Shown: one piece after another, positions 1 to 64,000 of the stretch | Position numbering within the stretch: position 1 is the first letter of the stretch | Layout of the letters: the number at the start of each line of letters is the position of its first letter | Source: Cytophagales bacterium | Lineage (GTDB): Bacteria > Bacteroidota > Bacteroidia > Cytophagales > Thermoflexibacteraceae | Assembly (NCBI GenBank): GCA_013299115.1 | Contig: JAAFKA010000007.1 | Location: 1-64,000, forward strand | DNA length: 64,000 nucleotides | Direction: 5' to 3' | Position numbers and translations under genes: made by a program | Notes under the pieces: model-generated | What the model saw: only the letters and a program-made list of their open reading frames with translations | Database searches by the model: none | What the model was told of the DNA's origin: nothing

Positions 1-464
1 CTGGTTTGGTTACTACCTCGCCTGTGTTTGCAGTGGCAACAATGCTTACCTGCTCGCCTGTTTGCGTTACGGCGGTGAGGGTCGTGAGAGGCACATCAGC
101 CGTTACATTGCCTCCGTTTGGCAATATTGTAACGGCGTGCCGTTTCTCTCAAAGCTGAATGTTGCAGGAAAGTTCGTAAGTTTGGGTAGGGGTCGTTTAC
201 GCCTAAGTAGTTGCCTCTGTTATCAAACCTTTGATAAACACCTGTCAAATACAAGTTAATGGTTTCTACGTTTTTGAGTTCCATGATTACTCGGTCGTCT
301 TCTAAGTTGTTGCCAAGTTCACTAATACCAATGTATGACATCTCATCGACATTTCTATCGTAAGCCTGTTTTACTTCTGCTGCCATTTGTTGGAGTTGGG
401 CTGGTTGTAACCTGCTCACTCTCCTGTTTACTGCCTGAAACACGCCATCCATTTCATAGCCCAA
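1..464 (-). pseudogene. Frameshifted fragment of an unknown gene, cut by the window edge
   Basis: An open frame starts at 464 and stops at 96, giving 122 aa. Downstream of about position 150 a different minus-strand frame becomes open. It runs to the window edge with protein-like text (ILPNGGNVTADVPLTTL followed by AVTQTGEQVSIVATA). A third frame between about 205 and 130 also holds plausible text (TYELSCNIQL, ERNGTP). The simplest reading is a longer beta-rich protein broken by one or more frameshifts. I do not recognise the family. Its 5' end abuts another remnant on the opposite strand, so the whole edge looks like a decayed accessory locus. Confidence 0.45.
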
Positions 465-696
465 GACTCAACGCAAGAGGAGTTTGATGAAATACACACA
501 ATCAAATTTAGTGTGGATAAAAAAGACGTACCGCAGTTACAAAACCTCCTTGCTGCCTTTGAAACCGCAGCCAAATCCAACCAATATCGAAATGGGGTAT
601 ATTTTTGATGTGGCTGGTTCTGCGGTCTTGAAAAGAACACAGGAACTATTGGAAGTAGAGCAGCAAGAAAAACAGAGGCAAGAATTGCAAGACTAA
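441..696 (+). pseudogene. Frameshifted remnant of an unknown gene
   Basis: From 441 one frame reads without a start codon (HAIHFIAQDSTQEEFDEIHT, then DKKDVPQLQNLLAAFETAAK) and hits a stop near 605. The +1 frame continues at the same place with DVAGSAVLKRTQELLEVEQQ and ends at a stop at 694-696. A single-base frameshift in the T-run near 600-606 joins them into one continuous, charged, probably helical C-terminus. No start codon is in frame, so this is the 3' part of a decayed gene of unknown function. Confidence 0.5.
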
Positions 697-808
697 CCAA
701 TTTTTCCCAACCTTTTGCAGGGCTGCACAAGTCCTGCAAAAGAGTGAAACCAAAGCCAAAAGTGGCACAAGTTCTTTGAGGTTAGGGAGTAAAAAAGAGT
801 GGGTGGAA

Positions 809-841
809 TTTGCAAAATCTTTGCAAATCTTTGTATCTTTG
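809..841 (+). promoter_or_regulatory. Candidate Bacteroidota promoter for the DUF5618-like gene
   Basis: TTTG at 809-812 and TATCTTTG at 834-841 are separated by 21 bases. This matches the Bacteroidota primary-sigma consensus (TTTG, about 19-21 nt, TAnnTTTG). It ends 19 bases before the ATG at 861. Confidence 0.5.
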
Positions 842-860
842 TGTATCAACAAAAGCAGCA

Positions 861-1244
861 ATGGAAAAAACACCCTATTTGGAGGCACTCCGCTATATGC
901 AAAATGCAACGGACACCCTCAAAAAAGCAGGCAAAAATTACGGACTTTACAAAGACGTAAAATACGTAAAAACTGCATCAGGCACTGCGTATAGTGCCAT
1001 TCTCTATGCACTTGACGAGTACCTCAAACGCAAGGAAGGCAACAAATACGCCAAACCGAAGTCTATTGAGGACTACAAAGGCAGGATAACCAACAAAGAT
1101 AAAAAACTATTAGCTTTGTTAGTAGATGCCTATGATACCTTACACTTGGCAGGTTACTATCATGGCACAACATCTGTAAATACGATAACAACAGGTTTCG
1201 AAAGAGCCTACAAAATCATTGAGTACATCAAAGACGAACAATAA
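861..1244 (+). CDS. DUF5618-like protein
   Basis: This is a 127-aa helical protein with no signal peptide or membrane segment. An in-frame ATG lies further upstream at 810. I chose the ATG at 861 because the family-like text begins there (MEKTPYLEALRYMQNATDTL) and because the promoter motif ends at 841. The pattern of an EALRYM..A start, a central tyrosine-rich stretch (KNYGLYKDVKYVKTA) and a YDTLHLAGYYHGTTSV segment resembles DUF5618, a small family common in Bacteroidota that often sits near mobile or defence genes. No biochemical function is known. A strong hairpin follows the stop. Confidence 0.6.
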   Translation: MEKTPYLEALRYMQNATDTLKKAGKNYGLYKDVKYVKTASGTAYSAILYALDEYLKRKEGNKYAKPKSIEDYKGRITNKDKKLLALLVDAYDTLHLAGYYHGTTSVNTITTGFERAYKIIEYIKDEQ

Positions 1245-1252
1245 TTGAAAAA

Positions 1253-1281
1253 AAGTAACATTTCTCAAAGAAATGTTACTT
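1253..1281 (+). terminator. Hairpin after the DUF5618-like gene
   Basis: A perfect 13-bp stem (AAGTAACATTTCT / AGAAATGTTACTT) has a 3-nt loop. An A-run precedes it and a short T-run follows it, so it could work in both directions. It begins 8 bases after the stop codon. Confidence 0.65.
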
Positions 1282-1286
1282 TTGCT

Positions 1287-1517
1287 AACCCACCCACTCA
1301 AAAAAAACAAGCCTTGCTCGATGAAGCCCAAGATTTGAAAGTATTTTTTCCAAATCTTATGTAGCTTCGCCTGAACTTAAAAAGTCTGTTAGCAGATTTT
1401 TTACTCCTCAACTCAAACACAAACATACAAGTAGCAGACGAAAAAGACGTAGAATCTTACGGCTTTACTGTCTTTGTGCTTTGTAAGTTGGTGCAAAAAC
1501 TCGAAACACTTGCTTAA
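1287..1517 (+). pseudogene. Decayed gene remnant in two frames
   Basis: One frame reads TQKKQALLDEAQDLKVFFPN and then stops near 1362. A second frame resumes at once (LNLKSLLADFLLLNSNTN, then VADEKDVESYGFTVFVLCKL) and stops at 1515-1517. Neither piece has a usable start. The two look like neighbouring parts of one small helical protein broken by a frameshift. The family is not recognised. Confidence 0.4.
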
Positions 1518-1539
1518 AAAAGTAAATGTAGCATAGCTT

Positions 1540-1600
1540 GTAGCATAGACTTTAGTCTGTGCTTGTCATAGCGAAAAGCACAGGCTAAAGCCTATGCTAC
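1540..1600. repeat. Dispersed palindrome, GTAGCATAGACTTTAGTC family
   Basis: Imperfect inverted repeat with outer arms GTAGCATAGACTTTAGTCTG and CAGGCTAAAGCCTATGCTAC. Relatives occur at 13731-13805, 53486-53623 and 59762-59818. Confidence 0.65.
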
Positions 1601-1791
1601 ATTAAAAAACCATACCTTTTGTTTTGCCGAAGTTCCCTACTTAGGACATGGCGAAACCTCCAAAACGAAAAGCCCAGCAGTACCCAACCTGAAAAAAAGC
1701 CTAATTTTTTTCGGGGGTGGAGAACTTTGCCTATTTTTTTTAATCCGTTGCAGCCAACTGTTTCGATTAAGTGGCTACGAGTTAAAAAAAG

Positions 1792-1850
1792 TTGTTTCTA
1801 ATTTGTTTCACTGTTTCGAGTTGTTACAAGTTGTTTCTAATTGTTTCGAA
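1792..1850. repeat. Phased TTGTTTC direct repeats (iteron-like)
   Basis: TGTTTC or a one-base variant recurs at about 1793, 1804, 1812, 1822, 1832 and 1842, mostly ten bases apart. A further copy is at 1759. An 11-nt unit AGTTGTTTCTA occurs twice. The array ends 54 bases before the ATG of the orphan gene at 1904. Helically phased repeats upstream of a gene suit a cooperative protein-binding site, such as a replication iteron, a partition site or an operator. The sequence does not say which. Confidence 0.5.
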
Positions 1851-1903
1851 ACAGTGCTACAAAAAGCTAAAATTACGTTCAAAACTCTCAAAATCAATTA
1901 GTT

Positions 1904-3160
1904 ATGTCCGATAACGCACAAAAAAACAAGCAAATAGCAGGCTTAAAACAACGCATGGGCAAAGCCTATGGAAAGTTTGCCAAACAAGGCAGTCATTGGC
2001 ACTGGATTTTTACAATGGCTGATACACAAAAAAGAATGGATGGTTACGACAAAGGCTATTTAGATACCAGTTACGAAACATTTGAGAGGTTAAAGCTGCG
2101 TTTTTTCAAAGGTGTGTTGCTCAATAAACACGAAAAACGCAATAAATTTTACAGCGAATTGGTAGCAGGTGGCAATGTCTTTTTGCGGACAAACCCCGAC
2201 AGCGAGGACAACAAAGAAGATGTTTTGATATTTTCGTTTAATCTCCAATGGCAACAAGACAGCAACGGCAAATCGTATAGGCACATTAATTTTGTGCTGA
2301 ATACACAAGTGGGTATTTTCTCAAAAGGACAAATAAATTACCTCAATGAGTTATTTGGTGAGTATGTATTAGCCATTCGCAACCAATATTTGCCATCTGC
2401 ACCAAAAAAAGCCAATATACTTACCAATTTTGCAGCTTCTATACCTGATAAATTAGGTACACAACCACAAAGCCCAGTCCCGACTCCCCAACCGCAAACC
2501 CCGCCCCAACATCTCTTTGCCTCCCTCATGGCACAGGTGGAGTCCTTGGCTCCCGACTTCCACACCTTCTTATTGGCGTGTGGCTTTGTTTTCCACAAAC
2601 ACGAAATCATAAACGGCAAACAGATGCTTACCGCAAGGCTTAGCAACATAATTTTTGTCGAGGTCATAGAAAACCACGCCTTGTTTGCAGACTTTGAGAA
2701 ACTACTCCGCAATGTTTTTGGTGCAAATTGCAATTTGCAATACACTGTCAATGCACCACAAGTGCAAGCCCAGCCCAAAACACCACCGCAGCCCGAACAA
2801 ATCAAACAACCAACGCCCTTGTTCGCAAGCAGCGACAAACGGACAGGCACAACCAACAGTATCGGTAATTTGACTGCCATACCGCAAACGCCAAAAGTGC
2901 AACAACAAGCACCGCCAACCGACCAAGAAAAACTAAGCACAGCTATAAGCAAAGTGGCAAAGTTTAGTGAAAACTATGCAGTGCAGTTGCATAAGTTTTT
3001 GGAGTTCAACCGAATAGACCAAAATATTTTGTATCTCAAATGTTGGTCAGCACAAGCAATAGACAAAATACAACTACACACCCTTTACGAAAACCTTTGC
3101 ACTGCCTTACAAGCAACTTTTGAAGTGGAAGGCGTAATTTTGGAAACTTATAAACTGTAA
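1904..3160 (+). CDS. Orphan 418-aa protein with proline/glutamine-rich linkers
   Basis: Not recognised. The N-terminal region (about residues 1-170) looks globular and basic, with aromatic text such as GSHWHWIFTM and FSFNLQWQQDSNGKSYRHIN. Two low-complexity Pro/Gln-rich linkers follow (about 187-203 and 283-305). They frame a middle segment (about 205-280) and lead to a C-terminal segment (about 345-418). The middle and C-terminal segments share a similar theme (long helix, F/Y-rich strands, a final helix), so they may be related domains; that is inference. There is no signal peptide or membrane helix. A phased repeat array lies just upstream. A broken methyltransferase gene starts 3 bases after the stop, suggesting a former phage or plasmid-type operon. 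Confidence 0.6.
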   Translation: MSDNAQKNKQIAGLKQRMGKAYGKFAKQGSHWHWIFTMADTQKRMDGYDKGYLDTSYETFERLKLRFFKGVLLNKHEKRNKFYSELVAGGNVFLRTNPDSEDNKEDVLIFSFNLQWQQDSNGKSYRHINFVLNTQVGIFSKGQINYLNELFGEYVLAIRNQYLPSAPKKANILTNFAASIPDKLGTQPQSPVPTPQPQTPPQHLFASLMAQVESLAPDFHTFLLACGFVFHKHEIINGKQMLTARLSNIIFVEVIENHALFADFEKLLRNVFGANCNLQYTVNAPQVQAQPKTPPQPEQIKQPTPLFASSDKRTGTTNSIGNLTAIPQTPKVQQQAPPTDQEKLSTAISKVAKFSENYAVQLHKFLEFNRIDQNILYLKCWSAQAIDKIQLHTLYENLCTALQATFEVEGVILETYKL

Positions 3161-3162
3161 TC

Positions 3163-3395
3163 ATGCCAAAACTACTTGACTTATGCTGCGGTTGCGGGGG
3201 TGGCAGCGAAGGCTATGCACAGGCAGGTTTTGCCGTAACAGGCGTGGACTTGCAGCCCCAGCCCAATTACAGGCACACAACGCCATACCTCCTCAATACA
3301 CAAGGTATATTGGCGAGCAACTTATCCGTAAAATTGTAACCCAACAAATCCATGAACAAAGCAGAACAACGCAGCTTTGCCTTTTTGCAATATAA
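3163..3395 (+). pseudogene. DNA methyltransferase gene with central deletion
   Basis: The ATG at 3163 opens a 58-aa frame whose start is the SAM-binding motif I of a DNA methyltransferase (LLDLCCGCGGGSEGYAQAGF, then VTGVDLQPQPNY). After about 3270 this frame loses sense. The +1 frame then reads AIPPQYTRYIGEQLI, which matches the usual C-terminus of phage-type C5-like DNA methyltransferases (AIPP.YT.YIG). The catalytic centre is therefore missing, and the two ends are joined out of frame at about 3265-3275. The enzyme cannot be active. It starts 3 bases after the previous gene, so it was probably co-transcribed with it. Confidence 0.7.
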
Positions 3396-3419
3396 GGTAA
3401 AAATTATTGAGGAAAGAAG
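3351..3419 (+). pseudogene. Truncated 5' end of a small gene
   Basis: An ATG at 3351 starts MNKAEQRSFAFLQYKVKIIE, plausible protein text that loses sense at about 3415 where the oppositely oriented toxin gene begins. It looks like the beginning of the next gene of the old operon, cut off when the toxin/antitoxin segment arrived. Low confidence because it is so short. Confidence 0.3.
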
Positions 3420-3670
3420 TCGTAAATTTTGTTGCGTGGCAAAAACCGCACAAAAATTACGGTTTCTTTTTCAAACACAAAACCGAGTCTATATTCTCCT
3501 ATTCTGATTCTGTATGCGTTTTTGCTACCTTTGAGTTTTTTGCAATTTGTCAAATCAGAAAGTTTTTTAGCACTTTGCACCTCCTCTATCACTTCAACGA
3601 TGGCTAATTTGAGATTTTTAGCAATTTTGGCAGTATCTTTTTCAAAGGATTTGTCGATGAGTAGTTTCAT
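3404..3670 (-). CDS. RelE/ParE-family toxin
   Basis: The 88-aa length and layout are typical of the RelE/ParE toxin fold: an N-terminal helix pair (KSFEKDTAKIAKNLKLAIVE) followed by the beta core NAYRIRIGEYRLGFVFEKET and a C-terminal strand VIFVRFLPRNKIYDFF. The pattern KLKGSKNAYRIRIGEYRLGF is the family signature. Members are ribosome-dependent mRNA interferases or gyrase inhibitors; this sequence does not decide which. The start overlaps the antitoxin stop by 4 nt (ATGA), so the pair is translationally coupled. It points against the surrounding decayed operon, as expected of an inserted module. Confidence 0.8.
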   Translation of the reverse strand: MKLLIDKSFEKDTAKIAKNLKLAIVEVIEEVQSAKKLSDLTNCKKLKGSKNAYRIRIGEYRLGFVFEKETVIFVRFLPRNKIYDFFPQ

Positions 3671-3864
3671 TTTTTCATTTTTTCTTTGAAAGCATCAACA
3701 TCTACAAACTTATTTGTTCTACCCTGTTTGATAGCCTCCATTAAACCAATCTCCTCTATCTCCTCTTGTGTCAAATGTTTGGCAGTAAAACCAAGTTCTT
3801 TGGCTAAGTCTATCAACAATTTGAGGTTTTTCTTTGAATTGCCGTTTAAAATAAGTGTTTCCAT
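3667..3864 (-). CDS. Antitoxin of the RelE/ParE-type pair
   Basis: This is a 65-aa protein starting METLILNGNSKKNLKLLIDL. The frame is open upstream to an ATG at 3906, but I chose the ATG at 3864 because a promoter motif lies at 3876-3907 and the start of a beta-strand DNA-binding arm fits there. An N-terminal strand followed by a helical dimerisation part (LKLLIDLAKELGFTAKHLTQ) and an acidic C-terminus (VDVDAFKEKMKK) is typical of antitoxins of this size. It most likely neutralises the toxin encoded at 3404-3670 and represses the promoter of the pair. Confidence 0.7.
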   Translation of the reverse strand: METLILNGNSKKNLKLLIDLAKELGFTAKHLTQEEIEEIGLMEAIKQGRTNKFVDVDAFKEKMKK

Positions 3865-3875
3865 TGCTTTTTTCA

Positions 3876-3907
3876 CAAAAATAAGGCAAATCACACTAAA
3901 AAACAAA
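3876..3907 (-). promoter_or_regulatory. Candidate promoter of the toxin/antitoxin operon
   Basis: On the minus strand TTTG (3904-3907) and TATTTTTG (3876-3883) are 20 bases apart, matching the Bacteroidota consensus. The -7 element ends 11 bases before the antitoxin ATG. Confidence 0.5.
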
Positions 3908-3950
3908 TAAAAACAGCCTTAATTTACACCAAAAAGCCTGTTTTTAACCC

Positions 3951-4003
3951 TATTTCAAGTATATTTCAAGTATATTTCAAGGGTATTTCAAGGGTAATTT
4001 AAG
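3951..4003. repeat. 11-bp tandem repeat TATTTCAAG
   Basis: TATTTCAAG recurs at 3951, 3962, 3973 and 3984, with a degenerate fifth unit at 3995, at an exact 11-base period. It lies upstream of the toxin/antitoxin promoter and outside any gene. The helical phasing suits a protein-binding site, but it may also be a plain slippage repeat. The rest of 3908-4229 shows no gene. Confidence 0.7.
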
Positions 4004-4229
4004 CAAAAATTAATAGGTGTATGGCTTGTTAATTTCCACTCTTTTATATAATTTTGACTAACAAAACTAAAATAATATGCTCTATTTAAAAGTAAAAGAG
4101 AACACACAACAAGCAAAAGCCTTTGCCAACGTATAAAAAACAACTTTCCCTTACCCCACCACCCTCTTACACACCTCACACACCTCCGCAGCCCCCGAAG
4201 GCACTGCAAAAACTCCCCCGAAGGGCAGG

Positions 4230-5431
4230 CAGGGTCGATTGTTTCTAAAAAAATGTTTACCTTTGCAAAAAACTTATCAATAACAATGGAATTTCAACTA
4301 CCCGATTTTTTAACAAAAGTTCAAGATTACCGCAGACCACAAGGTCAACGTCATCGTTTGTCTTCTCTTTTTCTTATCAGCCTGATGGCAATCCTGAGCA
4401 AACAACAAAGTTTGAAAGGTGTTGCTCGTTTTGCCAAAAGCAATGAAGAGGAACTGACGAAGGCTTTAAACTTAAAGCATGGTGTACCGAAATTTAATAC
4501 TTTTCGTAGTTTTTTTGAAACCATAGACACGCAATCGTTGGTCGAGCATTTTATTGCTTGGGTCGAGTCGAGAGAAGAGAAATCAAAGGAAAATGTAGCC
4601 CAAACAGCTCCTATAAGTATTTTTGATGAATGTATAGCGCTTGATGGCAAGGATGTGAAGGCAACGGTGGCGGGAGGCAACACGAATTTACAAAACTTTG
4701 TTTCTGTGGTCAGTGCTTTTGGACATACAAGTGGGCTGGTGTATGGCATGGCAAGTTATGAAAATGGGAAATCAGGAGAGACAGAAAGTTTGCGAGGCTT
4801 GTTAGAAAAACTGGGTGTTGTTGATAAAATGATTACCGTCGATGCGTTGCATACAAAAAAAAACGATTGACCTGATTTTGTCTTTGGATTGCGATTTTTT
4901 GTGCCAAGTCAAACGAAATTGTAAGAAATTATATGAAACTTGTGCTTTGCACGTGGCAACAAGCCCACCTTTAGCAGTATTTGAATACTACGAAGAGTCG
5001 CATGGCAACCAAATTTATCGCAAGTTTTGGCTCGTTGAGAATAAAACAGCCATGCCCAAAGGCTGGAATGGGATTGAAAAGGTTATCAAAGTGAGGCGTT
5101 GGGGACTAAGAAGTGGGAAAGAATTTGAGCAAACGGCTTATTATATCACCAGCAAGCCTATTTATTCGGCTCAGGTGGCAGATAAAGCTATTAGAGGGCA
5201 TTGGGGAATTGAAAACTTGTTGCATTGGATAAAAGATGTGCATTTGAGGGAAGACCATACCACCTTAAGAAATGCAAAACAAGTGACAACCTGGTCTATT
5301 TGAACAACATTGCACTGACTCTGATGAAAGTAAAAGGTTGGAAAACCAATGCAGATACTTTTGCTAAAATATCAAATAAAATTGACGAATTGATGAAAGT
5401 CTTTACGTAAAAAGAGAAACAATCGACCCTG
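4230..5431 (+). mobile_element. ISAs1-family insertion sequence, inactivated
   Basis: The element is bounded by perfect 17-bp inverted repeats (CAGGGTCGATTGTTTCT at 4230-4246 and its complement at 5415-5431). It contains one transposase gene broken by two frameshifts. It sits inside a C/G-rich host repeat (CCCCCGAAGGGCAGG on the left, GCCCAAAGGGGG on the right). I could not identify a clear target duplication. Confidence 0.8.
4286..5410 (+). pseudogene. ISAs1-family (H-repeat type) transposase, two frameshifts
   Basis: The text is typical of ISAs1/H-repeat DDE transposases: DYRRPQGQRHRLSSLFLISL near the start, DECIALDGKDVKATV around the first catalytic aspartate, ITVDALHTKK for the second, and RGHWGIENLLHWIKDVHLRE around the catalytic glutamate. 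The first frameshift is at the eight-A run near 4855-4862. The second is near 5278-5285, after LRNAKQ; the last part (SDNLVYLNNIALTLMKVKGW) is in a third frame. With both corrected the protein would be about 375 aa, the normal length. I start it at MEFQLPDFL (4286). An A-run shift can be programmed in some IS families, but the second break has no slippery run, so the copy is probably dead. Confidence 0.8.
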
Positions 5432-5463
5432 CCCAAAGGGGGTTAGTTTAGGCTTTTTCAGCT

Positions 5464-6552
5464 TCAAAAGCTGCAATAATGGTGGCGTTTCGGTTTTGAG
5501 AAACCGAAACCACGTCTTTTACTCCCCCCTTTGGGGGGCAGGGGGGCTTTTGTGCGTTGGCTCTCTGGTTTGTAGAGTTCTTTGTTTCGAACACAAAACC
5601 AAATTTGCGTAGCCAATTTATTTGCCACGTGTATCAGTTTTTGTTTGGGCAGCAAGTGTGGTGGTAGTCTGTCGTGTAGTTCTCTGCACTCTTTGTTGTG
5701 GCGTGCAGCCGTTAAGCTGCTGAGATACAAAGCCCTACGTAAATTTCGGTTGGCTGTTTTTGCCAATTTTGGCTTTTTATACACAGAAGTACCACTTTCG
5801 TGGTTGCTTGCAACCACACCAGCATAAGAACGAAAAGCCTTTAAATTGTTAAATTTTTGCAGGTTTTCGGTTTCTGTAATAATTTCAATTATCAAGTTGG
5901 GTCCTACGCCGGGTATACTTTCTAAGCATTTATATTCTTTGGGATAGACCAACTTAATTACCTCTATTAGCTTGCCTTGCACCTCCAAAAACTCATTTTT
6001 TGTGTCTGTAATAGACTTTTGCACAAAACTGTCGACATAGTTTTCCTTAATTTGGGCAAACTTCAGATTTTCCATCACGCCGCCCAGCCTTTGTAAGTTT
6101 TGTTGCAAACACCGCCTAAGTACCTGTAATTGCGTAAGTTTGCGAATTTCTAAATCAGGTGCAGGCGTGGAGCCAAGGCGGACAGCATTTTGATAGCCAA
6201 ATTTGCTTATCAGCTTGCAGTCTTCTTTGTCCGTTTTGTTTATTTTCAGCTGTTCTTCTCTAAACTTGCTGATAGACAAAGGATTAACCACAGTAAAATT
6301 ATAGCCTTTGCTCACAAAATAGGTGTGGATAGGCACATAATAAATACCCGTAGCCTCTGAAACCAACCAAAACAGCACCTTCATTTTTTTGTTCGCAAGG
6401 TCTTTTTTGCGTTTCTCAAGGTCGGCTTGCAGCTTAGCAAAACCCTCTGGCGTGTTGTTTACTCTAAAGCAACTAAAACCGCCATTGCCCACAGGTACAG
6501 CTACATCTACATTCTTTTTGCCGATGTCAAGCCCTATAAAAATGTTTTCCAT
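5464..6552 (-). CDS. IS110-family transposase (DEDD recombinase)
   Basis: The protein is 362 aa. The N-terminal RuvC-like domain begins MENIFIGLDIGKKNVDVAVP (first catalytic Asp in GLDIGK) and continues with INKTDKEDCKLISKFG (Asp pair). The C-terminal Transposase_20 domain has the helix-hairpin-helix SIPGVGPNLIIEI and the SGTSVYKKPKLAKTANRNLR segment with the catalytic serine. IS110 enzymes move their element with a bridge RNA made from a non-coding end. About the last 30 residues (KAPLPPKGGSKRRGFGFSKP and after) are unlike the family. They are encoded by host palindromes at 5481-5550, so the natural stop seems to be lost at the element boundary. Both catalytic domains look intact. Confidence 0.85.
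   Translation of the reverse strand: MENIFIGLDIGKKNVDVAVPVGNGGFSCFRVNNTPEGFAKLQADLEKRKKDLANKKMKVLFWLVSEATGIYYVPIHTYFVSKGYNFTVVNPLSISKFREEQLKINKTDKEDCKLISKFGYQNAVRLGSTPAPDLEIRKLTQLQVLRRCLQQNLQRLGGVMENLKFAQIKENYVDSFVQKSITDTKNEFLEVQGKLIEVIKLVYPKEYKCLESIPGVGPNLIIEIITETENLQKFNNLKAFRSYAGVVASNHESGTSVYKKPKLAKTANRNLRRALYLSSLTAARHNKECRELHDRLPPHLLPKQKLIHVANKLATQIWFCVRNKELYKPESQRTKAPLPPKGGSKRRGFGFSKPKRHHYCSF
5481..5513. repeat. Dispersed palindrome with GGTTTTGAGAAACC core
   Basis: An inverted repeat around CGGTTTTGAGAAACCG lies inside the 3' end of the IS110 reading frame. The same core recurs at 44311-44332, 44346-44369, 53524-53547 (opposite orientation) and 53552-53569. Next to it (about 5521-5550) is a C/G-run palindrome, CCCCCCTTTGGGGGG. 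Confidence 0.7.
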
Positions 6553-6642
6553 AAAAGATTTAGGATTTAAGATTTAGGATTTATGAAATACAACGATGTC
6601 AAAGAACTTTTTTTGAATTTTGAGTTCTTAATTCTTAATGAT

Positions 6643-6760
6643 AAGTTATTTAATAACTCAAAATTAGTTATTAAAATAATTAAAACAAGTTTTTTGATAA
6701 CTTTTTTTATCATTGATAAAAAAGTTTATCATTATTTTTGTATCTTTGAGTTATTAAATA
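6643..6760. promoter_or_regulatory. Palindrome-rich control region of the XRE gene
   Basis: A 35-nt inverted repeat at 6696-6730 has 17-nt arms (GATAACTTTTTTTATCA / TGATAAAAAAGTTTATC, two mismatches). A second palindrome (TTATTTAATAACT ... AGTTATTAAAATAA) is at about 6643-6676, and a third (AGTTATTAAATAACT) at about 6750. A TATCTTTG -7 element at 6741-6748 lies between the repeats and the ATG at 6771. Paired palindromes overlapping a promoter suggest operators for the XRE protein itself. The small intergene holds no other gene. Confidence 0.5.
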
Positions 6761-6770
6761 ACTAAGAGGT

Positions 6771-7037
6771 ATGAAAAAAGAGGATTTTTTAGAGGTAATA
6801 AAATCCAAAAGAGAGGTTTTAAAATACTCGCAAGCTGAAATAGCTGCTAAATTGGGCATACAACAAAGTCAATACGGAAAATTAGAGAACGGAAAAAGTG
6901 AGATGACCTTAGAAAAATTTGTAGAGATTTGTAATATTTTAAACTTAAAAATTAGTGATTTTGATAACGAAAAATTAGGAGAAAGCCACAAAGAGGAGAT
7001 AATAAACAAAATAAAAAATCTATTGAATGATTTATAA
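6771..7037 (+). CDS. XRE-family helix-turn-helix regulator
   Basis: The protein is 88 aa. Residues about 8-65 form an HTH_3/XRE domain (SQAEIAAKLGIQQSQYGKLE gives the two DNA-binding helices; ENGKSEMTLEKFVEICNIL completes the fold). A short acidic and helical C-terminus (LGESHKEEIINKIKNLLNDL) probably dimerises. It stands alone, with no partner gene in either direction, and is preceded by strong AT-rich palindromes that are likely operators, so autoregulation is plausible. Such orphan XRE genes often belong to mobile elements or control a distant gene. The ATG at 6771 fits the -7 element about 23 bases upstream. Confidence 0.8.
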   Translation: MKKEDFLEVIKSKREVLKYSQAEIAAKLGIQQSQYGKLENGKSEMTLEKFVEICNILNLKISDFDNEKLGESHKEEIINKIKNLLNDL

Positions 7038-7664
7038 TTAAAACTTCAACATTAAAACTTCAACATTAAAAATTGGATTTGTTACCAATATCAAGTGCCT
7101 AACGGCACAAAAAAGAGGGGGGAGGGGGTGCATTTGTTTACTATAAATATTTCGTGCCTAACGGCACTTAAAACAAATATACGGCTTAAAACGTGATTTT
7201 TGGGTGTGGGGTGTAGGGCTTGCGTTGCGTTTTTCTGGGTTTTGTGTGCAAAAAAACGAAAAGAATTGCAAGCTAAATCTATAAAAAATACAAGAATGAA
7301 TAAAAGAGTTTGTGGGTTACAAATTACAAAATTGTATGAGGTGTCAAGTGTCTTAACAGTTTCTTGCACTAATTATCCGTTAATAATCATCTCAAACACT
7401 CAAAAGGGGCTTATAATATTGTAAAAGGTCGTAGAACTTAGTCATTTACGCCTTAATTTTTTGAAGAAAGGTATCCCTTTTGATTTTTGTACTCTTGTTA
7501 TTTGCCACAATGATAAAACTTTATTTTTGATAAAACAAACAAAAATATAAAAAATGATAAAAATACTTTTTTAGCTGAGTTTATCACTTAAACCTAATTT
7601 TTGATAAAAACCATAAAAAGTACAATTGAGATTTTTTTTTCTTTGGCAAGCCCTAAAGGGCTTG
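7038..7664. other. Gene-free stretch with short repeats
   Basis: I see no convincing gene here. It contains a 14-nt tandem duplication (AAAACTTCAACATT twice, about 7041-7068), two copies of the hairpin GTGCCTAACGGCAC (7095-7108 and 7154-7167), and several TTTTTGATAAAA-like sites between about 7500 and 7615 resembling those near the XRE gene. A small palindrome AAGCCCTAAAGGGCTT lies near 7649-7664, where the IS3 fragment is broken. Confidence 0.5.
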
Positions 7665-8240
7665 TTACGGATAATATTGTACGCCTTTATCTGAATGCGG
7701 AGTGCCGCCCAGATGAATCAAGTTTGTTGTTGTCGTTATTTTTCTTCTTTCAATGCCCAAATTTAGGGTTTCTAAGGCATTAGTTGCCTGTAAAGTTTTT
7801 GCAAGATTATAGCCAACAATGTACCTCGAATAAACATCCATGATAAAGCTAATATAGTAAAATTTGTCCAACACTTGAAAATAAGTGATATCTGATACCC
7901 AAACTTGGTTGACATCTGTAACCCACTTATTTTCAAGTAAATTGGTGTAATTGTAGCCTCTGGCTGCATAAGTGGTGCGTTTAAAAGAACGACATTTTAC
8001 ACTTTGCAAGCCATTGGTAATAGCTATTTCAATGAATTTATCTCTGGACGGCAACCTGTGTCCTATTTCAGGCTTTAAAAGAGAATATAGCTTTTTTAAG
8101 CCCATAACAGGGTGTTTAATACGTAATTTAATGATTTGTTCTACAAGCAGATCAGCAAGTAATAAATTTGTTTCTGCTGCTTGTTTGTATTGGTAAATAG
8201 CTTGTTTTGAGATAGTTACCAATTTGTATAAGTCTTTCAT
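7665..8240 (-). pseudogene. IS3-family OrfB transposase, truncated
   Basis: The 191-aa frame has the HTH_21-like linker (RIKHPVMGLKKLYSLLKPEI) and the start of the rve integrase core with two catalytic aspartates (VWVSDITYFQ and HSDKGVQY). It ends YYP-stop soon after the second motif. The segment with the catalytic glutamate is missing; a full OrfB has about 280 aa. Five extra residues (LGGTP) interrupt the otherwise invariant LIHHSD motif and come from a 15-nt insertion at 7697-7711. The start overlaps the OrfA stop (ATGA). It cannot be an active transposase. Confidence 0.85.
7697..7711. repeat. 15-nt micro-insertion in IS3 orfB
   Basis: GCGGAGTGCCGCCCA is inserted exactly between CTGAAT and GATGAATC. 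Removing it restores the canonical LIHHSD codons. The first 12 bases form a palindrome (GCGG-AGTG-CCGC). An identical copy lies at 8357-8371. Confidence 0.8.
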
Positions 8241-8461
8241 TTTCCATTGGTGTTCTCCTTTGTGGGAGGAAAACCAGTCGAGAGTAAGGCGGAAAAACTT
8301 TTTTTTAGGTCTATTTTAAGTTCTTGGCTACCGATTTCTAATAATTTATTTAGATAGCGGAGTGCCGCCCAATCAATCTCCATTTGCTTTTGACCTATAA
8401 TTCGTTCCAACTCTGCTTGGCGTTGCAAGACTGTTTGTAATTTGTGTGTTTCTGATTCCAT
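8237..8461 (-). pseudogene. IS3-family OrfA, N-terminal part missing
   Basis: The 74-aa frame holds the coiled-coil part of OrfA (LQRQAELERIIGQKQMEID then LNKLLEIGSQELKIDLKKSF). The N-terminal helix-turn-helix that OrfA normally carries is absent: only about 87 bases separate this frame from the element's terminal repeat. Five residues (WAALR) interrupt the EIDYLNK stretch and come from the 15-nt insertion at 8357-8371. It overlaps orfB by 4 nt. Confidence 0.7.
8357..8371. repeat. 15-nt micro-insertion in IS3 orfA
   Basis: GCGGAGTGCCGCCCA is inserted between ATA and ATC. Removing it restores the codons for MEIDYLNK. It is identical in sequence and orientation to the copy at 7697-7711. Confidence 0.8.
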
Positions 8462-8592
8462 TTAGCTTGTCCTTTTTCCATGTAATAAAATTATTAAAAT
8501 GTGAAATTATGATTAACTCTTCGAGTCAACCTATTTCAGGACAAGACAATTTGTAATTGATAATTTACAACTAACAATTAAAAACTAAAAAT

Positions 8593-8847
8593 ATGCAATT
8601 TTTCGGACAAAGAGTACCCAACCCAGAAGGTTACAGAAGATTAGAGCAAAGATACGGCGACGGTCGTGAGAGCCTTGCTACCATGATGGTCGATGCCTAT
8701 CGGGCTTTCCTCGCCTTAGCTTTGCCTCGTGATGTTACATTTTTCGGTGCAGCCAAAGCAAAAGTACAAAGATTTTTGCGTGAATTGGACAGCTTACCTG
8801 CGAGCAGTAATAGGACAGAATTTGTAGCTACCAAAGGCGTGGCATAG
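8593..8847 (+). CDS. Small conserved-looking hypothetical protein
   Basis: An 84-aa protein starting MQFFGQRVPNPEGYRRLEQR, with a helical middle (SLATMMVDAYRAFLALALPR) and a lysine/arginine-containing helix (AAKAKVQRFLRELDSLP). It has no signal peptide, and I know no family. The ATG at 8593 follows an A-rich leader (ACTAAAAATATG), usual for this phylum. Codon use is like the core genes and unlike the decayed region before it. It stands alone, followed by a hairpin at 8905-8959. Confidence 0.5.
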   Translation: MQFFGQRVPNPEGYRRLEQRYGDGRESLATMMVDAYRAFLALALPRDVTFFGAAKAKVQRFLRELDSLPASSNRTEFVATKGVA

Positions 8848-8904
8848 GGCTGGAAGTTCGTTAGTCAAAAATCCATTTTTATAGGTGGTGTTTCCCAAAA
8901 AATA

Positions 8905-8959
8905 AGCTAACAGCATAATTTGTTGATTTTTCAGCATATTTTCATTCGTGCTGTTAGCT
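8905..8959 (+). terminator. Long-loop inverted repeat
   Basis: Perfect 11-bp arms (AGCTAACAGCA / TGCTGTTAGCT) separated by about 33 bases, followed by TTTGTG. It lies 58 bases after the 84-aa gene and may end its transcript. Confidence 0.4.
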
Positions 8960-9046
8960 TTGTGTAAGTGATTGATAATGAGAGGGGGTTAGAAGTTTTT
9001 TTCTATGAAATAGTAATTTGTACTATTTTTGTTGTATTTTTATTTG

Positions 9047-11176
9047 ATGTTTCGCCTTGCCCTCTTTTTTGTGGTAGTTGGTTGTGCTTTTTTTGCCAAC
9101 CTCTTTGCTGCCCACGCCCAGATAAAAACCGAAAAGAAAAAGTCGGTGCGTGATTTCCTATTGTCTGATACCAGCATAGCTGTTAAGCAAAACAGGTTGA
9201 TTTTCCAAAACCTAAACCAAGTAGCCTATTACAAAAACGACTATGAATTGGCTCTTATCCAAAAATACAGAGAAGAAACCGAATACGACAAACTCTATGT
9301 GGTGCTGTTTCACTATGTTACAAACTTTGGAATAGACAATTTTTTGGAAATCAAAGACATGAATTTGCTTTGGGAGTTGGCTATTTTATCTGAAAAAAGG
9401 GGCAATTATGACCTTGCCAAAGAACTTTATCGGCTGCTGCTTAAACACCACAGAGGAGATATAAAAAAAGCTATTCGCCACTACGACAGCCTTACCCGAT
9501 ACGAAAAAGACAAGTATGTGGACATAGACAAATACTATGAACTGGTCGACCTCCGCCGCCACATAGACACCTTAACTCCCCCGCAAGGCGTGCAACTGAA
9601 CATGGGCGAGGAGATAAATTCCAAATTTGAGGACTACGGCGTTACCATTTCGAGGGACAATAAAAAACTGATTTTTACTTCCAAACGCAAACGCAACCAG
9701 AGCAAAACCAAAGACCTGAAACCCAAAGTAGATGAGGATATTTATGTGGCAGACAAAGACGAAGCCAATTTTTGGCAAACCGCCAAACCTTTTGCCAATA
9801 TCAATTCGCCTTACAATGAAGGTTCTCCTTGCATCACAGACGATGGCAAAATGCTGATTTTTGCACGTTGCTACTCACCCGATGGCATGGGCAACTGCGA
9901 CCTTTATGTAACCTACAAAGAAAACGACAGCACTTGGACAGACCCCGAAAATTTGGGCGAAACTATCAACAGCTATGCGTGGGACTCACACCCCAGCCTT
10001 TCGGTTACAGAAGATACGCTGTTTTTTGCCTCCGACCGCAAGGGTGGTTTTGGTGGCTCAGATATTTATTTTTCGGTCAAAGACCGTTGGGGAAACTGGT
10101 CGGCAGCACAAAACATAGGGGCAGTTATCAACACGCAAAGAGATGAAGTAAGTCCGTTTATGCACGCAGTTTATGGCGTGTTGTATTTTAGTTCCAATGG
10201 GCAACTTATCAATTTCGGAGATTTTGATATTTACAAGAGCTACCTTACCAAAACAAGTTGGTCAGAACCGCAAAACATAGGTCCCTTAGTCAATGGCGTG
10301 GGCAGCGAAGTTTATTTTACCATAGACTCTAAGTCAGAATTGCTGTATTATTCGAGGTCTGAAATGGACAAGGCAAAAATCAAGGCGAAAATCAAAAATT
10401 CCAAAAAATTTGATGACAACAGCGACATTTTTTCCTTCCCTCTACCTATGGAAGCCCAACCAACGGCAACAGTCAAGTTTACAGGCAGAGTTACCGAAGA
10501 CGCAACAGGCGAAGTTTTTGAAGGCATTGTTTCCGTAATAGACCTCGACGACAAGGTAGAGGTTGCCCCCAAATACCTGCGAGAAGATGGCAGTTTTCAG
10601 TTTAACCTTATCAACCGCAAGAGGTATATGTTGGTCATACAAGGCGAAAACTTTTTCAGATTAGATGAGATTTTCTTCTTAGACTCTGCCAAAACCGCCA
10701 ATTTTAAAACTCGAAGTATCAAAAATGTTACATTTCAATCCATAGAATTTGACAATGGAAGTGCTAATTTAAAGCCCGAAATGGAAAATGATTTGCACCT
10801 GTTGATTGATTTTTTGGTTACAAATCCCGATTTTAACCTCAAAATTAGTGGACACACAGATGCAGGAGGCAAAGCCGAAAAAAACATAGAGTTGTCGCAA
10901 AAAAGAGCCGATGCTATCAAAAATTACATTGTTTCTTACGGCAAATTAGACCCAAACCGCATTGTAGCCGTAGGCATGGGCAGCAAACAGCCTATTGTTT
11001 CGCCTGAAAAAACAGACAGGGACAAAAAAATTAACCGCCGCGTGGAGTTCGAAATGATACGGATTAAAAAACCTGAACCTGCACCCGAAAACTCCGAAAA
11101 TCCTGCTGAAAACCAGCCGAATATAGAAGAACAAATCAAAAAAGAGGAGGAAAAAGAAGGCGGAGGCGGGTTTTAA
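9047..11176 (+). CDS. PorE-like TPR/PD40/OmpA-family envelope protein
   Basis: The 709-aa protein is exported: MFRLALFFVVVGCAFFANLF followed by AAHAQ is a signal peptide with cleavage after AHA. VVGC could be a lipobox, but the hydrophobic run continues past it. Domain order: TPR-like helices (about 35-150, GNYDLAKELYRLLLKHH), PD40 beta-propeller blades (about 190-440, FASDRKGGFGGSDIYFS), a carboxypeptidase-regulatory-like beta domain (about 475-545), an OmpA C-terminal peptidoglycan-binding domain (about 565-675, LKISGHTDAGG and KKINRRVEFEMI), and an acidic tail. This is the architecture of T9SS PorE, which ties the secretion machine to peptidoglycan, but several paralogues share it. I start at 9047 rather than 9029 because the signal peptide begins there. 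It has no operon partner. Confidence 0.8.
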   Translation: MFRLALFFVVVGCAFFANLFAAHAQIKTEKKKSVRDFLLSDTSIAVKQNRLIFQNLNQVAYYKNDYELALIQKYREETEYDKLYVVLFHYVTNFGIDNFLEIKDMNLLWELAILSEKRGNYDLAKELYRLLLKHHRGDIKKAIRHYDSLTRYEKDKYVDIDKYYELVDLRRHIDTLTPPQGVQLNMGEEINSKFEDYGVTISRDNKKLIFTSKRKRNQSKTKDLKPKVDEDIYVADKDEANFWQTAKPFANINSPYNEGSPCITDDGKMLIFARCYSPDGMGNCDLYVTYKENDSTWTDPENLGETINSYAWDSHPSLSVTEDTLFFASDRKGGFGGSDIYFSVKDRWGNWSAAQNIGAVINTQRDEVSPFMHAVYGVLYFSSNGQLINFGDFDIYKSYLTKTSWSEPQNIGPLVNGVGSEVYFTIDSKSELLYYSRSEMDKAKIKAKIKNSKKFDDNSDIFSFPLPMEAQPTATVKFTGRVTEDATGEVFEGIVSVIDLDDKVEVAPKYLREDGSFQFNLINRKRYMLVIQGENFFRLDEIFFLDSAKTANFKTRSIKNVTFQSIEFDNGSANLKPEMENDLHLLIDFLVTNPDFNLKISGHTDAGGKAEKNIELSQKRADAIKNYIVSYGKLDPNRIVAVGMGSKQPIVSPEKTDRDKKINRRVEFEMIRIKKPEPAPENSENPAENQPNIEEQIKKEEEKEGGGGF

Positions 11177-11197
11177 TTTTGAATGTTGAATGTTGTC

Positions 11198-11803
11198 TTA
11201 AATTTTAATAAAATTTATGGCTTGGTTGCCTTTGCAAAACAGCAAATCCAAAATACTTAAATTATTAATAAACTGATTACCAAATACTTGCCTGTAAAAT
11301 GGCAACATTGGTACTTCATTATAAAGAGGTTGCTGATTGCGAAGGTCATTTAAAATAAGAGGCTCATAAAAAGTTTGATAACTTTCTGTATATTGCCAAT
11401 GAATAGAAAACTGCAATAATTGACAAATTTTTTTTATCAAAGTTTCGTTGAGTGTAAATAAATGTGTGTAAGGTTTTTCAAAAACCTCTTGCAATAGTGG
11501 TGCATAATGCACAAAATATGGGGCTTTACCATAAGCAGCCAAAATAGTTCGCCAATGAACAGCCTGCCAACGCTGACGATTATCTATCAGCACTTCGGTA
11601 ATAGGAATTTTCATTCCTGAAGGTGTCAATACTGGCACAGTCAACCTTTCTATACGGTTTGCCCCAAGCACATAGCAACGGTTGCGGTAGGTTTGCTTGG
11701 TATAATGCTCACAAGTTTCGAGACACACCGTTTGGGAAGCCCGCAACTGAGCAAAATAAGCCACACAAGGAAAATAATGTAATTCAGTTAAGATGGTTGG
11801 CAT
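11198..11803 (-). CDS. WbqC-like family protein
   Basis: A 201-aa protein beginning MPTILTELHYFPCVAYFAQL; an upstream ATG at 11809 would add two residues. The patterns YFP..AYF near the start, YRNRCYVLGANRIERLTVPV in the middle and W.....I..AYGKAPYF after it are typical of the WbqC family (PF08889). That family occurs in O-antigen and surface-polysaccharide loci and is thought to act in acyl or aminoacyl modification of sugars. The conserved C-terminal part (NNLSILDLLFCKGNQAINFI) is present, so the protein is full length. It is cytosolic, with no signal peptide. Its stop is 22 bases from that of the PorE-like gene (convergent). Confidence 0.75.
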   Translation of the reverse strand: MPTILTELHYFPCVAYFAQLRASQTVCLETCEHYTKQTYRNRCYVLGANRIERLTVPVLTPSGMKIPITEVLIDNRQRWQAVHWRTILAAYGKAPYFVHYAPLLQEVFEKPYTHLFTLNETLIKKICQLLQFSIHWQYTESYQTFYEPLILNDLRNQQPLYNEVPMLPFYRQVFGNQFINNLSILDLLFCKGNQAINFIKI

Positions 11804-11866
11804 ACACAAATTTAAAAAACTTAATTGTTAAAAAAGTAAATACTACGCATATTCATACAGCCACGC

Positions 11867-13594
11867 TTAAACTTTCTTTTTTACCACCACCGCCCACACC
11901 AATAACAAAACCGCCAATCCTATGCAACCTTTGGCTATCCAATCTCCAAAACGGACATAAAAAGTTTGGTAGTCATTCAAAATTAATTTGCCTCGCAAAG
12001 CTGCTTTTTCTCCATATTCTATTCTTTGCAACACCTCACCTTTGGCGTTGATAAAACCCGAAATGCCTGTATTGGCTGCTCTGGCTATGGCTCTGCGGGT
12101 TTCTATTGCCCGCAAACTTGCAAAACTAAAATGCTGACGCGGGGCTGAGGAGTCGTCCCACCAAGCATCATTGGTGAGAATACACAAGATAGTTGCCCCT
12201 TTTTTCACATACTCCGTTACAAATTCGCCATAAATAGACTCGTAGCAAATAATGGGGGCTGCTTTGGCTTGGTCTGCCGTTGTGAAAACTTGCCTCTCTG
12301 CCTGCACGCCCAAATCGCCAATCAAGCCACTAAAATTTGCCATTACTGTTTTTTGCAAAAAGCCCAATACACTACGCAATGGGTTGCTTTCTACGCCTAC
12401 CACCAATCTGGATTTGTGGTAAAAAGAAGGTTTATTTTGAGTGTCGAGAAACAAAGCAGCATTGAACACATCATAATAAGTGTTTGGGCTATGAAGATGT
12501 GCGGTTGCTGTGGGTGGTTGCGGCGAATTGTAGTAAAAAACGTAGCTGTCTGTGCCTGATAAAACAGAAAGTTTGGGGTAAGCAGCCCTAAATTCAGCCA
12601 ATCTTTTCACGTAAGGGTGCGAATCTGCCGAAGGTTCTTCTATGGCTTCATTCCATTCGGTTTGCCTGTCGTCGTGGATAGAAGTTTCGGGAAACAAGAC
12701 CAAAGCTGTTTCATTGGTGGCTTGCTGTTTGGTAAGTTCCAAAAAAATATTAAATTGTTTTTCAAAAGATACTGCCGTAGTCAAATTGAGTTCTCCTGTG
12801 CGGGCATTGTAAAAAAACTTTTCGGTATAGGTATCAAAATTAGGTTGCACCACCACCACCTCTATTGCTTTGCCCTTTTCCTCATAAGTGAAACCAAGCA
12901 ACAAAGAAAGCAACAAAGGCAATAAAAAACTTGCCGACAGGCTTACTAAACTAATTCCGACACCCAGCAAGGATTTTAAACCCTTGTGAGGTCTATCGTT
13001 AGCTGGCTGATTTTGGTGTTGAATTTTAGATTGTATTGTACCAATAATAGCAAAAAACATGAACAAATTGACAAGCCAAACCCACAACGAGCCACCAAAT
13101 ACGCCTGTGTATTCGTACCACTGCACCCACGCAGGCAAGGTAGCAAAGGCGTTGCCTAAGTTGAGCCAAGTCCAAGAAAACCCCCAATCTGTTGTGTGCA
13201 GTTTCTCAAAAGTTATCCAAAATATGGGCAATGAGGCATAAGCCCAGCTTTGTTGGATTTTTCGCCTAAAAAAATGAAACGCCAAGAAAGGCAAACTCTG
13301 TAAAAAAGAATTGGCTATGACAGCAAACAAAAAGGCAGACCACCCAACATAATGCAACCAACCACAAGCCGTAAAATTCCAAACCAATAAAGCTCCCATT
13401 GCCAGCAACCAACTTTTGCGAGCTTTTTGTTGGTGTTTTTGTTGATAATTTTGGTATTCGGCTACCAAAAAAGGCACAAAACCAATGAAAATGAGTGGAG
13501 TAAAAGGTTTGTGCCAAGCCAAACCCAACAACAAGCCCGACAACAAAGCCAAGCCAAACTGTAAATAACGATTTTGTAAGCCTATAATACGCAT
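11867..13594 (-). CDS. lnt: Apolipoprotein N-acyltransferase
   Basis: Lnt adds the third acyl chain to lipoproteins at the periplasmic face of the inner membrane. The 575-aa protein has an N-terminal block of membrane helices (about 1-230), a carbon-nitrogen hydrolase domain (about 245-545) and a last membrane helix (CIGLAVLLLVWAVVV). The catalytic triad is visible: Glu in LVLFPETS (about 301), Lys in YHKSRLVVG (about 394) and Cys in PIICYESIYG (about 448), followed by the conserved NDAWWDDSSAPRQHF. I start at MRIIGLQNR (13594); an ATG at 13615 is possible. Two TACCTTTG motifs lie just upstream on the minus strand (13617-13624 and 13641-13648). Confidence 0.92.
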   Translation of the reverse strand: MRIIGLQNRYLQFGLALLSGLLLGLAWHKPFTPLIFIGFVPFLVAEYQNYQQKHQQKARKSWLLAMGALLVWNFTACGWLHYVGWSAFLFAVIANSFLQSLPFLAFHFFRRKIQQSWAYASLPIFWITFEKLHTTDWGFSWTWLNLGNAFATLPAWVQWYEYTGVFGGSLWVWLVNLFMFFAIIGTIQSKIQHQNQPANDRPHKGLKSLLGVGISLVSLSASFLLPLLLSLLLGFTYEEKGKAIEVVVVQPNFDTYTEKFFYNARTGELNLTTAVSFEKQFNIFLELTKQQATNETALVLFPETSIHDDRQTEWNEAIEEPSADSHPYVKRLAEFRAAYPKLSVLSGTDSYVFYYNSPQPPTATAHLHSPNTYYDVFNAALFLDTQNKPSFYHKSRLVVGVESNPLRSVLGFLQKTVMANFSGLIGDLGVQAERQVFTTADQAKAAPIICYESIYGEFVTEYVKKGATILCILTNDAWWDDSSAPRQHFSFASLRAIETRRAIARAANTGISGFINAKGEVLQRIEYGEKAALRGKLILNDYQTFYVRFGDWIAKGCIGLAVLLLVWAVVVKKKV

Positions 13595-13730
13595 AAGTTG
13601 GTAGAGAAAAAGCAAGCAAAGGTAAGCAATTTTAGCAGTGCAAAGGTAAATTTTTGCAAGAAAAGAGTAAAAAAGTTTCGTTTCTCATAATCTTTGTCTA
13701 ATTTTCCTACCATTTAAATCATAAAATTGT

Positions 13731-13805
13731 ATAACGGACTTTAGTCCGTTTTGCCCTTGTAGCAATCACAAGTACCTTGCACAGACTAAAGTCTATGCTA
13801 CATTT
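13731..13805. repeat. Dispersed palindrome, GACTTTAGTC family
   Basis: Contains ACGGACTTTAGTCCGT and ACAGACTAAAGTCTATGCTA, so it belongs to the same family as 1540-1600. It lies between the divergent lnt gene and the gene at 13841. Confidence 0.6.
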
Positions 13806-13840
13806 GTTGCTTATCAATTCATTCAAAACTTTGTAAACTT

Positions 13841-14497
13841 ATGTTTTGGCTAAAACAAATTGCTTTATTGTCTGTTTTTTCAGGCTTTTTTGGCGGTGCT
13901 AATCCCATTGCAACCCCAACCAACATAGTAAACTTCTCGACTCCTGTGGTGGCAGTAGAGCCAACACCTACGCCCTTGCCTCCCTTGTTTCGGTGCGGCG
14001 CCCAAAAAGGTTCTCCTGATGTAAAATGCACCATAGAAAGGAAAATGGGCAAGAAAAAAACTGCTGTTACGCACTTTTTCACCACCACCAGCAAGGGCAG
14101 CAACAAATACGAATTGCGGATAGAAGCCGTTTTGGGCGGCGTGTCGACCTTAGTGTTTTTCAGTACCATTAACCTGACCGACAACCGTACAGCAGAAAAC
14201 AAGTACACTGTGCAGATACAAGCCTCGAAGAAAAAGGATTATTCTTGGGATATTTCCAGAACTGATGCCCTCAAAGCTGTGTATGACCTCAAAAAAAATG
14301 AAATCAATTTTGAAGCCGTTGGCGGTATGAGCAGCTACTACGACAACAACCATGGCATGACAACGGCAGCCGTAAAAAGTGCCGTAACGCCACCAAAATT
14401 TGAGGTGGACAACGTGGTAAAGGCTGTTTCGGCTTACTTTATTATGGAGTATCACAAGGCTATTCAGGCAGCTACTACTAATAAGTTTCCAATGTAA
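13841..14497 (+). CDS. Hypothetical secreted protein
   Basis: Unrecognised 218-aa protein. The start MFWLKQIALLSVFSGFFGGA looks like a signal peptide, followed by a Pro/Thr-rich linker (VEPTPTPLPPLFRCG). The body alternates charged beta-strands (NKYELRIEAVLGGVSTLVFF, ENKYTVQIQASKKKDYSWDI) and ends with a helix (VVKAVSAYFIMEYHKAIQAA). Two cysteines (FRCGAQ, VKCTIE) could form one disulfide. A strong hairpin follows at 14565-14600. There is no operon partner and no known family. Confidence 0.6.
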   Translation: MFWLKQIALLSVFSGFFGGANPIATPTNIVNFSTPVVAVEPTPTPLPPLFRCGAQKGSPDVKCTIERKMGKKKTAVTHFFTTTSKGSNKYELRIEAVLGGVSTLVFFSTINLTDNRTAENKYTVQIQASKKKDYSWDISRTDALKAVYDLKKNEINFEAVGGMSSYYDNNHGMTTAAVKSAVTPPKFEVDNVVKAVSAYFIMEYHKAIQAATTNKFPM

Positions 14498-14564
14498 TAA
14501 TTCACAGGAAAGAACTGGTAAGAATTCAACCGTCCTGACGAAATTTTTTACAAAAATATTTTGA

Positions 14565-14600
14565 AACGAGGCTGTCCGAAAAAATAGCCTCGTTTTTTTA
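14565..14600. terminator. Hairpin terminator between convergent genes
   Basis: The stem AACGAGGCT / AGCCTCGTT is followed by a run of T. It lies between the convergent genes 13841-14497 and 14598-15674. The motif GAGGCTGTCCGAAAA is shared with the larger palindrome at 56207-56317. Confidence 0.7.
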
Positions 14601-15674
14601 CTTCGGCACCGTTCTATACAACAAAGCTGTGATGCCTGCAAAGACCAAGCTGGGCAGCCATGCAGCCAGCCAAGGGTCTAAAGTGCCAGCCTGTCCCATG
14701 CTTCGGCTCATACGCACAAAGGTTACGAAGACGAAGGCAAGCAAAAAGCCAATCGCAATGAGCATACCTGTCCCCTGCCTCGACTTTCGGGCAGAAACTA
14801 TCACACCCATAATGGTAAGGATAACAATAGCAAAAGGATAAGCGTATCTTTCTTGTTTTTCTACCAAAAAAATACCAACTTGTGTGTTGCCTCGCCTTAG
14901 TTGCTCGGCTATGTAGTCGTCTAATTCGGGCAAGGTAAAAGTTTCGTGCAAAAGGTGTTTACTTTCAAAGTCTTTTGGGCGAAGATTCAGCACTGTATCC
15001 ATATTAGTTCCGTGAAAAATAGTTTCCACTTCGCCATTGAAGGTGTGAATTTTATAATTTGGTAGTCGCCAAACAGTTTTCAGGCTGTCCCATTCTATTC
15101 TTTCAGCAGAAAGTTTTTGCTTGACTTCTTTATTCACAATAAATTCTAAGGTGAACAAATAGCCTATATGATTTTGGTTATTATAGCTTTGCAAATAGGC
15201 AAAAGTATTGGGGGCAACTTTGCTGTGTACGTTTCTTTCGTCATAGAAAAAAGTCCCTTTGAGGTATTTGTTTTCAAAAGCCACTTTTATTTTATTGGTG
15301 CGAGGAATTACCCAGCCATTCATCAGAAAAGTGAATGTAGCCAAAATGCCAGCACCCATCAGATAAGGCAACAACAACCTCCGAAAACTTACACCACAAG
15401 CCAAAATTGCAATAATTTCTGTACGGGCAGCCAGCCGAGCCGTAATGAAAACCGTTGCAATAAATACAGTGATTGGACTCAACATATTGGTAATGTGAGG
15501 CACAAAACTTAGGTAATATTCGCCTAAAATTTCGGCAGCAGTTACTTTCTTTTTCAAAAAGTCATTAATTTTTTCGGTGTAGTCTATTACGCAAATAATC
15601 GAATTGATGAGTAACACCACAAAAAAGAAAGTTTGCAGAAACTTCGTAAAAATATATTTGTCTATTAACTTCAT
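14598..15674 (-). CDS. LptF/LptG-family permease
   Basis: A 358-aa YjgP/YjgQ-type inner-membrane protein of the lipopolysaccharide export ABC transporter. It begins MKLIDKYIFTKFLQTFFFVV (first helix). It has the conserved coupling region ARLAARTEIIAILACGVSFR, a periplasmic beta-jellyroll in the middle (about 125-265), and three C-terminal helices (PFAIVILTIMGVIVSARKSR onwards). The six-helix layout and length match the family. The sequence does not settle whether it is LptF or LptG, and no ATPase (LptB) or second permease is adjacent. Confidence 0.88.
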   Translation of the reverse strand: MKLIDKYIFTKFLQTFFFVVLLINSIICVIDYTEKINDFLKKKVTAAEILGEYYLSFVPHITNMLSPITVFIATVFITARLAARTEIIAILACGVSFRRLLLPYLMGAGILATFTFLMNGWVIPRTNKIKVAFENKYLKGTFFYDERNVHSKVAPNTFAYLQSYNNQNHIGYLFTLEFIVNKEVKQKLSAERIEWDSLKTVWRLPNYKIHTFNGEVETIFHGTNMDTVLNLRPKDFESKHLLHETFTLPELDDYIAEQLRRGNTQVGIFLVEKQERYAYPFAIVILTIMGVIVSARKSRQGTGMLIAIGFLLAFVFVTFVRMSRSMGQAGTLDPWLAAWLPSLVFAGITALLYRTVPK

Positions 15675-15732
15675 GTTGCAAAGTTATAAACTTCGCAAAA
15701 TAAATCGAACTGTTTAGCAATAATTAACAGTA

Positions 15733-15818
15733 GAGTTCTTGCGAAAATATTTTGAAACCAACTTATCGAACACCCATAGCCATTCGATAAGTCATTTTGG
15801 GGACTTTTGCAAGAAGTT
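15733..15818 (-). terminator. Nested inverted repeat downstream of trpG
   Basis: Inner perfect arms ACTTATCGAA / TTCGATAAGT (15761-15792) sit inside imperfect outer arms (TTCTTGCGAAAA / TTTTGCAAGAA). It lies just past the minus-strand stop at 15821. Confidence 0.5.
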
Positions 15819-15820
15819 TA

Positions 15821-16381
15821 TTAACTTTTCAACCAATTTTGCAACAGCACTTTGCCATGTTCAGTCAAGATAGCCTCTGGGTGAAACTGTACACCTCGCA
15901 CATCATATTGGCGGTGGCGGAGTGCCATGATATTGCCAACTTCGTCTTCAGCTATAACCTCAATAGGGCTATGCTGTGGCGGATGCAAAACTGTCCACGA
16001 ATGATAACGACAGGCTTTGAAGTTGGTTGGCACTTGCTCAAACAAAAGGTCGGGCTTGGTAACATAAACTTTGTGGGCTACACCATGGTAAACATCAGGC
16101 ATATTGAGCAGTTGGCAACCAAAAGCCTCGCCTATGGCTTGATGTCCCAAACAAACGCCAAAAATACTTTTGGTAGGTGCATACTGCTTGATAACTTCGG
16201 GCATAATACCTGCCTCCGAAGGCACACCAGGACCTGGCGAAAGTAATATTTTTTGGTAATTGTTTACTTCATTCAAGCTAATTTGGTCGTTGCGGTAAAC
16301 GGCAACAGCAGCACCTATTTCTTTGAGCAGATGCACCAAATTGTAGGTAAACGAATCGTAATTGTCTATGACTAAAACCAT
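15821..16381 (-). CDS. trpG: Anthranilate/aminodeoxychorismate synthase, glutamine amidotransferase subunit
   Basis: The 186-aa class I glutamine amidotransferase supplies ammonia to the chorismate-using subunit (TrpE or PabB). It is full length: VIDNYDSFTYNLVHLLKEIG at the start, LLSPGPGVPSEAG, the nucleophile cysteine in FGVCLGHQAIGE (about residue 76), and the histidine-glutamate pair in VRGVQFHPEAILTEHG. TrpG and PabA cannot be told apart by sequence, and one protein often serves both. Other trp genes lie at 29144 and 29922 but no trpE is in the window. It is divergent from ytxJ. Confidence 0.88.
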   Translation of the reverse strand: MVLVIDNYDSFTYNLVHLLKEIGAAVAVYRNDQISLNEVNNYQKILLSPGPGVPSEAGIMPEVIKQYAPTKSIFGVCLGHQAIGEAFGCQLLNMPDVYHGVAHKVYVTKPDLLFEQVPTNFKACRYHSWTVLHPPQHSPIEVIAEDEVGNIMALRHRQYDVRGVQFHPEAILTEHGKVLLQNWLKS

Positions 16382-16523
16382 CTGGAATGAGTTATAAGTT
16401 TAAAAAAAAAATTTGAACTTGCTTATCATAAATTGTGTTTACAAAACGATATAACATACGCCTTGGCGTGTGATAATAAAGAATCCTAAACCTTACGCTA
16501 AACGTAGCTGATAAATTTAAAAT

Positions 16524-16880
16524 ATGAATTGGAAACCTCTTACCGAACTAACAGCCTTAGAAACAATCAAAAAAGATTCGTTTACACAGCCTGTTTTATT
16601 GTTCAAACATAGTACCCGTTGCTCCATAAGTAGCACTGCCCTTGCCCGATTAGAAAGGGCGTGGAAAGAAACTGAGATGCCTACTACTCAAGTCTATTTG
16701 TTAGATTTGCTTAATTATCGTCAAATTTCTAACCAAATAGCCCAAGATTTTGGCGTGGTGCATGAATCTCCACAGGCATTATTGATTGTCAATGGTATTT
16801 GTGTTTATTGTGCTGCCCATCATGCCATTGTGTATCAAGAAATGAAACAGCAAGTTAATTTGGCTTTCAAGAAACAATAG
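16524..16880 (+). CDS. ytxJ: Bacillithiol-system monothiol protein (YtxJ/BrxC-like)
   Basis: A 118-aa thioredoxin-fold protein of the DUF2847/YtxJ family. The active-site segment LLFKHSTRCSISSTALARLE carries the single redox cysteine (Cys33, TRCSIS). This is followed by VYLLDLLNYRQISNQIAQDF and the cis-Pro region GVVHESPQALLIVNG. Family members act as bacilliredoxins that remove bacillithiol from proteins, so the gene suggests this bacterium uses bacillithiol. There are no bsh genes in the window. It is divergent from trpG over about 140 bases. Confidence 0.82.
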   Translation: MNWKPLTELTALETIKKDSFTQPVLLFKHSTRCSISSTALARLERAWKETEMPTTQVYLLDLLNYRQISNQIAQDFGVVHESPQALLIVNGICVYCAAHHAIVYQEMKQQVNLAFKKQ

Positions 16881-16911
16881 TTTCGGTTTTTTAGCAACCC
16901 AAAGTACCTGT

Positions 16912-17032
16912 TGTGCTTTGGGATTCTCAAATCCCAAAGCCTTTCAATTGTAGCAACCCAAAGCACCTAATAAAAAAATGTGGTACGATTGTCAAGGTCT
17001 TGACGGGGCTGCCTAAGCCATTGCCAACGTAC
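16912..17032. repeat. Cluster of dispersed repeats between ytxJ and surE
   Basis: Contains the hairpin GCTTTGGGATTCTCAAATCCCAAAGC (about 16915-16940) flanked by two AGCAACCCAAAG copies. Then comes one copy (16983-17032) of the GTACGATTGTCAAGGTCTTG ... CCATTGCCAACGTAC repeat whose full palindromic form is at 20760-20844. The convergent surE stop is at 17038. Confidence 0.6.
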
Positions 17033-17037
17033 AAAAC

Positions 17038-17817
17038 TTACAAAATCTTTTCCCAGCCTTCGTTTAAGGTAGCAATGGCGTGGTGGGCAGTGAGGTCGAA
17101 GACGCAAGGCACTACGGATACATAATTGTTGGCAATAGCCCACTCGTCTGTGTCGTTTCCTTTGTCGTGGTTTACAAAACTGCCCGCCAACCACAAATAA
17201 GACCTGCCATAAGGGTCTTGCCTTTCGTCAAAAACCTCCTGCCAACGGGCTATGGCTTGGCGACAAATTTTAATGCCCTGAATAGCTTGCTCCTGTTTTT
17301 TCGGAAAATTTACGTTGAGAGCCACACCTTTGGGCAAGCCTTTTTCTAAGACCTGTGCCATAACTTTTTTGATGTAAGGTATGGTATGTGAAAAATCTGC
17401 ATCTTTTCCATAATCGCAAAGAGAAAAACCAATGGCAGGCACACCTTCTATTGCCCCTTCTATGGCTGCGGACATGGTGCCAGAGTACAAAATGCTGATA
17501 GACGTATTGCTCCCATGATTTACGCCACTTACCACCAAGTCGGGAGGTGTGCCTTTGAGTACGTAATATTTTGCCAATTTTACGCAGTCGGCAGGGGTGC
17601 CAGACGACTCATAGCAGCCCTGCACCTGCGGGAAAACATCAGAGGCATAGATTTTGAGAGGAGAATGAATAGTAATGGCGTGTCCCATGCCCGACTGCGG
17701 ACTGTTAGGTGCTACCACCAATACATCACCTAATTCGGCAGCAGCCTCTACTAAGGTGCGTATGCCTTTGGCTGTAATGCCATCGTCATTGGAAACTAAA
17801 ATTAAAGGTCTTTTCAT
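17038..17817 (-). CDS. surE: 5'/3'-nucleotidase SurE
   Basis: Cytosolic metal-dependent nucleoside-monophosphate phosphatase of 259 aa. It has the metal-binding aspartates in ILVSNDDGITAKGIRTLVEA, the serine loop in APNSPQSGMGHAITIH, the SSGTPADCVKLA motif and the DLVVSGVNHGSNTSISILYS motif with its metal-binding asparagine. I start at MKRPLILVSNDDG (17817); the frame extends to an ATG at 17853, but the extra 12 residues are not conserved. Stationary-phase survival and nucleotide salvage are the known roles. It is a single-gene unit. Confidence 0.93.
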   Translation of the reverse strand: MKRPLILVSNDDGITAKGIRTLVEAAAELGDVLVVAPNSPQSGMGHAITIHSPLKIYASDVFPQVQGCYESSGTPADCVKLAKYYVLKGTPPDLVVSGVNHGSNTSISILYSGTMSAAIEGAIEGVPAIGFSLCDYGKDADFSHTIPYIKKVMAQVLEKGLPKGVALNVNFPKKQEQAIQGIKICRQAIARWQEVFDERQDPYGRSYLWLAGSFVNHDKGNDTDEWAIANNYVSVVPCVFDLTAHHAIATLNEGWEKIL

Positions 17818-17968
17818 TGTTGGTTTTACAAAATTTTTATGGCAAGTTACCAATTTGTTGTCGTTATTTTGCCAAGCGTTGCAAAATTTTATGTAAACAA
17901 GCTATTAAAATTTCTAATTAACTAAACTTTTATTTACTTTGCAAAATTACCAATGTAATAAAGTAGAG

Positions 17969-19672
17969 ATGATGCAAAAAAAATATGCTTTCACTTCCCC
18001 AATCAAGTGGCAAATCAAGCGGCAAATAGTTTTGGTCTATTTGTCTTTTTGGTGTTTTTATTGCCTTCCTTTTGCCTTGCCCGCCCAAGTTTTTACTCGT
18101 TACCAACTCCCCAAAGGAGAAATGGGCGAAATATTGAGTTTGGCAATAGACCAAGAAGGTATGAAATGGATAGGCACACCTACTGGTTTTTATGGCTTTA
18201 CAGGTGATTCGCTGCCTTCGGCGTGGCGATATTATGACAACCCACACTCCGCAGATACGCTACTCCGAAACATCACAGCCATAGCCATAGATAATGCGGG
18301 CAACAAGTGGTTAGCCTCCGACCACGATGGCGTGAGGTTGATACATTTAGACAAAAAAGGCAACTATGTACGCCATTATGATATGCCCAATATGCAAAAC
18401 AAAAACCACAGCATCAGAGGAATTGCCATAGACAAACACCATAAAAAATGGTTGGCAACCAAAGAAAGTGGCGTTTGGGTGGTGGACAAACATGGCAAAT
18501 GGTACAACTATGACATCACAACTGTTTATGAAATCCCCAGCAATCATATTTATTCCATTGGCGTAGATGCCCAAGACGTAAAATGGGTAGGTACAGATTT
18601 GGGAATTGTAAGTACCAAAGACGGCAGTGTGTGGGATTTGTACGACAAAAATGGTTTAATTACTGCCATTACCACTGATGCGAAGGACAATATTTGTTTT
18701 TGCTTAGAAAAACGCAGCAAACCTGTTGTGTATTGCAACAATACCTTACACAAAGTAAAAGGTAGAGATGAATTTACTGTAGTCAAAGATTTGCTTTTAG
18801 ATAGAAAAGGTACAGTTTGGGCGGCGGGCAACGGCTTGGCAAAATACGAGGAGGAAGACCGTACAATTTACGATAAAAACAACTCAAATTTTGCTTCGAG
18901 AAATGCTACCAAACTTGCCTTAGACAAAGACGATATGATTTGGATAGGCACTGTGGACGATGGGCTGTATAAATTAGACCCTCAACCGCCGCCGCCTGTC
19001 AAGAAACCAGACGAGGTGGTTGTGGTCAAAAAAGAAGAACCAAAAGTAGTAGTGGAAGTACCAAAAGAAGAACCACCCAAAGTTGTTTTAGTAGAAAAAA
19101 TAGTTTTGGAAAGTAGCAATTTGGTTACTATCAAAAAACCGTTGCCTATCAATGCAAAAAAAGTAGCTATTCCAAGCAAATTGCGATTGCCTCCGCCTGC
19201 CCCTGTGCGTGTGAATCCTTTGATTTTAGTTTTGAAACCTTCACCAAAAAAATATATGGAGGAAGACCCCGCCCCCACTGTGGCAGTCATTCAGGGGCAG
19301 GAAGTTCGCAAAGGAACTTCTATCCAACTCAAAGGGATTTTGTTTAAAACCAACAGTGATGAACTCATCAGCACCGAAGGCGTAGAACAACTTTTGCAAT
19401 TTATGAAGGAAAACCCCAATGTGGAAATAGAACTATCGGGACATACAGACCGAAATCCCGAACCAAACAACCCCGACTACAAAGCTATTTGCAACCAATA
19501 TTTGGCTCTTTCGCAACGGAGAGTCGATGCTGTAGCCTTGTATTTGGCAGGAGGAGGCGTAAAATCAAGTCGTATTGTTACCAAAGCCTACGGCGGGTCG
19601 AAACCCTTAGTAGCCAGCCAATTCTCTGAACGGAACAGAAGGGTGGAAATGCGGATTCTGAAAATGGAGTAA
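17969..19672 (+). CDS. Beta-propeller/OmpA fusion envelope protein
   Basis: A 567-aa exported protein. A signal peptide (IVLVYLSFWCFYCLPFALPA before QVFTR) is followed by a propeller of two-component-regulator type blades (about 50-340). The blades are visible as repeated IAIDNAGNKWLAS, IAIDKHHKKWLAT, IGVDAQDVKWVGT and LALDKDDMIWIGT. A long Lys/Glu/Val/Pro linker (about 345-400, VVVVKKEEPKVVVEVPKEEP) leads to an OmpA C-terminal domain (about 445-565, VEIELSGHTDRNPEPNNPDY and RNRRVEMRI). The propeller normally senses ligands in hybrid histidine kinases; here it is anchored to peptidoglycan instead. Start chosen at MMQKKYAF (17969). Its stop abuts the next frame. Confidence 0.78.
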   Translation: MMQKKYAFTSPIKWQIKRQIVLVYLSFWCFYCLPFALPAQVFTRYQLPKGEMGEILSLAIDQEGMKWIGTPTGFYGFTGDSLPSAWRYYDNPHSADTLLRNITAIAIDNAGNKWLASDHDGVRLIHLDKKGNYVRHYDMPNMQNKNHSIRGIAIDKHHKKWLATKESGVWVVDKHGKWYNYDITTVYEIPSNHIYSIGVDAQDVKWVGTDLGIVSTKDGSVWDLYDKNGLITAITTDAKDNICFCLEKRSKPVVYCNNTLHKVKGRDEFTVVKDLLLDRKGTVWAAGNGLAKYEEEDRTIYDKNNSNFASRNATKLALDKDDMIWIGTVDDGLYKLDPQPPPPVKKPDEVVVVKKEEPKVVVEVPKEEPPKVVLVEKIVLESSNLVTIKKPLPINAKKVAIPSKLRLPPPAPVRVNPLILVLKPSPKKYMEEDPAPTVAVIQGQEVRKGTSIQLKGILFKTNSDELISTEGVEQLLQFMKENPNVEIELSGHTDRNPEPNNPDYKAICNQYLALSQRRVDAVALYLAGGGVKSSRIVTKAYGGSKPLVASQFSERNRRVEMRILKME

Positions 19673-19737
19673 TGTATATTTGCCTTCAGGCGAATGGGCT
19701 TGAAATAAATTTTCCAGTTATTTTAAAAATATTTCCT

Positions 19738-20751
19738 ATGAAAAAACTCACTTATTGGCTACGCAACTACTTTGCTTTTTCTCAAATAGAAATTCGCAGT
19801 TTTATCACCATGACAGTCATGATGATAATTTTGTTGTTGCTTACTTTTGTCAATAAATTTACAAATGTTACCAACGGCTACACAGCAACAGATACAGCAG
19901 CCGACCAACAAATAATGAAAAATTGGTTGACTCAAATCAACGAGCATGAACAGCAGTTTCAAGCCCAAAAGCAAGCTGAAAGAGAAGAAAAAGCCGAACA
20001 AAGAAATTATTACCAAAATAATTATCAAACCAATACGGATTACAAAGCCAACAATAATTCAGTTGCTGTTGCTCTTTTTTCGTTCAATCCCAACGAAGCA
20101 GACGAGCAAACTTTTATCAAATTAGGTTTGCCAAAGTTCATTGCCCAGCGAATTATCAACTACCGAAACAAAGGCGGACAGTTCAGAATAAAAGAGGATT
20201 TTAAGAAAATGTACGGCTTAACTCCCGAAAAATACGCAGAATTAGCCCCTTATCTTGCCCTGCCCGATAAATTGGAGAAACAAACTTTTTTATCTGGTTC
20301 TCCTTCGCCAAACAATACAGCAGAAACAAAACCTGCCTACAAACCCAAAACCATTGTTGCCTTTGACCTCAACCAAGCCGACACAGCCACTTTAAAAACT
20401 ATCAGGGGCATTGGTGCTGTTTTATCAGACCGAATAGTGAAGTTTCGCAACAATTTGGGTGGTTTTCATAGTCTCGACCAAGTACAGGAGGTTTACGGTA
20501 TACAGCCCGAAGTATTGGAGGAATTGGCAAAATATGCAACAATTAACCCCGACAATATCAAAAAAATAAACGTCAATACAGCAGATGAAACTTCGCTGAA
20601 AAATCACCCTTACATAGGCTATAAACTTGCCAATGTTTTGGTAGCTTATAGAAAGCAACATGGCAATTTTGCCACTGCCGATGACTTGCTGAAAATCAAA
20701 ATCTTAACAGCAGAAAAACTGCAAAAACTGAAGCCTTATTTGGTGTTCTAA
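19738..20751 (+). CDS. Helix-hairpin-helix (ComEA-like) protein
   Basis: The 337-aa protein starts MKKLTYWLRNYFAFSQIEIR, has one membrane helix (MTVMMIILLLLTFVNKF, about 25-45) and a charged linker (about 60-110). Repeated HhH units follow: NPNEADEQTFIKLGLPKFIA, LNQADTATLKTIRGIGAVLS and VNTADETSLKNHPYIGYKLA, each the ComEA-type 'N.A....L....GIG..LA..I..YR' pattern. Such proteins bind DNA outside the inner membrane during uptake, but Bacteroidota have many of unknown role. An open frame upstream (to 19672) touches the previous gene's stop; I chose 19738 because conserved text starts there. Probably co-transcribed with the propeller-OmpA gene. Confidence 0.75.
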   Translation: MKKLTYWLRNYFAFSQIEIRSFITMTVMMIILLLLTFVNKFTNVTNGYTATDTAADQQIMKNWLTQINEHEQQFQAQKQAEREEKAEQRNYYQNNYQTNTDYKANNNSVAVALFSFNPNEADEQTFIKLGLPKFIAQRIINYRNKGGQFRIKEDFKKMYGLTPEKYAELAPYLALPDKLEKQTFLSGSPSPNNTAETKPAYKPKTIVAFDLNQADTATLKTIRGIGAVLSDRIVKFRNNLGGFHSLDQVQEVYGIQPEVLEELAKYATINPDNIKKINVNTADETSLKNHPYIGYKLANVLVAYRKQHGNFATADDLLKIKILTAEKLQKLKPYLVF

Positions 20752-20759
20752 ATACATGC

Positions 20760-20844
20760 ACGTTGGCAATGGTCGCAGACCTTGACAATCGTAGAATTGA
20801 TAGAAAGTACGATTGTCAAGATTTTACAACCATTGCCAATGTAC
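20760..20844. repeat. Palindromic repeat, ACGTTGGCAATGGT family
   Basis: Two nested inverted pairs: ACGTTGGCAATGGT / ACCATTGCCAATGTAC outside and CTTGACAATCGTA / TACGATTGTCAAG inside. A one-sided copy is at 16983-17032. It lies after the ComEA-like gene and could also terminate it. Confidence 0.7.
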
Positions 20845-20950
20845 CATCATTGCAAAATACTTGGAGGCATTTCATATCAGACACATTTCCAAAAATAACT
20901 TAAGACAGTGTATTTAGGCTATAGACTTTGTCATAAAAAAGTTTATTATT

Positions 20951-21814
20951 TTACCACAAAGCTAACAAGGTAAGCAACATTACTACTTCTTCCACCTGTT
21001 GCACTGCCCCCAGACAATCTCCCGTATAACCTCCAATCCATTTGACAAAATAACTAATCAAATACCAACGGCAAAGTAATAAAGGCAAAAAAACTATCAA
21101 TAACGCAATTTGTTGTTGCCAAATTACCAACCCCACAAAAGGTAAGATACCAAACACAAAAGCAATACCTAATTCAAAAAGAGACATTTTTTTGGCTACG
21201 GGTTTTGCTTTGGCATCTTCATTCTCACGTACATATAGGTGTGTATAAATCAAAGTCAGTGCCATAAAACGACTTAAACTATGGGTAGCTACCAATACCA
21301 AAGTTTCAACAATCAACAGTTGCCATGAATTACTTGGCGTTGGTGTGGTGGAAAATAAATTTACCAAACTCTGCCACCAATTTATAGACTGATTAGTCAT
21401 CGTTATTTTATCGAAAAGAGCCACCAGCAATTGACATTTTAAACCCATGAGCAACAACAAACCAATAACCCCATAAGCACCCACACGACTATCTTTCATT
21501 ATCTCCAATATCTTGACTTTAGTCCATCCACCACCAAAACCATCGCAAACATCAGCAAAACCGTCTTCGTGAAAAGCCCCTGTTACTAAAACTGTACCCA
21601 CCATGCTCAATAAAATAGCAACCATTTCACTTTTCAGTAACCAAAAAGCCAGACCATAAACCGTAGCAGCCACCAAACCCACTATCCAACCAATGAGAGG
21701 AAAATAAATGGTAGATTTGTTCAAGTATTCCTCTGAATGGTCGACCCAACTGGGGCAGGGAATACGAGTGTAAAACATGAGAGCAGTAAAGAAAATGCGG
21801 AGTTGGCGTTGCAT
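20951..21814 (-). CDS. cobS: Adenosylcobinamide-GDP ribazoletransferase
   Basis: Integral membrane enzyme joining alpha-ribazole to adenosylcobinamide-GDP, the last step of cobalamin assembly. The 287-aa protein has the conserved start (ALMFYTRIPCPSW), the metal-binding aspartates in GAFHEDGFADVCDGFGGGW, the EIMKDSRVGAYGVIGLLLLM segment, and several membrane helices. I start at MQRQLRIFF (21814); a longer frame reaches 21868. It stands alone: no cobT, cobU or riboswitch is visible beside it, so other nucleotide-loop genes must lie elsewhere if the pathway is complete. Confidence 0.9.
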   Translation of the reverse strand: MQRQLRIFFTALMFYTRIPCPSWVDHSEEYLNKSTIYFPLIGWIVGLVAATVYGLAFWLLKSEMVAILLSMVGTVLVTGAFHEDGFADVCDGFGGGWTKVKILEIMKDSRVGAYGVIGLLLLMGLKCQLLVALFDKITMTNQSINWWQSLVNLFSTTPTPSNSWQLLIVETLVLVATHSLSRFMALTLIYTHLYVRENEDAKAKPVAKKMSLFELGIAFVFGILPFVGLVIWQQQIALLIVFLPLLLCRWYLISYFVKWIGGYTGDCLGAVQQVEEVVMLLTLLALW

Positions 21815-21876
21815 AAAATTGAAAGTTTTGGTTATGTTGCAAAAAGTTAAATACAATAAGCTATGCAAATTACAAT

Positions 21877-21967
21877 AGAGTTTATGAATAATTACCCAAA
21901 GATGTCATTTTTTTGAAAAATGACATCTTTTGCCAAGTCTCTTAACAAAAAATTATTCATAAACTCT
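21877..21967. repeat. Nested palindrome with AAAGATGTCATTT core
   Basis: Outer perfect 17-bp arms AGAGTTTATGAATAATT / AATTATTCATAAACTCT enclose an inner palindrome around AAAGATGTCATTT / AAATGACATCTTT. The inner core is shared with 43062-43120 and 57605-57685. Confidence 0.75.
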
Positions 21968-22070
21968 AATAAATAAATTTTCTTGCAAAAAGTTTATTTA
22001 TTGTAATTTTATTGGATAATAGCCTAATTTTTGCGAAACTTACAAAAAAATTACATCATTTTGTTATTCT

Positions 22071-23702
22071 ATGCAGCAAACAACGACTAACGAAGGCAAA
22101 AGCCCTGCCTACCGCATTACCAGAATCTATGTTTTGGCTTTGCTTTTGATTGGTTTATTAACTGTATCCAGCCAATTATTGGTGCGTTATGTGTTGAAAA
22201 ACCAAATGGCAGACTCTCGTGTTATCAACATTGCAGGAAGGCAACGGATGTTGAGCCAAAAACTAACTAAAACAGCCTTGCTAATTTCTATAGCTACTGA
22301 TGAAACAGAATTTGCCAAACGCCAAAAAGAACTGACCGACCTACTGAAATTATGGGGAGATTCGCATGAAGGGCTGCAAAAAGGGTCTGAAACATTGCAA
22401 TTACCTGCCAACTACAACAGCGAAGTAGTGAAAGAATTGTTTGTATTGATAACGCCGCATTATGAAGCTATGCAAGGTGCAGGCTACGAGTTAGAGAATT
22501 TTAAATGGCAAACACCCAAAGAAGTGTTCAAATCTTCGCTGGCAACAATGATAGCAAATGAGCCTAATTTTTTGCGAATAATGAACGAAATTACTTTTCA
22601 ATATGACAAAGAGGCAGGACAAAAAATAGAGTTGTTAAAAAGTATCGAATTGGTGTTGATGCTCATTACTTTGGTGGTTTTGGCTTTGGAGGCTTTGCTC
22701 ATTTTTCGCCCTGCTATCAACAAAGTTGATGTGTATTTTAAGCAAGTACAGGCTTCGAATGCCGAATTGTTGGTTATCAATCATAACTTAAATGAAACCC
22801 AAGAGGAACTGAAAAGTTATATAGAAGAACTAAAATCTACGGAGGAGGAAATTCGCCAAAATGCGGAGGAATTGGCTGCGATTAACGAAAATTTGATAGA
22901 GCAAAAGCAATTAATAGAGCAACAAAAAGAAATTATTTCGCAACGGAGCAAAAATATTACAGACAGTATAAAAGCTGCCAAACGGATACAAGATGCTATT
23001 TTGATAGACCAATCTTCGGTTATTTCGCACTTCAAAGGGGCTTTTATTCTCAACAAACCCAAAGACATTGTAAGCGGAGATTTTTATTGGTTTACTGAGC
23101 AGCAAGGCAAAAAAATAGTAGCCTTAGGCGACTGCACAGGACATGGCGTATCAGGTGCTTTGATGACTATGGTGGGGGCTTCTATCTTGAACGAAGTAGT
23201 GAACGAAAACCACATTACCCAACCTGACCAAATTTTGTTGGCAATGGACAACAAACTCAAAAAAATATTGCAACCCAATGCCAATGGTGTAATTTCTGAT
23301 GGTATGGATTTGTCTATTTTGGTGGTAGAAAACCAAGAAGTTCACTTTGCAGCAGCCAGCAACAAACTATTTTTATACAGAAACAACGAAATTCAGGAAA
23401 TCAAAGGCGGTACTTCGCCTTTGGGCAGTTTTTCTTTTTACACCAAAAAAGATTACCAAACCCACACCATTTCCATTTTGCCTAATGATAAATTGTATAT
23501 TTTCTCTGACGGACTCCGCGACCAATTTGGGCAAAAAGAAGGCAAAAAATATGGCTCAAAAAGGTTCAAAGAATTGTTGGGAAAAGTAGGCAAATTGCCT
23601 CTATTTATGCAAAGAGAGGAAATAGAAAGGGAATGGTTGCAATGGAAAGGAGAGGCACACCAAACTGATGATGTGCTGCTTATTGGTTTGCAGGTGGTTT
23701 AA
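22071..23702 (+). CDS. Membrane sensor with PilJ-type input and PP2C/SpoIIE phosphatase output
   Basis: A 543-aa signalling protein with two membrane helices (about 20-40, YVLALLLIGLLTVSSQLLV; about 200-222, LMLITLVVLALEALLIF). They enclose a PilJ-type extracellular helical sensor (NIAGRQRMLSQKLTKTALLI is the family signature). A coiled coil follows (about 235-300, EELKSYIEELKSTEEEIRQN), then a PP2C-type SpoIIE phosphatase domain (about 325-543: DIVSGDFYWF, ALGDCTGHGVSGALMTMVG, DKLYIFSDGLRDQFG) with its metal-binding aspartates present. It probably dephosphorylates an anti-anti-sigma or similar partner not encoded here. Single gene. Confidence 0.88.
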   Translation: MQQTTTNEGKSPAYRITRIYVLALLLIGLLTVSSQLLVRYVLKNQMADSRVINIAGRQRMLSQKLTKTALLISIATDETEFAKRQKELTDLLKLWGDSHEGLQKGSETLQLPANYNSEVVKELFVLITPHYEAMQGAGYELENFKWQTPKEVFKSSLATMIANEPNFLRIMNEITFQYDKEAGQKIELLKSIELVLMLITLVVLALEALLIFRPAINKVDVYFKQVQASNAELLVINHNLNETQEELKSYIEELKSTEEEIRQNAEELAAINENLIEQKQLIEQQKEIISQRSKNITDSIKAAKRIQDAILIDQSSVISHFKGAFILNKPKDIVSGDFYWFTEQQGKKIVALGDCTGHGVSGALMTMVGASILNEVVNENHITQPDQILLAMDNKLKKILQPNANGVISDGMDLSILVVENQEVHFAAASNKLFLYRNNEIQEIKGGTSPLGSFSFYTKKDYQTHTISILPNDKLYIFSDGLRDQFGQKEGKKYGSKRFKELLGKVGKLPLFMQREEIEREWLQWKGEAHQTDDVLLIGLQVV

Positions 23703-23772
23703 ATAATTTTGAATTTTTAGTTTTTAGTCTTAAGTTTTAAAAGAATTGAGTACATAAAGGGTTAAAAATATT

Positions 23773-24561
23773 ATGCAACTAATTGATACTCACGCACATA
23801 TTTATTCAGAGCAGTTTGCAAAAGACCGCAACGAAATGTTAGACCGAGCAAAACAGGCAGGCTTACAAGCTATTTTTATGCCCAATATAGACCACCGCAG
23901 CATCGATGGAATGTTGGAATTGGAGGAGAAACACCCCGATTTTTGCTTGCCTATGATGGGTTTGCACCCTTGTTCGGTGAAAAAAGACTTCGAAAAAGAA
24001 TTGTATTTAGTAGAAAGTTGGCTGAATAAACGCAAATTTATTGCCGTTGGCGAAATGGGTTTAGATTTATATTGGGATACCTCTTTTGAGGCAGAACAGG
24101 TCGAGGCTTTTAAAATTCAGACAAAGTGGGCTATCCAATACAAAGTGCCGTTGGTCATTCACAGCCGCAGCAAAGTAGAGGGCGAAGCTATGCAAAAAAT
24201 CATCCATTTGCTCGAAACCTTGCAGCACCCCGATTTATTTGGTGTTTTGCACTGCTTTACAGGCACAGTGGCAGATGCCAACAGATTGATTGCTTTGCAA
24301 TTTCGTTTGGGTATTGGCGGCGTGGTAACATACAAAAACGGAGGACTTGAACCTGTTATTCAACAGCTTGATTTACAGCATTTTGTTTTGGAAACAGACT
24401 GCCCTTATTTGGCTCCCAATCCACACAGGGGCAAACGAAACGAAACAGCTTATACGGCTTTAGTAGCCCAGAAAATAGCCGAAATGAAAGCTATTAACGT
24501 GGAAACCATAGCCACACAAACAACTGCCAATGCAAATAAATTGTTTGGTACTGCTTGTTAA
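23773..24561 (+). CDS. tatD: TatD-family metal-dependent hydrolase
   Basis: A 262-aa TIM-barrel DNase of the TatD family. The metal ligands are visible: [13 protein letters not shown] (HxH), [13 protein letters not shown] (Glu and Asp), PLVIHSRSK and [20 protein letters not shown] (His), and [20 protein letters not shown] (Asp). The length and the C-terminal [10 protein letters not shown] match the family. It acts on DNA or RNA 3' ends. Its 3' end overlaps that of the convergent yidD gene by 4 nt. Confidence 0.92.
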
Positions 24562-24770
24562 GGCACAGGGTCGTAGCCATGCCCTCCCCAGGGGTGGCAA
24601 CTTCCTATTCGTTTGATACCCAGCCAAAAACCTTTGAAAAAACCATATTTTTGCAATGCCTCTATCATATATTGCGAACAGGTAGGGTGATAACGGCAAG
24701 AAGGCAACAGCAAAGGACTAATAGCCCCTTGATAAAATTTGACTACTAAAACTGCTAAATAAGCTAACAT
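24558..24770 (-). CDS. yidD: Membrane protein insertion efficiency factor YidD
   Basis: A 70-aa protein with the full YidD signature: one amphipathic N-terminal helix ([19 protein letters not shown]), the conserved [19 protein letters not shown] and the terminal [14 protein letters not shown]. It sits at the inner membrane and assists YidC in membrane protein insertion. It is usually found between rnpA and yidC, but here it stands alone and convergent with tatD, a common arrangement in Bacteroidota. Confidence 0.93.
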
Positions 24771-24819
24771 AAAAGTTGTGATTTGTTAATTTTATCATTG
24801 TAATAATCTTATCAAAAGT

Positions 24820-25719
24820 ATGCAAAATTTAAGACTTTTCTTTTTATTTTTCTCCAATTTAGTTTGTATAAGCAACCATAATTTTGCTCAAACTATACAG
24901 CAGGCTACCGCAAAACCTTTGGTAGTTTTGCCTTATACAAGTCCGCCTTCTCAACTAACACAATTAGTTGGTTTAACCGAAATCAAAATAACTTATTACA
25001 GACCCAGCGTAAAAGGACGTAAAATTTGGGGAGACATTGTGCCGTACAGCAAAGTATGGCGGACAGGGGCAAACAAAGCAACGACCATAGAATTTTCTGA
25101 TGATGTGCTACTAAATGGGCAAAAGGTAAAGGCTGGCAAATATGCTTTGTATAGTATTCCAAATAAGAATGAATGGACTATTTTGCTCAACAAAAATGCC
25201 GAGTCGTGGGGTACAGAAAATTACAGGGAAGAAGATAATGTGGTGATTTTCAAGGTAAAGCCACTAAAAGGAGTTTTTGAGGAAACTTTTAAAATAGAGA
25301 TTGGCAATGTGGACAAGAAACGAGCAGACATTTTTATAGAGTGGGAAAGGGTGGTTGTCCCCATAGAGTTGCGAGTCGAATTGGAGGAAAAAGTCCTCCG
25401 TAACATAGAGGGAGCCATAGGCAAAGCTACCGACAAAGACTGGGAAGTATTTGCTACTTGTGCTGATTATTGCCTAAAAAACGGTATTTTGTTAGATAGA
25501 GTAAATGAATGGATAGAAAAAACTCTGAATGCAAACCCCAAGAGTTTTAGACCTTATTGGCTCAAAGCAGATTATTTTGCTCTCAACGGCGAGTACAGGC
25601 AAGCCATAGACATGGCAAAACAGGCTTTGCAGTTAGGCATGGTAGAAAGAGGAGAACAGTTTAGCTACAAAGCCGATTTGGAAAGAGCTATCAATGCGTG
25701 GCAAGAAAAATTGAAGTAG
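24820..25719 (+). CDS. DUF2911 protein with TPR-like C-terminus
   Basis: A 299-aa protein. The signal peptide ends near NHNFA-QTIQ. The DUF2911 domain (about 45-175) is clear: ITYYRPSVKGRKIWGDIVPY, VWRTGANKATTIEFSDDVLL, KAGKYALYSIPNKNEWTILL and the NAESWGTENYREEDNVV stretch. The C-terminus (about 215-299) is helical and TPR-like (PYWLKADYFALNGEYRQAID). DUF2911 proteins are abundant, exported and of unknown function in Bacteroidota. Divergent from yidD, no operon partner. Confidence 0.85.
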   Translation: MQNLRLFFLFFSNLVCISNHNFAQTIQQATAKPLVVLPYTSPPSQLTQLVGLTEIKITYYRPSVKGRKIWGDIVPYSKVWRTGANKATTIEFSDDVLLNGQKVKAGKYALYSIPNKNEWTILLNKNAESWGTENYREEDNVVIFKVKPLKGVFEETFKIEIGNVDKKRADIFIEWERVVVPIELRVELEEKVLRNIEGAIGKATDKDWEVFATCADYCLKNGILLDRVNEWIEKTLNANPKSFRPYWLKADYFALNGEYRQAIDMAKQALQLGMVERGEQFSYKADLERAINAWQEKLK

Positions 25720-25773
25720 TGTGTGTCTGGTAAACAAAAAAGTTAAGCAAGCCAACACCTTCTAAAAATTATC

Positions 25774-25872
25774 TTATACCTTAGAGGGCATTCCTGACCC
25801 AATTCTGCGGTACACTTTGACTTTTCGGGCAATTTCTACCTCATTTTTTTCTCTTTCTACTCTCTTTTCCAT
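25774..25872 (-). CDS. Possible 32-aa basic small protein
   Basis: The ATG at 25872 lies inside the 3' end of the membrane glycosyltransferase gene (16-nt overlap) and opens MEKRVEREKNEVEIARKVKV, ending RIGSGMPSKV-stop. The highly basic text and the overlapping start resemble translational coupling. It could also be the decayed end of a larger gene or chance. No family is known. Confidence 0.25.
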   Translation of the reverse strand: MEKRVEREKNEVEIARKVKVYRRIGSGMPSKV

Positions 25873-27353
25873 ACACTTATCTCACCTATTTTTTTGATAA
25901 GGTTGTAGTTTTTCCATTTGTTTGGAGTAGTTGGCAAACAATAACTCAACTTGTCTTCGTCTAAAATGATGTATTCTACGTTGTGCTTGTCCAGCCACGC
26001 AGCAAAGGAAGTTTCATTGCATTGGTTTTTGTGTATCACCTGATAGCCTGTGTGTGATAAAACTTTGTAGTGCGGATATTCATTGAAAAACATGGTCAAA
26101 GGCACTATCAAGGTGCTGCCTTGCGGTATTTCCTTTGCTATTTCTTTGTAAACTTTGGGCTTAAAATCATTGGAAAAATTATTTCCTATTCGTTGCACAT
26201 TGCCAATAAAACCTACCAAAAAGTAGATAAGCAACGCCAAACTAACAAAAGAAGTCATTTTTTTTGCTTCCTTTGGTTTGTCTTGTGCCAAATAGTTGGC
26301 AATTCCCATGCACATAAACGGCAAAAATAGCATTTGGTAGATGCCTGTGGCTGATTTGGTTAAGCCCCAAAAAACAAGCAACAGCCCACTCAAATAGACA
26401 AATACCTCATTGTTGAGGATTAAATTTTTTGCAACAGCCCAAAAATATTTATCAGCCCCCTTTGAGGTAGTTGATAAATGATAATAATCAACCGAAATTA
26501 TGGTAAGCAATAGCAAAGTGGTAACTAATTGCTCTGGGGACTCCACAAAAATATTGAAAAAGAACAGCATTGTTTTCACTTTTGCCCACACACCAAAAGA
26601 ATTTTGTGTAGCAGGGTCATTTCGCAGTTGATACCACCAACTATGCCAGGCTTGATTTGCCAAAATATCTACAAAATACAACCCAAAAACTCCTCCCGCA
26701 ACCACCGAAAAATAAATTGCATAGAGATATTGCCTCTTATAACCCAAATAAAGTAAGCCCGCCACACCATAAATCAATCCGTTCAGGTGAGCCACAGGTG
26801 CTAAACCTGCCAAAATTGCTGCCAAAACTATTTGCCACGCAGTTTTTGACTTGTGCGAGGTGGCAGCAAGCAAAAAAGTGAAAGAACCGAAACCCAAAGC
26901 ACCCAGAAAAATATCGGGTCTATTCTCAAAACTCATACCACCAACCAAGCTATTTGCTACCAACAACAGAAAAAACCAAGCAAAGAGTTTGGTGTTTTTT
27001 TGGAGGTAATAACAATAAAAATAAGCAAAAAGAATGAGAAGGAGCAAAGAAAATACACCAAAAAGTTTGGAAACATAGCTAGAAACACCAAAAAGAGCCA
27101 TAAAAGCAGCCCCAATCCATAGAAATAATTTGTGCGAAACATAGAGATATTGGTCCCAGTCGAGCAAGCCTGTAAAAAATGTAGAACGAATTTTGCCCTC
27201 CTTCCAAAAATAATAAGACTGTTCGGCAAACCAGGCATCATCTCCCGTAGGATTTCTTTGGTAGTACGTTGCCAGCAAAAGCACACCAAAAAATAAAGCC
27301 AGATAGTATATTTTTTTCTCCACAAAGGGCAAAATGTTACTCAATTTTTTCAT
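25857..27353 (-). CDS. Multispan membrane glycosyltransferase (GT39/ArnT-like)
   Basis: A 498-aa protein with about ten or eleven hydrophobic helices. The first loop after helix 1 contains YQRNPTGDDAWFAEQSYYFW, with the acidic pair (DD) typical of the PMT/ArnT (GT-C) catalytic site. The C-terminus is a soluble domain (EIPQGSTLIVPLTMFFNEYP) like those that recognise acceptors. Such enzymes use polyprenyl-phosphate sugars on the periplasmic side. I start at MKKLSNILPF (27353). It is divergent from two GT2 genes, so this is a small surface-glycan locus. The family is clear in type but its substrate is not. Confidence 0.72.
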   Translation of the reverse strand: MKKLSNILPFVEKKIYYLALFFGVLLLATYYQRNPTGDDAWFAEQSYYFWKEGKIRSTFFTGLLDWDQYLYVSHKLFLWIGAAFMALFGVSSYVSKLFGVFSLLLLILFAYFYCYYLQKNTKLFAWFFLLLVANSLVGGMSFENRPDIFLGALGFGSFTFLLAATSHKSKTAWQIVLAAILAGLAPVAHLNGLIYGVAGLLYLGYKRQYLYAIYFSVVAGGVFGLYFVDILANQAWHSWWYQLRNDPATQNSFGVWAKVKTMLFFFNIFVESPEQLVTTLLLLTIISVDYYHLSTTSKGADKYFWAVAKNLILNNEVFVYLSGLLLVFWGLTKSATGIYQMLFLPFMCMGIANYLAQDKPKEAKKMTSFVSLALLIYFLVGFIGNVQRIGNNFSNDFKPKVYKEIAKEIPQGSTLIVPLTMFFNEYPHYKVLSHTGYQVIHKNQCNETSFAAWLDKHNVEYIILDEDKLSYCLPTTPNKWKNYNLIKKIGEISVWKRE

Positions 27354-27388
27354 ATCTTTGCATTTATTTTTGATAAAACACCTATACA

Positions 27389-28207
27389 ATGAGCAACAAA
27401 GTTACACTCATTATTTCTGTTTACAACAAAATAACTGCCTTACAATTAATTTTTGCCTCTTTAAAACGTCAATCTTTCAAAGATTTTGAGGTCATCGTGG
27501 CTGATGACGGGTCGGCTACCACTTTTTGTGAGGAGTTAAACCAACTGTTGCCCAAACTACCTTTCAAGGTGCAACATATTTGGCAAGAGGACAATGGTTT
27601 TCAGAAAAATAAAATACTAAACAAAGCCGTACTTGCTGCCCAAACAGACTATCTTATTTTCATAGACGGCGATTGTGTGCTGCATAGCAAATTTATGGAG
27701 GAACATTATAAAAATAGCAAACCCAACCAGTGTTTGGCGGGGCGGCGGGCAAATTTATCACAAACGATGTCTGTTGCCCTTACAGAAGAAACAGTAGCAA
27801 ATGGATTTTTGGAAAACAATTTCATCGGCTTATTTGCCGATGCTTTGCAAAAAAAAGCCAATATGATAGAAAAAAGTATTTATTTGCCACCTTCAATGCT
27901 TAGAAATTGGCTAAACAGAAAACCTGCTCGCATACTTGGTTGCAACTTTTCCCTTTATCGAAAAGATTTGTTGGCTATCAATGGCTTTGACGAAAGATAT
28001 GTTTACCCTGGCTATGGCGAAGATGTGGACATAGAAAATCGACTCAAATTAAATGGTGTACGAATACAAAAGCTGAATTATGCAGCCATTCAGTATCACC
28101 TTTACCACAAAGAATTGCCGAGAAATGAGGAAAATAGAAAATTGTATGAATACATTACCAACCAAAAAGTAATATGTACGCCTTTTGGTATTCAAAAAAC
28201 TGCATAA
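27389..28207 (+). CDS. Glycosyltransferase family 2
   Basis: A 272-aa cytosolic GT-A enzyme. It starts with the nucleotide-binding strand VTLIISVYNKITALQLIFAS, then DFEVIVADDGSATTFCEELN, the metal-binding FIDGDCVLHSKFMEEH and a later PGYGEDVDIENRLKLNGVRI, which carries the catalytic base region (GEDVD). An AGRRANLSQT segment and the C-terminal HKELPRNEENRKLYE complete the domain. It likely transfers a sugar to a surface glycan. A TATCTTTG -7-like motif is at 27353-27360 in the short divergent intergene. The next GT2 gene starts 10 bases after the stop, so the two form an operon. Confidence 0.85.
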   Translation: MSNKVTLIISVYNKITALQLIFASLKRQSFKDFEVIVADDGSATTFCEELNQLLPKLPFKVQHIWQEDNGFQKNKILNKAVLAAQTDYLIFIDGDCVLHSKFMEEHYKNSKPNQCLAGRRANLSQTMSVALTEETVANGFLENNFIGLFADALQKKANMIEKSIYLPPSMLRNWLNRKPARILGCNFSLYRKDLLAINGFDERYVYPGYGEDVDIENRLKLNGVRIQKLNYAAIQYHLYHKELPRNEENRKLYEYITNQKVICTPFGIQKTA

Positions 28208-28216
28208 AATTTTAAG

Positions 28217-29113
28217 ATGAAAGTTTCAGGATTTACTTTTATTCGCAATGCCGTACAATTCGACTATCCAATAGTCGAGGCTATTTTGTCCATTTTGCCC
28301 ATTTGTGATGAGGTAGTGGTAGCCGTTGGCAATTCGGCAGACGATACATTGCAGTTGGTAAAAAATATCAATTCGCCTAAAATCAAAATCATAGAAACTA
28401 TTTGGGACGAAAGCCTGAGAGAAGGAGGCAAAGTATTGGCTGTGGAAACCGACAAAGCCTTAGCTGCCGTTTCGCCTGATTCGGATTGGGCTTTTTATAT
28501 ACAGGGCGACGAGGTCATGCCTGAACAGTATTTGCAAACTTTGCAAGCTGCTATGCTCCGCCACAAAGACGACCCCGAAGTGGAGGGTTTATTGGTCAGC
28601 TACTTGCATTTTTATGGTTCTTATCAATATGTAGCCGACTCTCGGCAGTGGTACAGGCACGAAATTAGGATAATTCGCAACAACGGCAAGATTTGTTCTT
28701 ACAAAGATGCGCAAGGTTTTAGGACAAAAGACAACCGCAAATTGCGTGTGGCTGCGGTAGATGTTTCTATGTATCACTACGGCTGGGTGCGTGAACCTTT
28801 TAAGATGCGGCACCGCAACCACGTATTTTATCAATACTGGACAGGAGAAAACAAAGCTGAATTGCCTGTTTTGACCGAATATGACTACAATAATATAGAC
28901 TCCTTAGCCTTGTTTGAGGGGCAGCACCCTGCGGTAATGAAAGACCGTATTGCTCGAATGAATTGGAAATTTGAGCCTGATATTCGAGTGAAAAAATTGA
29001 AATTCAAAAACAGGGTTTTGCAGTGGATAGCCAAACAAACAGGTATTCGAATTGGAGAATACAAAAATTATGTGTTGTTGAAAAATAGCCGTAAGTCTGG
29101 TGTTACAAAATAA
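28217..29113 (+). CDS. Glycosyltransferase family 2
   Basis: A 298-aa GT-A protein: VSGFTFIRNAVQFDYPIVEA at the start, VVVAVGNSADDTLQLVKNI, a metal site in WAFYIQGDEVMPEQYLQTLQ (GDE in place of DxD) and YHYGWVREPFKMRHRNHVFY in the acceptor half. This layout is like the TuaG/WaaE-type GT2 group that modifies lipid-linked glycans. The C-terminus ends with a basic helix (QWIAKQTGIRIGEYKNYVLL). It is 10 bases after the previous GT2 gene and 30 bases before trpC. Confidence 0.82.
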   Translation: MKVSGFTFIRNAVQFDYPIVEAILSILPICDEVVVAVGNSADDTLQLVKNINSPKIKIIETIWDESLREGGKVLAVETDKALAAVSPDSDWAFYIQGDEVMPEQYLQTLQAAMLRHKDDPEVEGLLVSYLHFYGSYQYVADSRQWYRHEIRIIRNNGKICSYKDAQGFRTKDNRKLRVAAVDVSMYHYGWVREPFKMRHRNHVFYQYWTGENKAELPVLTEYDYNNIDSLALFEGQHPAVMKDRIARMNWKFEPDIRVKKLKFKNRVLQWIAKQTGIRIGEYKNYVLLKNSRKSGVTK

Positions 29114-29143
29114 AATACTAAAAAACAAAATCATTTATTGTCC

Positions 29144-29935
29144 ATGCCACATCTTGCCAAAATTTTAGATACCATTGTTACGCACAAACGCAGAGAAGTA
29201 GCTCAACAGGAGACTGCTGTTCCTTTGACAATCTTACAGCAAGAGCCTGATTATCAACGTCAAACGTATTCTCTATGCCAAGCCTTGTTAGCAGGAACAG
29301 GTATCATAGCCGAATTTAAACGCCAATCTCCCTCGAAGGGAATCATCAACAACCAAGTTTCGGTGGCAGATGTAACCATAGGTTATATGAAAGCAGGGGC
29401 TTCTGGTTTATCTATTTTGACAGACCAGCAATTTTTTGGTGGCAGTTTGCAAGATATTCTTATTGCTCGACCTCTATGTCCTATTCCTATTTTGCGAAAA
29501 GAATTTATTGTTGCAGCCTACCAAATTCACGAGGCAAAGGCAATGGGGGCAGATGTTATTTTATTGATTGCAGCTTGCTTAAGTCCTTTGCAAATAAAAG
29601 ATTTTACCGTTCTTGCCCACAATTTGGGTTTGGAAGTGTTGCTGGAAGTTCACAATCAAGAAGAGTTGTTGCCAAATTTGGACTCACAGGCAGACATGAT
29701 AGGTGTAAACAACCGCAATTTGCAAACTTTTGAAGTGAATTTGCAAATTGCAGCCCAATTAGCCCCCTTGATACCAGCCTCAGCAATTAGTGTAGCTGAA
29801 AGTGGCATCAGTTCCTATGCAGAAGTGGAATGGCTAAAAAAACATGGTTACAAAGGTTTTTTGATAGGCGAAAGTTTTATGAAACAAGCTAATCCAGCCG
29901 AAGGGTTGAAAGATTTTTTACTTACAACGCCTTAA
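29144..29935 (+). CDS. trpC: Indole-3-glycerol phosphate synthase
   Basis: A 263-aa TIM barrel catalysing the fourth step of tryptophan synthesis. Motifs: ILDTIVTHKRREVAQQE at the start, IIAEFKRQSPSKGIINNQ (catalytic Glu/Lys and the phosphate site), YMKAGASGLSILTDQQFFGG, PILRKEFIVAAYQIHEAKAM, VNNRNLQTFEVNLQ and SVAESGISSYAEVEWLKKHG. I use the ATG at 29144; a TTG 6 bases earlier is also open. It follows the glycosyltransferase gene closely, and its end overlaps convergent trpA by 14 nt. Confidence 0.92.
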   Translation: MPHLAKILDTIVTHKRREVAQQETAVPLTILQQEPDYQRQTYSLCQALLAGTGIIAEFKRQSPSKGIINNQVSVADVTIGYMKAGASGLSILTDQQFFGGSLQDILIARPLCPIPILRKEFIVAAYQIHEAKAMGADVILLIAACLSPLQIKDFTVLAHNLGLEVLLEVHNQEELLPNLDSQADMIGVNNRNLQTFEVNLQIAAQLAPLIPASAISVAESGISSYAEVEWLKKHGYKGFLIGESFMKQANPAEGLKDFLLTTP

Positions 29936-30713
29936 TGCTTGTAATAAAATTCTTTATTTTCTCTTCCAATTTGCCTTCTTTTGCCCCTACTGCTTTGATA
30001 AAAGCACTACCAATAATAGCACCATTGGCATAGTGGCAGGCAGTTTGGAAGGTGCTTGCATTGCCAATACCAAAACCAATGAGTAGAGGATTTTGGAGAT
30101 TCATGGCTTTAATTCGTTGAAAATAAGTTAGTTGGCTGTTGCTGATTCCTTGTTTTGCTCCTGTAACCGAAGCCGAAGAAACCATATAAATAAACCCTTG
30201 AGTATTGGTATCAATCAATCGGATTCTTTCGTCTTCTGTTTGGGGAGTGATGAGAAAAATATTTTCTAATTGGTACTGCGCAAACAAAGATTTGTAGGTT
30301 TGCAAGTATTCAGCCATTGGCAGGTCGGGAATAATCAAACCGTTGATACCTGTTTCAAAGCACTTTTTACAAAATTTTTCTACCCCAAACTGCAAAATAG
30401 GGTTCATATAGCCCATCAAAATCAAAGGAATATGCACAGTTTGGCGAATATTAGCCAGTTGCTCAAACAGCAAAGTCAAATTCATACCATTTTGTAGAGC
30501 TTGCTGGCTGCTCTGTTGTATGGTTTCTCCGTCAGCAATGGGGTCAGAAAAAGGAATGCCAATTTCAATCAGGTTTACGCCTGCTGCTTGCAAGGTTTCT
30601 ATGGTTGATACAGTATCTTGTAAAGATGGATAACCTGCTGTAAAATAAACAGATAATATATTTTGGGGCTGCTCAATAAAAAGCTGGCGAATGGGGTTGG
30701 GTTGGTATATCAT
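29922..30713 (-). CDS. trpA: Tryptophan synthase alpha chain
   Basis: A 263-aa TIM barrel that cleaves indole-glycerol phosphate and passes indole to TrpB. The catalytic Glu and Asp are present in LIEIGIPFSDPIADGETIQQ. The family motifs VHIPLILMGYMNPILQFGVE, INGLIIPDLPMAEYLQ, GFIYMVSSASVTGAKQGI and NPLLIGFGIGNASTF are all there. It is convergent with trpC, and no trpB or trpF is adjacent, so the trp genes are scattered in this genome. Confidence 0.93.
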   Translation of the reverse strand: MIYQPNPIRQLFIEQPQNILSVYFTAGYPSLQDTVSTIETLQAAGVNLIEIGIPFSDPIADGETIQQSSQQALQNGMNLTLLFEQLANIRQTVHIPLILMGYMNPILQFGVEKFCKKCFETGINGLIIPDLPMAEYLQTYKSLFAQYQLENIFLITPQTEDERIRLIDTNTQGFIYMVSSASVTGAKQGISNSQLTYFQRIKAMNLQNPLLIGFGIGNASTFQTACHYANGAIIGSAFIKAVGAKEGKLEEKIKNFITSIKAL

Positions 30714-30900
30714 TTTTAATAAACTTGATAGCAGGATTGAAATGAAATTTGGAAAAATTTAAAATAGCGTAGTATATTGTTATTTTTCTTGCTTATTTTT
30801 GAGTTGCAAATTAAAAACAATACTCACTATGAAATTGATTAGCTTAAACAAAGGTACGTAATTGACTTATTTTTAACAACTAATTTGCTACAAAAAGAAA

Positions 30901-31683
30901 ATGAAAATAGAAAGTGCAACTGCAAAAATTCAAAATATATTTCTCCTTTTAGGTGGCATTTTTGTTACCAATGCCGTAGTAGCCGAATTAATAGGGTCTA
31001 AAATCTTTTCTTTCGAAACTCTGCTTGGTCTGCCTCCTGCCCAAATTTCAGTGATAGAGGGTTTCCAAATTGATTTTAATTTGAGTGCAGGTGTAGTCAT
31101 CTGGCCTATGGTTTTTATCATTTCCGATATTATTAATGAATATTTTGGCAAGACAGGGGTAAAAAAGATAAGTTACGCCACCGTAGGTTTTATTCTCTAC
31201 ACTTTTCTGGTATTATTTGTTGCCACCAATTTGCCGCCTGCCAAGTTTTGGTTGGAGGCAAACTCTACAGACTCGCAAGGAAATTTGCTTAATATCAACT
31301 ATGCCTACACCACTGTTTTTAGTATGGGTTTGAGTATGATAGTAGCCTCTATTACAGCTTTTTTAGTAGGACAACTGGTCGATGCTTACGTTTTTCATTG
31401 GTTACGGACAAAAACCAAAAATAACAAAAAATGGTTAAGAGCCACAGGTTCTACTGTTGTTTCGCAACTCATAGATAGTTTTGTGGTGTTGATGGTGGCT
31501 TTCTATTGGTTGGGAAATTGGAGTTTTAGCCAAGTGTTGGCAGTGGGAATGGTGCAATATGCCTATAAAATGACTGTGGCAATTTGCATGACCCCATTTA
31601 TTTACTTAGGACATTATGGTATTGCCTTGTATTTGGGCAAGGAAACTGCTAAACAATTAGCTATGAAGGCAATGAAGGAATGA
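30901..31683 (+). CDS. yhhQ: Queuosine precursor transporter (YhhQ/VUT family)
   Basis: A 260-aa inner-membrane protein with about six or seven helices. Family marks are ELIGSKIFSF near the start, FIISDIINEYFGKTGVKKIS (the acidic NEYFG motif after helix 3), ITAFLVGQLVDAYVFHWLRT, GSTVVSQLIDSFVVLMVAFY and the terminal MTPFIYLGHYGIALYLG. Members take up queuine, preQ1 or related bases for tRNA modification. I see no preQ1 riboswitch in the 187 bases upstream. A TATTTTTG motif is at 30794-30801. Single gene. Confidence 0.9.
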   Translation: MKIESATAKIQNIFLLLGGIFVTNAVVAELIGSKIFSFETLLGLPPAQISVIEGFQIDFNLSAGVVIWPMVFIISDIINEYFGKTGVKKISYATVGFILYTFLVLFVATNLPPAKFWLEANSTDSQGNLLNINYAYTTVFSMGLSMIVASITAFLVGQLVDAYVFHWLRTKTKNNKKWLRATGSTVVSQLIDSFVVLMVAFYWLGNWSFSQVLAVGMVQYAYKMTVAICMTPFIYLGHYGIALYLGKETAKQLAMKAMKE

Positions 31684-31845
31684 ATTAGATAGTGTAGTTT
31701 AAGATAGTTGTCTTAGGCAACTATTTTGGTTGTTTTTAGACAACAAGGTCTGTAATATTGGTTATCACATGGATTTACAAATTAAAAACTAATTTTAAAT
31801 TTTATTTGGAATTAGTCTAAATAAATTTAATATTTGCGACAACTT

Positions 31846-31906
31846 AAGTAGTTGAACCTAATTATCCGACACCTCAAAGGTGTCGGATAATTAGGTTCAA
31901 CTACTT
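31846..31906. repeat. Perfect 61-nt palindrome
   Basis: Two perfect 29-nt arms (AAGTAGTTGAACCTAATTAT and then CCGACACCT, with their exact complement) around a 3-nt loop. A partial copy is at 36975-37018. Between yhhQ and the imelysin gene it could terminate transcription. Confidence 0.85.
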
Positions 31907-31945
31907 AACTACTTAATTACAAACTAACTACAAATTTTACTTACA

Positions 31946-33127
31946 ATGAAAAAAAGTAACCTAATCCTCGCAATCTGTTGCGTATTGTTGTCTTTGTCGG
32001 CTTGCAAAAATGACGAAATAGACACACAAGCCCAACTACAAGCCACCAAAAAAGAAGTGGTAGAGAACTATGCAAATATTGTATTTGCCTCTTATACAGA
32101 CAGTTATGACAAGGCAAACGAATTGTTGGCAAAAGTAAACAGTTTCGTAGCCCAGCCCAATCAAGCCAATTTTGAGGCTTGCAAACAGGCGTGGAAAGAT
32201 GCCCGCCTACCTTATGGGCAAACAGAAGGCTACCGTTTTTATGGTGGTTTCATAGATGGAGATAACGGCATAGAGGGTTTTATCAACAGCTGGCCCTTAG
32301 ACGAAGGCTATATTGACTATGTGGAAGGCAACCCCAATGCAGGAATTATTAACAATGCTGCTTTGTTTCCAACCATTAACAAAACCGTATTGCAAGACCT
32401 CAACGAGCAAGGTGGCGAAACCAATATTGCCACAGGCTACCACGCCATTGAGTTTTTGCTTTGGGGGCAAGACCTCTACGCCACCTCTGCAGGTAGAAGA
32501 CCTTTTACAGATTTTGTAAGCAATGGCACAGCCAAAAACCAAGACCGCAGACGTATCTACCTGAAAGTGGTAACCGAATTGCTGGTCGAGCATTTGGCAC
32601 AACTCAAAGCCGAATGGCAACCCAACAGCAACAACTACCGCAAAAAATTTACTTCTAACGCCAATACTGATGCAGTAATAGGCTCTTTTTTGAGAGGAAT
32701 CTGCATTTTGAGCAAAGGAGAATTGGCGGGGCAACGCATGACTGTAGCATTGGCAAACAAAGACCAAGAAGAAGAACATTCTTGTTTTTCGGACAATACG
32801 CACATCGATATTCAGATGAATTTTAAAAGTGTGCAAAACGTCTATTTTGGCACTTACAAAACAACGTCAGGGCAAGTGATAACAGGCAAAAGTATAAAAG
32901 ATTTGGTGGCACAGGCAGACAAAACCAAAAGTGAAGCAACTCTTAAAGCCTTTGCCGATACAGAAAAACTGATTTTTGCCATTCCTGCACCTTTTGACCA
33001 AGCTATTTTGAATGATGCCCAAAATAATAATGTGATTGCAAATGCTATCAAAAACCTCAAACTGCTTTCAGATAGAATTGTGGACGGGGCTTTTAGCCTG
33101 AAAATTGTGGTGGATACGACGGAGTAA
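31946..33127 (+). CDS. Imelysin-family lipoprotein
   Basis: A 393-aa lipoprotein: signal peptide with lipobox LSAC (cysteine at about 20). Two helical imelysin-like bundles follow. The family hallmark GxHxxE appears as GYHAIEFLLWGQD (about 165-170). YGQTEGYRFYGGFIDGDNGI and GINNAALFP-like text are typical of the IrpA branch, in which imelysin proteins take part in iron or other metal uptake. The next gene encodes a di-heme oxidoreductase, the usual partner in this branch. The C-terminal half (HSCFSDNTHIDIQMNFKSVQ) is also conserved, so the protein is complete. Confidence 0.85.
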   Translation: MKKSNLILAICCVLLSLSACKNDEIDTQAQLQATKKEVVENYANIVFASYTDSYDKANELLAKVNSFVAQPNQANFEACKQAWKDARLPYGQTEGYRFYGGFIDGDNGIEGFINSWPLDEGYIDYVEGNPNAGIINNAALFPTINKTVLQDLNEQGGETNIATGYHAIEFLLWGQDLYATSAGRRPFTDFVSNGTAKNQDRRRIYLKVVTELLVEHLAQLKAEWQPNSNNYRKKFTSNANTDAVIGSFLRGICILSKGELAGQRMTVALANKDQEEEHSCFSDNTHIDIQMNFKSVQNVYFGTYKTTSGQVITGKSIKDLVAQADKTKSEATLKAFADTEKLIFAIPAPFDQAILNDAQNNNVIANAIKNLKLLSDRIVDGAFSLKIVVDTTE

Positions 33128-33172
33128 TTGTTTCCCTGCGTTTTTGTTTTTATTTCAGATTCTCTTTTGTTT

Positions 33173-33461
33173 TTATTTCAGATTCACGTGCTTTATGTCC
33201 CTACGTTGCACGTAGGGCTATTGTTGTTGAACCTCTTCGAGGTTCGATGCAAGATGTGAATTGTCTTTTTTTACAACCTCGAAGAGGTTGAACAATAATA
33301 GCCCTACGTGCAACGTAGGGACATAAAGCACGTGCATCCGAAATAAAAATAGAATTGCGGCTTACACCCAACCTCGAAGAGGTTGAACAATAATAGCCCT
33401 ACGTGCAACGTAGGGAAACAAAGCACGTGAATCCGAAATAAAATGTGCAACGTAGGGACAC
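33173..33461. repeat. Composite repeat: three 72-nt copies, one inverted
   Basis: A 72-nt unit holds three palindromic words: CCTCGAAGAGG, CCCTACGTGCAACGTAGGG and GCACGTG. It occurs inverted at 33173-33244 and directly at 33275-33346 and 33370-33441. A fragment (GTGCAACGTAGGGACA) follows at 33445-33460. It fills the whole gap between the imelysin and di-heme genes. No gene is seen here. Confidence 0.85.
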
Positions 33462-33492
33462 TATTTTCTAACAACAGCAAACAACAAAAAAT

Positions 33493-34905
33493 ATGAAAAA
33501 AACTTCTGTTTTATTTTTGGCAACACTTTTATTGTTCTCTATTTCAATTTATCTTACATCTTGTTCGGATAGCAATAAAAACACAATTTTGGAAGAAAAT
33601 GAACAACTTTCGGGTGGTACGGCAACAGGATTTTCGTTTTCGGAGGAGGCTTTTGGCGAAGCCATAGCAAAATTGTCGGCATCAGAATTAGATAAATTTC
33701 AGATAGGCAATTCGTTTTTTCGAAATAATTGGGTTTCTGCACCCTCCTCCGTTACGGCTCGAGATGGGCTGGGCGTGGTGTTTAATTCGGCTTCTTGTGG
33801 TGGTTGCCACTTCAAAGATGGCAGAGCAGCAGCCCTCGAAGGATTTACAGGCAGACCACTCAATGGCTTGCTGTTTCGGCTAAGTATTGGCAACAAACCC
33901 AACGGAGAGGCAATACCAGACCCCAACTATGGCGAACAGCTAAACGACAATGCTATTTTGGGCATAAAAGCCGAATGTAAGGTAATGGTAGATTATCAAG
34001 AAATAAAAGGAAATTATGCAGATGGCACACCATATAATTTGCGAAAACCTACCTACCAATTTGTGGACTTAGGCTATGGTAGCTTGGCAACCAATGTGAT
34101 GGTTTCGCCACGCATAGCCCCGCAAATGGCAGGTTTGGGCTTGTTGGAGGCAATTTCTGAAAGCACTATTTTGGGTTTTGCAGACGAAAATGATTCCAAC
34201 AAAGATGGTATTTCGGGCAAGCCCAATTATGTGTGGGAAGTGAGCAAAGGCAAAAAAACATTGGGCAGGTTTGGCTGGAAAGCTAATCAGCCGAGCCTAC
34301 ACCAACAAACCGCAGCAGCATTTTTGGGAGATATTGGCATTACGAGCAGCTTGTTTCCAAACGAAAATTTATCTGCCAGCCAACAAACTTTGTATGGAAC
34401 TATGCCCACAGGTGGAAACCCTGAAATTGACGACCAAAACTTAGAAAATGTGGTTTTCTATACGCAAACCTTAGCAGTGCCAGCACGCCGAAATCATACA
34501 GATACAGAAGTTTTGGAAGGTAAGCAACTGTTTATGACCTTAAATTGTGGGGCTTGCCATATTCCCAAAATGCAAACAGGCAATTTTCATAGCCTACAAC
34601 AGCTTAATAATCAGACCATTAGACCCTATACAGATTTGCTACTCCACGACATGGGCAAAGACTTGGCAGACAACAGACCTGATTTTGAGGCTAACGGGCA
34701 AGAGTGGCGTACACCGCCTTTGTGGGGAATTGGTATGATAAAAACAGTAAACAAGCACACCAACCTCCTGCACGATGGCAGGGCAAGAAATGCAGAAGAA
34801 GCTATTTTGTGGCATGGGGGCGAAGCACAAAATAGCAAAGAAAAATTTGTGAAACTATCTAAAAATCAACGTGATAAATTGATTAAATTTCTGGAAAGTT
34901 TGTAA
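33493..34905 (+). CDS. Di-heme oxidoreductase-family lipoprotein (DHOR)
   Basis: A 470-aa lipoprotein (lipobox region IYLTSCSD near residue 24) with two c-type heme sites: SASCGGCHFKDG (about 98-105) and TLNCGACHIPKMQ (about 350-357). The text SFFRNNWVSAPSSVTARDGL, FTGRPLNGLLFRLSIG and LRTPPLWGIG-like ending (QEWRTPPLWGIGMIKTVNKH) matches the COG3488 thiol oxidoreductase/DHOR family. LLHDGRARNAEEAILWHGGE is the family's last conserved block. It probably works in the periplasm or on the cell surface with the imelysin protein in metal acquisition or redox; the substrate is not proven. Confidence 0.87.
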   Translation: MKKTSVLFLATLLLFSISIYLTSCSDSNKNTILEENEQLSGGTATGFSFSEEAFGEAIAKLSASELDKFQIGNSFFRNNWVSAPSSVTARDGLGVVFNSASCGGCHFKDGRAAALEGFTGRPLNGLLFRLSIGNKPNGEAIPDPNYGEQLNDNAILGIKAECKVMVDYQEIKGNYADGTPYNLRKPTYQFVDLGYGSLATNVMVSPRIAPQMAGLGLLEAISESTILGFADENDSNKDGISGKPNYVWEVSKGKKTLGRFGWKANQPSLHQQTAAAFLGDIGITSSLFPNENLSASQQTLYGTMPTGGNPEIDDQNLENVVFYTQTLAVPARRNHTDTEVLEGKQLFMTLNCGACHIPKMQTGNFHSLQQLNNQTIRPYTDLLLHDMGKDLADNRPDFEANGQEWRTPPLWGIGMIKTVNKHTNLLHDGRARNAEEAILWHGGEAQNSKEKFVKLSKNQRDKLIKFLESL

Positions 34906-34919
34906 ATAAAAAAATGCTA

Positions 34920-34970
34920 AATTTATCGAACACGAATGGTGCGACAACTCGCAAAGTGTCCGATAAATAG
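34920..34970. terminator. Inverted repeat between convergent genes
   Basis: Arms ATTTATCG(A)ACAC / GTGTCCGATAAAT enclose about 22 bases, between the DHOR gene and the convergent purF. Part of the ATCGAACAC / GTGTCCGAT word is shared with the 31846 palindrome family. Confidence 0.55.
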
Positions 34971-34975
34971 TTTTC

Positions 34976-36871
34976 CTAATACCCTCTTTCCTTTTTGCCC
35001 TCCATAAAGTTGATAAAAGCCTTATTGACTACTCTGTTGCCACCTACGGTTGGATAATTGCCCGAAAAATACCAATCTCCTAAGTGGTGAGGGCAAGCAA
35101 CGTGCAAGTTGTCTATGGTTTGGAAAACTACCTTGACCTCTGCCTTGATGTGCGAAGGTCTTACAATTTCGGCAATTTTGTTTGATACTTGTTCATAAGT
35201 AAACAAGTCGTACAAAGGTTTTACTAAGTTTTTGATTTTGTGAACTTCCAATTTCAACGAATCAACACATTGGTAGTAAGTTTCATCGAGCAAATACATT
35301 TGTTGCGTTTCTTTGAGCAGTGCCAACAAAGCCCGAAAAGCTACAAATTCATACATACGCGACATATCTATGCCATAACAATCGGGATAGCGAATTTGTG
35401 GGGCAGACGACACAATGACAATGCTTTTGGGTTCTAATCTTTCGAGCAAAGTAATGATGCTTTTTTCTAAGGTTGTCCCCCGTACAATGGAGTCGTCTAA
35501 AACCACCAAATTATCTGTTCTTTTGTTTATCACTTCATAAGTTGTATCATACACATTGGCAACCATGTCGTTTCGGTGGGCATCTTCTGTAATAAAAGTA
35601 CGCAATTTGGCATCTTTTATCACCAATTTCTCCACTCTTGGTCGGAAAGAAAGCACTTGATTGAGGTCTTTTTCGTTTAGTTTCCATTCGTGCAGGGCTT
35701 TTATCCGTTGCTCTACCAAATAATTTTCTAAACTTTCTACCAAACCCAAAAAAGCAGACTCAGCAGTATTGGGAATGTAAGAAAACACCGTATTGTCCAT
35801 ATCATAATTGATAGCCTCCAGTACTTGTGTTCGCAATAATTTCCCTAACTTTTTCCTTTCGTGATAAATTTCGGGGTCTGACCCTCTGGAAAAATAAATT
35901 CTCTCGAAACTGCAAGATTTTTTTTCCAATTTGTCGGTAAAAGGATACAAACCATAGTTGCCGTTTTTGTGAACTACCAATGCCGACCCCGCCTCTATTT
36001 CTTTGATTTGGCTATATTCTACATTAAAAGCTGTTTTGATAGCTGGTTTTTCGGAGGCAACCACCACCACCTCGTCATCTGCGTAGTAGTAGGCAGGACG
36101 TATGCCCGCAGGGTCGCGGGCAACAAAAGCAGCCCCATGACCTGTAATTCCCGCCATTGCATAACCTCCGTCAAAATCTTTGCAAGCCCTTTGGAGGACT
36201 CGTTGCATATCTATTTCGTCTTCTATTTTTTCGGTAATTTCTTGGTTGGTGTAGCCCTGATTGTTGTAAATATCAAAAAGTCGTTGGTTTTCGTCATCTA
36301 AAAAATGTCCAATTTTCTCCATTACTGTAACCGTATCTGAAAAAGCCGTTGGGTGTTGCCCCAACTGCACCAATTTTGCAAATTGTTCTTCTACGTTGGT
36401 CATATTAAAATTGCCCGCCACCATAAGGTTTCGGCTTCGCCAGTTGCTTGTCCGTTTCATGGGGTGGCAGTTGTCTATGGAGTTGCCGCCATGCGTGCCA
36501 TAACGAAGATGCCCCAGCAAAACCTCGCCTGTAAAAGGGACGTTTTGTTGCAACCACCTCGCCTGCGTATATTTTTGCGGGTTTTGTTTTTGGGCTTTTT
36601 TAAATTTTCTACCAATTTTTTTGAATATATCGGCAATAGGGCTGGCATCTACCGAACGAAAACGGTACATATACGGCACACCTGCCTGCGGATTGATGAC
36701 GACATTTGCCACCCCTGCGCCGTCTTGCCCTCGGTTGTGTTGCTTTTCCATGAGCAAATACAACTTATTTGCACCATAAACAGGCGTACCATATTTTTCT
36801 ATGTAGTAAGCAAGAGGTTTGCGGAGGCGAATTAACGCAATGCCACATTCATGTCCGATAAAATCACTCAT
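34976..36871 (-). CDS. purF: Amidophosphoribosyltransferase
   Basis: Catalyses the first committed step of purine synthesis, PRPP plus glutamine to phosphoribosylamine. The nucleophile cysteine is Cys9 (MSDFIGHECGIALIRL), so an 8-residue propeptide must be removed. The glutaminase domain continues with EKQHNRGQDGAGVANV, GHLRYGTHGGNSIDNCHPMK and GGYAMAGITGHGAAFVARDP. The phosphoribosyltransferase half has the PRPP loop NLVVLDDSIVRGTTLEKSII (about 455). At 631 aa it is about 120-150 residues longer than the bacterial norm. The extra length is spread through inserted segments and a C-terminal tail, as in other Cytophagales. Expressed from its own promoter (36911-36941). Confidence 0.92.
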   Translation of the reverse strand: MSDFIGHECGIALIRLRKPLAYYIEKYGTPVYGANKLYLLMEKQHNRGQDGAGVANVVINPQAGVPYMYRFRSVDASPIADIFKKIGRKFKKAQKQNPQKYTQARWLQQNVPFTGEVLLGHLRYGTHGGNSIDNCHPMKRTSNWRSRNLMVAGNFNMTNVEEQFAKLVQLGQHPTAFSDTVTVMEKIGHFLDDENQRLFDIYNNQGYTNQEITEKIEDEIDMQRVLQRACKDFDGGYAMAGITGHGAAFVARDPAGIRPAYYYADDEVVVVASEKPAIKTAFNVEYSQIKEIEAGSALVVHKNGNYGLYPFTDKLEKKSCSFERIYFSRGSDPEIYHERKKLGKLLRTQVLEAINYDMDNTVFSYIPNTAESAFLGLVESLENYLVEQRIKALHEWKLNEKDLNQVLSFRPRVEKLVIKDAKLRTFITEDAHRNDMVANVYDTTYEVINKRTDNLVVLDDSIVRGTTLEKSIITLLERLEPKSIVIVSSAPQIRYPDCYGIDMSRMYEFVAFRALLALLKETQQMYLLDETYYQCVDSLKLEVHKIKNLVKPLYDLFTYEQVSNKIAEIVRPSHIKAEVKVVFQTIDNLHVACPHHLGDWYFSGNYPTVGGNRVVNKAFINFMEGKKERGY

Positions 36872-36910
36872 GGAGATAGGTTAGTTTAGAAAAATACTTT
36901 TGCCAAAGGA

Positions 36911-36941
36911 CAAATGTACAAATAGCATTCGATTTATCAAA
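36911..36941 (-). promoter_or_regulatory. Candidate purF promoter
   Basis: On the minus strand TTTG (36938-36941) and TACATTTG (36911-36918) are 19 bases apart, a perfect match to the Bacteroidota consensus. The -7 element ends 39 bases before the purF ATG. Confidence 0.65.
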
Positions 36942-36974
36942 ACCACATTTGATAAATTGAATTGCTATGCTCCT

Positions 36975-37018
36975 AAGTAGTTGAACCTAATTATCCGACA
37001 CCTCAAAGGTGTCGAATA
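36975..37018. repeat. Partial copy of the 31846 palindrome
   Basis: It has the full left arm, the loop and about half of the right arm of the 61-nt palindrome at 31846-31906. It lies between the stop of the giant T9SS protein (37039) and purF. Confidence 0.8.
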
Positions 37019-37038
37019 AATCTGATAATCCTGCTAAA

Positions 37039-40000
37039 TTAAAACTTCATAAACTTCTGATACTGTGTAGTGCCTGTTGCCGAAGAAGTTATTTTGAGAA
37101 TATACAAACCTGAAACTAAGTTTTTGATGTCAAAAACCAATTCAGTTTGGTTTATCAGCAATTCCTTTTCGGCTTGCATTAGCACCCTGCCATCTATGGT
37201 CATTATCTCTACCAATCCTTTGCCTTCTGTTTTACTGAAAACCGAAGCTGTTATTTCGTCATTGGCAGGATTTGGGTACAAATTAACCAAACTAAATTCG
37301 GTTTCATCAGCCGTAATTTCCACAATTTTGGAGAAACTTCTTGTGGCATCTTTGTCAAAAATGGTTAGCCTATAAAAATTATTAGCTGTCAAAGGCGAAG
37401 AATCTATGAAGTTGTAATCTAACACTTTGTTGCTATTTCCTGCTGCTTTTACTTTGCCTATGCTCTCAAATTGCATTCCGTTATAGCTGCGGTCTATTTG
37501 GAAATAATCCACATTTAACTCTGACGAAGTAACCCAACGCAGTGCATTGCTTCTTTTGCCTGTGCTTCGTGCCGAGAAACTAAGCATAGTGGCAGGCAAA
37601 ATAAACCCTGCACCTTCGAGTGTGCTGAGAGCATAGCCACATTCTTGTCCTGATGACCCGTCAAACATGATGTAGTAGATTTGCCCTGGTATTAATCCTG
37701 TCATGGTTACTGTTGCACTTGCACCTATGCCCCCTGACGGGTTTATACAAGTACCATTGGTAGCACTCCCATTGACTGTGCCAGGAACTGCAGACCAAAT
37801 ACCTGTTCTACAATTACCCCCCGAAACTCTTAATACTTGCATCTGCAAACCACTATTACAAGGTTTACCTCCAAAGGGTGCATTACTTACCACATTGAGG
37901 TTAAAAGTTGCAGTTGTGCTGGCTGCTGTAAATCTTAGAAAAGAATTATTTTGTATCGTTGCATCATTGTTACAGAAAGGCACACTACCTGTTGTAAGCA
38001 TATTGTTGTAGTTGTTGGCTGTATAAGCAGTGCTTGTAACCCCACAATAGCCATTCAAATTGCTAATTAATGGTGCGTTATCACATTCATCTGCGGGTTG
38101 CGGATTAGTACCACAAGGTACATTGCTGGTTGCCCGAATACAAAAAGAGCCTACAACACCGTTAAAAGCATCTACCATTACATAGTAAGTTCTGCCTACT
38201 GATAGTTGATTGAGTGTGAGTTGTTCAGCTACTCCATTTCCTCCATTATCTGCACAGCCCCCTGTTAATTGTGTCATACCTGTACAAGTACCTAAAGCAT
38301 TGAAAACTGTAATCCTTCCGTCGACATCAGGATTAAATTGTGCATTAATGGTGGTGGTGGTGCTATTTGGTACAAAGCTAAACCACGTAGCTCTATTTAT
38401 AGCCCCTGCACAAGTGCTGGTTTCGCCACCTGTTACCGTTGCAACGCTATTGCTGCCTGCTACACATTCGCTATTTACAGACAAGGGGACTGCATTGGTA
38501 CACAAATCACTGTCTTGGGTTACAGAAATACAAAATTGTGCTTGGTCAGCTGCTAAATCTCCTGCTATAATTACATAGTATGTATTACCAACTGTTAGCC
38601 CTGTCAAAAGTCCTTCTTCGCCTCCTGAGTCCGCTTTACCATCTATGCAACTTAGCGAAGTTAAAGTACCCGCACAAGTATTGTTAGACGAGCTAAATAC
38701 ATTCATCACGAAATCTGTATTAGCACCTGAGGATCTTGGGAAAGCTGAAACTCGGTGTGAGGTTTGGGTAGCCACAAAAGAATACCAAACAGTTTGGCTA
38801 TTATTGCCACAACTAATGGCTGGATTAGGGGCTGTATTAGTTGTTCCTGTGTTTTGCCCCAATACACAAGGGTAATTTATTGTAAGTTGAGTAGCCCCAC
38901 TACAAAAATCGTTGAGGGGTGGTGAAATAACTTGAATACAAAAATTTCCAAAATCTCCAGCAACAGCACCTGCCACCCGTACCCAATATTGTGTGCCTAT
39001 GACTGTAGTAAAAGTGCCTGTTTCATTAGTACCTGTTCCATTGGCATCTTGACATGTGCCTACGAGAGTCATGGTAGCACAAGACCCAGAATAGAGAGCA
39101 AAGCCCAAGTCACCTGTTACATTAGTCAAATTAACTGTATGAGAGGTACTGGTGGCGGTAAAATTGTACCAAACTGTATTACTATTATCAACACAACCTC
39201 CTGCTGGTTCGCCGCCTGTTGTACCTGATAAAATATTTGTTCCTGCGGTGCAACTTCCATTAACTATTAGAGAAGTTGCATTGGAGCAAAGGTCATTGAC
39301 AGGAGGTCCTTGCACTTGAATACAAAAATTGCCTTCTGCGCTTGCATCATTGCCCGAAACCATGATTAAATAGCTTGTGCCAACAACAAGTCCTGTGAAC
39401 GAAGTTGTTTCTGTTACATCTGTTCCATTGGCATTTCGACAGGCACCAGCAATTTGTATAGGTGTGCCACATACATCGTTATAAAGTGCAAAGGCAGCAT
39501 TAAAACCTGTTACGTTACTTACCGTTATCGTGTGGTCGGTGGCAGTGGCAGTAAAACGATACCAAACAGATTTGGTATTATTTCCACAACTAATGGTAGA
39601 AGGGCTTGCTGTAGCTAAAATATTAGTGCCTGCGGTGCAAGGTGCATTGACTGTGAGGTTGATTGCCCCTGTGCAGTTGTCGTTGGGTGGTGCAGCAGCC
39701 ACTCGTAAACACATATTACCTCTGGTTGCTGTTGCACTTGACATACGGACTAAATAAGTTACCCCAGCAGTAAGCCCTGTTACTGTTTGTGATTCAGTAG
39801 CACCACCACCATTGGGGTCTATACAAGCTGTAACGGCTGTCAAAGCATTACAAGCTCCCGTAAATACGCGAAAAGCTGGGTCTAAGTTACCATTGCCTGG
39901 GTCTGCCCATGTGAGTTCTATATAATGTGAAGTTTGTGTAGCCACAAAAGAATACCAAAGCGTAGTACCTCCATCACCACAAGCAGCTCCATTGTTTGTG

Positions 40001-43000
40001 CCTACTGTAGCAAAACTATTATCTCCATTTGAGCATAAACCATTCATCGTTAGCGGCGTAGGGTTCTCGCAGTTGTCGTTGGGTGGTGTTTCATTATAAA
40101 CCTGAATACAAAAATCTCCTTGACTGTTTGTAACCGCATTATGCACCCGCACAAAATAAGTAGTACCAACAGTTAACCCTGAGAATCTATTACTTTCTGC
40201 AATACCATCGCCACCTCCGTTGATACAAGAACCAGCCAAATAAGTTAAAGTGCCGCAAGTGCCTGTGTAGAGTGCGAAACTCAAATTAAAATTTGAGGTG
40301 TTGTTTTCTACTCTTACAATATGCACAGTTTGGGTAGCCACAAATCTGTACCATACTGTTTGCTCTGTTCGCAAGCAACTTGCCAAATCATTAGCAGGCT
40401 CATTGGTAGCACCAACCACAGTACCCTGCGTACAAAAAGCAGTCGGTGTAAGGGTAATAGCATTGGCACAATTATCATTGGCAGGGGCTACGTGGGTAAC
40501 GCAAATATTGAAGCTACCTTGCCCTGAACCATTGGCAAAGCTATGGACTCTTACAAAATAGTTAGTACCAATTATCAATCCTGAAAAAGTTAGCACTTCG
40601 GCTGCTGCTGCTGTGGTAGTGTTTGAGCAAGCAAGGCTTGTTAAACTTGCACAAGTGCCTGAATATAGTTGTATCACTGCATCTACCATAGGTGTACCTC
40701 CTGTTGGCGTTACGGTTACGGTGTGTGTGCCTGTGCGGGCAGTGAAAGAATACCACACATCATCATCGGCTGTGCCTGCACAACCCGCAGTACCCGCAGC
40801 AGCACCAAAAGTAGAGCCAGAAGTTGTAACACAAGTAGTATTTGAGGTTAAAACCGTTGCTGTTGTACAACCATCATTAGGAGTAGAAGTAGCCACTTGC
40901 AAGCAAAAATCTCCTGTATCTCCATTGCCAAAACCACTAATACGGACAAAGTAAGTAGTTCCATTGGTAAGCCCTGTTAGCGTAACAGCTTCGCCTACGC
41001 CATTTCCTCCTGCATTTCGGCAACCACCTGCAACAGGGGTAAGTGTGCCTGCACAAGTACCCGAATAGACATTAATCACTGCATCATACAAAGCAGTATT
41101 GTTATTGAGTGTAATGGTATGGTTGGTGGCTGCTGAAGCTGTGAAAGAATACCAAACAGTTCTATCTGTTGGCGTGGTGCCATCGCAAGCAAAATTTACG
41201 CTGCCTGTGGGCGTGGCATTGTTAGTAGCCCCGATGGTTGTGCCTGTGGTACAGGCTGCATTTAAGGTAAGCGTAGTAGCTGCCGAACAAATATCATTGG
41301 GTGGGGCTGGCTGGGTTACATTAATGCAAAAACTTCCTGCATTGCCATTGCCATTGCCACTAATCCTAATTCTATATACAGTGCCTACTGTTAAGCCTGT
41401 CAAAGCAAAAGTTTCGTTTGCGCCTGCTCCGCCACCATTTACACAACTTCCTGCGGTTAGACTACCGCAAGCACCCGAATATACGCTGACAACAGGGTCG
41501 TAAGTTGCCCCACTCAAATTTGTTAAATTTACGGTTTGGTTAGCAGCAGTGGCAGTGAAGGTGTACCAAACTGTTCTATCTGTTGGAATAACTCCGCAGG
41601 CTGCACCTGTTGGGGCGGCGTTATCAGTTGCTCCAATAGTGTAGCCATTGATACAAGTTGCGTCAACCGCCAAATTGATTGCTGCTGCACAAGTGTCGTT
41701 AGTAGGGGTGGGGGTGGTAATTTGCAAGCAAAATGTGCCAGCTATGCCATTGCCAAAACCCGATATACGCACAAAATAAGTAGTGCCAACGGTCAGTCCT
41801 GTCAAAACTTCGGTTTCACTCCCTCCAGCATTATTTGCATCTTGACAATTCATCGGGGCAGCCAAAGGAGTCAAACCTCCTGCACAAGTGCCTGTATAAG
41901 TGTGAATGACTGCATCGTAGCCTGCTTGCACCGCAGTTAGGTTAATGGTATGGTTAGGGGCAGTAGCCACAAAGCTATACCAAACAGTTCTATCTGTTGG
42001 TGTGGTGCCATTGCAAGCAAAGTTGGTTGCCCCTGCGGGATTGGTGTTGTTGGTTGCCCCTACGGTTGTGCCTGCCACACAAACTGCATCTATGGTCAAT
42101 GGTATGGCGGTGGTACAAAGGTCATTGGTTGCCACAGGTGGCGTGCTGACATTGATACAAAAATCACCAAAATTTCCATTGCCATCACCCGATATACGGA
42201 CAAGATAGACATTGCCTGCGGTTAGCGTTGTTAAAGATAGGGTTTCACTGCCTCCGTTGCCTGCCCCATCTATACATGTGGGTGCGCCTAAAGCACCACA
42301 AGTACCTGAATACACATCAATCGTAGCATCAAAAGCTCCAGAAACCCCCGTTAGATTAACATCGTGTGAAGAGGAAGTAGCAGTAAAACGATACCAAACT
42401 GTTCGATTGGTAGCAGACCCATCACAGACATTACCACCGGGAGTGGTGGTATTTTCGGTAGCTCCTGCATTGGTGCTGGTAACACACGCAGCACCAGCCG
42501 TAAGGGTTATTGCTTGCGAACATATATCATTTGCCACCACACACAAATCTCCTTGTGCCCTATTGGTGCCTCCTACCCGAACTACTCTCACCAAGTAAGC
42601 AACACCAACCGTAGTAGCTACAGTTACAGTTTCTACGTTGCCTGCTCCCCCACCTAAGGCATCTGAACAAGCAAGTTGTGTGCCGACAGCAGGGGTACAA
42701 GTAGCATTGTTATACACCACAAGGGCTATATCTCTGTTGTTGCTACTTGTAAATGTAATGGTAGTAGAGGTGCTAACTGCTACAAACCTCGACCATGCAT
42801 CCATATTACGAGTATCGAAATCACAAGGATTGATAGAGGCTGCTCCATCAAGACCAAATCCATTAATATCATACGTGGTGCAGGCAGCCCCATTAGTCAG
42901 CACTAAGGTAGGTGCCCCACTGCAAAGGTCAGACTGGGCTTGGGCAGTAAAACCTGCAAGGCTTGTTAAAAGAAAAAACAAGCCACATATATGAGTAGAA

Positions 43001-43014
43001 AATATTTTTTTCAT
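37039..43014 (-). CDS. Giant secreted modular protein with T9SS sorting tail
   Basis: A 1991-aa protein. The signal peptide ends AGFTAQAQ. Then come thirteen modules of about 125-145 residues, each with the same plan: NDxC start, a second Cys near position 20, a third Cys before TVWYSFTA, a fourth in VYSGTC, a fifth in C.DG.G..ETE.LTGLT.GT.Y, and a last in FCIQV. The six cysteines probably form three disulfides. The fold resembles the bacterial pre-peptidase C-terminal (PPC) beta-sandwich. After module 13 a fibronectin-like segment (ATMLSFSARSTGKRSNALRW) precedes the type A T9SS sorting domain (about 1905-1991, LVNLYPNPANDEITASVF ... YILKITSS). It is likely a surface or secreted adhesin, or a protein binding extracellular polymers. 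No catalytic motif is seen. Confidence 0.85.
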   Translation of the reverse strand: MKKIFSTHICGLFFLLTSLAGFTAQAQSDLCSGAPTLVLTNGAACTTYDINGFGLDGAASINPCDFDTRNMDAWSRFVAVSTSTTITFTSSNNRDIALVVYNNATCTPAVGTQLACSDALGGGAGNVETVTVATTVGVAYLVRVVRVGGTNRAQGDLCVVANDICSQAITLTAGAACVTSTNAGATENTTTPGGNVCDGSATNRTVWYRFTATSSSHDVNLTGVSGAFDATIDVYSGTCGALGAPTCIDGAGNGGSETLSLTTLTAGNVYLVRISGDGNGNFGDFCINVSTPPVATNDLCTTAIPLTIDAVCVAGTTVGATNNTNPAGATNFACNGTTPTDRTVWYSFVATAPNHTINLTAVQAGYDAVIHTYTGTCAGGLTPLAAPMNCQDANNAGGSETEVLTGLTVGTTYFVRISGFGNGIAGTFCLQITTPTPTNDTCAAAINLAVDATCINGYTIGATDNAAPTGAACGVIPTDRTVWYTFTATAANQTVNLTNLSGATYDPVVSVYSGACGSLTAGSCVNGGGAGANETFALTGLTVGTVYRIRISGNGNGNAGSFCINVTQPAPPNDICSAATTLTLNAACTTGTTIGATNNATPTGSVNFACDGTTPTDRTVWYSFTASAATNHTITLNNNTALYDAVINVYSGTCAGTLTPVAGGCRNAGGNGVGEAVTLTGLTNGTTYFVRISGFGNGDTGDFCLQVATSTPNDGCTTATVLTSNTTCVTTSGSTFGAAAGTAGCAGTADDDVWYSFTARTGTHTVTVTPTGGTPMVDAVIQLYSGTCASLTSLACSNTTTAAAAEVLTFSGLIIGTNYFVRVHSFANGSGQGSFNICVTHVAPANDNCANAITLTPTAFCTQGTVVGATNEPANDLASCLRTEQTVWYRFVATQTVHIVRVENNTSNFNLSFALYTGTCGTLTYLAGSCINGGGDGIAESNRFSGLTVGTTYFVRVHNAVTNSQGDFCIQVYNETPPNDNCENPTPLTMNGLCSNGDNSFATVGTNNGAACGDGGTTLWYSFVATQTSHYIELTWADPGNGNLDPAFRVFTGACNALTAVTACIDPNGGGATESQTVTGLTAGVTYLVRMSSATATRGNMCLRVAAAPPNDNCTGAINLTVNAPCTAGTNILATASPSTISCGNNTKSVWYRFTATATDHTITVSNVTGFNAAFALYNDVCGTPIQIAGACRNANGTDVTETTSFTGLVVGTSYLIMVSGNDASAEGNFCIQVQGPPVNDLCSNATSLIVNGSCTAGTNILSGTTGGEPAGGCVDNSNTVWYNFTATSTSHTVNLTNVTGDLGFALYSGSCATMTLVGTCQDANGTGTNETGTFTTVIGTQYWVRVAGAVAGDFGNFCIQVISPPLNDFCSGATQLTINYPCVLGQNTGTTNTAPNPAISCGNNSQTVWYSFVATQTSHRVSAFPRSSGANTDFVMNVFSSSNNTCAGTLTSLSCIDGKADSGGEEGLLTGLTVGNTYYVIIAGDLAADQAQFCISVTQDSDLCTNAVPLSVNSECVAGSNSVATVTGGETSTCAGAINRATWFSFVPNSTTTTINAQFNPDVDGRITVFNALGTCTGMTQLTGGCADNGGNGVAEQLTLNQLSVGRTYYVMVDAFNGVVGSFCIRATSNVPCGTNPQPADECDNAPLISNLNGYCGVTSTAYTANNYNNMLTTGSVPFCNNDATIQNNSFLRFTAASTTATFNLNVVSNAPFGGKPCNSGLQMQVLRVSGGNCRTGIWSAVPGTVNGSATNGTCINPSGGIGASATVTMTGLIPGQIYYIMFDGSSGQECGYALSTLEGAGFILPATMLSFSARSTGKRSNALRWVTSSELNVDYFQIDRSYNGMQFESIGKVKAAGNSNKVLDYNFIDSSPLTANNFYRLTIFDKDATRSFSKIVEITADETEFSLVNLYPNPANDEITASVFSKTEGKGLVEIMTIDGRVLMQAEKELLINQTELVFDIKNLVSGLYILKITSSATGTTQYQKFMKF

Positions 43015-43061
43015 ATTATTTTGGTGTTTAAAAAAATTGAGTGAAAAAATTGGAGTAAAAA

Positions 43062-43120
43062 CAAAAGGTGTTGCAAAGATGGCATCTTTTCGAAAGATGT
43101 CATCTTTGCAACACCTTTTG
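43062..43120. repeat. Near-perfect palindrome, GATGACATCTTT family
   Basis: Arms CAAAAGGTGTTGCAAAGATG and then GCATCTTT, with their complement, differ at two positions around CGA. It lies between the giant gene (start at 43014) and the 147-aa gene, and shares its core with 57605-57685. Confidence 0.8.
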
Positions 43121-43139
43121 TTTTATGATATAGTAAAAC

Positions 43140-43583
43140 TTAGTCTATACACTTTTCCTCCATAAAGGCGTAAGGGTTTTTCTCTGTTTTGAGAATAGTA
43201 GCAATGTCTTTTCTGATATTTCCGACTGTTTCGTGCAATTCCTTTTCAGTCAGGCTTTTGGGCGTGCAAACTACCATTAGTATATGAGTCAAGGCGTTGC
43301 GTTTGACTTGCAAAATGTTTTTGTTGCTCTTTTTCAGGTGGTGGCAAAAATAACTTAGACTTAAATTGTCTAAATCTCCTGGATTGCAAAAGAAAATATC
43401 TTCGGTGCTGGTCGTATATTTTAACCAAGCATTTTGATTATTAGGAATGGCGTATAATTCCTCCAAAGAAACTTTGTTTACTTGTCGGTCGGTGTCTTGG
43501 GCAAATACACTGTTGGTGGCACACAAAATAAAGAAGCTAATTGCCAAAGATAGTAAGAAAAAACTTTTTATATAGGTTTTCAT
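43140..43583 (-). CDS. Hypothetical exported protein
   Basis: A 147-aa protein with a clear signal peptide (FFLLSLAISFFILCATNSVF, cleavage near VFAQ-DT). The mature part is small and mixed alpha/beta with four cysteines (FFCNPG, SYFCHHLK, MVVCTPK, EEKCID), a helical end and no recognised domain. Codon use is like the neighbours'. It lies upstream of the giant T9SS gene on the same strand but behind a palindrome, so it is probably a separate transcript. Confidence 0.55.
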   Translation of the reverse strand: MKTYIKSFFLLSLAISFFILCATNSVFAQDTDRQVNKVSLEELYAIPNNQNAWLKYTTSTEDIFFCNPGDLDNLSLSYFCHHLKKSNKNILQVKRNALTHILMVVCTPKSLTEKELHETVGNIRKDIATILKTEKNPYAFMEEKCID

Positions 43584-43786
43584 AAATTTGTATGTTAAAA
43601 TGATGTATTTATTTTGGTATCATTTCCCAAAAAAATAGCAAAACTATGTTTAGTAATGTATTTTTTTGGGTATTACTTCCAATGCCTACACAAAGGTAAG
43701 TATTTTATCAAACAAATTTAAACAATATACGAAAAAAAAAGTTGTTGGTTGCCTCTCTCTTAAATGCTGCCATTTAGTCTATAAAA

Positions 43787-43845
43787 TTGTCATTCTTCGC
43801 CTATCGAAGAATCTAGTAGGTTCTTCGATAGGCGAAGAATGACAA
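43787..43845. repeat. Palindrome with perfect 25-nt arms
   Basis: The arms TTGTCATTCTTCGCCTATCG plus AAGAA and their exact complement flank a 9-nt loop. It sits just downstream of rpiB (minus-strand stop at 43862), so it may be its terminator. Confidence 0.8.
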
Positions 43846-43861
43846 CATTTAAGAATAAAAC

Positions 43862-44290
43862 TTAGCAAGGAATTTTATCAATTCTCTTTTGGTGTCTGCC
43901 TCCTTCAAAGTTGGTTGCTAAAAAAGCCGTAGTCATATCTTTTACTTGTTGCAAACTTGTAAAACGTGCAGGCATACAGAGTATATTGGCGTTGTTGTGT
44001 TGGCGGGCTAAGGTAGCAATTTCGGTAGTCCAGCACAAAGCTGCTCGTACTTGTTGGTGTTTGTTGGCAGTCATGCAGATTCCGTTGCCACTTCCACAGA
44101 GCAAAATACCAAAATCAACTTGCTGGTTTTCAACTTGTTGGGCTACTTCGTGGGCAAAGTCTGCATAATCTGCCGAAACTTCGCTGAAAGTACCAAAATC
44201 CTGCACCTCATGGGCATGGGATTTTAAAAATGCAATTAATTCTTGTTTATAAGCAAAACCTGCATGGTCTGCTCCTATGGCTATTTTCAT
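43862..44290 (-). CDS. rpiB: Ribose-5-phosphate isomerase B
   Basis: A 142-aa LacAB/RpiB-family sugar-phosphate isomerase interconverting ribose-5-P and ribulose-5-P. It has the phosphate and substrate motifs IGADHAGFAYKQEL, VDFGILLCGSGNGICMTANK (active-site Cys65) and HNNANILCMPARF, followed by GGRHQKRIDKI. Complete and cytosolic. Upstream (44311-44369) are two GGTTTTGAGAAACC hairpins separating it from the 136-aa gene. Confidence 0.92.
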   Translation of the reverse strand: MKIAIGADHAGFAYKQELIAFLKSHAHEVQDFGTFSEVSADYADFAHEVAQQVENQQVDFGILLCGSGNGICMTANKHQQVRAALCWTTEIATLARQHNNANILCMPARFTSLQQVKDMTTAFLATNFEGGRHQKRIDKIPC

Positions 44291-44310
44291 GGGCTTACAT
44301 TTAATTTAAC

Positions 44311-44369
44311 TTTCGGTTTTGAGAAACCGAAAACACCTACAAAAACTTTCGGTTTTGAGAAACCAAAAG
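44311..44369. repeat. Two GGTTTTGAGAAACC hairpins
   Basis: TTTCGGTTTTGAGAAACCGA repeats at 44311-44332 and, with one change, at 44346-44369, in the same orientation. The 31-nt spacing region is A-rich. It lies between the 136-aa gene and rpiB. Confidence 0.75.
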
Positions 44370-44401
44370 CACTTACCGAAAACACTTACTGAAAATACAC
44401 T

Positions 44402-44812
44402 TTAAATCAAATTTTCTATTTCTTGGCGAAGGTTGTTTTCATCCCAAACTTTATCCGAATAATTGTAGAAACCAAATTTGATGAGCAATTCGCCATTGGC
44501 AAGGGTTACTGCTTTTTCGCCTGCATCAGCACCATTTTTGCTGGTATTGATAACCTTTACAGTTTTGATATGAGCCTGCACTGCTTCTTTGCCCAATTTA
44601 TCTTTGGTAAGGTCTTCAAAAATGCGGGTAATGGCAGGCAGACCATATTCTTTGTAATAGTCGTAACTATCCAATACGCCTGTTTCTTCGGGGAAAGTAG
44701 TTGTATCTAACTGCAAAGTGATACCTAACCCTATGTTTTTTTCGAATGTTTGTGCGGCTTGGTCAGCCTCTTGTGTGATAGCTGCAATTCGCCTACGTTC
44801 TGCTAAACCCAT
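44402..44812 (-). CDS. Hypothetical cytosolic protein
   Basis: A 136-aa protein without signal or membrane segment. The helical start (MGLAERRRIAAITQEADQAA), a beta-rich middle (LGITLQLDTTTFPEETGVLD), a helix (YGLPAITRIFEDLTKDKLG) and a further strand pair suggest a small globular fold. It is protein-like throughout with core codon use, but I recognise no family and it has no operon partner. Its ATG lies at 44812, after a T-rich stretch on the opposite strand. Confidence 0.55.
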   Translation of the reverse strand: MGLAERRRIAAITQEADQAAQTFEKNIGLGITLQLDTTTFPEETGVLDSYDYYKEYGLPAITRIFEDLTKDKLGKEAVQAHIKTVKVINTSKNGADAGEKAVTLANGELLIKFGFYNYSDKVWDENNLRQEIENLI

Positions 44813-45050
44813 TGTAATATTTTTTTACGGTGATTGAGATTTGATAGACCCAAAGTAACGGATTTAGTCCTTGTTTTCAAAGGAGTTTGCAAAGTTTGTT
44901 TTTATGGTGTGAACTTCAGTCGGCGATGCCTTGTCCTTCATGTGTTAAAACAATAAAACAATTTTTTGCACAAAAAATAAAATTTGAATTTATAAGTATT
45001 TAATGTAAGTTGCATGGTATGAATGGCAATAGTTTACAATTTTAGAATCT

Positions 45051-47528
45051 ATGCTTTGGAACTACCTTAAAATCACATTTCGCAACTTGCGAAAAAGCCC
45101 GATGTATGCCTTTATCAATATTTTTGGTTTGGCGTTGAGCATTGCTTGCTTTACTGTGGTTTTTTTGTTTATCCTGCACGAAACGGATTATGACACTTCG
45201 CACTCGAAGGCAAATAGAATAGTCAGAGTCATAGAATTTATAGAAAAGTCGGGGATTGGCGAACATTCGGCAAGTGTGCCTTTTCCGTTGGGGGCTACTT
45301 TACAACAAAATTTTCCTAAACAAATAGAAAAAGTTGTTCGTTTGTTTAACTATCAAGCCCCTTCGCTGGCAATTAGTTATGAAAAACACAACTACAACGA
45401 AAAGCATTTTTATTTTGCCGACTCTACTTTTTTCGAGGTTTTTGATTTTCCTTTGCAAGTAGGCAACTCCCAAACAGCTTTGACTAAGCCGAATCAGGTG
45501 ATTATTACGCCCAAAATAGCCAAAAAGTATTTTGGAAACGAAAATCCAATAGGCAAATTGCTGTTGTTGCAAAACGAAACGCCGTTGTATGTGGCAGGTG
45601 TATTTGAGCCTCTGCCTACGGCTTCGCACTTCAATTTTGAGTTTGTGGCTTCTATGGCTACGCTGAACAAGGACTACATCAGCCGTTTTTACACGAATTG
45701 GCGGTGGAATCCTTGCTGGACTTACCTCTTGCTAAAAAACGAACAAGACAGCGAAATGATAGAAAGCAACTTTCCTGCTTTTATTACCCAATATTTTGAC
45801 AAAGAACTCAAAAATAATAGCCAACTTTTCTTGCAAAACTTGTCTGCTATTCACTTACATTCTGCTTTGGATTATGAAATGGACAGCAACGGTGATATTA
45901 CTTACATTTATATTTTTTCTATCATTGCTATTTTTATTTTGCTCATTGCTGCTATCAATTTTATGAATTTATCTACTGCAAGGTCGTCTTTGCGGGCAAA
46001 AGAAATTGTAGTTCGCAAGGTCTTAGGGGCAGACAACAGTGAGTTAGTGCGTCAATTTTTGTTCGAATCTTGCTTGTTGGGTGGCATTGCCATTTTTATC
46101 TCCTTTGTGCTGATAGAAACTGTTGCACCGCACTTGACAGACCTTTCGGGCAAACCTCTACCCGCAGACTTTGTGCATGGCAAAAGTATGATTTTTTCTA
46201 TTGTCTTGACTGGTACGTTTTTGGGACTACTGGCGGGCATTTATCCTGCTTATTGTTTGGCTGCTTACAATCCGTTGAATGTGCTTCGGGGCAAAATAGA
46301 AGTAGGCTACGGCAACAAATGGTTTCGAAGAACAACAGTTTTGGTGCAGTTTGTCATTGCTGCTTTGCTGCTCATCACGACTTTTGTAAGCCAAAAGCAA
46401 CTGAATTTTATGAAAAACAGCGAATTGGGCTTTGACGAAGAACAGGTTTTGATTGTACCCATTGGGCAACAGACCCAACTCATAGCCAAATACGACCAAT
46501 TAAAGACAGCGTTGCTACAAAATCAACATATTTTGGCTGTTACGGCAATGGAAGAAATTTTGGGTGCTACTCACCAAACCCACCGTTTTATGCCCGAAGG
46601 ATTGCACCAAGAAGCCTACTTCCCCTCCTTGCGTGTGCGTTACGATTTTCTTAAAACCTTCAATATCAAACTTTTAGCTGGTCGAGATTTTGCCCCTCAT
46701 CAAAACAGAGAAAAACAATACCGATTGGCAACGGACAGCACCCTGCCCAATACGCCCCAACAAAGCCAAAATTTAGAGCCGAATGACGAGTATGATGCCG
46801 TCATTATCAACGAGGCAACGGTCAAACATTTGGGTTGGAAAAATCCACAAGAAGCCATAGGCAAAGCCTTTTTTTCGCCAAAAGGCAGAGAAAGGGTGGT
46901 TGGTGTGGTGGAGAATTTTCACTTTTCTTCGCTACATACCGAAGTGATGCCCTTTGTGTTGGATATGCCCAAAGGTTATGAAAAAGTTACGCAAACCAAA
47001 TACATTGCTGTTAAATTTGCCCACCACAACCAAAAAGAAGTAGAGAAAACAGTGCAAAAAGTTTGGGCAAGCTATACCAAAATCCCTTTTGAGGCTTTTC
47101 TATTGCGTGAAAACCTCAATTCTTTGTACCACCGAGAGCAACAACTCCACGAAATAGCTAAAATATTTTCGGCTATTGGTATTTTCATTGCTTGTATGGG
47201 CTTGTTTGGCTTGTCGTCTTTTGTGATAGAAAACAGGTACAGAGAAATAGGTATTCGCAAGGCGTTGGGGGCAAAAACCACAAGTTTGGTCTTGCTACTT
47301 TCCAAAAATTTTGTGCTTACAGTCCTTTTGAGTTTGCTGATAGCTGCCGTTTTGGGCGGTGCTTTGATGCAGTGGTGGTTGAGTAGTTTTTCATATCACG
47401 TTGATTTTGATGCGTGGATTTTGTTCAAAACAGCCTTCATTGTCATTGGCGTTACTGTTTTGACTGTGAGTTACCATACTTTAAAGGCTGCAATGAAAAA
47501 TCCTGTGGATGTGATTAGGCATAAATGA
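45051..47528 (+). CDS. FtsX/MacB-type ABC transporter permease
   Basis: An 825-aa inner-membrane protein with the classic double FtsX-MacB layout. It starts MLWNYLKITFRNLRKSPMYA with helix 1 (NIFGLALSIACFTVVFLFIL), then a periplasmic domain (about 50-270). Helices 2-4 follow (FSIIAIFILLIAAINFMNLS, then the coupling motif ARSSLRAKEIVVRKVLGADN), then a second periplasmic domain (about 440-680) and a second FtsX triplet (IFSAIGIFIACMGLFGLSSF, ENRYREIGIRKALGAKTTSL). Such fused permeases export lipoproteins or peptides with a separate ATPase, which is not encoded next to it. Single gene. Confidence 0.88.
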   Translation: MLWNYLKITFRNLRKSPMYAFINIFGLALSIACFTVVFLFILHETDYDTSHSKANRIVRVIEFIEKSGIGEHSASVPFPLGATLQQNFPKQIEKVVRLFNYQAPSLAISYEKHNYNEKHFYFADSTFFEVFDFPLQVGNSQTALTKPNQVIITPKIAKKYFGNENPIGKLLLLQNETPLYVAGVFEPLPTASHFNFEFVASMATLNKDYISRFYTNWRWNPCWTYLLLKNEQDSEMIESNFPAFITQYFDKELKNNSQLFLQNLSAIHLHSALDYEMDSNGDITYIYIFSIIAIFILLIAAINFMNLSTARSSLRAKEIVVRKVLGADNSELVRQFLFESCLLGGIAIFISFVLIETVAPHLTDLSGKPLPADFVHGKSMIFSIVLTGTFLGLLAGIYPAYCLAAYNPLNVLRGKIEVGYGNKWFRRTTVLVQFVIAALLLITTFVSQKQLNFMKNSELGFDEEQVLIVPIGQQTQLIAKYDQLKTALLQNQHILAVTAMEEILGATHQTHRFMPEGLHQEAYFPSLRVRYDFLKTFNIKLLAGRDFAPHQNREKQYRLATDSTLPNTPQQSQNLEPNDEYDAVIINEATVKHLGWKNPQEAIGKAFFSPKGRERVVGVVENFHFSSLHTEVMPFVLDMPKGYEKVTQTKYIAVKFAHHNQKEVEKTVQKVWASYTKIPFEAFLLRENLNSLYHREQQLHEIAKIFSAIGIFIACMGLFGLSSFVIENRYREIGIRKALGAKTTSLVLLLSKNFVLTVLLSLLIAAVLGGALMQWWLSSFSYHVDFDAWILFKTAFIVIGVTVLTVSYHTLKAAMKNPVDVIRHK

Positions 47529-47715
47529 ACAGTTGGTTATACCACCTATAAAGTATTTTGAACCTAAAACCAAATTACCTTGGTGTTATTGCCTTACACC
47601 AATAGGACAGGTTTTACAAAGAATGTGTAAATAGGCTTAAGTTGCAAGATAAAGATTTTATAAATATCAATTTTATGAAAAAAAATACTATCTTTGTTTA
47701 TCAATTTGCAAAATT

Positions 47716-48318
47716 ATGGGATATAGCAACTATAAAAATTTCAAGTATGCGTTAAAAACTCTGGAATTAACGGAGTTGGAGGTGCATCTATTTAAAAACA
47801 TACAACCCATAGAACCTTCTCATTGGCTATTACAGACTTTGGAGTTAGCCGAACAACTACCTTTGACTAACGAAAAAAGTAAGTCTGAAAGAGTAGTTTC
47901 GCCTATTTTGTCTGAAATAGCTGTTTTTTATAAAAACCAAATTACTTTTTATTCAGGCGAAGACCTGCCTGTGGATAGCACCAGAGATTTGTCAGGCGAA
48001 TGTGATTTTTTCTTCTCCAAGCACCCAAGAAAAAGTGTGATGCAAGCCCCTATTGTTACCTTAGTAGAGGCAAAAGATGAGGATTTTGAGTATGGAAAAG
48101 CCCAATGCACCGCCCAAATGTATGCGTCTGCCTTGTTTAATGAACAAGAGGGACATCCTATGCCTTTTATTTATGGCTGTGTGGTAACGGCGGGCGAATG
48201 GAAGTTTTTGAAATTAGAGGGCAGTACAATTTATGTGGACATTAAGACCTATTATTTGAATGATTTATCTAAAATTATTGGTGTTTTTCATTACATTCTA
48301 AATAGTTTTTTGCCATAA
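47716..48318 (+). CDS. PD-(D/E)XK nuclease-like protein, copy 1
   Basis: A 200-aa protein with no signal peptide. The residues D97 (LSGECDFFF), E118 and K120 (IVTLVEAKDEDFEYGKAQ), with Q130 and Q134 in the following helix, form the D...ExK signature of PD-(D/E)XK nucleases. The text is shared over its whole length with the next gene (start MGYSNYK, SEKSKSER(I/V)xSPIL, DLSG.CDFFF.KHPRKSVMQAP). It is also shared with a truncated relative at 57695-58057. A TATCTTTG -7-like element lies at 47689-47696. The substrate is unknown, and this could be a non-defence housekeeping family. Confidence 0.7.
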   Translation: MGYSNYKNFKYALKTLELTELEVHLFKNIQPIEPSHWLLQTLELAEQLPLTNEKSKSERVVSPILSEIAVFYKNQITFYSGEDLPVDSTRDLSGECDFFFSKHPRKSVMQAPIVTLVEAKDEDFEYGKAQCTAQMYASALFNEQEGHPMPFIYGCVVTAGEWKFLKLEGSTIYVDIKTYYLNDLSKIIGVFHYILNSFLP

Positions 48319-48374
48319 ATAAATAGGACGTTTACAAATTTAAGTACCAAATAACAACATAAATATTTTGTATT

Positions 48375-48974
48375 ATGGGATATAGCAATTATAAAAGCCT
48401 AAAAATGACACTCAAAAAACTCAATTTAGATGAAATAGACCTCAATCTTTTTCCTACTATTGAGCCTGTTACACCGTCTAATTGGTTAATAGAAACCTTG
48501 AAAATAGCTAAAAGAATGCCTTTGACTAACGAAAAAAGTAAGTCTGAAAGGATAATTTCGCCTATTTTGGCAGAAGCAGCCCTGCATTATGAAAGTCAAA
48601 TTACGTTATTTTCAGGCGAAGATTTAACCGTAGATATAGATAGAGATTTGTCAGGGGCTTGTGATTTTTTCTTTGCCAAGCACCCACGAAAAAGTGTAAT
48701 GCAAGCACCTATTATTACTTTTGTAGAAGCAAAAGATGAGGACTTTGAATATGGGCAAGCGCAATGCACTGCTCAAATGTATGCTTCTTTGATTTATAAC
48801 GAACAAGAGGGCAAACCTATTCCTTTTGTTTATGGCTGTGCAGTTACAGGTGATGTTTGGAAGTTTTTAAGATTAGAAAAAGACAAGTTGTCTATTGATA
48901 TTGAAAATTACTATGTCAATGATTTACCTAATTTACTGGGAATTTTTAAGCAAATTATAGAAAAATATTTGTAA
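48375..48974 (+). CDS. PD-(D/E)XK nuclease-like protein, copy 2
   Basis: A 199-aa paralogue of the preceding gene, lying 57 bases after it in the same direction; the two clearly come from tandem duplication. It keeps LSGACDFFFAKHPRKSVMQA and the catalytic-type ITFVEAKDEDFEYGQAQCTA. Here the position before the catalytic aspartate is AC instead of EC. The N- and C-terminal thirds differ more than the middle, as expected if the nuclease-like core is constrained. Function unknown. Confidence 0.7.
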   Translation: MGYSNYKSLKMTLKKLNLDEIDLNLFPTIEPVTPSNWLIETLKIAKRMPLTNEKSKSERIISPILAEAALHYESQITLFSGEDLTVDIDRDLSGACDFFFAKHPRKSVMQAPIITFVEAKDEDFEYGQAQCTAQMYASLIYNEQEGKPIPFVYGCAVTGDVWKFLRLEKDKLSIDIENYYVNDLPNLLGIFKQIIEKYL

Positions 48975-49147
48975 TGAATTTTCCCACACTTGGTCTGTGG
49001 GTTAAAGAAATTATTGACTACCTTTTTAGACAAATAAGTCTGTATCTCAAAATTAAAACTTCAAAGGTTTTTTTGTTGAATGACAAAAAAAGACTTTATT
49101 TGCACACTAAAACACACCATAATTTTATATAAACGACACCAAATTCC

Positions 49148-49639
49148 ATGACACCAAAAGACATTCAGGAAATATTAGGGTTTATTGCAGCTTCGGGTTT
49201 AGAGGAAGTAGTGATAGAAACCGAAGGGCTTAAACTCAAAACCAAACGAAATCCCGAAATAAAGGCTACCCAAATGGTAAGTATGCCTGCCCCGCAGCCT
49301 GTACTTGCAAATCCTGTGGTGCAAACGCCACAACAGTTAGCTGCACCCAAAGCCGAAGAAAAAGCAGCCCCAGTAGCAGAAAAAGTAAGTTCAACGGCTT
49401 ATGTGGCTATCAAATCGCCAATGATAGGCACATTTTACAGGTCGGCTTCGCCTACTACGCCTACTTTTGTGAACGTGGGCGATGAAGTTAAAAAAGGTCA
49501 AGTGGTTTGTATCATAGAGGCAATGAAATTGTTTAATGAGATAGAATCAGAAGTTACAGGCAGAGTAGTAAAGGTCTTGATAGACAATGCTTCGCCTGTG
49601 GAGTACGACCAAGAACTGTTTTTGGTAGAACCTTTATAG
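49148..49639 (+). CDS. accB: Biotin carboxyl carrier protein of acetyl-CoA carboxylase
   Basis: A 163-aa carrier that brings CO2 from biotin carboxylase to the transferase. An N-terminal helix pair (MTPKDIQEILGFIAASGLEE) and a Pro/Ala-rich linker (VSMPAPQPVLANPVVQTPQQ) lead to the biotinyl domain. That domain has SPMIGTFYRSASPTTPTFVN and the biotinylated lysine in CIIEAMKLFNEIE (about residue 127). It is followed 30 bases later by accC, forming the usual accBC operon. Confidence 0.94.
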   Translation: MTPKDIQEILGFIAASGLEEVVIETEGLKLKTKRNPEIKATQMVSMPAPQPVLANPVVQTPQQLAAPKAEEKAAPVAEKVSSTAYVAIKSPMIGTFYRSASPTTPTFVNVGDEVKKGQVVCIIEAMKLFNEIESEVTGRVVKVLIDNASPVEYDQELFLVEPL

Positions 49640-49669
49640 TATTTCCTCACCTCAAAACAGCCTATTGTC

Positions 49670-51013
49670 GTGTTCAAAAAAATATTAATAGCCAATCGGG
49701 GCGAAATAGCCTTGCGAGTCATTCGCACTTGCAAAGAAATGGGAATTAAAACGGTAGCCGTTTATTCCAAAGCCGATAAAGACAGTCTGCACGTTAGATT
49801 TGCAGACGAAGCCGTTTGCATAGGACCTCCATTGAGCAAAGAGTCTTACCTCAATATTCCTCGTTTGATTGCAGCAGCCGAAATCACCAATGCCGATGCC
49901 ATTCACCCTGGTTACGGATTTTTGTCTGAAAATGCAGAGTTTTCGAGAATCTGCCAAGAGTACAAAATCAAATTCATTGGGGCATCTCCTGAAATGATAG
50001 GCTCAATGGGCGACAAAGCATCTGCCAAAGATACAATGAAAAAAGCAGGTGTGCCTACTATTCCTGGTTCTGACGGCTTGCTTAGTAGCCTCGAAGAAGG
50101 TAAAAGTTTGGCAAAAGAAATTGGCTATCCTGTCATTATCAAAGCTACGGCAGGTGGCGGCGGCAAAGGCATGAGGGTAATAGCCGAAGAAAGCCTGTTT
50201 GAAAAAGCATGGAATGATGCCAAAAGAGAAGCCTCAGCCTCCTTTGGCAATGATGGAATGTACCTCGAAAAATTTGTAGAGGAGCCTCGCCACGTAGAAA
50301 TCCAAATCATAGGCGACCAATTCGGCAAGGTGTGCCACCTGTCCGAAAGGGATTGTTCTATTCAACGCCGCCACCAAAAATTGGTGGAGGAAACTCCTTC
50401 GCCTATCGTAAGCCAAGAGTTGAGAGATAAAATGGGCAAAGCAGCCATTTTGGGTGCTTCGTCTATCAACTATGAAGGGGCAGGGACTATAGAGTTTTTG
50501 GTGGACAAATACGGCAATTTCTACTTTATGGAAATGAATACCCGTATCCAAGTAGAACACCCCATTACGGAGGAAGTTACAGATTTTGACTTGATAAAAG
50601 AGCAAATCAAAGTGGCAGCAGGTATTCCTATTTCGGGCAGAAACTACTATCCACAACTCCATGCAATGGAGTGCCGTATCAATGCCGAAGAACCGGGCAA
50701 GGATTTTAGACCTTCACCGGGCAAAATTACGCACCTGCACCTACCTGGAGGCAGAGGCGTAAGAGTAGATTCGCACATTTACGCAGGGTACACCATTCCG
50801 CCAAACTACGATTCGATGATTGCCAAATTGATTGTTTCAGGACAAACAAGAGAGGAGGTCATTGTCCGTATGAAACGTGCTTTGCAGGAGTTTGTCATTG
50901 AAGGTATCAAAACTACTATTCCGTTTCATATTCGCCTCATGGACAACGAACAGTTCAGGGCTGGCAACTTTACAACCAAGTTCTTAGAAACTTTCGATAT
51001 GACAGGGTTGTAA
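49670..51013 (+). CDS. accC: Biotin carboxylase subunit of acetyl-CoA carboxylase
   Basis: A 447-aa ATP-grasp enzyme that carboxylates biotin on AccB. It starts with a GTG ([20 protein letters not shown]). It has the ATP loop [17 protein letters not shown], the [20 protein letters not shown] region, [20 protein letters not shown], and the catalytic [20 protein letters not shown]. The length is typical. GTG is supported by the text beginning directly there and by the lack of any ATG with conserved sequence nearby. Co-transcribed with accB. Confidence 0.94.
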
Positions 51014-51034
51014 AATTTGGTAATTATACTGTTT

Positions 51035-51136
51035 TTTACCGCAAAGCACGCAAAAGATTACGCAGAGGTTGCAAAGATTGTTTTTCCAAATTATCTTTGC
51101 GACCTCTGCGTAAATCTTTGTGTACTTTGCGGTAAA
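51035..51136. repeat. Palindrome of 'ACCGCAAAG...' type
   Basis: Long imperfect inverted repeat (TTTACCGCAAAG ... CTTTGCGGTAAA outside, ACGCAGAGGTTGCAAAGAT / ATCTTTGCGACCTCTGCGT inside). Similar 'GCAAAG' repeat texts are common between genes in many Bacteroidota. It lies downstream of accC. Confidence 0.75.
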
Positions 51137-51304
51137 AACAATTTTTATGCGAAATTTTTTGGATAGATTTAATTAGAATTTTACTTTGCTCAATAATTTT
51201 TGCCAAAAACTTTATTGTGTGTGTTGCCTTTTCATTTTTTTGACTGATTGACAGTAGTAGAGTGGTCTAATAATTTAATAATATCTCGCAAGGTATCTAA
51301 AAAC

Positions 51305-52513
51305 ATGAAATCAACAACTTTTATTCTCTATTTAGGGCTGTTATTAGGGGCTGCTTGCCAACAGAAACCCGCAGAAACACCTGCAACTGCTAATATTTTT
51401 AGCACAACGTATGCTATTCGTCCTTCCCAAATTTTTAAACCTGATGTTTTATTGGGCTTTGCCAAAAGTAAAACAGCCGACTCCTTGCAACTAATGCTCA
51501 ACGAGGCAAAAACACACTACCAAAAAGCTGTTGCTTTGGAAAAAGAAAATCCCAAACAAGCTACCCATTGGTATCATAAAGTTCTGACTTGCTACCCATC
51601 CACAAGCACCTACCTCAAATTGGGGGACTTGTTATTGGCTGCTCACGAAATAGAAGATGCCAAATATGCTTACCAAACTGCCTTGTTTGTGCATCAGGAG
51701 GAAGTTGTCAATGAATTATCAAAAAAATTTGACGCAGCTTTGCAATTAGCACCACCAAAAAAAGAGGACATATACAGCAAAACCTTGAAAGCAACGGTAT
51801 TAAACCAAAACTTTGAGGAGGCTGTCTATCTGCTGACCGAAAATTATGAGTCGGGCTACCTCTCCAAAGATTTTATTTTGAATGATGCCTCGCTGAAAAC
51901 TTTAAGAGAAAATCCTGCTTTCAAGTTGTTTTATGCTATCAATCTTACATCGGGTGAGCAAAAAGTGCAGGCAAGACGTGAATACTTTCTGGAACAGTTT
52001 GGCAAGGCTACACTGCCCTATACTTTGGCTGTAAAACCTCCAAAAATTACGCAATACGCTGAATACGAATATTATGAGGGAGGTATCAACAATACCATTT
52101 TGCAAAAATACGAAAAAGAAATCATTGCAGACTCGCAACGCTATGCGTCTGTAACTTATTTGGTAAAACTCAATTCCACACCTAACTACGATTTGCTATT
52201 AGCTACTTACGATACCACCTCTTTGGCAAGTGTAACCGAAGAGTTTAGAACTTTCAACTACGTTTTGTTTTCCTTAGACAAGCAAGGCAACATTACAGAC
52301 AAGACTACTGTGGCTTACCGTAGCCCATTTGCAGAAGCAAGCTGTACCATTATGGCAAGCGAAGTGGTAATGCAAGTAGCCGAAAGAACTTGGAAAAATC
52401 CCAACTACTACCAAGCTGGCAAAAACAACGAGTTGGTAACTACCAAACCTACCAAAACACAAAAATATCAAATAGACGAAAAAGGAAATTTTTTGGAACA
52501 AAAGACAGAGTAG
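51305..52513 (+). CDS. Hypothetical lipoprotein with TPR-like repeats
   Basis: A 402-aa protein starting MKSTTFILYLGLLLGAACQQ; the lipobox GAAC (cysteine at about 18) makes it a lipoprotein. The first half has TPR-like helices (HYQKAVALEKENPKQATHWY, YLKLGDLLLAAHEIEDAKYA). The second half is a beta-rich domain (YEYYEGGINNTILQKYEKEI onward) that I do not recognise. An open frame extends upstream to 51248, but the signal peptide fixes the ATG at 51305. Single gene. Confidence 0.7.
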   Translation: MKSTTFILYLGLLLGAACQQKPAETPATANIFSTTYAIRPSQIFKPDVLLGFAKSKTADSLQLMLNEAKTHYQKAVALEKENPKQATHWYHKVLTCYPSTSTYLKLGDLLLAAHEIEDAKYAYQTALFVHQEEVVNELSKKFDAALQLAPPKKEDIYSKTLKATVLNQNFEEAVYLLTENYESGYLSKDFILNDASLKTLRENPAFKLFYAINLTSGEQKVQARREYFLEQFGKATLPYTLAVKPPKITQYAEYEYYEGGINNTILQKYEKEIIADSQRYASVTYLVKLNSTPNYDLLLATYDTTSLASVTEEFRTFNYVLFSLDKQGNITDKTTVAYRSPFAEASCTIMASEVVMQVAERTWKNPNYYQAGKNNELVTTKPTKTQKYQIDEKGNFLEQKTE

Positions 52514-52730
52514 CCAGCAAATGAGTGAAGAAATTCTGCACTAGTCTGTGTAGTAAAATTTTATACCCCATCAAAAATTATTTTAACCTTGTTAAACTCC
52601 GTTAAAAAAACGCCACTGTATTGGTAGTTTACTTATCTTTGTGCAATTAATAAAATTTATGTCTTTGCAACTAAGAATTTGCAATTAAGTTTCTATCTTT
52701 GCCGACATTTTCTCAAAGAATTGATTTAAA

Positions 52731-53474
52731 ATGTTGCAGCCAAAAGAACAAATACAAAAAGATAGAATACCTCAACACATTGCGGTCATCATGGACGGCA
52801 ACGGCAGGTGGGCAAAACAAAAGGGCTTGGCAAGGGTTTTTGGGCATAAAAATGCTGTAAAAGCCGTAAGAGAAATTACAGAAGCCTCCGCCGAGTTGGG
52901 CGTGCAGTTTTTGACTTTGTACGCATTTTCTACCGAAAATTGGAACAGACCCAAAGAGGAGGTTTATGCGTTGATGCAACTGTTGGTGCGGACTATCCGA
53001 AGTGAAACAGAAACTTTGCAGAAAAATAATATCAAACTTAAAGCTATTGGCAATCTGGAAAAGTTGCCTGCAGACTGTATCAAAGAATTGGAGCAAGCCA
53101 TGAAAATGACTGAAGGCAATACTGGTATGACTTTGATTTTGGCTTTGAGTTACAGTGGGCGTTGGGAGATAATGAATGCAGTCCGCAGCATAGCCGAAGA
53201 CGTGAGCAAAGGCAAATTGCAACCCAACCAAATAGACGATACTGTTTTTAATGAGTACCTCAATACCAACTATGTGCCTGACCCTGAACTAATTATACGT
53301 ACCAGTGGAGAAATGCGAATTAGCAATTTTCTGTTGTGGCAACTTGCGTATTCAGAGTTGTTTTTTACAGATATTTTGTGGCCTGATTTCCGCAAAGAAC
53401 ATTTATACGAAGCCTTGCTGGACTACCAAAATAGAGAAAGACGTTTTGGCAAAACGGGAGAGCAAATAAAGTAA
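52731..53474 (+). CDS. uppS: Undecaprenyl diphosphate synthase (isoprenyl transferase)
   Basis: A 247-aa cis-prenyltransferase making the lipid carrier for cell wall synthesis. Motifs: HIAVIMDGNGRWAKQKG at the start (catalytic Asp), LTLYAFSTENWNRPKEEVYA, LALSYSGRWEIMNAVRS, and DPELIIRTSGEMRISNFLLW followed by YSELFFTDILWPDFRKEHLY. Two TATCTTTG -7-like elements (52634-52641, 52694-52701) lie upstream. A bamA gene follows after 165 bases holding a dispersed repeat, as is common in Bacteroidota. Confidence 0.95.
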   Translation: MLQPKEQIQKDRIPQHIAVIMDGNGRWAKQKGLARVFGHKNAVKAVREITEASAELGVQFLTLYAFSTENWNRPKEEVYALMQLLVRTIRSETETLQKNNIKLKAIGNLEKLPADCIKELEQAMKMTEGNTGMTLILALSYSGRWEIMNAVRSIAEDVSKGKLQPNQIDDTVFNEYLNTNYVPDPELIIRTSGEMRISNFLLWQLAYSELFFTDILWPDFRKEHLYEALLDYQNRERRFGKTGEQIK

Positions 53475-53485
53475 GTTTTTAGTTT

Positions 53486-53623
53486 CATGCACAGGTCAAA
53501 GCCTATGTTACGAATCTAAGGTGCTTCGGGTTTCTCAAAACCCGAAGTATTGCGGTTTTGAGAAACCGCAAACACAATCTTTTTTCTTAGCTTAAAGCAC
53601 AGGCTCAAGCCTTATGCTACAAA
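53486..53623. repeat. Composite repeat between uppS and bamA
   Basis: Contains GCACAGGTCAAAGCCTATG-type text of the 1540 family at both ends, with two hairpins inside (CTTCGGGTTTCTCAAAACCC at 53524-53547, GCGGTTTTGAGAAACCGC at 53552-53569). One family is thus nested inside another. Confidence 0.7.
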
Positions 53624-53639
53624 ATCATAATAAAGTCCA

Positions 53640-56195
53640 ATGAAAAAAATATTTTTCTTATTATTCTGTCTATCAACCACTTACCAACTTGCTTTTTCGC
53701 AGGTTTTGGGTTTGGGACGCAACCGAAACAATAACCAAAATTCGCAAGAGTTGATAGACTATTCCAATCCGAGGGAATACACCATTGGTGGCGTAACCGT
53801 AGTAGGGGCAGAATTTCTGAACCAAGATGCTATTATTTCTATGAGTGGGTTGAAAGTGGGCGACAAAATCAAAGTACCCGGTGACGTGATTACAGGTGCT
53901 ATCAAAAAACTATGGAAACAAGGTTTGGTTGGCGATGTCAATGTGTCGGTGGCAAAGATAGAAGGCGACAAAATCTATTTGCAACTTACCCTAAAAGAAA
54001 GAGCCAGAATGTCCCGTTATGTTTTTCAGGGTATTCGCAAAGGACAGGCTTCGAGCATATCCGAAAAAATTAAGTTGATAAAAGGCAAAATTTTGAATGA
54101 TGCCGTATTGAAAAATACAGAAAATAAAGTAAAAGAATACTTTACAGAAAAAGGGTTTTTGAATTGCAAAGTCAAAATCATTCCACGCAAGGAAGACACG
54201 ACTTATGCAAAGAAAATGAATTATGTTTACCTCGACATTATTGTAGATAAAGGGAGCAAAACCAAAATCAACAGCATAGAGTTTACAGGAGCCGAAGCCC
54301 TGACTGCCAACAAGTTGAAAAAGAAGATGAAAAAAACCAAAGAAAAGTTTTTGTTCCGCATCTTCACGCCGTCTAAGTTTGTGAAAAAAGAATACGAGGC
54401 AGACAAAGAAAAAATCATTGCCTACTACCACAAGTTGGGCTACCGCAACGTAATGATAGAATCTGATACAGTTTCGCCCAATGCAGATGGTACGGTCAAT
54501 ATCAAAATGAACTTATTTGAGGGCAAGAAATTTTACTACCGAGATATTAAATGGACAGGCAATTATGTATATACTGATACCATTTTGGGCAGAGTATTGG
54601 GTGTGCAAAAAGGCGATGTCTATAACAAAGAGGAGTTAGACAAAAAACTAAGTTTCAGCCCCAACTCCACAGACGTAACTTCGCTGTATATGGACGATGG
54701 TTATTTGTTTTTCCGCATAGAACCCGTAGAAACCCAAGTAAAAGACGACTCGGTGGACATAGAAATGCGAATTTTTGAGGGAGAACAAGCAACTATCAAC
54801 AAAATTATTTTGAAGGGCAACACCCGCACCTCCGACCACGTGGTGATGCGTGAGATAAGAACTCAACCAGGGCAAAAATTCAGTCGTGCCGACTTGATAC
54901 GTACTCAACGTGAGTTGTCGACTTTGGGCTACTTTAACCCCGAAAAAATTGGTATCAATCCTATACCAAACATGGCAGACCAAACAGTGGATATAGTCTA
55001 TGATTTGGAAGAGAAACCAAGTGACCAAATAGAATTATCTGGTGGTTGGGGTGGTTTTCAAGGCTTTATTGGTACAGTAGGTTTGGTTTTCAACAATTTT
55101 TCGTTGCGAAAAGTTACCAAATTCAGAGAATGGCGACCACTGCCACAAGGCGATGGGCAACGATTGGCTTTGCGTGTGCAAGCAAATGGTTTTGGTTTTC
55201 AAAACTACTCTTTGTCCTTTACCGAACCTTGGTTGGGTGGCAAAAAACCCCAATCTTTTACTACTTCGTTGAGCCACGCTGTATTGTCTAATAGGGCAAA
55301 CGGTAGTTCGTTGCAAATCTCTACCTTGTCGTTGAGTTTAGGCAGGAGGTTGCAATTCCCAGACGACTTTTTCACGATGAGCAACAGCTTGGCGTTTAAT
55401 ATTTACCAATTAGATAGGTATTCAGGCGTATTTGGTACTTACAATACAGGTACTTCGTATAACGTCAATTTCAATACCACCATTTCACGCAATAGCATAG
55501 ACAACCCTACCTATCCACGTCAAGGCTCATCTATGACGTTGAGCATAGCCCTTACGCCGCCTTGGTCTTTGTTTTCGGGCAAAGATTATTCACGTGAAGG
55601 TATCACAGACGTAGACCGTTACCGTTTGGTGGAGTATCACAAATGGATGTTCGACAATTCTTGGTTCTTAAAATTGGCGGGCAATTTAGTTTTGCATACA
55701 AGGGCTCACTTAGGCTTTTTGGGAACATACAATCAGGCTTTGGGCGTAACGCCATTTGAAAGATTTTCGGTAGGCGGAAGTGGTATTATGGTCAATAACT
55801 TCCTCATCGGGCAAGACCTCATTGGTTTGCGTGGTTATGCCGACAACTCTATAAAACCACCACAACCCGATGGCAGAGGTGGATTTACCTACAACCGCAG
55901 TGGTTTAGGCGGTGTAGTCTATAATAAATACGTCTTAGAATTGCGTTATCCTGTATCATTAAATCCTTCGGCTACTATCTTCTTATTAGGTTTTGCAGAA
56001 GGTGGCAACAACTGGGGCAGTTTTGCAGAGTTCAATCCGTTTAATTTGAAAAGGTCAGTCGGTTTTGGGGCAAGAATTTTTATGCCTGCTTTTGGTATGT
56101 TGGGCTTGGATTATGGCGTACCTCTCGATGTGGTAGATGGCGACCCCAATGCACGCCAGCCTTTTACGTTTACCATAGGGCAACAGATAAGATAA
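53640..56195 (+). CDS. bamA: Outer membrane protein assembly factor BamA
   Basis: An 851-aa outer-membrane protein. The signal peptide is MKKIFFLLFCLSTTYQLAFS. POTRA-type repeats (about 45-450) are followed by a 16-strand barrel (about 460-851) that ends LGLDYGVPLDVVDGDPNARQ and a C-terminal QIR. Family marks are GEDSIGGGGIPG-like turns in POTRA and the lid/VRGF analogue LIGLRGYADNSI. It follows uppS as in most Bacteroidota, but the next gene is a DEAD-box helicase rather than the usual skp/ompH chaperones. Confidence 0.93.
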   Translation: MKKIFFLLFCLSTTYQLAFSQVLGLGRNRNNNQNSQELIDYSNPREYTIGGVTVVGAEFLNQDAIISMSGLKVGDKIKVPGDVITGAIKKLWKQGLVGDVNVSVAKIEGDKIYLQLTLKERARMSRYVFQGIRKGQASSISEKIKLIKGKILNDAVLKNTENKVKEYFTEKGFLNCKVKIIPRKEDTTYAKKMNYVYLDIIVDKGSKTKINSIEFTGAEALTANKLKKKMKKTKEKFLFRIFTPSKFVKKEYEADKEKIIAYYHKLGYRNVMIESDTVSPNADGTVNIKMNLFEGKKFYYRDIKWTGNYVYTDTILGRVLGVQKGDVYNKEELDKKLSFSPNSTDVTSLYMDDGYLFFRIEPVETQVKDDSVDIEMRIFEGEQATINKIILKGNTRTSDHVVMREIRTQPGQKFSRADLIRTQRELSTLGYFNPEKIGINPIPNMADQTVDIVYDLEEKPSDQIELSGGWGGFQGFIGTVGLVFNNFSLRKVTKFREWRPLPQGDGQRLALRVQANGFGFQNYSLSFTEPWLGGKKPQSFTTSLSHAVLSNRANGSSLQISTLSLSLGRRLQFPDDFFTMSNSLAFNIYQLDRYSGVFGTYNTGTSYNVNFNTTISRNSIDNPTYPRQGSSMTLSIALTPPWSLFSGKDYSREGITDVDRYRLVEYHKWMFDNSWFLKLAGNLVLHTRAHLGFLGTYNQALGVTPFERFSVGGSGIMVNNFLIGQDLIGLRGYADNSIKPPQPDGRGGFTYNRSGLGGVVYNKYVLELRYPVSLNPSATIFLLGFAEGGNNWGSFAEFNPFNLKRSVGFGARIFMPAFGMLGLDYGVPLDVVDGDPNARQPFTFTIGQQIR

Positions 56196-56206
56196 GGAAA
56201 ATTATT

Positions 56207-56317
56207 GAGGCTGTCCGAAAACCTATAAGGTTTTAAAAACCTTATAGGTTTAGTCCTTGATAATGAGGTAGTTGTAAAAAAAATATTTTTATAGAAAATG
56301 ACTTTTCGGACAGCCTC
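56207..56317. repeat. Large nested palindrome, GAGGCTGTCCGAAAA family
   Basis: Outer perfect 15-nt arms GAGGCTGTCCGAAAA / TTTTCGGACAGCCTC; inner palindrome AACCTATAAGGTTTTAAAAA / CCTTATAGGTTT at about 56220-56251. The outer arm text is shared with the hairpin at 14565-14600. It occupies the bamA-helicase gap. Confidence 0.8.
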
Positions 56318-56344
56318 ATTTGCCCACTTACTTAAAAAAAAATT

Positions 56345-57586
56345 ATGAAATTTGCAGATTATAGGATTGCAGAAGCTATTAAGCAAAGTTTAGCCGAGTT
56401 AGGTTTCAAAAGACCTACCGATATTCAGTACAAAGCTATTCCCTCCATTTTGCAGGGCGAAGATGTGCTTGCCATAGCCCAAACAGGCACAGGCAAAACG
56501 GCAGCTTTTGCTATTCCTACTTTGCATTTGCTTTTGCAACACCCTAAAATCAAGGAAGCAGGCGAAGTGCGTTGTTTGGTGATGTTGCCCACTAGAGAGT
56601 TGGCAATGCAGATAGCAGAAGTTTTTGAAAAATTGGCTGTTTATACTTCGCTGAACATTGTTTGTTTGCATGGGGGCGTAGAGCAAGATGCCCAAGCCGA
56701 ACAGTTGGCAGAAGGAGCAGATGTTTTGGTAGTAACCCCCGGTAGATTGTTTGACTTTATCAAGCAACGCCACGTGAAAATTACCAAAACAGAACTGTTA
56801 ATTCTGGACGAAGCCGACCAGATGTTGGCATTGGGCTTTTACAAAGATATTCAAGATGTGTTAAAATTTTTGCCCAAACACCACCAAACTTTGTTTTTTT
56901 CGGCTACTATCAATCCCGAAATCAAGGATTTGGCTTATTCTCTTGTCCGCAATCCTATTCGCATACAAATTTCGCCACAAGAAGCCATTTCCAAAAACAT
57001 TACACACTCCGTAGCCTTTGTGGAGATGGACGACAAAAGGGCATTTCTCGAAAGATTGGTAAAAGAACACCCCGAAAGTAAATTGTTGGTCTTTGTCCGC
57101 ACCAAAGTAAGAGCAGAAAGGGTGGCAGCAGCTATGGCAAGAGTAGAAATAGCCACTGTAACTTTACATGGAGGCAAGGAACAAGAGGACAGAGTAGAGG
57201 CAATGAAAAGTTTTAGAGAAGGGGCAGTTAAAGTGCTGATAGCCACCGATGTAAGTGCAAGAGGAATAGATATAGACAATGTAAACTATGTGGTCAATTA
57301 CGACTTGCCCGAAATCCCCGAAAACTATATCCACCGCATAGGCAGAACAGGGCGTGGTGTGCAAAAAGGCTATGCTGTTTCGTTTTGCAGCCTCGAAGAA
57401 AAACCTATTTTGCAGACCATAGAAAGTTTTTTGCAAAAACCTATCAAGGTTATGGAACTAAGCAAAGAAGAATACGCAGAAACTATTGTATTTTCGGAAG
57501 ACCAAGACGGAAGTTGGAAACAACTGATAAAAGAAGCCGAGCAGGAGGCACAACAGCCAAAGAGGAAAAAGAAAAAAGGGAAGTAG
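56345..57586 (+). CDS. DEAD-box ATP-dependent RNA helicase
   Basis: A 413-aa RhlE/SrmB-type RNA helicase. It has the Q motif (LAELGFKRPTDIQYKAIP), Walker A (AIAQTGTGKTAAFAIPT), LVMLPTRELAMQIAEVFEKL, VVTPGRLFDFI, the DEAD motif LILDEADQMLALGF, FFSATINPEIKDLAYSLV, IATDVSARGIDIDN and the arginine finger HRIGRTGRGVQKG. A basic tail (QQPKRKKKKGK) probably binds RNA. Single gene, preceded and followed by large palindromes. Confidence 0.93.
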   Translation: MKFADYRIAEAIKQSLAELGFKRPTDIQYKAIPSILQGEDVLAIAQTGTGKTAAFAIPTLHLLLQHPKIKEAGEVRCLVMLPTRELAMQIAEVFEKLAVYTSLNIVCLHGGVEQDAQAEQLAEGADVLVVTPGRLFDFIKQRHVKITKTELLILDEADQMLALGFYKDIQDVLKFLPKHHQTLFFSATINPEIKDLAYSLVRNPIRIQISPQEAISKNITHSVAFVEMDDKRAFLERLVKEHPESKLLVFVRTKVRAERVAAAMARVEIATVTLHGGKEQEDRVEAMKSFREGAVKVLIATDVSARGIDIDNVNYVVNYDLPEIPENYIHRIGRTGRGVQKGYAVSFCSLEEKPILQTIESFLQKPIKVMELSKEEYAETIVFSEDQDGSWKQLIKEAEQEAQQPKRKKKKGK

Positions 57587-57604
57587 GGCTTTGTTGCAAG
57601 GTTT

Positions 57605-57685
57605 GATAATTGAGAAAAGGTGTTGCTAAAAGATGACATCTTTTCGAAAGATGTCATCTTTTAGCAACACCTTTTCTCAATTATC
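57605..57685. repeat. Perfect 81-nt palindrome between convergent genes
   Basis: Two exact 39-nt arms (GATAATTGAGAAAAGGTGTT, GCTAAAAGATGACATCTTT) around TCG. The longest perfect inverted repeat in the window, ideal as a bidirectional terminator between the helicase and the oppositely oriented remnant, whose end is only 10 bases away. Core GATGACATCTTT shared with 43062 and 21877. Confidence 0.9.
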
Positions 57686-57694
57686 CAAGTTTTA

Positions 57695-58057
57695 TTAATT
57701 TTTTTGGTTCAATATACAACTTGATAATGTGATGCCATACGCATAACTAAGGTAAAAAAAATCACATTCTCCCGATAAATTTTCAAGTGTATTGACCTCT
57801 AAAGCTTCTCCTGAAAACAAGGTAATTGTATCTCTGTAAAACTTAGCCAATTCAAGCAAAATTGGTGACACTATCCGTTCTGATTTGACTTTTTCATTAA
57901 TCAAAGGAACATATTTTGCCATTTGTAGGGTTTCTTTCAACCAACTGCTTGCTTCTACGGGGGCAATACTTACCTCTTCAAACAACTCTACTTCTTTGGC
58001 AGTTAATCCAAATTGCTTGGTAACTTGTTTTATTTTTTTAAAATGACTATATCCCAT
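57695..58057 (-). pseudogene. Truncated third copy of the PD-(D/E)XK-like family
   Basis: A 120-aa frame with the family start MGYSHFKKIKQ and the blocks EKVKSERIVSPILLELAKFY and NLSGECDFFYLSY. It stops being similar straight after the position of the first catalytic aspartate (D99), and the part with ExK is absent. Its last 15 residues (AYGITLSSCILNQKN) are not family sequence. The break lies about 60 bases inside the frame's 3' end and the frame stops 10 bases from the 81-nt palindrome. It is a dead copy of the genes at 47716 and 48375. Confidence 0.8.
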
Positions 58058-58109
58058 ACTATTTGTGTCTTATATATTACGTTTAAAGTAGAAACTTTTT
58101 GAAACTCTA

Positions 58110-58766
58110 CTATACGGTTTCTTCCACCGCTGTAGTCAGGTTTTGCATAGCCTTTTTTTGCAGTTTCCTTTCAAATTTTCTGTAAACGTGCAAAATGGAG
58201 GCATAGCTATTTGCCAATTTTTTTTCTATTCCATGCGGTTTAGTCCACTTCACTTTTGTTATGCCTTCGTCTTCTTGTGGTTGCAGGTTTTTGTCCTCCA
58301 AACATTGCATCACAAACCACACTGTTTTTTTGAGTTTGTGGCTTTTGTCCGCCTGTATGTAGGTGTGCCACGTATTGCCAATTTTGTATAAAATTTTTGC
58401 TTTTATTCCACATTCCTCCTCCACCTCACGCACAGCAGCCATTTTTTCGTCTTCACCTTTGTCTATTTTGCCTTTGGGCAAATCCCACTTGCCCAATCTT
58501 TTCATAAACAGCACCCGACTACCTTTTATCACAATGCCACCTGCTGCCTCTATCAATTCAAAACGTGCTTTAAACTGCTCGACTACTTTTTTGTAGTCCG
58601 TCGGCAAAAAATGGTAAACCCTGCTCAAAGACATACCTTCTTCGGCTATTTTTTCGTAAATGGCTATGATAGCTGCCCCCGACTCTACAGGAATAACCTC
58701 TATGCTTGGGTCTTCGGGGCTTTCTTTTAGGATATGTAGCAACACATCTGCAACAAAAATTTTCAT
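58110..58766 (-). CDS. Nudix hydrolase
   Basis: A 218-aa cytosolic protein with a complete Nudix box (GKIDKGEDEKMAAVREVEEE followed by CGI) around residues 117-139, in a context typical of house-cleaning pyrophosphatases. N-terminally there is an extra region of about 85 residues (MKIFVADVLLHILKESPEDP onwards) seen in a Bacteroidota subgroup. The C-terminus is helical and basic (HVYRKFERKLQKKAMQNL). The substrate cannot be told. It is 11 bases from the membrane protein gene upstream, likely an operon. Confidence 0.86.
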   Translation of the reverse strand: MKIFVADVLLHILKESPEDPSIEVIPVESGAAIIAIYEKIAEEGMSLSRVYHFLPTDYKKVVEQFKARFELIEAAGGIVIKGSRVLFMKRLGKWDLPKGKIDKGEDEKMAAVREVEEECGIKAKILYKIGNTWHTYIQADKSHKLKKTVWFVMQCLEDKNLQPQEDEGITKVKWTKPHGIEKKLANSYASILHVYRKFERKLQKKAMQNLTTAVEETV

Positions 58767-58777
58767 TGATTTTTTAG

Positions 58778-59725
58778 TTATTTTTTTAAGCTAATAAAAG
58801 TTTCCAAATTTTGTACTGCCTTTCGATAGTACCTCACCAACACAAAAATACCAACAGGTACAAACAAAGGCAAGATAAGAATAAACAAGAAAATAGAACC
58901 AAACAAGACGTAAATAAATAGATTAAGGGTTGCTTGGGTAGCAGGTCTATACACAGTGTATTTGTATAAAATGGCAAAAATTTGTGCCAACGAACTACTT
59001 ACCAAAAAATACAACATCAAGTACCAATATTGCAAGTGAAACACCAAAAACAGCACCACCAACGGTGAAATAAAACCCCAAAACAAGAGCAACTGCCAAT
59101 AAATTTTGTGTTGCAGCAGTTGTTTGGGAGTTTTGCCAAAGACCAAAAGCATAGGCAGCGGCTCACAAGCCAGATAAAAGCAAGAACTCAATAAAGTTAA
59201 AGCACTGATAAGCAAGGGAATAGCCACTTCATATTGGCACAGCCCAAAACCCGATGCCCACAGCACCATCACAAAAGTAAAATATTGGCGAAAACCACTT
59301 TTCCATTCAAAAGCAATGGCAGGTATCCAAATATTGCTAAACAAAAGCAAAGGTTGGTTGAATTGGGGCAAAGTAAAAGGCAAAAAAATAAGCCCCAAAG
59401 CAAAGCCAAACACTGCCAAAAAATGCCAATACGCCCCCACATACAGCAGCCAAGCCAAAGGAAACAGCAAAAAAAGTCCATAGTCCACCGCATATACCTG
59501 CAAAGGACGACAATGTAAAATTTTTAAAAATTTTTTGTCAGTTCGAGCCAAATGAATGAGCAAAAGAAATAAACTTGCTACCACACTCAAATACCAAGCC
59601 TCCGCAAAATATCGAAACAAGAAAGGCAACAAACAAATGCAAAACAAAACAAGGCGGACAGTGCCTATGTCTTGCACAATCCGCAAAGCCTGCAAACAAC
59701 GTATTTTGAAAAAAGTAAACAGCAT
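58778..59725 (-). CDS. Hypothetical multispan membrane protein
   Basis: A 315-aa protein with about nine hydrophobic helices (LVLFCICLLPFLFRYFAEAW, YGLFLLFPLAWLLYVGAYW, LLISALTLLSSCFYLACEP, LNLFIYVLFGSIFLFILILP among them) and short loops; no signal peptide and no recognised motif. It could be an ABC-2-like or other transport membrane component, but that is only a guess from shape. The Nudix gene follows on the same strand 11 bases away, so the two may be co-transcribed. Confidence 0.6.
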   Translation of the reverse strand: MLFTFFKIRCLQALRIVQDIGTVRLVLFCICLLPFLFRYFAEAWYLSVVASLFLLLIHLARTDKKFLKILHCRPLQVYAVDYGLFLLFPLAWLLYVGAYWHFLAVFGFALGLIFLPFTLPQFNQPLLLFSNIWIPAIAFEWKSGFRQYFTFVMVLWASGFGLCQYEVAIPLLISALTLLSSCFYLACEPLPMLLVFGKTPKQLLQHKIYWQLLLFWGFISPLVVLFLVFHLQYWYLMLYFLVSSSLAQIFAILYKYTVYRPATQATLNLFIYVLFGSIFLFILILPLFVPVGIFVLVRYYRKAVQNLETFISLKK

Positions 59726-59761
59726 AATAGAAAAAACAGTATATTTGCCTTCAACCTAAGA

Positions 59762-59818
59762 ATGTAACTTAGACTTTAGCCTATGCCAAATTCACAGGCT
59801 AAAACCTATACTACATTT
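59762..59818. repeat. Dispersed palindrome, GACTTTAGCC family
   Basis: Imperfect inverted repeat of the 1540-1600 family (AGACTTTAGCCTATGCC / ACAGGCTAAAACCTATACTAC), upstream of the membrane protein gene. Confidence 0.65.
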
Positions 59819-59848
59819 AAACTAAGCAAATATACAACTAAAATTATT

Positions 59849-59941
59849 ATGCAACGTCTGCTTTTTTTTCTTTGGCAAATTTTTTTATTTCTCATTTTAA
59901 CTGTAATTACCCAGATTGGTTGCAAGGCTGTAATTCTGTAA
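59849..59941 (+). CDS. Possible 30-aa lipoprotein-like peptide
   Basis: The frame MQRLLFFLWQIFLFLILTVI then TQIGCKAVIL-stop has a hydrophobic stretch and an end resembling a lipobox (QIGC), leaving only six residues after the cysteine. It may be a tiny lipopeptide of the entericidin type, or the 5' end of a gene that has been truncated. A dispersed repeat lies immediately upstream. Weakly supported. Confidence 0.3.
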   Translation: MQRLLFFLWQIFLFLILTVITQIGCKAVIL

Positions 59942-59976
59942 GACATGACGACCATATTCATGTGCAATTATAAAAC

Positions 59977-60014
59977 AATTCGGCTACCCAAATAATTTTT
60001 TGAGTAGCCGAGTT
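59977..60014 (-). terminator. Hairpin downstream of the 64-aa gene
   Basis: Arms AATTCGGCTACCCA / TGAGTAGCCGAGTT (two mismatches) with a 10-nt loop, ending 9 bases before the minus-strand stop at 60023. Confidence 0.5.
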
Positions 60015-60022
60015 GGTAAATG

Positions 60023-60217
60023 TTAGTAACTTTGTTGCCTATAATACGTCTGTAACACCTGTGGATGTTGTGTGCCAAAATTTTCTAAGCACCACCGCAG
60101 CAATTCCTGTTTTTTGTTGTCTTCTTGCAGCGAAGCAAGCCCTTTTTTCAGTTCCTTGTCAAACAAAGAGGAGTCGAAACTTACCCCTTTCAAAACCACT
60201 TTAAAGTATTCAAGCAT
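60023..60217 (-). CDS. Small hypothetical protein
   Basis: A 64-aa helical protein (MLEYFKVVLKGVSFDSSLFD, then KELKKGLASLQEDNKKQELL and RWCLENFGTQHPQVLQTYYR). There is no signal or membrane segment, and the length and charge pattern look like genuine coding sequence. No family that I know of. Divergent from batD; it ends at a hairpin (59977-60014). Confidence 0.55.
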   Translation of the reverse strand: MLEYFKVVLKGVSFDSSLFDKELKKGLASLQEDNKKQELLRWCLENFGTQHPQVLQTYYRQQSY

Positions 60218-60271
60218 GGCAATTATTGGTTTTAATTATGGTTAATGTTAAAATATGTTGTTTGGTTAGCT

Positions 60272-60305
60272 TTTGTAAATATATACAAATAAAAGTGTAA
60301 CTTTG
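60272..60305 (+). promoter_or_regulatory. Candidate batD promoter
   Basis: TTTG at 60272-60275 and TAACTTTG at 60298-60305, spacing 22 bases (slightly long), ending 31 bases before the ATG at 60337. Confidence 0.4.
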
Positions 60306-60336
60306 CAATGAGTAAATTAATTATTTGTAACTATTT

Positions 60337-61833
60337 ATGAACATTCAAGTCTGTTTTCTTTATACGTTTTTGTGCAGCGTAGGGTTGTGTTTTGGTGGTT
60401 TTTTTTCAACAAAAGCCCAAGAAGTTTCGGTAGAAATTGGCGAAACCGAAATAGGTCTGCAAGAGGTGTTTACCATTACGGCTACGGTCAATAACGACAG
60501 AATGAAAGAGTGCAATGGTTTCCCCGAAATAGCAGGTTTTACCAAAGTAGGCACAAGTTCTTCGCAAAATACGACCATTATCAACGGCAAAATTTCGTCT
60601 GCCCATAGCCTTATTCAGAACTACAAACCCAGCAAAGTAGGAACTTACACCCTCAAACCTTTTGCCATTCAGATAAACGGCAAAACAGCACAAGGGCAAG
60701 GGGCTACTATCAAAGTGGTGCAGCAAACCGCAAGGCAGCAAAATGACCCTTTTGCAGATTTTTTTGGCTTTATGCGTGAAGACTCCCGACCTACGGAGTT
60801 TTTAGACATCAAAGAAGATGCTTTTTTTAGTGTCAATACCAATAAATCCAGTGTCTATGTAGGCGAAGGGTTTAACCTCACAGTGGCAATGTATATAGCC
60901 GATGCCAACAGAGCTTTTTTGGAGTTTCACGAAATAGGCGAACAATTAGGGGAGATTTTGAAAAAGGTAAAGCCGACTAACTGTTGGGAGGAAAACTTTG
61001 GAATAGAGGAAATTACGCCTGAAATTGTTACGATTAACGGCAAAAGTTACCGCCAATACAAAATTTATCAGGGCAATTTTTATCCGCTAAACACCGAGTC
61101 TATTGCCATACCTGCCGTAGATTTTAAGATGATTAAGTTTAAGGTGGCTGCCAATCCTTCGTTTTTTGGCAACAACCACGTGAAGGATTTGGTTAGTTTC
61201 AAGTCTAAGGAAAAAAACATTACTGTCAAGTCTTTGCCTGACCACCCTTTGAAAGACAAAGTAGCCGTTGGTAACTTCAAATTGCAAGAAGACCTAAGCA
61301 AAAATGAGGTAAAAACAGGCGAAACTTTTAACTACAAGTTCCAATTAGTGGGCGAAGGCAATTTGTCTGCCCTCAAACCTCCTGCATTGGTCGTAACAGA
61401 CCACTTTGTTTTCTATCCGCCCAATGAAAGATTGCAAATAAACCGCAGTGAAAATACTGTTTTTGGTAGCAAACAATTCAATTATTTGGTGTCTGCCAAC
61501 CAAGCTGGCAATTACCGATGGGCTGACTATTTCCAATGGATTTATTTTAACACCCAAACCGAAAAATACGATACGCTGAAATCAAGGCTAACTTTAAAAG
61601 CAACAGGGGAAACCATAGCCCCCAACAGCACCCTTGCCGAAGGGGACAACAGTTGGTTGGCGGAGGCAGACAACGACCTGCAAGAAGTAGAAGAAAGTTT
61701 TGCTTTGCGTATGTTTACCAATTTGGTTATTTTGACTATCTTGTTGCTCTTGGCTTATCAAGTGTTTAGGCAACGCAAGTTATTGGAAGTGCAGTTTAAT
61801 AAAAACTTTTTGTTGTTTAGGAAGAGAAAGTAA
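60337..61833 (+). CDS. batD: BatD-family protein
   Basis: A 498-aa exported protein: signal peptide ending FFSTKAQ-EV, then three or more immunoglobulin-like beta domains (EVSVEIGETEIGLQEVFTIT; FFSVNTNKSSVYVGEGFNLT; FKLQEDLSKNEVKTGETFNY) and a single C-terminal membrane helix (MFTNLVILTILLLLAYQVFR). The family tags NYKPSKVGTYTLKPF and NPSFFGNN are visible. BatD belongs to the Bat (Bacteroides aerotolerance) system with MoxR ATPase and VWA-domain proteins. None of batA, batB, batC or moxR is next to it. A stem-loop follows before convergent nadC. Confidence 0.85.
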   Translation: MNIQVCFLYTFLCSVGLCFGGFFSTKAQEVSVEIGETEIGLQEVFTITATVNNDRMKECNGFPEIAGFTKVGTSSSQNTTIINGKISSAHSLIQNYKPSKVGTYTLKPFAIQINGKTAQGQGATIKVVQQTARQQNDPFADFFGFMREDSRPTEFLDIKEDAFFSVNTNKSSVYVGEGFNLTVAMYIADANRAFLEFHEIGEQLGEILKKVKPTNCWEENFGIEEITPEIVTINGKSYRQYKIYQGNFYPLNTESIAIPAVDFKMIKFKVAANPSFFGNNHVKDLVSFKSKEKNITVKSLPDHPLKDKVAVGNFKLQEDLSKNEVKTGETFNYKFQLVGEGNLSALKPPALVVTDHFVFYPPNERLQINRSENTVFGSKQFNYLVSANQAGNYRWADYFQWIYFNTQTEKYDTLKSRLTLKATGETIAPNSTLAEGDNSWLAEADNDLQEVEESFALRMFTNLVILTILLLLAYQVFRQRKLLEVQFNKNFLLFRKRK

Positions 61834-61897
61834 TATTACGTATGGGCATTACCACCTGTGGCACTACCAATGAAAAGAGTGTATCATTTTTTCTTAA

Positions 61898-61937
61898 CTT
61901 TTTAGGATAGTTGTCTTTAGGCAACTATTCTAAAAAG
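61898..61937. terminator. Hairpin between convergent batD and nadC
   Basis: Stem TTTTAGGATAGTTG / CAACTATTCTAAAA, one mismatched pair, flanked by T- and A-rich sequence, suited to both directions. It extends a few bases into the 3' end of nadC. Confidence 0.65.
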
Positions 61938-62787
61938 CCTTTAAACTAATATCCATACTTTGCGAGGAGTGTGTCAAAGCCCCAAGAGAAATAAAATCTA
62001 CGCCACAGGCAGCTATTTCGGCTATTCGGGTTAAGGTAATGCCCCCAGAGGCTTCGGTTTCGTATTTGCCCGCAATCAAAAGTACGGCTTGTCGCATTTG
62101 CTCTGTTGTCATGTTGTCTAACATAATCACGTCAATTCCGCCTACTGCCAACACTTCTTTCACTTCTTCGAGGTTGCGAGTTTCTACCTCAATCCTCAAT
62201 TTTCTGCCTGTTTGCTGCAAATAATTTTGGGTAGCCACAATAGCTTGCCTGATGCCACCTGCATAATCTATGTGGTTGTCTTTGAGCATAATCATGTCGA
62301 ACAAACCAAAACGGTGATTAGTGCCTCCACCAATTTTGACAGCCCATTTTTCCATTAGCCTAAAATTGGGAGTAGTTTTGCGCGTATCCAAAATCTTAGT
62401 TTTTGTGCCTTTGGTTTGTTCCACCGCCTTGTGTGTGTGCGTGGCTATGCCACTCATACGTTGCATACAGTTTAGCACCAACCTTTCGGCAGTCAAAATA
62501 GACCTTGCCCTACCCGAAACAGTCAAGCCAATGTCACCAAATTTTACGCTGCTGCCGTCTGCCAACAAGGGCGTAACTTGCAACTGGCTATCCACTTGTT
62601 TGAAAATCATTGTTGCCAACTCCATGCCCGCCAAAATACCTTCGCCTTTGATAAGCAACTTTGCTTTCTGTTGTCTATCGGCTGGAATGGCAGCCAAAGA
62701 CGAATGGTCGCCATCGCCTACATCTTCGGCAAGGGCAGTGGCAATAAACTGCTCGATGGCAGCTGGGGTTAAATAGTCGTATTTCAT
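61930..62787 (-). CDS. nadC: Nicotinate-nucleotide diphosphorylase (carboxylating)
   Basis: A 285-aa quinolinate phosphoribosyltransferase in NAD synthesis. It has the N-terminal domain (FIATALAEDVGDGDHSSLAA), NCMQRMSGIATHTHKAVEQT, TRKTTPNFRLMEKWAVKIGG and NHRFGLFDMIMLKDNHIDYA with the substrate-binding arginines and lysines, then EVETRNLEEVKEVLAVGGID, VIMLDNMT and the final EASGGITLTRIAEIAACGVD. Complete. It is 32 bases from the stop of the Rpn-type gene upstream, so the two may share a transcript. Confidence 0.93.
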   Translation of the reverse strand: MKYDYLTPAAIEQFIATALAEDVGDGDHSSLAAIPADRQQKAKLLIKGEGILAGMELATMIFKQVDSQLQVTPLLADGSSVKFGDIGLTVSGRARSILTAERLVLNCMQRMSGIATHTHKAVEQTKGTKTKILDTRKTTPNFRLMEKWAVKIGGGTNHRFGLFDMIMLKDNHIDYAGGIRQAIVATQNYLQQTGRKLRIEVETRNLEEVKEVLAVGGIDVIMLDNMTTEQMRQAVLLIAGKYETEASGGITLTRIAEIAACGVDFISLGALTHSSQSMDISLKAF

Positions 62788-62819
62788 AAAAGATAATTTG
62801 GCTGCAAATTAATGCACTC

Positions 62820-63683
62820 TTATTCCTTTGGCTCGGCTCGTAATTCCTCAATCTGTTCGACAGTCAAGCCTGTTAGGTCTGCAATAAGCTCATTATCAAG
62901 CATTTTTTTGATTGCATTCTTAGCTATTTCTATTTTTCCTTCTTGTTTGGCTGTATAACTCACACTATTCTCAATTCTTCTATTTTCTTGAAAACGGTTA
63001 TACATTTTTTTGTCTTCCTCTGTCAAATTTTCATAACGTAACTTTTCTTTGGCTTTCTCCAAACCTTTTGCTTTGAAACTATCCTTTACTTCGCTGTTTT
63101 TTAAAAAATAAATCCACTCATCCAGTGTATCTTTGGCAATGTCGTTAAAGTTGTTAATTTTTAGGATATAGTATTTAGGAAAAATATCTGCTATTTTGTC
63201 CACAGCATAATTCTTCTTTTGAAAATTGGTGGGCTTCAGAATATCATTTTTGTGCATCCCCACAAATTCGCCTTTGTATTCATACACATAATCTTTGCCT
63301 TGCCCCAAACCAAAATAGACAATATTGATAGAATATATTTTTTTGATAGTGCCATAAGGTTCTCCCTCTTTGATATATTCGGTTACTAATTTAGAAACTC
63401 CATACAACATTCGTTGAAAATAATCTGATTCTGATTCGTTTTGGACTTCAATCAACATGAGTTCACCGTATTGGCTTTTTACCAAAATATCAACCCTATT
63501 GTACTTATCATATTCGTCTTGTTTATTACTTTCACTTTCCAAAACATCGACAATGGTAACATCAAAACGAAGTAACTCTGATAAAAGACCTTCTAAAATG
63601 CCAAAATTTGCTCGGTCGGCGTCCCGATTATGGCGGAGCAATTTTTTCATTGCCCAATCAAAACGAATAAGTTTGCTGCTCAT
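62820..63683 (-). CDS. Rpn-type PD-(D/E)XK nuclease (PDDEXK_2 family)
   Basis: A 287-aa protein of the recombination-promoting nuclease family often annotated as a transposase. It starts FDWAMKKLLRHNRDADRANF and reads EGLLSELLRFDVTIVDVLE (typical 'FD.aFK.lf...n..iL..fL' pattern). The catalytic motif is YNRVDILVKSQYGELMLIEVQ (Asp, then ExQ), followed by YFQRMLYGVSKLVTEYIKEG. The C-terminus is a long helical part ending TGLTVEQIEELRAEPKE. Intact catalytic residues suggest a working nuclease. Multiple copies per genome are usual. Confidence 0.85.
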   Translation of the reverse strand: MSSKLIRFDWAMKKLLRHNRDADRANFGILEGLLSELLRFDVTIVDVLESESNKQDEYDKYNRVDILVKSQYGELMLIEVQNESESDYFQRMLYGVSKLVTEYIKEGEPYGTIKKIYSINIVYFGLGQGKDYVYEYKGEFVGMHKNDILKPTNFQKKNYAVDKIADIFPKYYILKINNFNDIAKDTLDEWIYFLKNSEVKDSFKAKGLEKAKEKLRYENLTEEDKKMYNRFQENRRIENSVSYTAKQEGKIEIAKNAIKKMLDNELIADLTGLTVEQIEELRAEPKE

Positions 63684-63834
63684 TGTTATTAGTTTTTACT
63701 TCATGCAAATTAAAGAAAAAAGAAGAACATTTTTATCTATCTTATAAGCTATTTTTATATTTTATTGTTACTGTTTACTGCTAACTATTCACTGGTAACT
63801 ACAAAATTAATATTTAATTATTTTTGAAAATAAA

Positions 63835-63865
63835 TTTGGTTTTAATAAATAATTATTTACCTTTG
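63835..63865 (+). promoter_or_regulatory. Candidate promoter, perfect consensus
   Basis: TTTG (63835-63838), 19 bases, TACCTTTG (63858-63865). It ends 35 bases before the ATG at 63901. Confidence 0.65.
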
Positions 63866-63900
63866 TTTAAATAAAAAACACTTTAAACAGTCGTAAGCCA

Positions 63901-64000
63901 TGAACTTCTTTTATCATCAACTCAAAGCAAATCTCGGCTTGAGCCTTATTCTCTTTATTGGGCTTGGCGTAGAGTTTAGTAATTTTCAGGCAATGTTTTT
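63901..64000 (+). CDS. 5' end of a gene cut by the window edge
   Basis: The ATG at 63901 follows a perfect promoter and opens MNFFYHQLKANLGLSLILFI then GLGVEFSNFQAMF, running off the window. A hydrophobic stretch starts near residue 10, so it probably encodes a membrane protein. The family cannot be told from 33 residues. Confidence 0.6.

Follow-up and report, generated by a model that had tools for sequence, protein, structure and literature searches.

SDR elements have been described in cyanobacteria; those of Nostoc, reportedly set out by Elhai et al. in 2008, are said to be very small dispersed non-coding hairpins of 21–27 nt that form several sequence families of shared structure and undergo nested insertion. 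Rickettsia palindromic elements (RPEs) are palindromes of about 100–150 nt that lie in frame within many genes, and MITEs leave target duplications. In the excerpts of the published accounts drawn on here, the size of SDRs is given as ‘some 20 bp’ (PMC2884548), and SDR5 inserts precisely between nucleotides 3 and 4 of HIP1 (PMC4390886). A further excerpt gives REPs as repeats of 20–40 bp with a GTAG or CGTC tag, often close to RAYT genes and some of them inside genes, gives MITEs as 70–300 bp with terminal inverted repeats of 15–30 bp, and places RPE-1 in a pseudouridine synthase gene (PMC3733652). REP and REPIN elements are associated there with RAYT transposases (PMC3116915, PMC3733652).

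The movement of coding-free repeats shorter than 30 nt has long been an open question. The 15-nt unit described here makes it testable: one genome contains both filled and empty sites, and the carriers have relatives without bursts. Titles and abstract openings in the open-licence literature yielded no description of this sequence, GCGGAGTGCCGCCCA.

The 15-nt unit and its host genes

The window, that is, the whole 64,000-nt stretch of DNA that was analysed, carries GCGGAGTGCCGCCCA as two exact copies on the plus strand, at 7697–7711 and 8357–8371, with the common orientation and the spacing of 645 nt that the original prediction had given. Scanning the window with up to three mismatches gave 3 matches against a mean of 0.53 in shuffled sequence, a count reached in 1 of 100 shuffles. 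The first copy lies in an IS3-type orfB with an integrase core (7665–8240, minus strand; Pfam rve, E 2.4e-11; phrog_157 transposase), in which the minus-strand reading of the unit is LGGTP. This orfB encodes 191 aa from its first ATG, and the frames of several relatives are longer, at roughly 300 aa. The second copy, read as WAALR on the minus strand, lies in a putative orfA (8237–8461, minus strand), assigned by its position and by a motif recognised in the original prediction; its product had no match in Pfam or PHROGs. The window IS3 proved to have no further copy at the DNA level in 98 genomes (its own included) or in a plasmid collection, and its matches elsewhere in the 98 genomes are pieces of at most 82 nt. 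A small ORF starting MQFFGQRVPNPEGYRRLEQRYGDG adjoins the IS3 at 8593–8847. A perfect 14-nt hairpin, GTGCCTAACGGCAC, occurs twice in the window (7095–7108 and 7154–7167) and recurs in the genome (L025, L335, L356), often beside GAAATATTTATAGTA; it is likely to be another dispersed small repeat.

The source genome (G000; 5.5 Mb in 74 contigs) contains 21 exact copies of GCGGAGTGCCGCCCA, against none for the reversed control and a chance expectation of about 0.001 copies, calculated from base composition at the GC content of the window. With up to two mismatches the count rises to 52, again with none for the reversed control. Grouped by their flanks, the 21 copies represent 15 distinct sites: four copies share one site in an IS30-like element, three share one IS66 site and two share another site.

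The sequence has no stop codon in any of its six frames, and copies inside genes use both strands and all three phases, yielding peptides such as AECRP, SGVPP, RSAAQ, WAALR, LGGTP and GRHSA. Because 15 is a multiple of three and the unit is stop-free in six frames, host genes remain open, as had been predicted, and the multiple of three holds at the verified sites. Freedom from stop codons in six frames is not rare in a GC-rich 15-mer and alone is no evidence of adaptation. The abundance of the unit in genes may be the mere outcome of a gene-dense bacterial genome and of selection against other insert lengths. The host labels IS66, Uma2, PDDEXK_2 (L003), N6_N4_Mtase, AAA_21, rve and Y1_Tnp are based on Pfam, and IS1-like, IS30-like, PspC-like and PD-(D/E)XK-like (L033, L317) were assigned by inspection; the label PDDEXK_2-type for L014 comes from its alignment to the loci with which L003 also aligns.

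Exact copies occur in 7 of the 98 genomes, the source genome included, and in more than one copy only in the source genome, G009 (12 copies), G011 (5) and G028 (42). The first three belong to one family, and G028 belongs to another family of the same order. In a survey of the source order, 88 of 390 genomes (again including the source genome) matched GCGGRNTGCCGCCCA, mostly once or twice, and the largest counts were 117 in G028, 31 in G000, 17 in G009, 9 in G011, 8 in G387 and 6 in G345; the reversed control is present in some of the 390 genomes, with at most two matches in any of them. A class-wide sample of 295 genomes, 11 of them from the source order, contained the source genome as its only multi-copy carrier and two genomes outside the order with one copy each. 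Among the matches listed for GCGGANTGCCGCCCA in genome and viral contig collections, all but one record, from unrelated organisms, have a single match, as expected by chance in collections of this size; the exception is L066, a Cytophagales metagenome-assembled genome with two copies. The distribution given above draws on the genome surveys and leaves these contig matches aside.

Filled and empty sites

Removal of the unit was predicted to restore an IS3 motif in OrfB. Among the 12 relatives that span the site (19 loci were given), six have a gap of exactly five residues between IH and HSD, so that the prediction stands for these; a gap of at least four residues lies nearby in 11 of the 12, and the alignments beyond the six exact ones are ambiguous. 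For OrfA, in which the motif predicted to be restored is MEIDYLNK, no relatives were found in IS3 loci, plasmids, phages or viral contigs, and a plasmid recombination protein was the one weak match (E 0.9) among the plasmids; by analogy with the other sites, the OrfA unit is probably an insertion too. The original prediction had named two ways in which it could fail, namely that the 15-mer is normal sequence of related IS3 elements or an assembly artefact. Both are scarcely credible, and nothing emerged in their favour. The first was checked for OrfB, in which six of the 12 relatives lack the unit and leave the insertion reading standing, and the second is very unlikely because several species carry the 15-mer in multiple genomic copies, which lie on either strand and in frame within genes.

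The clearest DNA-level comparison is provided by an IS1-like copy (L008) that contains four 15-nt units, two of them exact GCGGAGTGCCGCCCA, one GCGGATTGCCGCCCA and one a GTGG..CCAC variant. A sister copy in the same genome, 82% identical, has none of them, and at all four sites its flanks join without duplication or loss. IS30-like copies add four further pairs of filled and empty sites. Two of these copies, L001 and L018, differ over 1138 aligned nt by 2 mismatches and one 15-nt gap, which marks a recent change, the insert being of another sequence family; because a related insert occupies this position in the more distant copy L006, the change may be a precise loss rather than a gain. The window itself has empty sites: the paralogous copy L319 (90% identical) has GCGGATTGCCGCCCA at the place that corresponds to 7294–7295, and the paralogous copies L025 and L029 have GCTGGTGGCAGCCCC at the place that matches 7602–7603, and the window copies have neither.

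Chromosomal genes show the same pattern. We compared ten filled genes with loci of their relatives at the DNA level, scoring a contiguous 15-nt gap at the unit with an alignment shift of up to four bases, and in seven genes at least one relative lacks the unit. These are murE, pccB, L003 and L014 (both PDDEXK_2-type), a DNA methylase and two PD-(D/E)XK-like genes that have no Pfam match; some relatives of the same seven genes align with split or shifted gaps. In the other three (kynurenine monooxygenase, Uma2 and an AAA ATPase), no relative among the compared loci spanned the site. At the protein level, six residues of the kynurenine monooxygenase are unmatched in the one alignment given in which a relative of known structure extends as far as the site, seven residues of PccB are unmatched in both alignments given, and the linker of MurE is too variable for a visible gap.

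The unit has been inserted repeatedly, as 15 nt, at unrelated sites, in either orientation and in any reading phase, and without target duplication or loss. The absence of target duplication had been predicted from the window and holds at the verified sites (L008, the seven genes and the IS30-like copies). A search of the genome and its relatives, which the original prediction had proposed, uncovered many further copies, in frame in genes and missing from relatives or sister copies, and these lend weight to its suggestion that a very small palindrome, mobile or templated, has been inserted in frame. That the 15-mer is a genuine insertion can be regarded as nearly certain.

Several copies have evidently travelled inside IS elements, given that 21 copies fall at 15 sites, and the 15-mer could in principle have been born once in an IS and spread only along with it. 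The 15 distinct sites and the empty sites in chromosomal genes of relatives refute such hitch-hiking as the sole explanation, which retains a negligible probability. With a high degree of confidence, we regard the 15-mer as a mobile unit and not only as a passenger.

Hairpin plan, target sites and possible routes of movement

The unit, GCGG-AGTG-CCGC-CCA, follows a 4-4-4-3 plan, in which a 4-bp stem and a tetraloop (a 12-nt hairpin) are followed by a 3-nt CCA tail. The GCGG-AGTG-CCGC palindrome that had been pointed out earlier folds as described (−5.6 kcal/mol as RNA), and all eight units that were folded as RNA form a 4-bp stem, a tetraloop and an unpaired 3-nt tail. Among the 31 inexact matches in the source genome (up to two mismatches), 10 have one loop base changed (GCGGANTGCCGCCCA) and 11 have a compensated stem pair (GTGG..CCAC in 4, TCGG..CCGA in 7). 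A loose pattern, which also picks up chance matches, collected 179 family-like units. Of these, 146 have G-C and 7 have T-A as the outer pair, and the second pair is C-G in 156, T-A in 4 and G-C in 4. Many uncompensated stem variants are also present among these units (at the outer pair, A-C in 6, T-C in 4 and G-G in 4), which weighs against the reading as a mobile micro-palindrome.

Other sequences share the plan. Self-comparison of the analysed part of the source genome revealed 40 distinct indels of 8–45 nt, 20 of which are 15 nt long, a peak that is biased for the GCGGAGTGCCGCCCA family because the sequence compared had mostly been chosen for the 15-mer. By reading of the list, ten of the twenty belong to this family and ten have other sequences. 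Six of the latter ten fit the 4-4-4-3 plan with a shift of up to four bases, against 8.4% of random places that were not GC-matched (P ~5e-5): GCTG-GTGG-CAGC-CC[CT] (twice), GTTG-GAGG-CAAC-CCC, GCGA-GTTG-TCGC-ACC, CAGC-AACG-GCTG-CCG and TCGG-GACG-CCGA-CCG; the remaining four do not fit. Several 15-nt inserts of different sequence in the source genome therefore have a common architecture, so that the plan, rather than one sequence, may be what is recognised. Two of these inserts are represented in the window. TCGG-GACG-CCGA-CCG lies at 63613–63627 (minus strand), where a 77% identical paralogue (L365) lacks the 15 nt, and GCGA-GTTG-TCGC-ACC, identical in sequence to an insert in the IS1-like copy L008, lies at 34938–34952 (minus strand) as a putative insert.

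An unbiased 464-kb sample of the source genome showed no 15-nt peak, with 1 of 28 indels of 6–45 nt having this length; that single indel fits the plan and is the insert at 63613–63627. In G009, on contigs mostly chosen for matches, 7 of 12 indel entries are 15 nt long and represent four distinct inserts, three of them of the GCGGAGTGCCGCCCA family, and none of the 4 indels in a control genome without the unit (G058) has this length. Together, GCTGGTGGCAGCCC and GTTGGAGGCAACCC occur 47 times in the source genome, with none for the control; the three GTTG contexts examined all lie within one longer repeat.

K-mer counting also brought out other small hairpin repeats, which are real and mostly longer than the 15-nt unit. 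ACGCTAAAGCGT occurs 10 times in 464 kb of the source genome, and ATG[CT]TACA adjoins one side of each of the six copies given; TTGTCAAG-hairpin-CATTGCCAA units are further dispersed short repeats (L348–L367 of the genome sample and the window). At several loci of G028 (L296, L300, L308 and others), 15-nt units alternate with the 12-nt CCGTTGCGGGAA, a hairpin plus tail on a 3-3-3-3 plan whose length is likewise a multiple of three.

Target sites prefer (A/T)|(G/A). The 42 target rows from G000, G009, G011 and G001 were cleared of near-identical flanks and arrays; among them are variants, two or more copies of a single composite repeat and AGGGGTTGCCCTCCG (probably a chance match). At +1, 26 of these rows have G and 1 has T, and at −1, 25 have A and none has C. 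A third set of 12 rows has A at −1 in 8 and G at +1 in 5. The 13 rows from G028 have G at +1 in 10, and A at −1 in only 4 (G in 6), so that the preference for A at −1 is absent there. The (A/T)|(G/A) preference resembles the unit’s own tail|head junction, CCCA|GCGG, as it occurs in tandem arrays. Such head-to-tail arrays, with a period of 15, were found in G028 and several other genomes. Units also nest in the loop of another dispersed palindrome in the source genome, of which 10 filled and 19 empty entries coexist (each palindrome counts on both strands); in G009, a different palindrome holds units in its loop. The hosting palindrome of the source genome, AACTATTGGCAG..CTGCCAAAGTT, is imperfect and dispersed and has variable loops (L323, L325, L326, L488).

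Genomes of two genera (G345 and G387) share the position of the unit, behind the start codon, in a PspC-like gene (L371 and L380), and in PDDEXK-like genes it lies at the same site in homologues from different genomes or genes; such coincidences could reflect shared descent or hot spots. Overall, the insertion proposed in the original prediction stands, and its scope was too narrow: the units form several sequence families, use all phases and both strands, nest within other repeats and mostly have hosts other than IS3.

Precise 15-nt units, the lack of target duplication, the tailed hairpin, junction-like targets and arrays suggest either a single-stranded intermediate or template switching. 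In the latter case, a nascent 3′ end would jump through 1–2 nt of microhomology to a resident copy, copy the unit and return, and no dedicated element or enzyme would be needed. Template switching accounts for the missing target duplication and for the 1–2 nt that many sites share with the tail|head junction. It would also suit an IS66 copy (L019) in which the 14-nt insert is part of a unit only, because the first part of the unit, CGGAA, was already in the target, as if synthesis had been primed there. Alone, however, it leaves unexplained why whole 15-nt units have the same two ends and why different sequences share the 4-4-4-3 plan, and we judge it unlikely. Whole units with fixed ends and a plan common to different sequences favour a single-stranded intermediate over template switching. 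We think it probable that the 15-mer is a non-coding mobile micro-palindrome, moving most likely through a single-stranded hairpin of unit length.

In such a scheme, something would recognise the 4-4-4-3 plan rather than a single sequence; the unit would be copied through a unit-length hairpin of single-stranded RNA or DNA; and a polymerase or strand-transfer enzyme encoded elsewhere would join it to (A/T)|(G/A) sites that have a nick or a lagging-strand gap and resemble the tail|head junction CCCA|GCGG. Taken by itself, the single-stranded hairpin intermediate falls a little short of an even chance. More tentatively still, the units may represent mobile DNA of a class whose members share an architecture and not a sequence, in which a trans-acting machine with a length rule spreads 15-nt single-stranded hairpins.

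A search for a mobiliser gene, RNA or master locus found none. One candidate was a REP/RAYT-like system, in which the hairpin would be recognised by an HUH (Y1) transposase and the units moved as single strands. HUH chemistry is compatible with hairpins that have a short single-strand tag and leave no target duplication, and the hairpin, tail and undisturbed targets of the unit fit this. Y1_Tnp matches are present in all four many-unit genomes (3 in G000, 8 in G009, 3 in G011 and 1 in G028), and in the source genome about 170 nt separate one copy of the unit-hosting palindrome from a Y1_Tnp gene (G000:C20), of which AACTATTGGCAG..CTGCCAAAGTT may be a REP. However, Y1_Tnp occurs in 67 of the 98 genomes, most of which lack the unit; the unit has no GTAG or CGTC tag; and in G011 it is itself inserted within a Y1_Tnp-like gene (with a score just under the Pfam cut-off). 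We examined 19 Y1_Tnp loci (2 of the 3 in G000, 6 of 8 in G009, 1 of 3 in G011, the one in G028 and 9 in other genomes), and with up to two mismatches none had a unit of the GCGGAGTGCCGCCCA family (family A); one had a 2-mismatch match to another unit family. On this count of 0 of 19, RAYT was rejected as the cognate mobiliser, and a REP/RAYT-like mechanism in general seems improbable. RAYT-like genes at L471, L475, L478, L479 and L485 have short words of their own repeated around them, some with GTAG, such as CCCCGTAGGGGC in L471 and CGTTTTGTAGAA in L475.

Comparison with known small repeats

If the unit moves by itself, the lower size limit for mobile DNA drops to 15 nt, and the unit would be among the smallest mobile DNA elements known, or the smallest. 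It would also be a named recurrent source of five-residue insertions in bacterial proteins. If the class defined by architecture is real, its length and its stop-free sequence would permit life inside genes, essential ones included.

The unit resembles REP and REPIN elements in being a short palindrome tagged at one end, with some copies inside genes. It differs from them in its length of 15 nt, in its CCA tail in place of a GTAG or CGTC tag and in the absence of a cognate RAYT gene flanked by the unit (0 of the 19 Y1_Tnp loci examined). Like RPEs, it occurs in frame in conserved genes (murE, pccB, kynurenine monooxygenase, a DNA methylase and others), although RPEs are several times longer. 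With MITEs it shares dispersal, the lack of coding capacity and inverted arms, but its 15-nt gaps have no repeated flank, that is, no target-site duplication. Because the definitions of REPs, RPEs and MITEs each fail on at least one of the features tested, we do not place the unit in these families.

The SDR elements of cyanobacteria, compared here by description only, appear on our best reading to be the nearest known kind. Both are very small dispersed repeats at many unrelated sites (15 in the source genome for the unit), both show nested, precise insertion, and both have compensated stem variants and a structure common to several families, to which the unit adds uncompensated variants. Unlike SDRs, the unit is 15 nt long at the verified sites (with one 14-nt partial copy, L019), outside the SDR range of 21–27 nt, is open in six frames, often lies in frame inside conserved genes and appears to belong to another phylum. 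We therefore place it among the very small mobile repeats, smaller than its nearest relatives by description and outside any named family.
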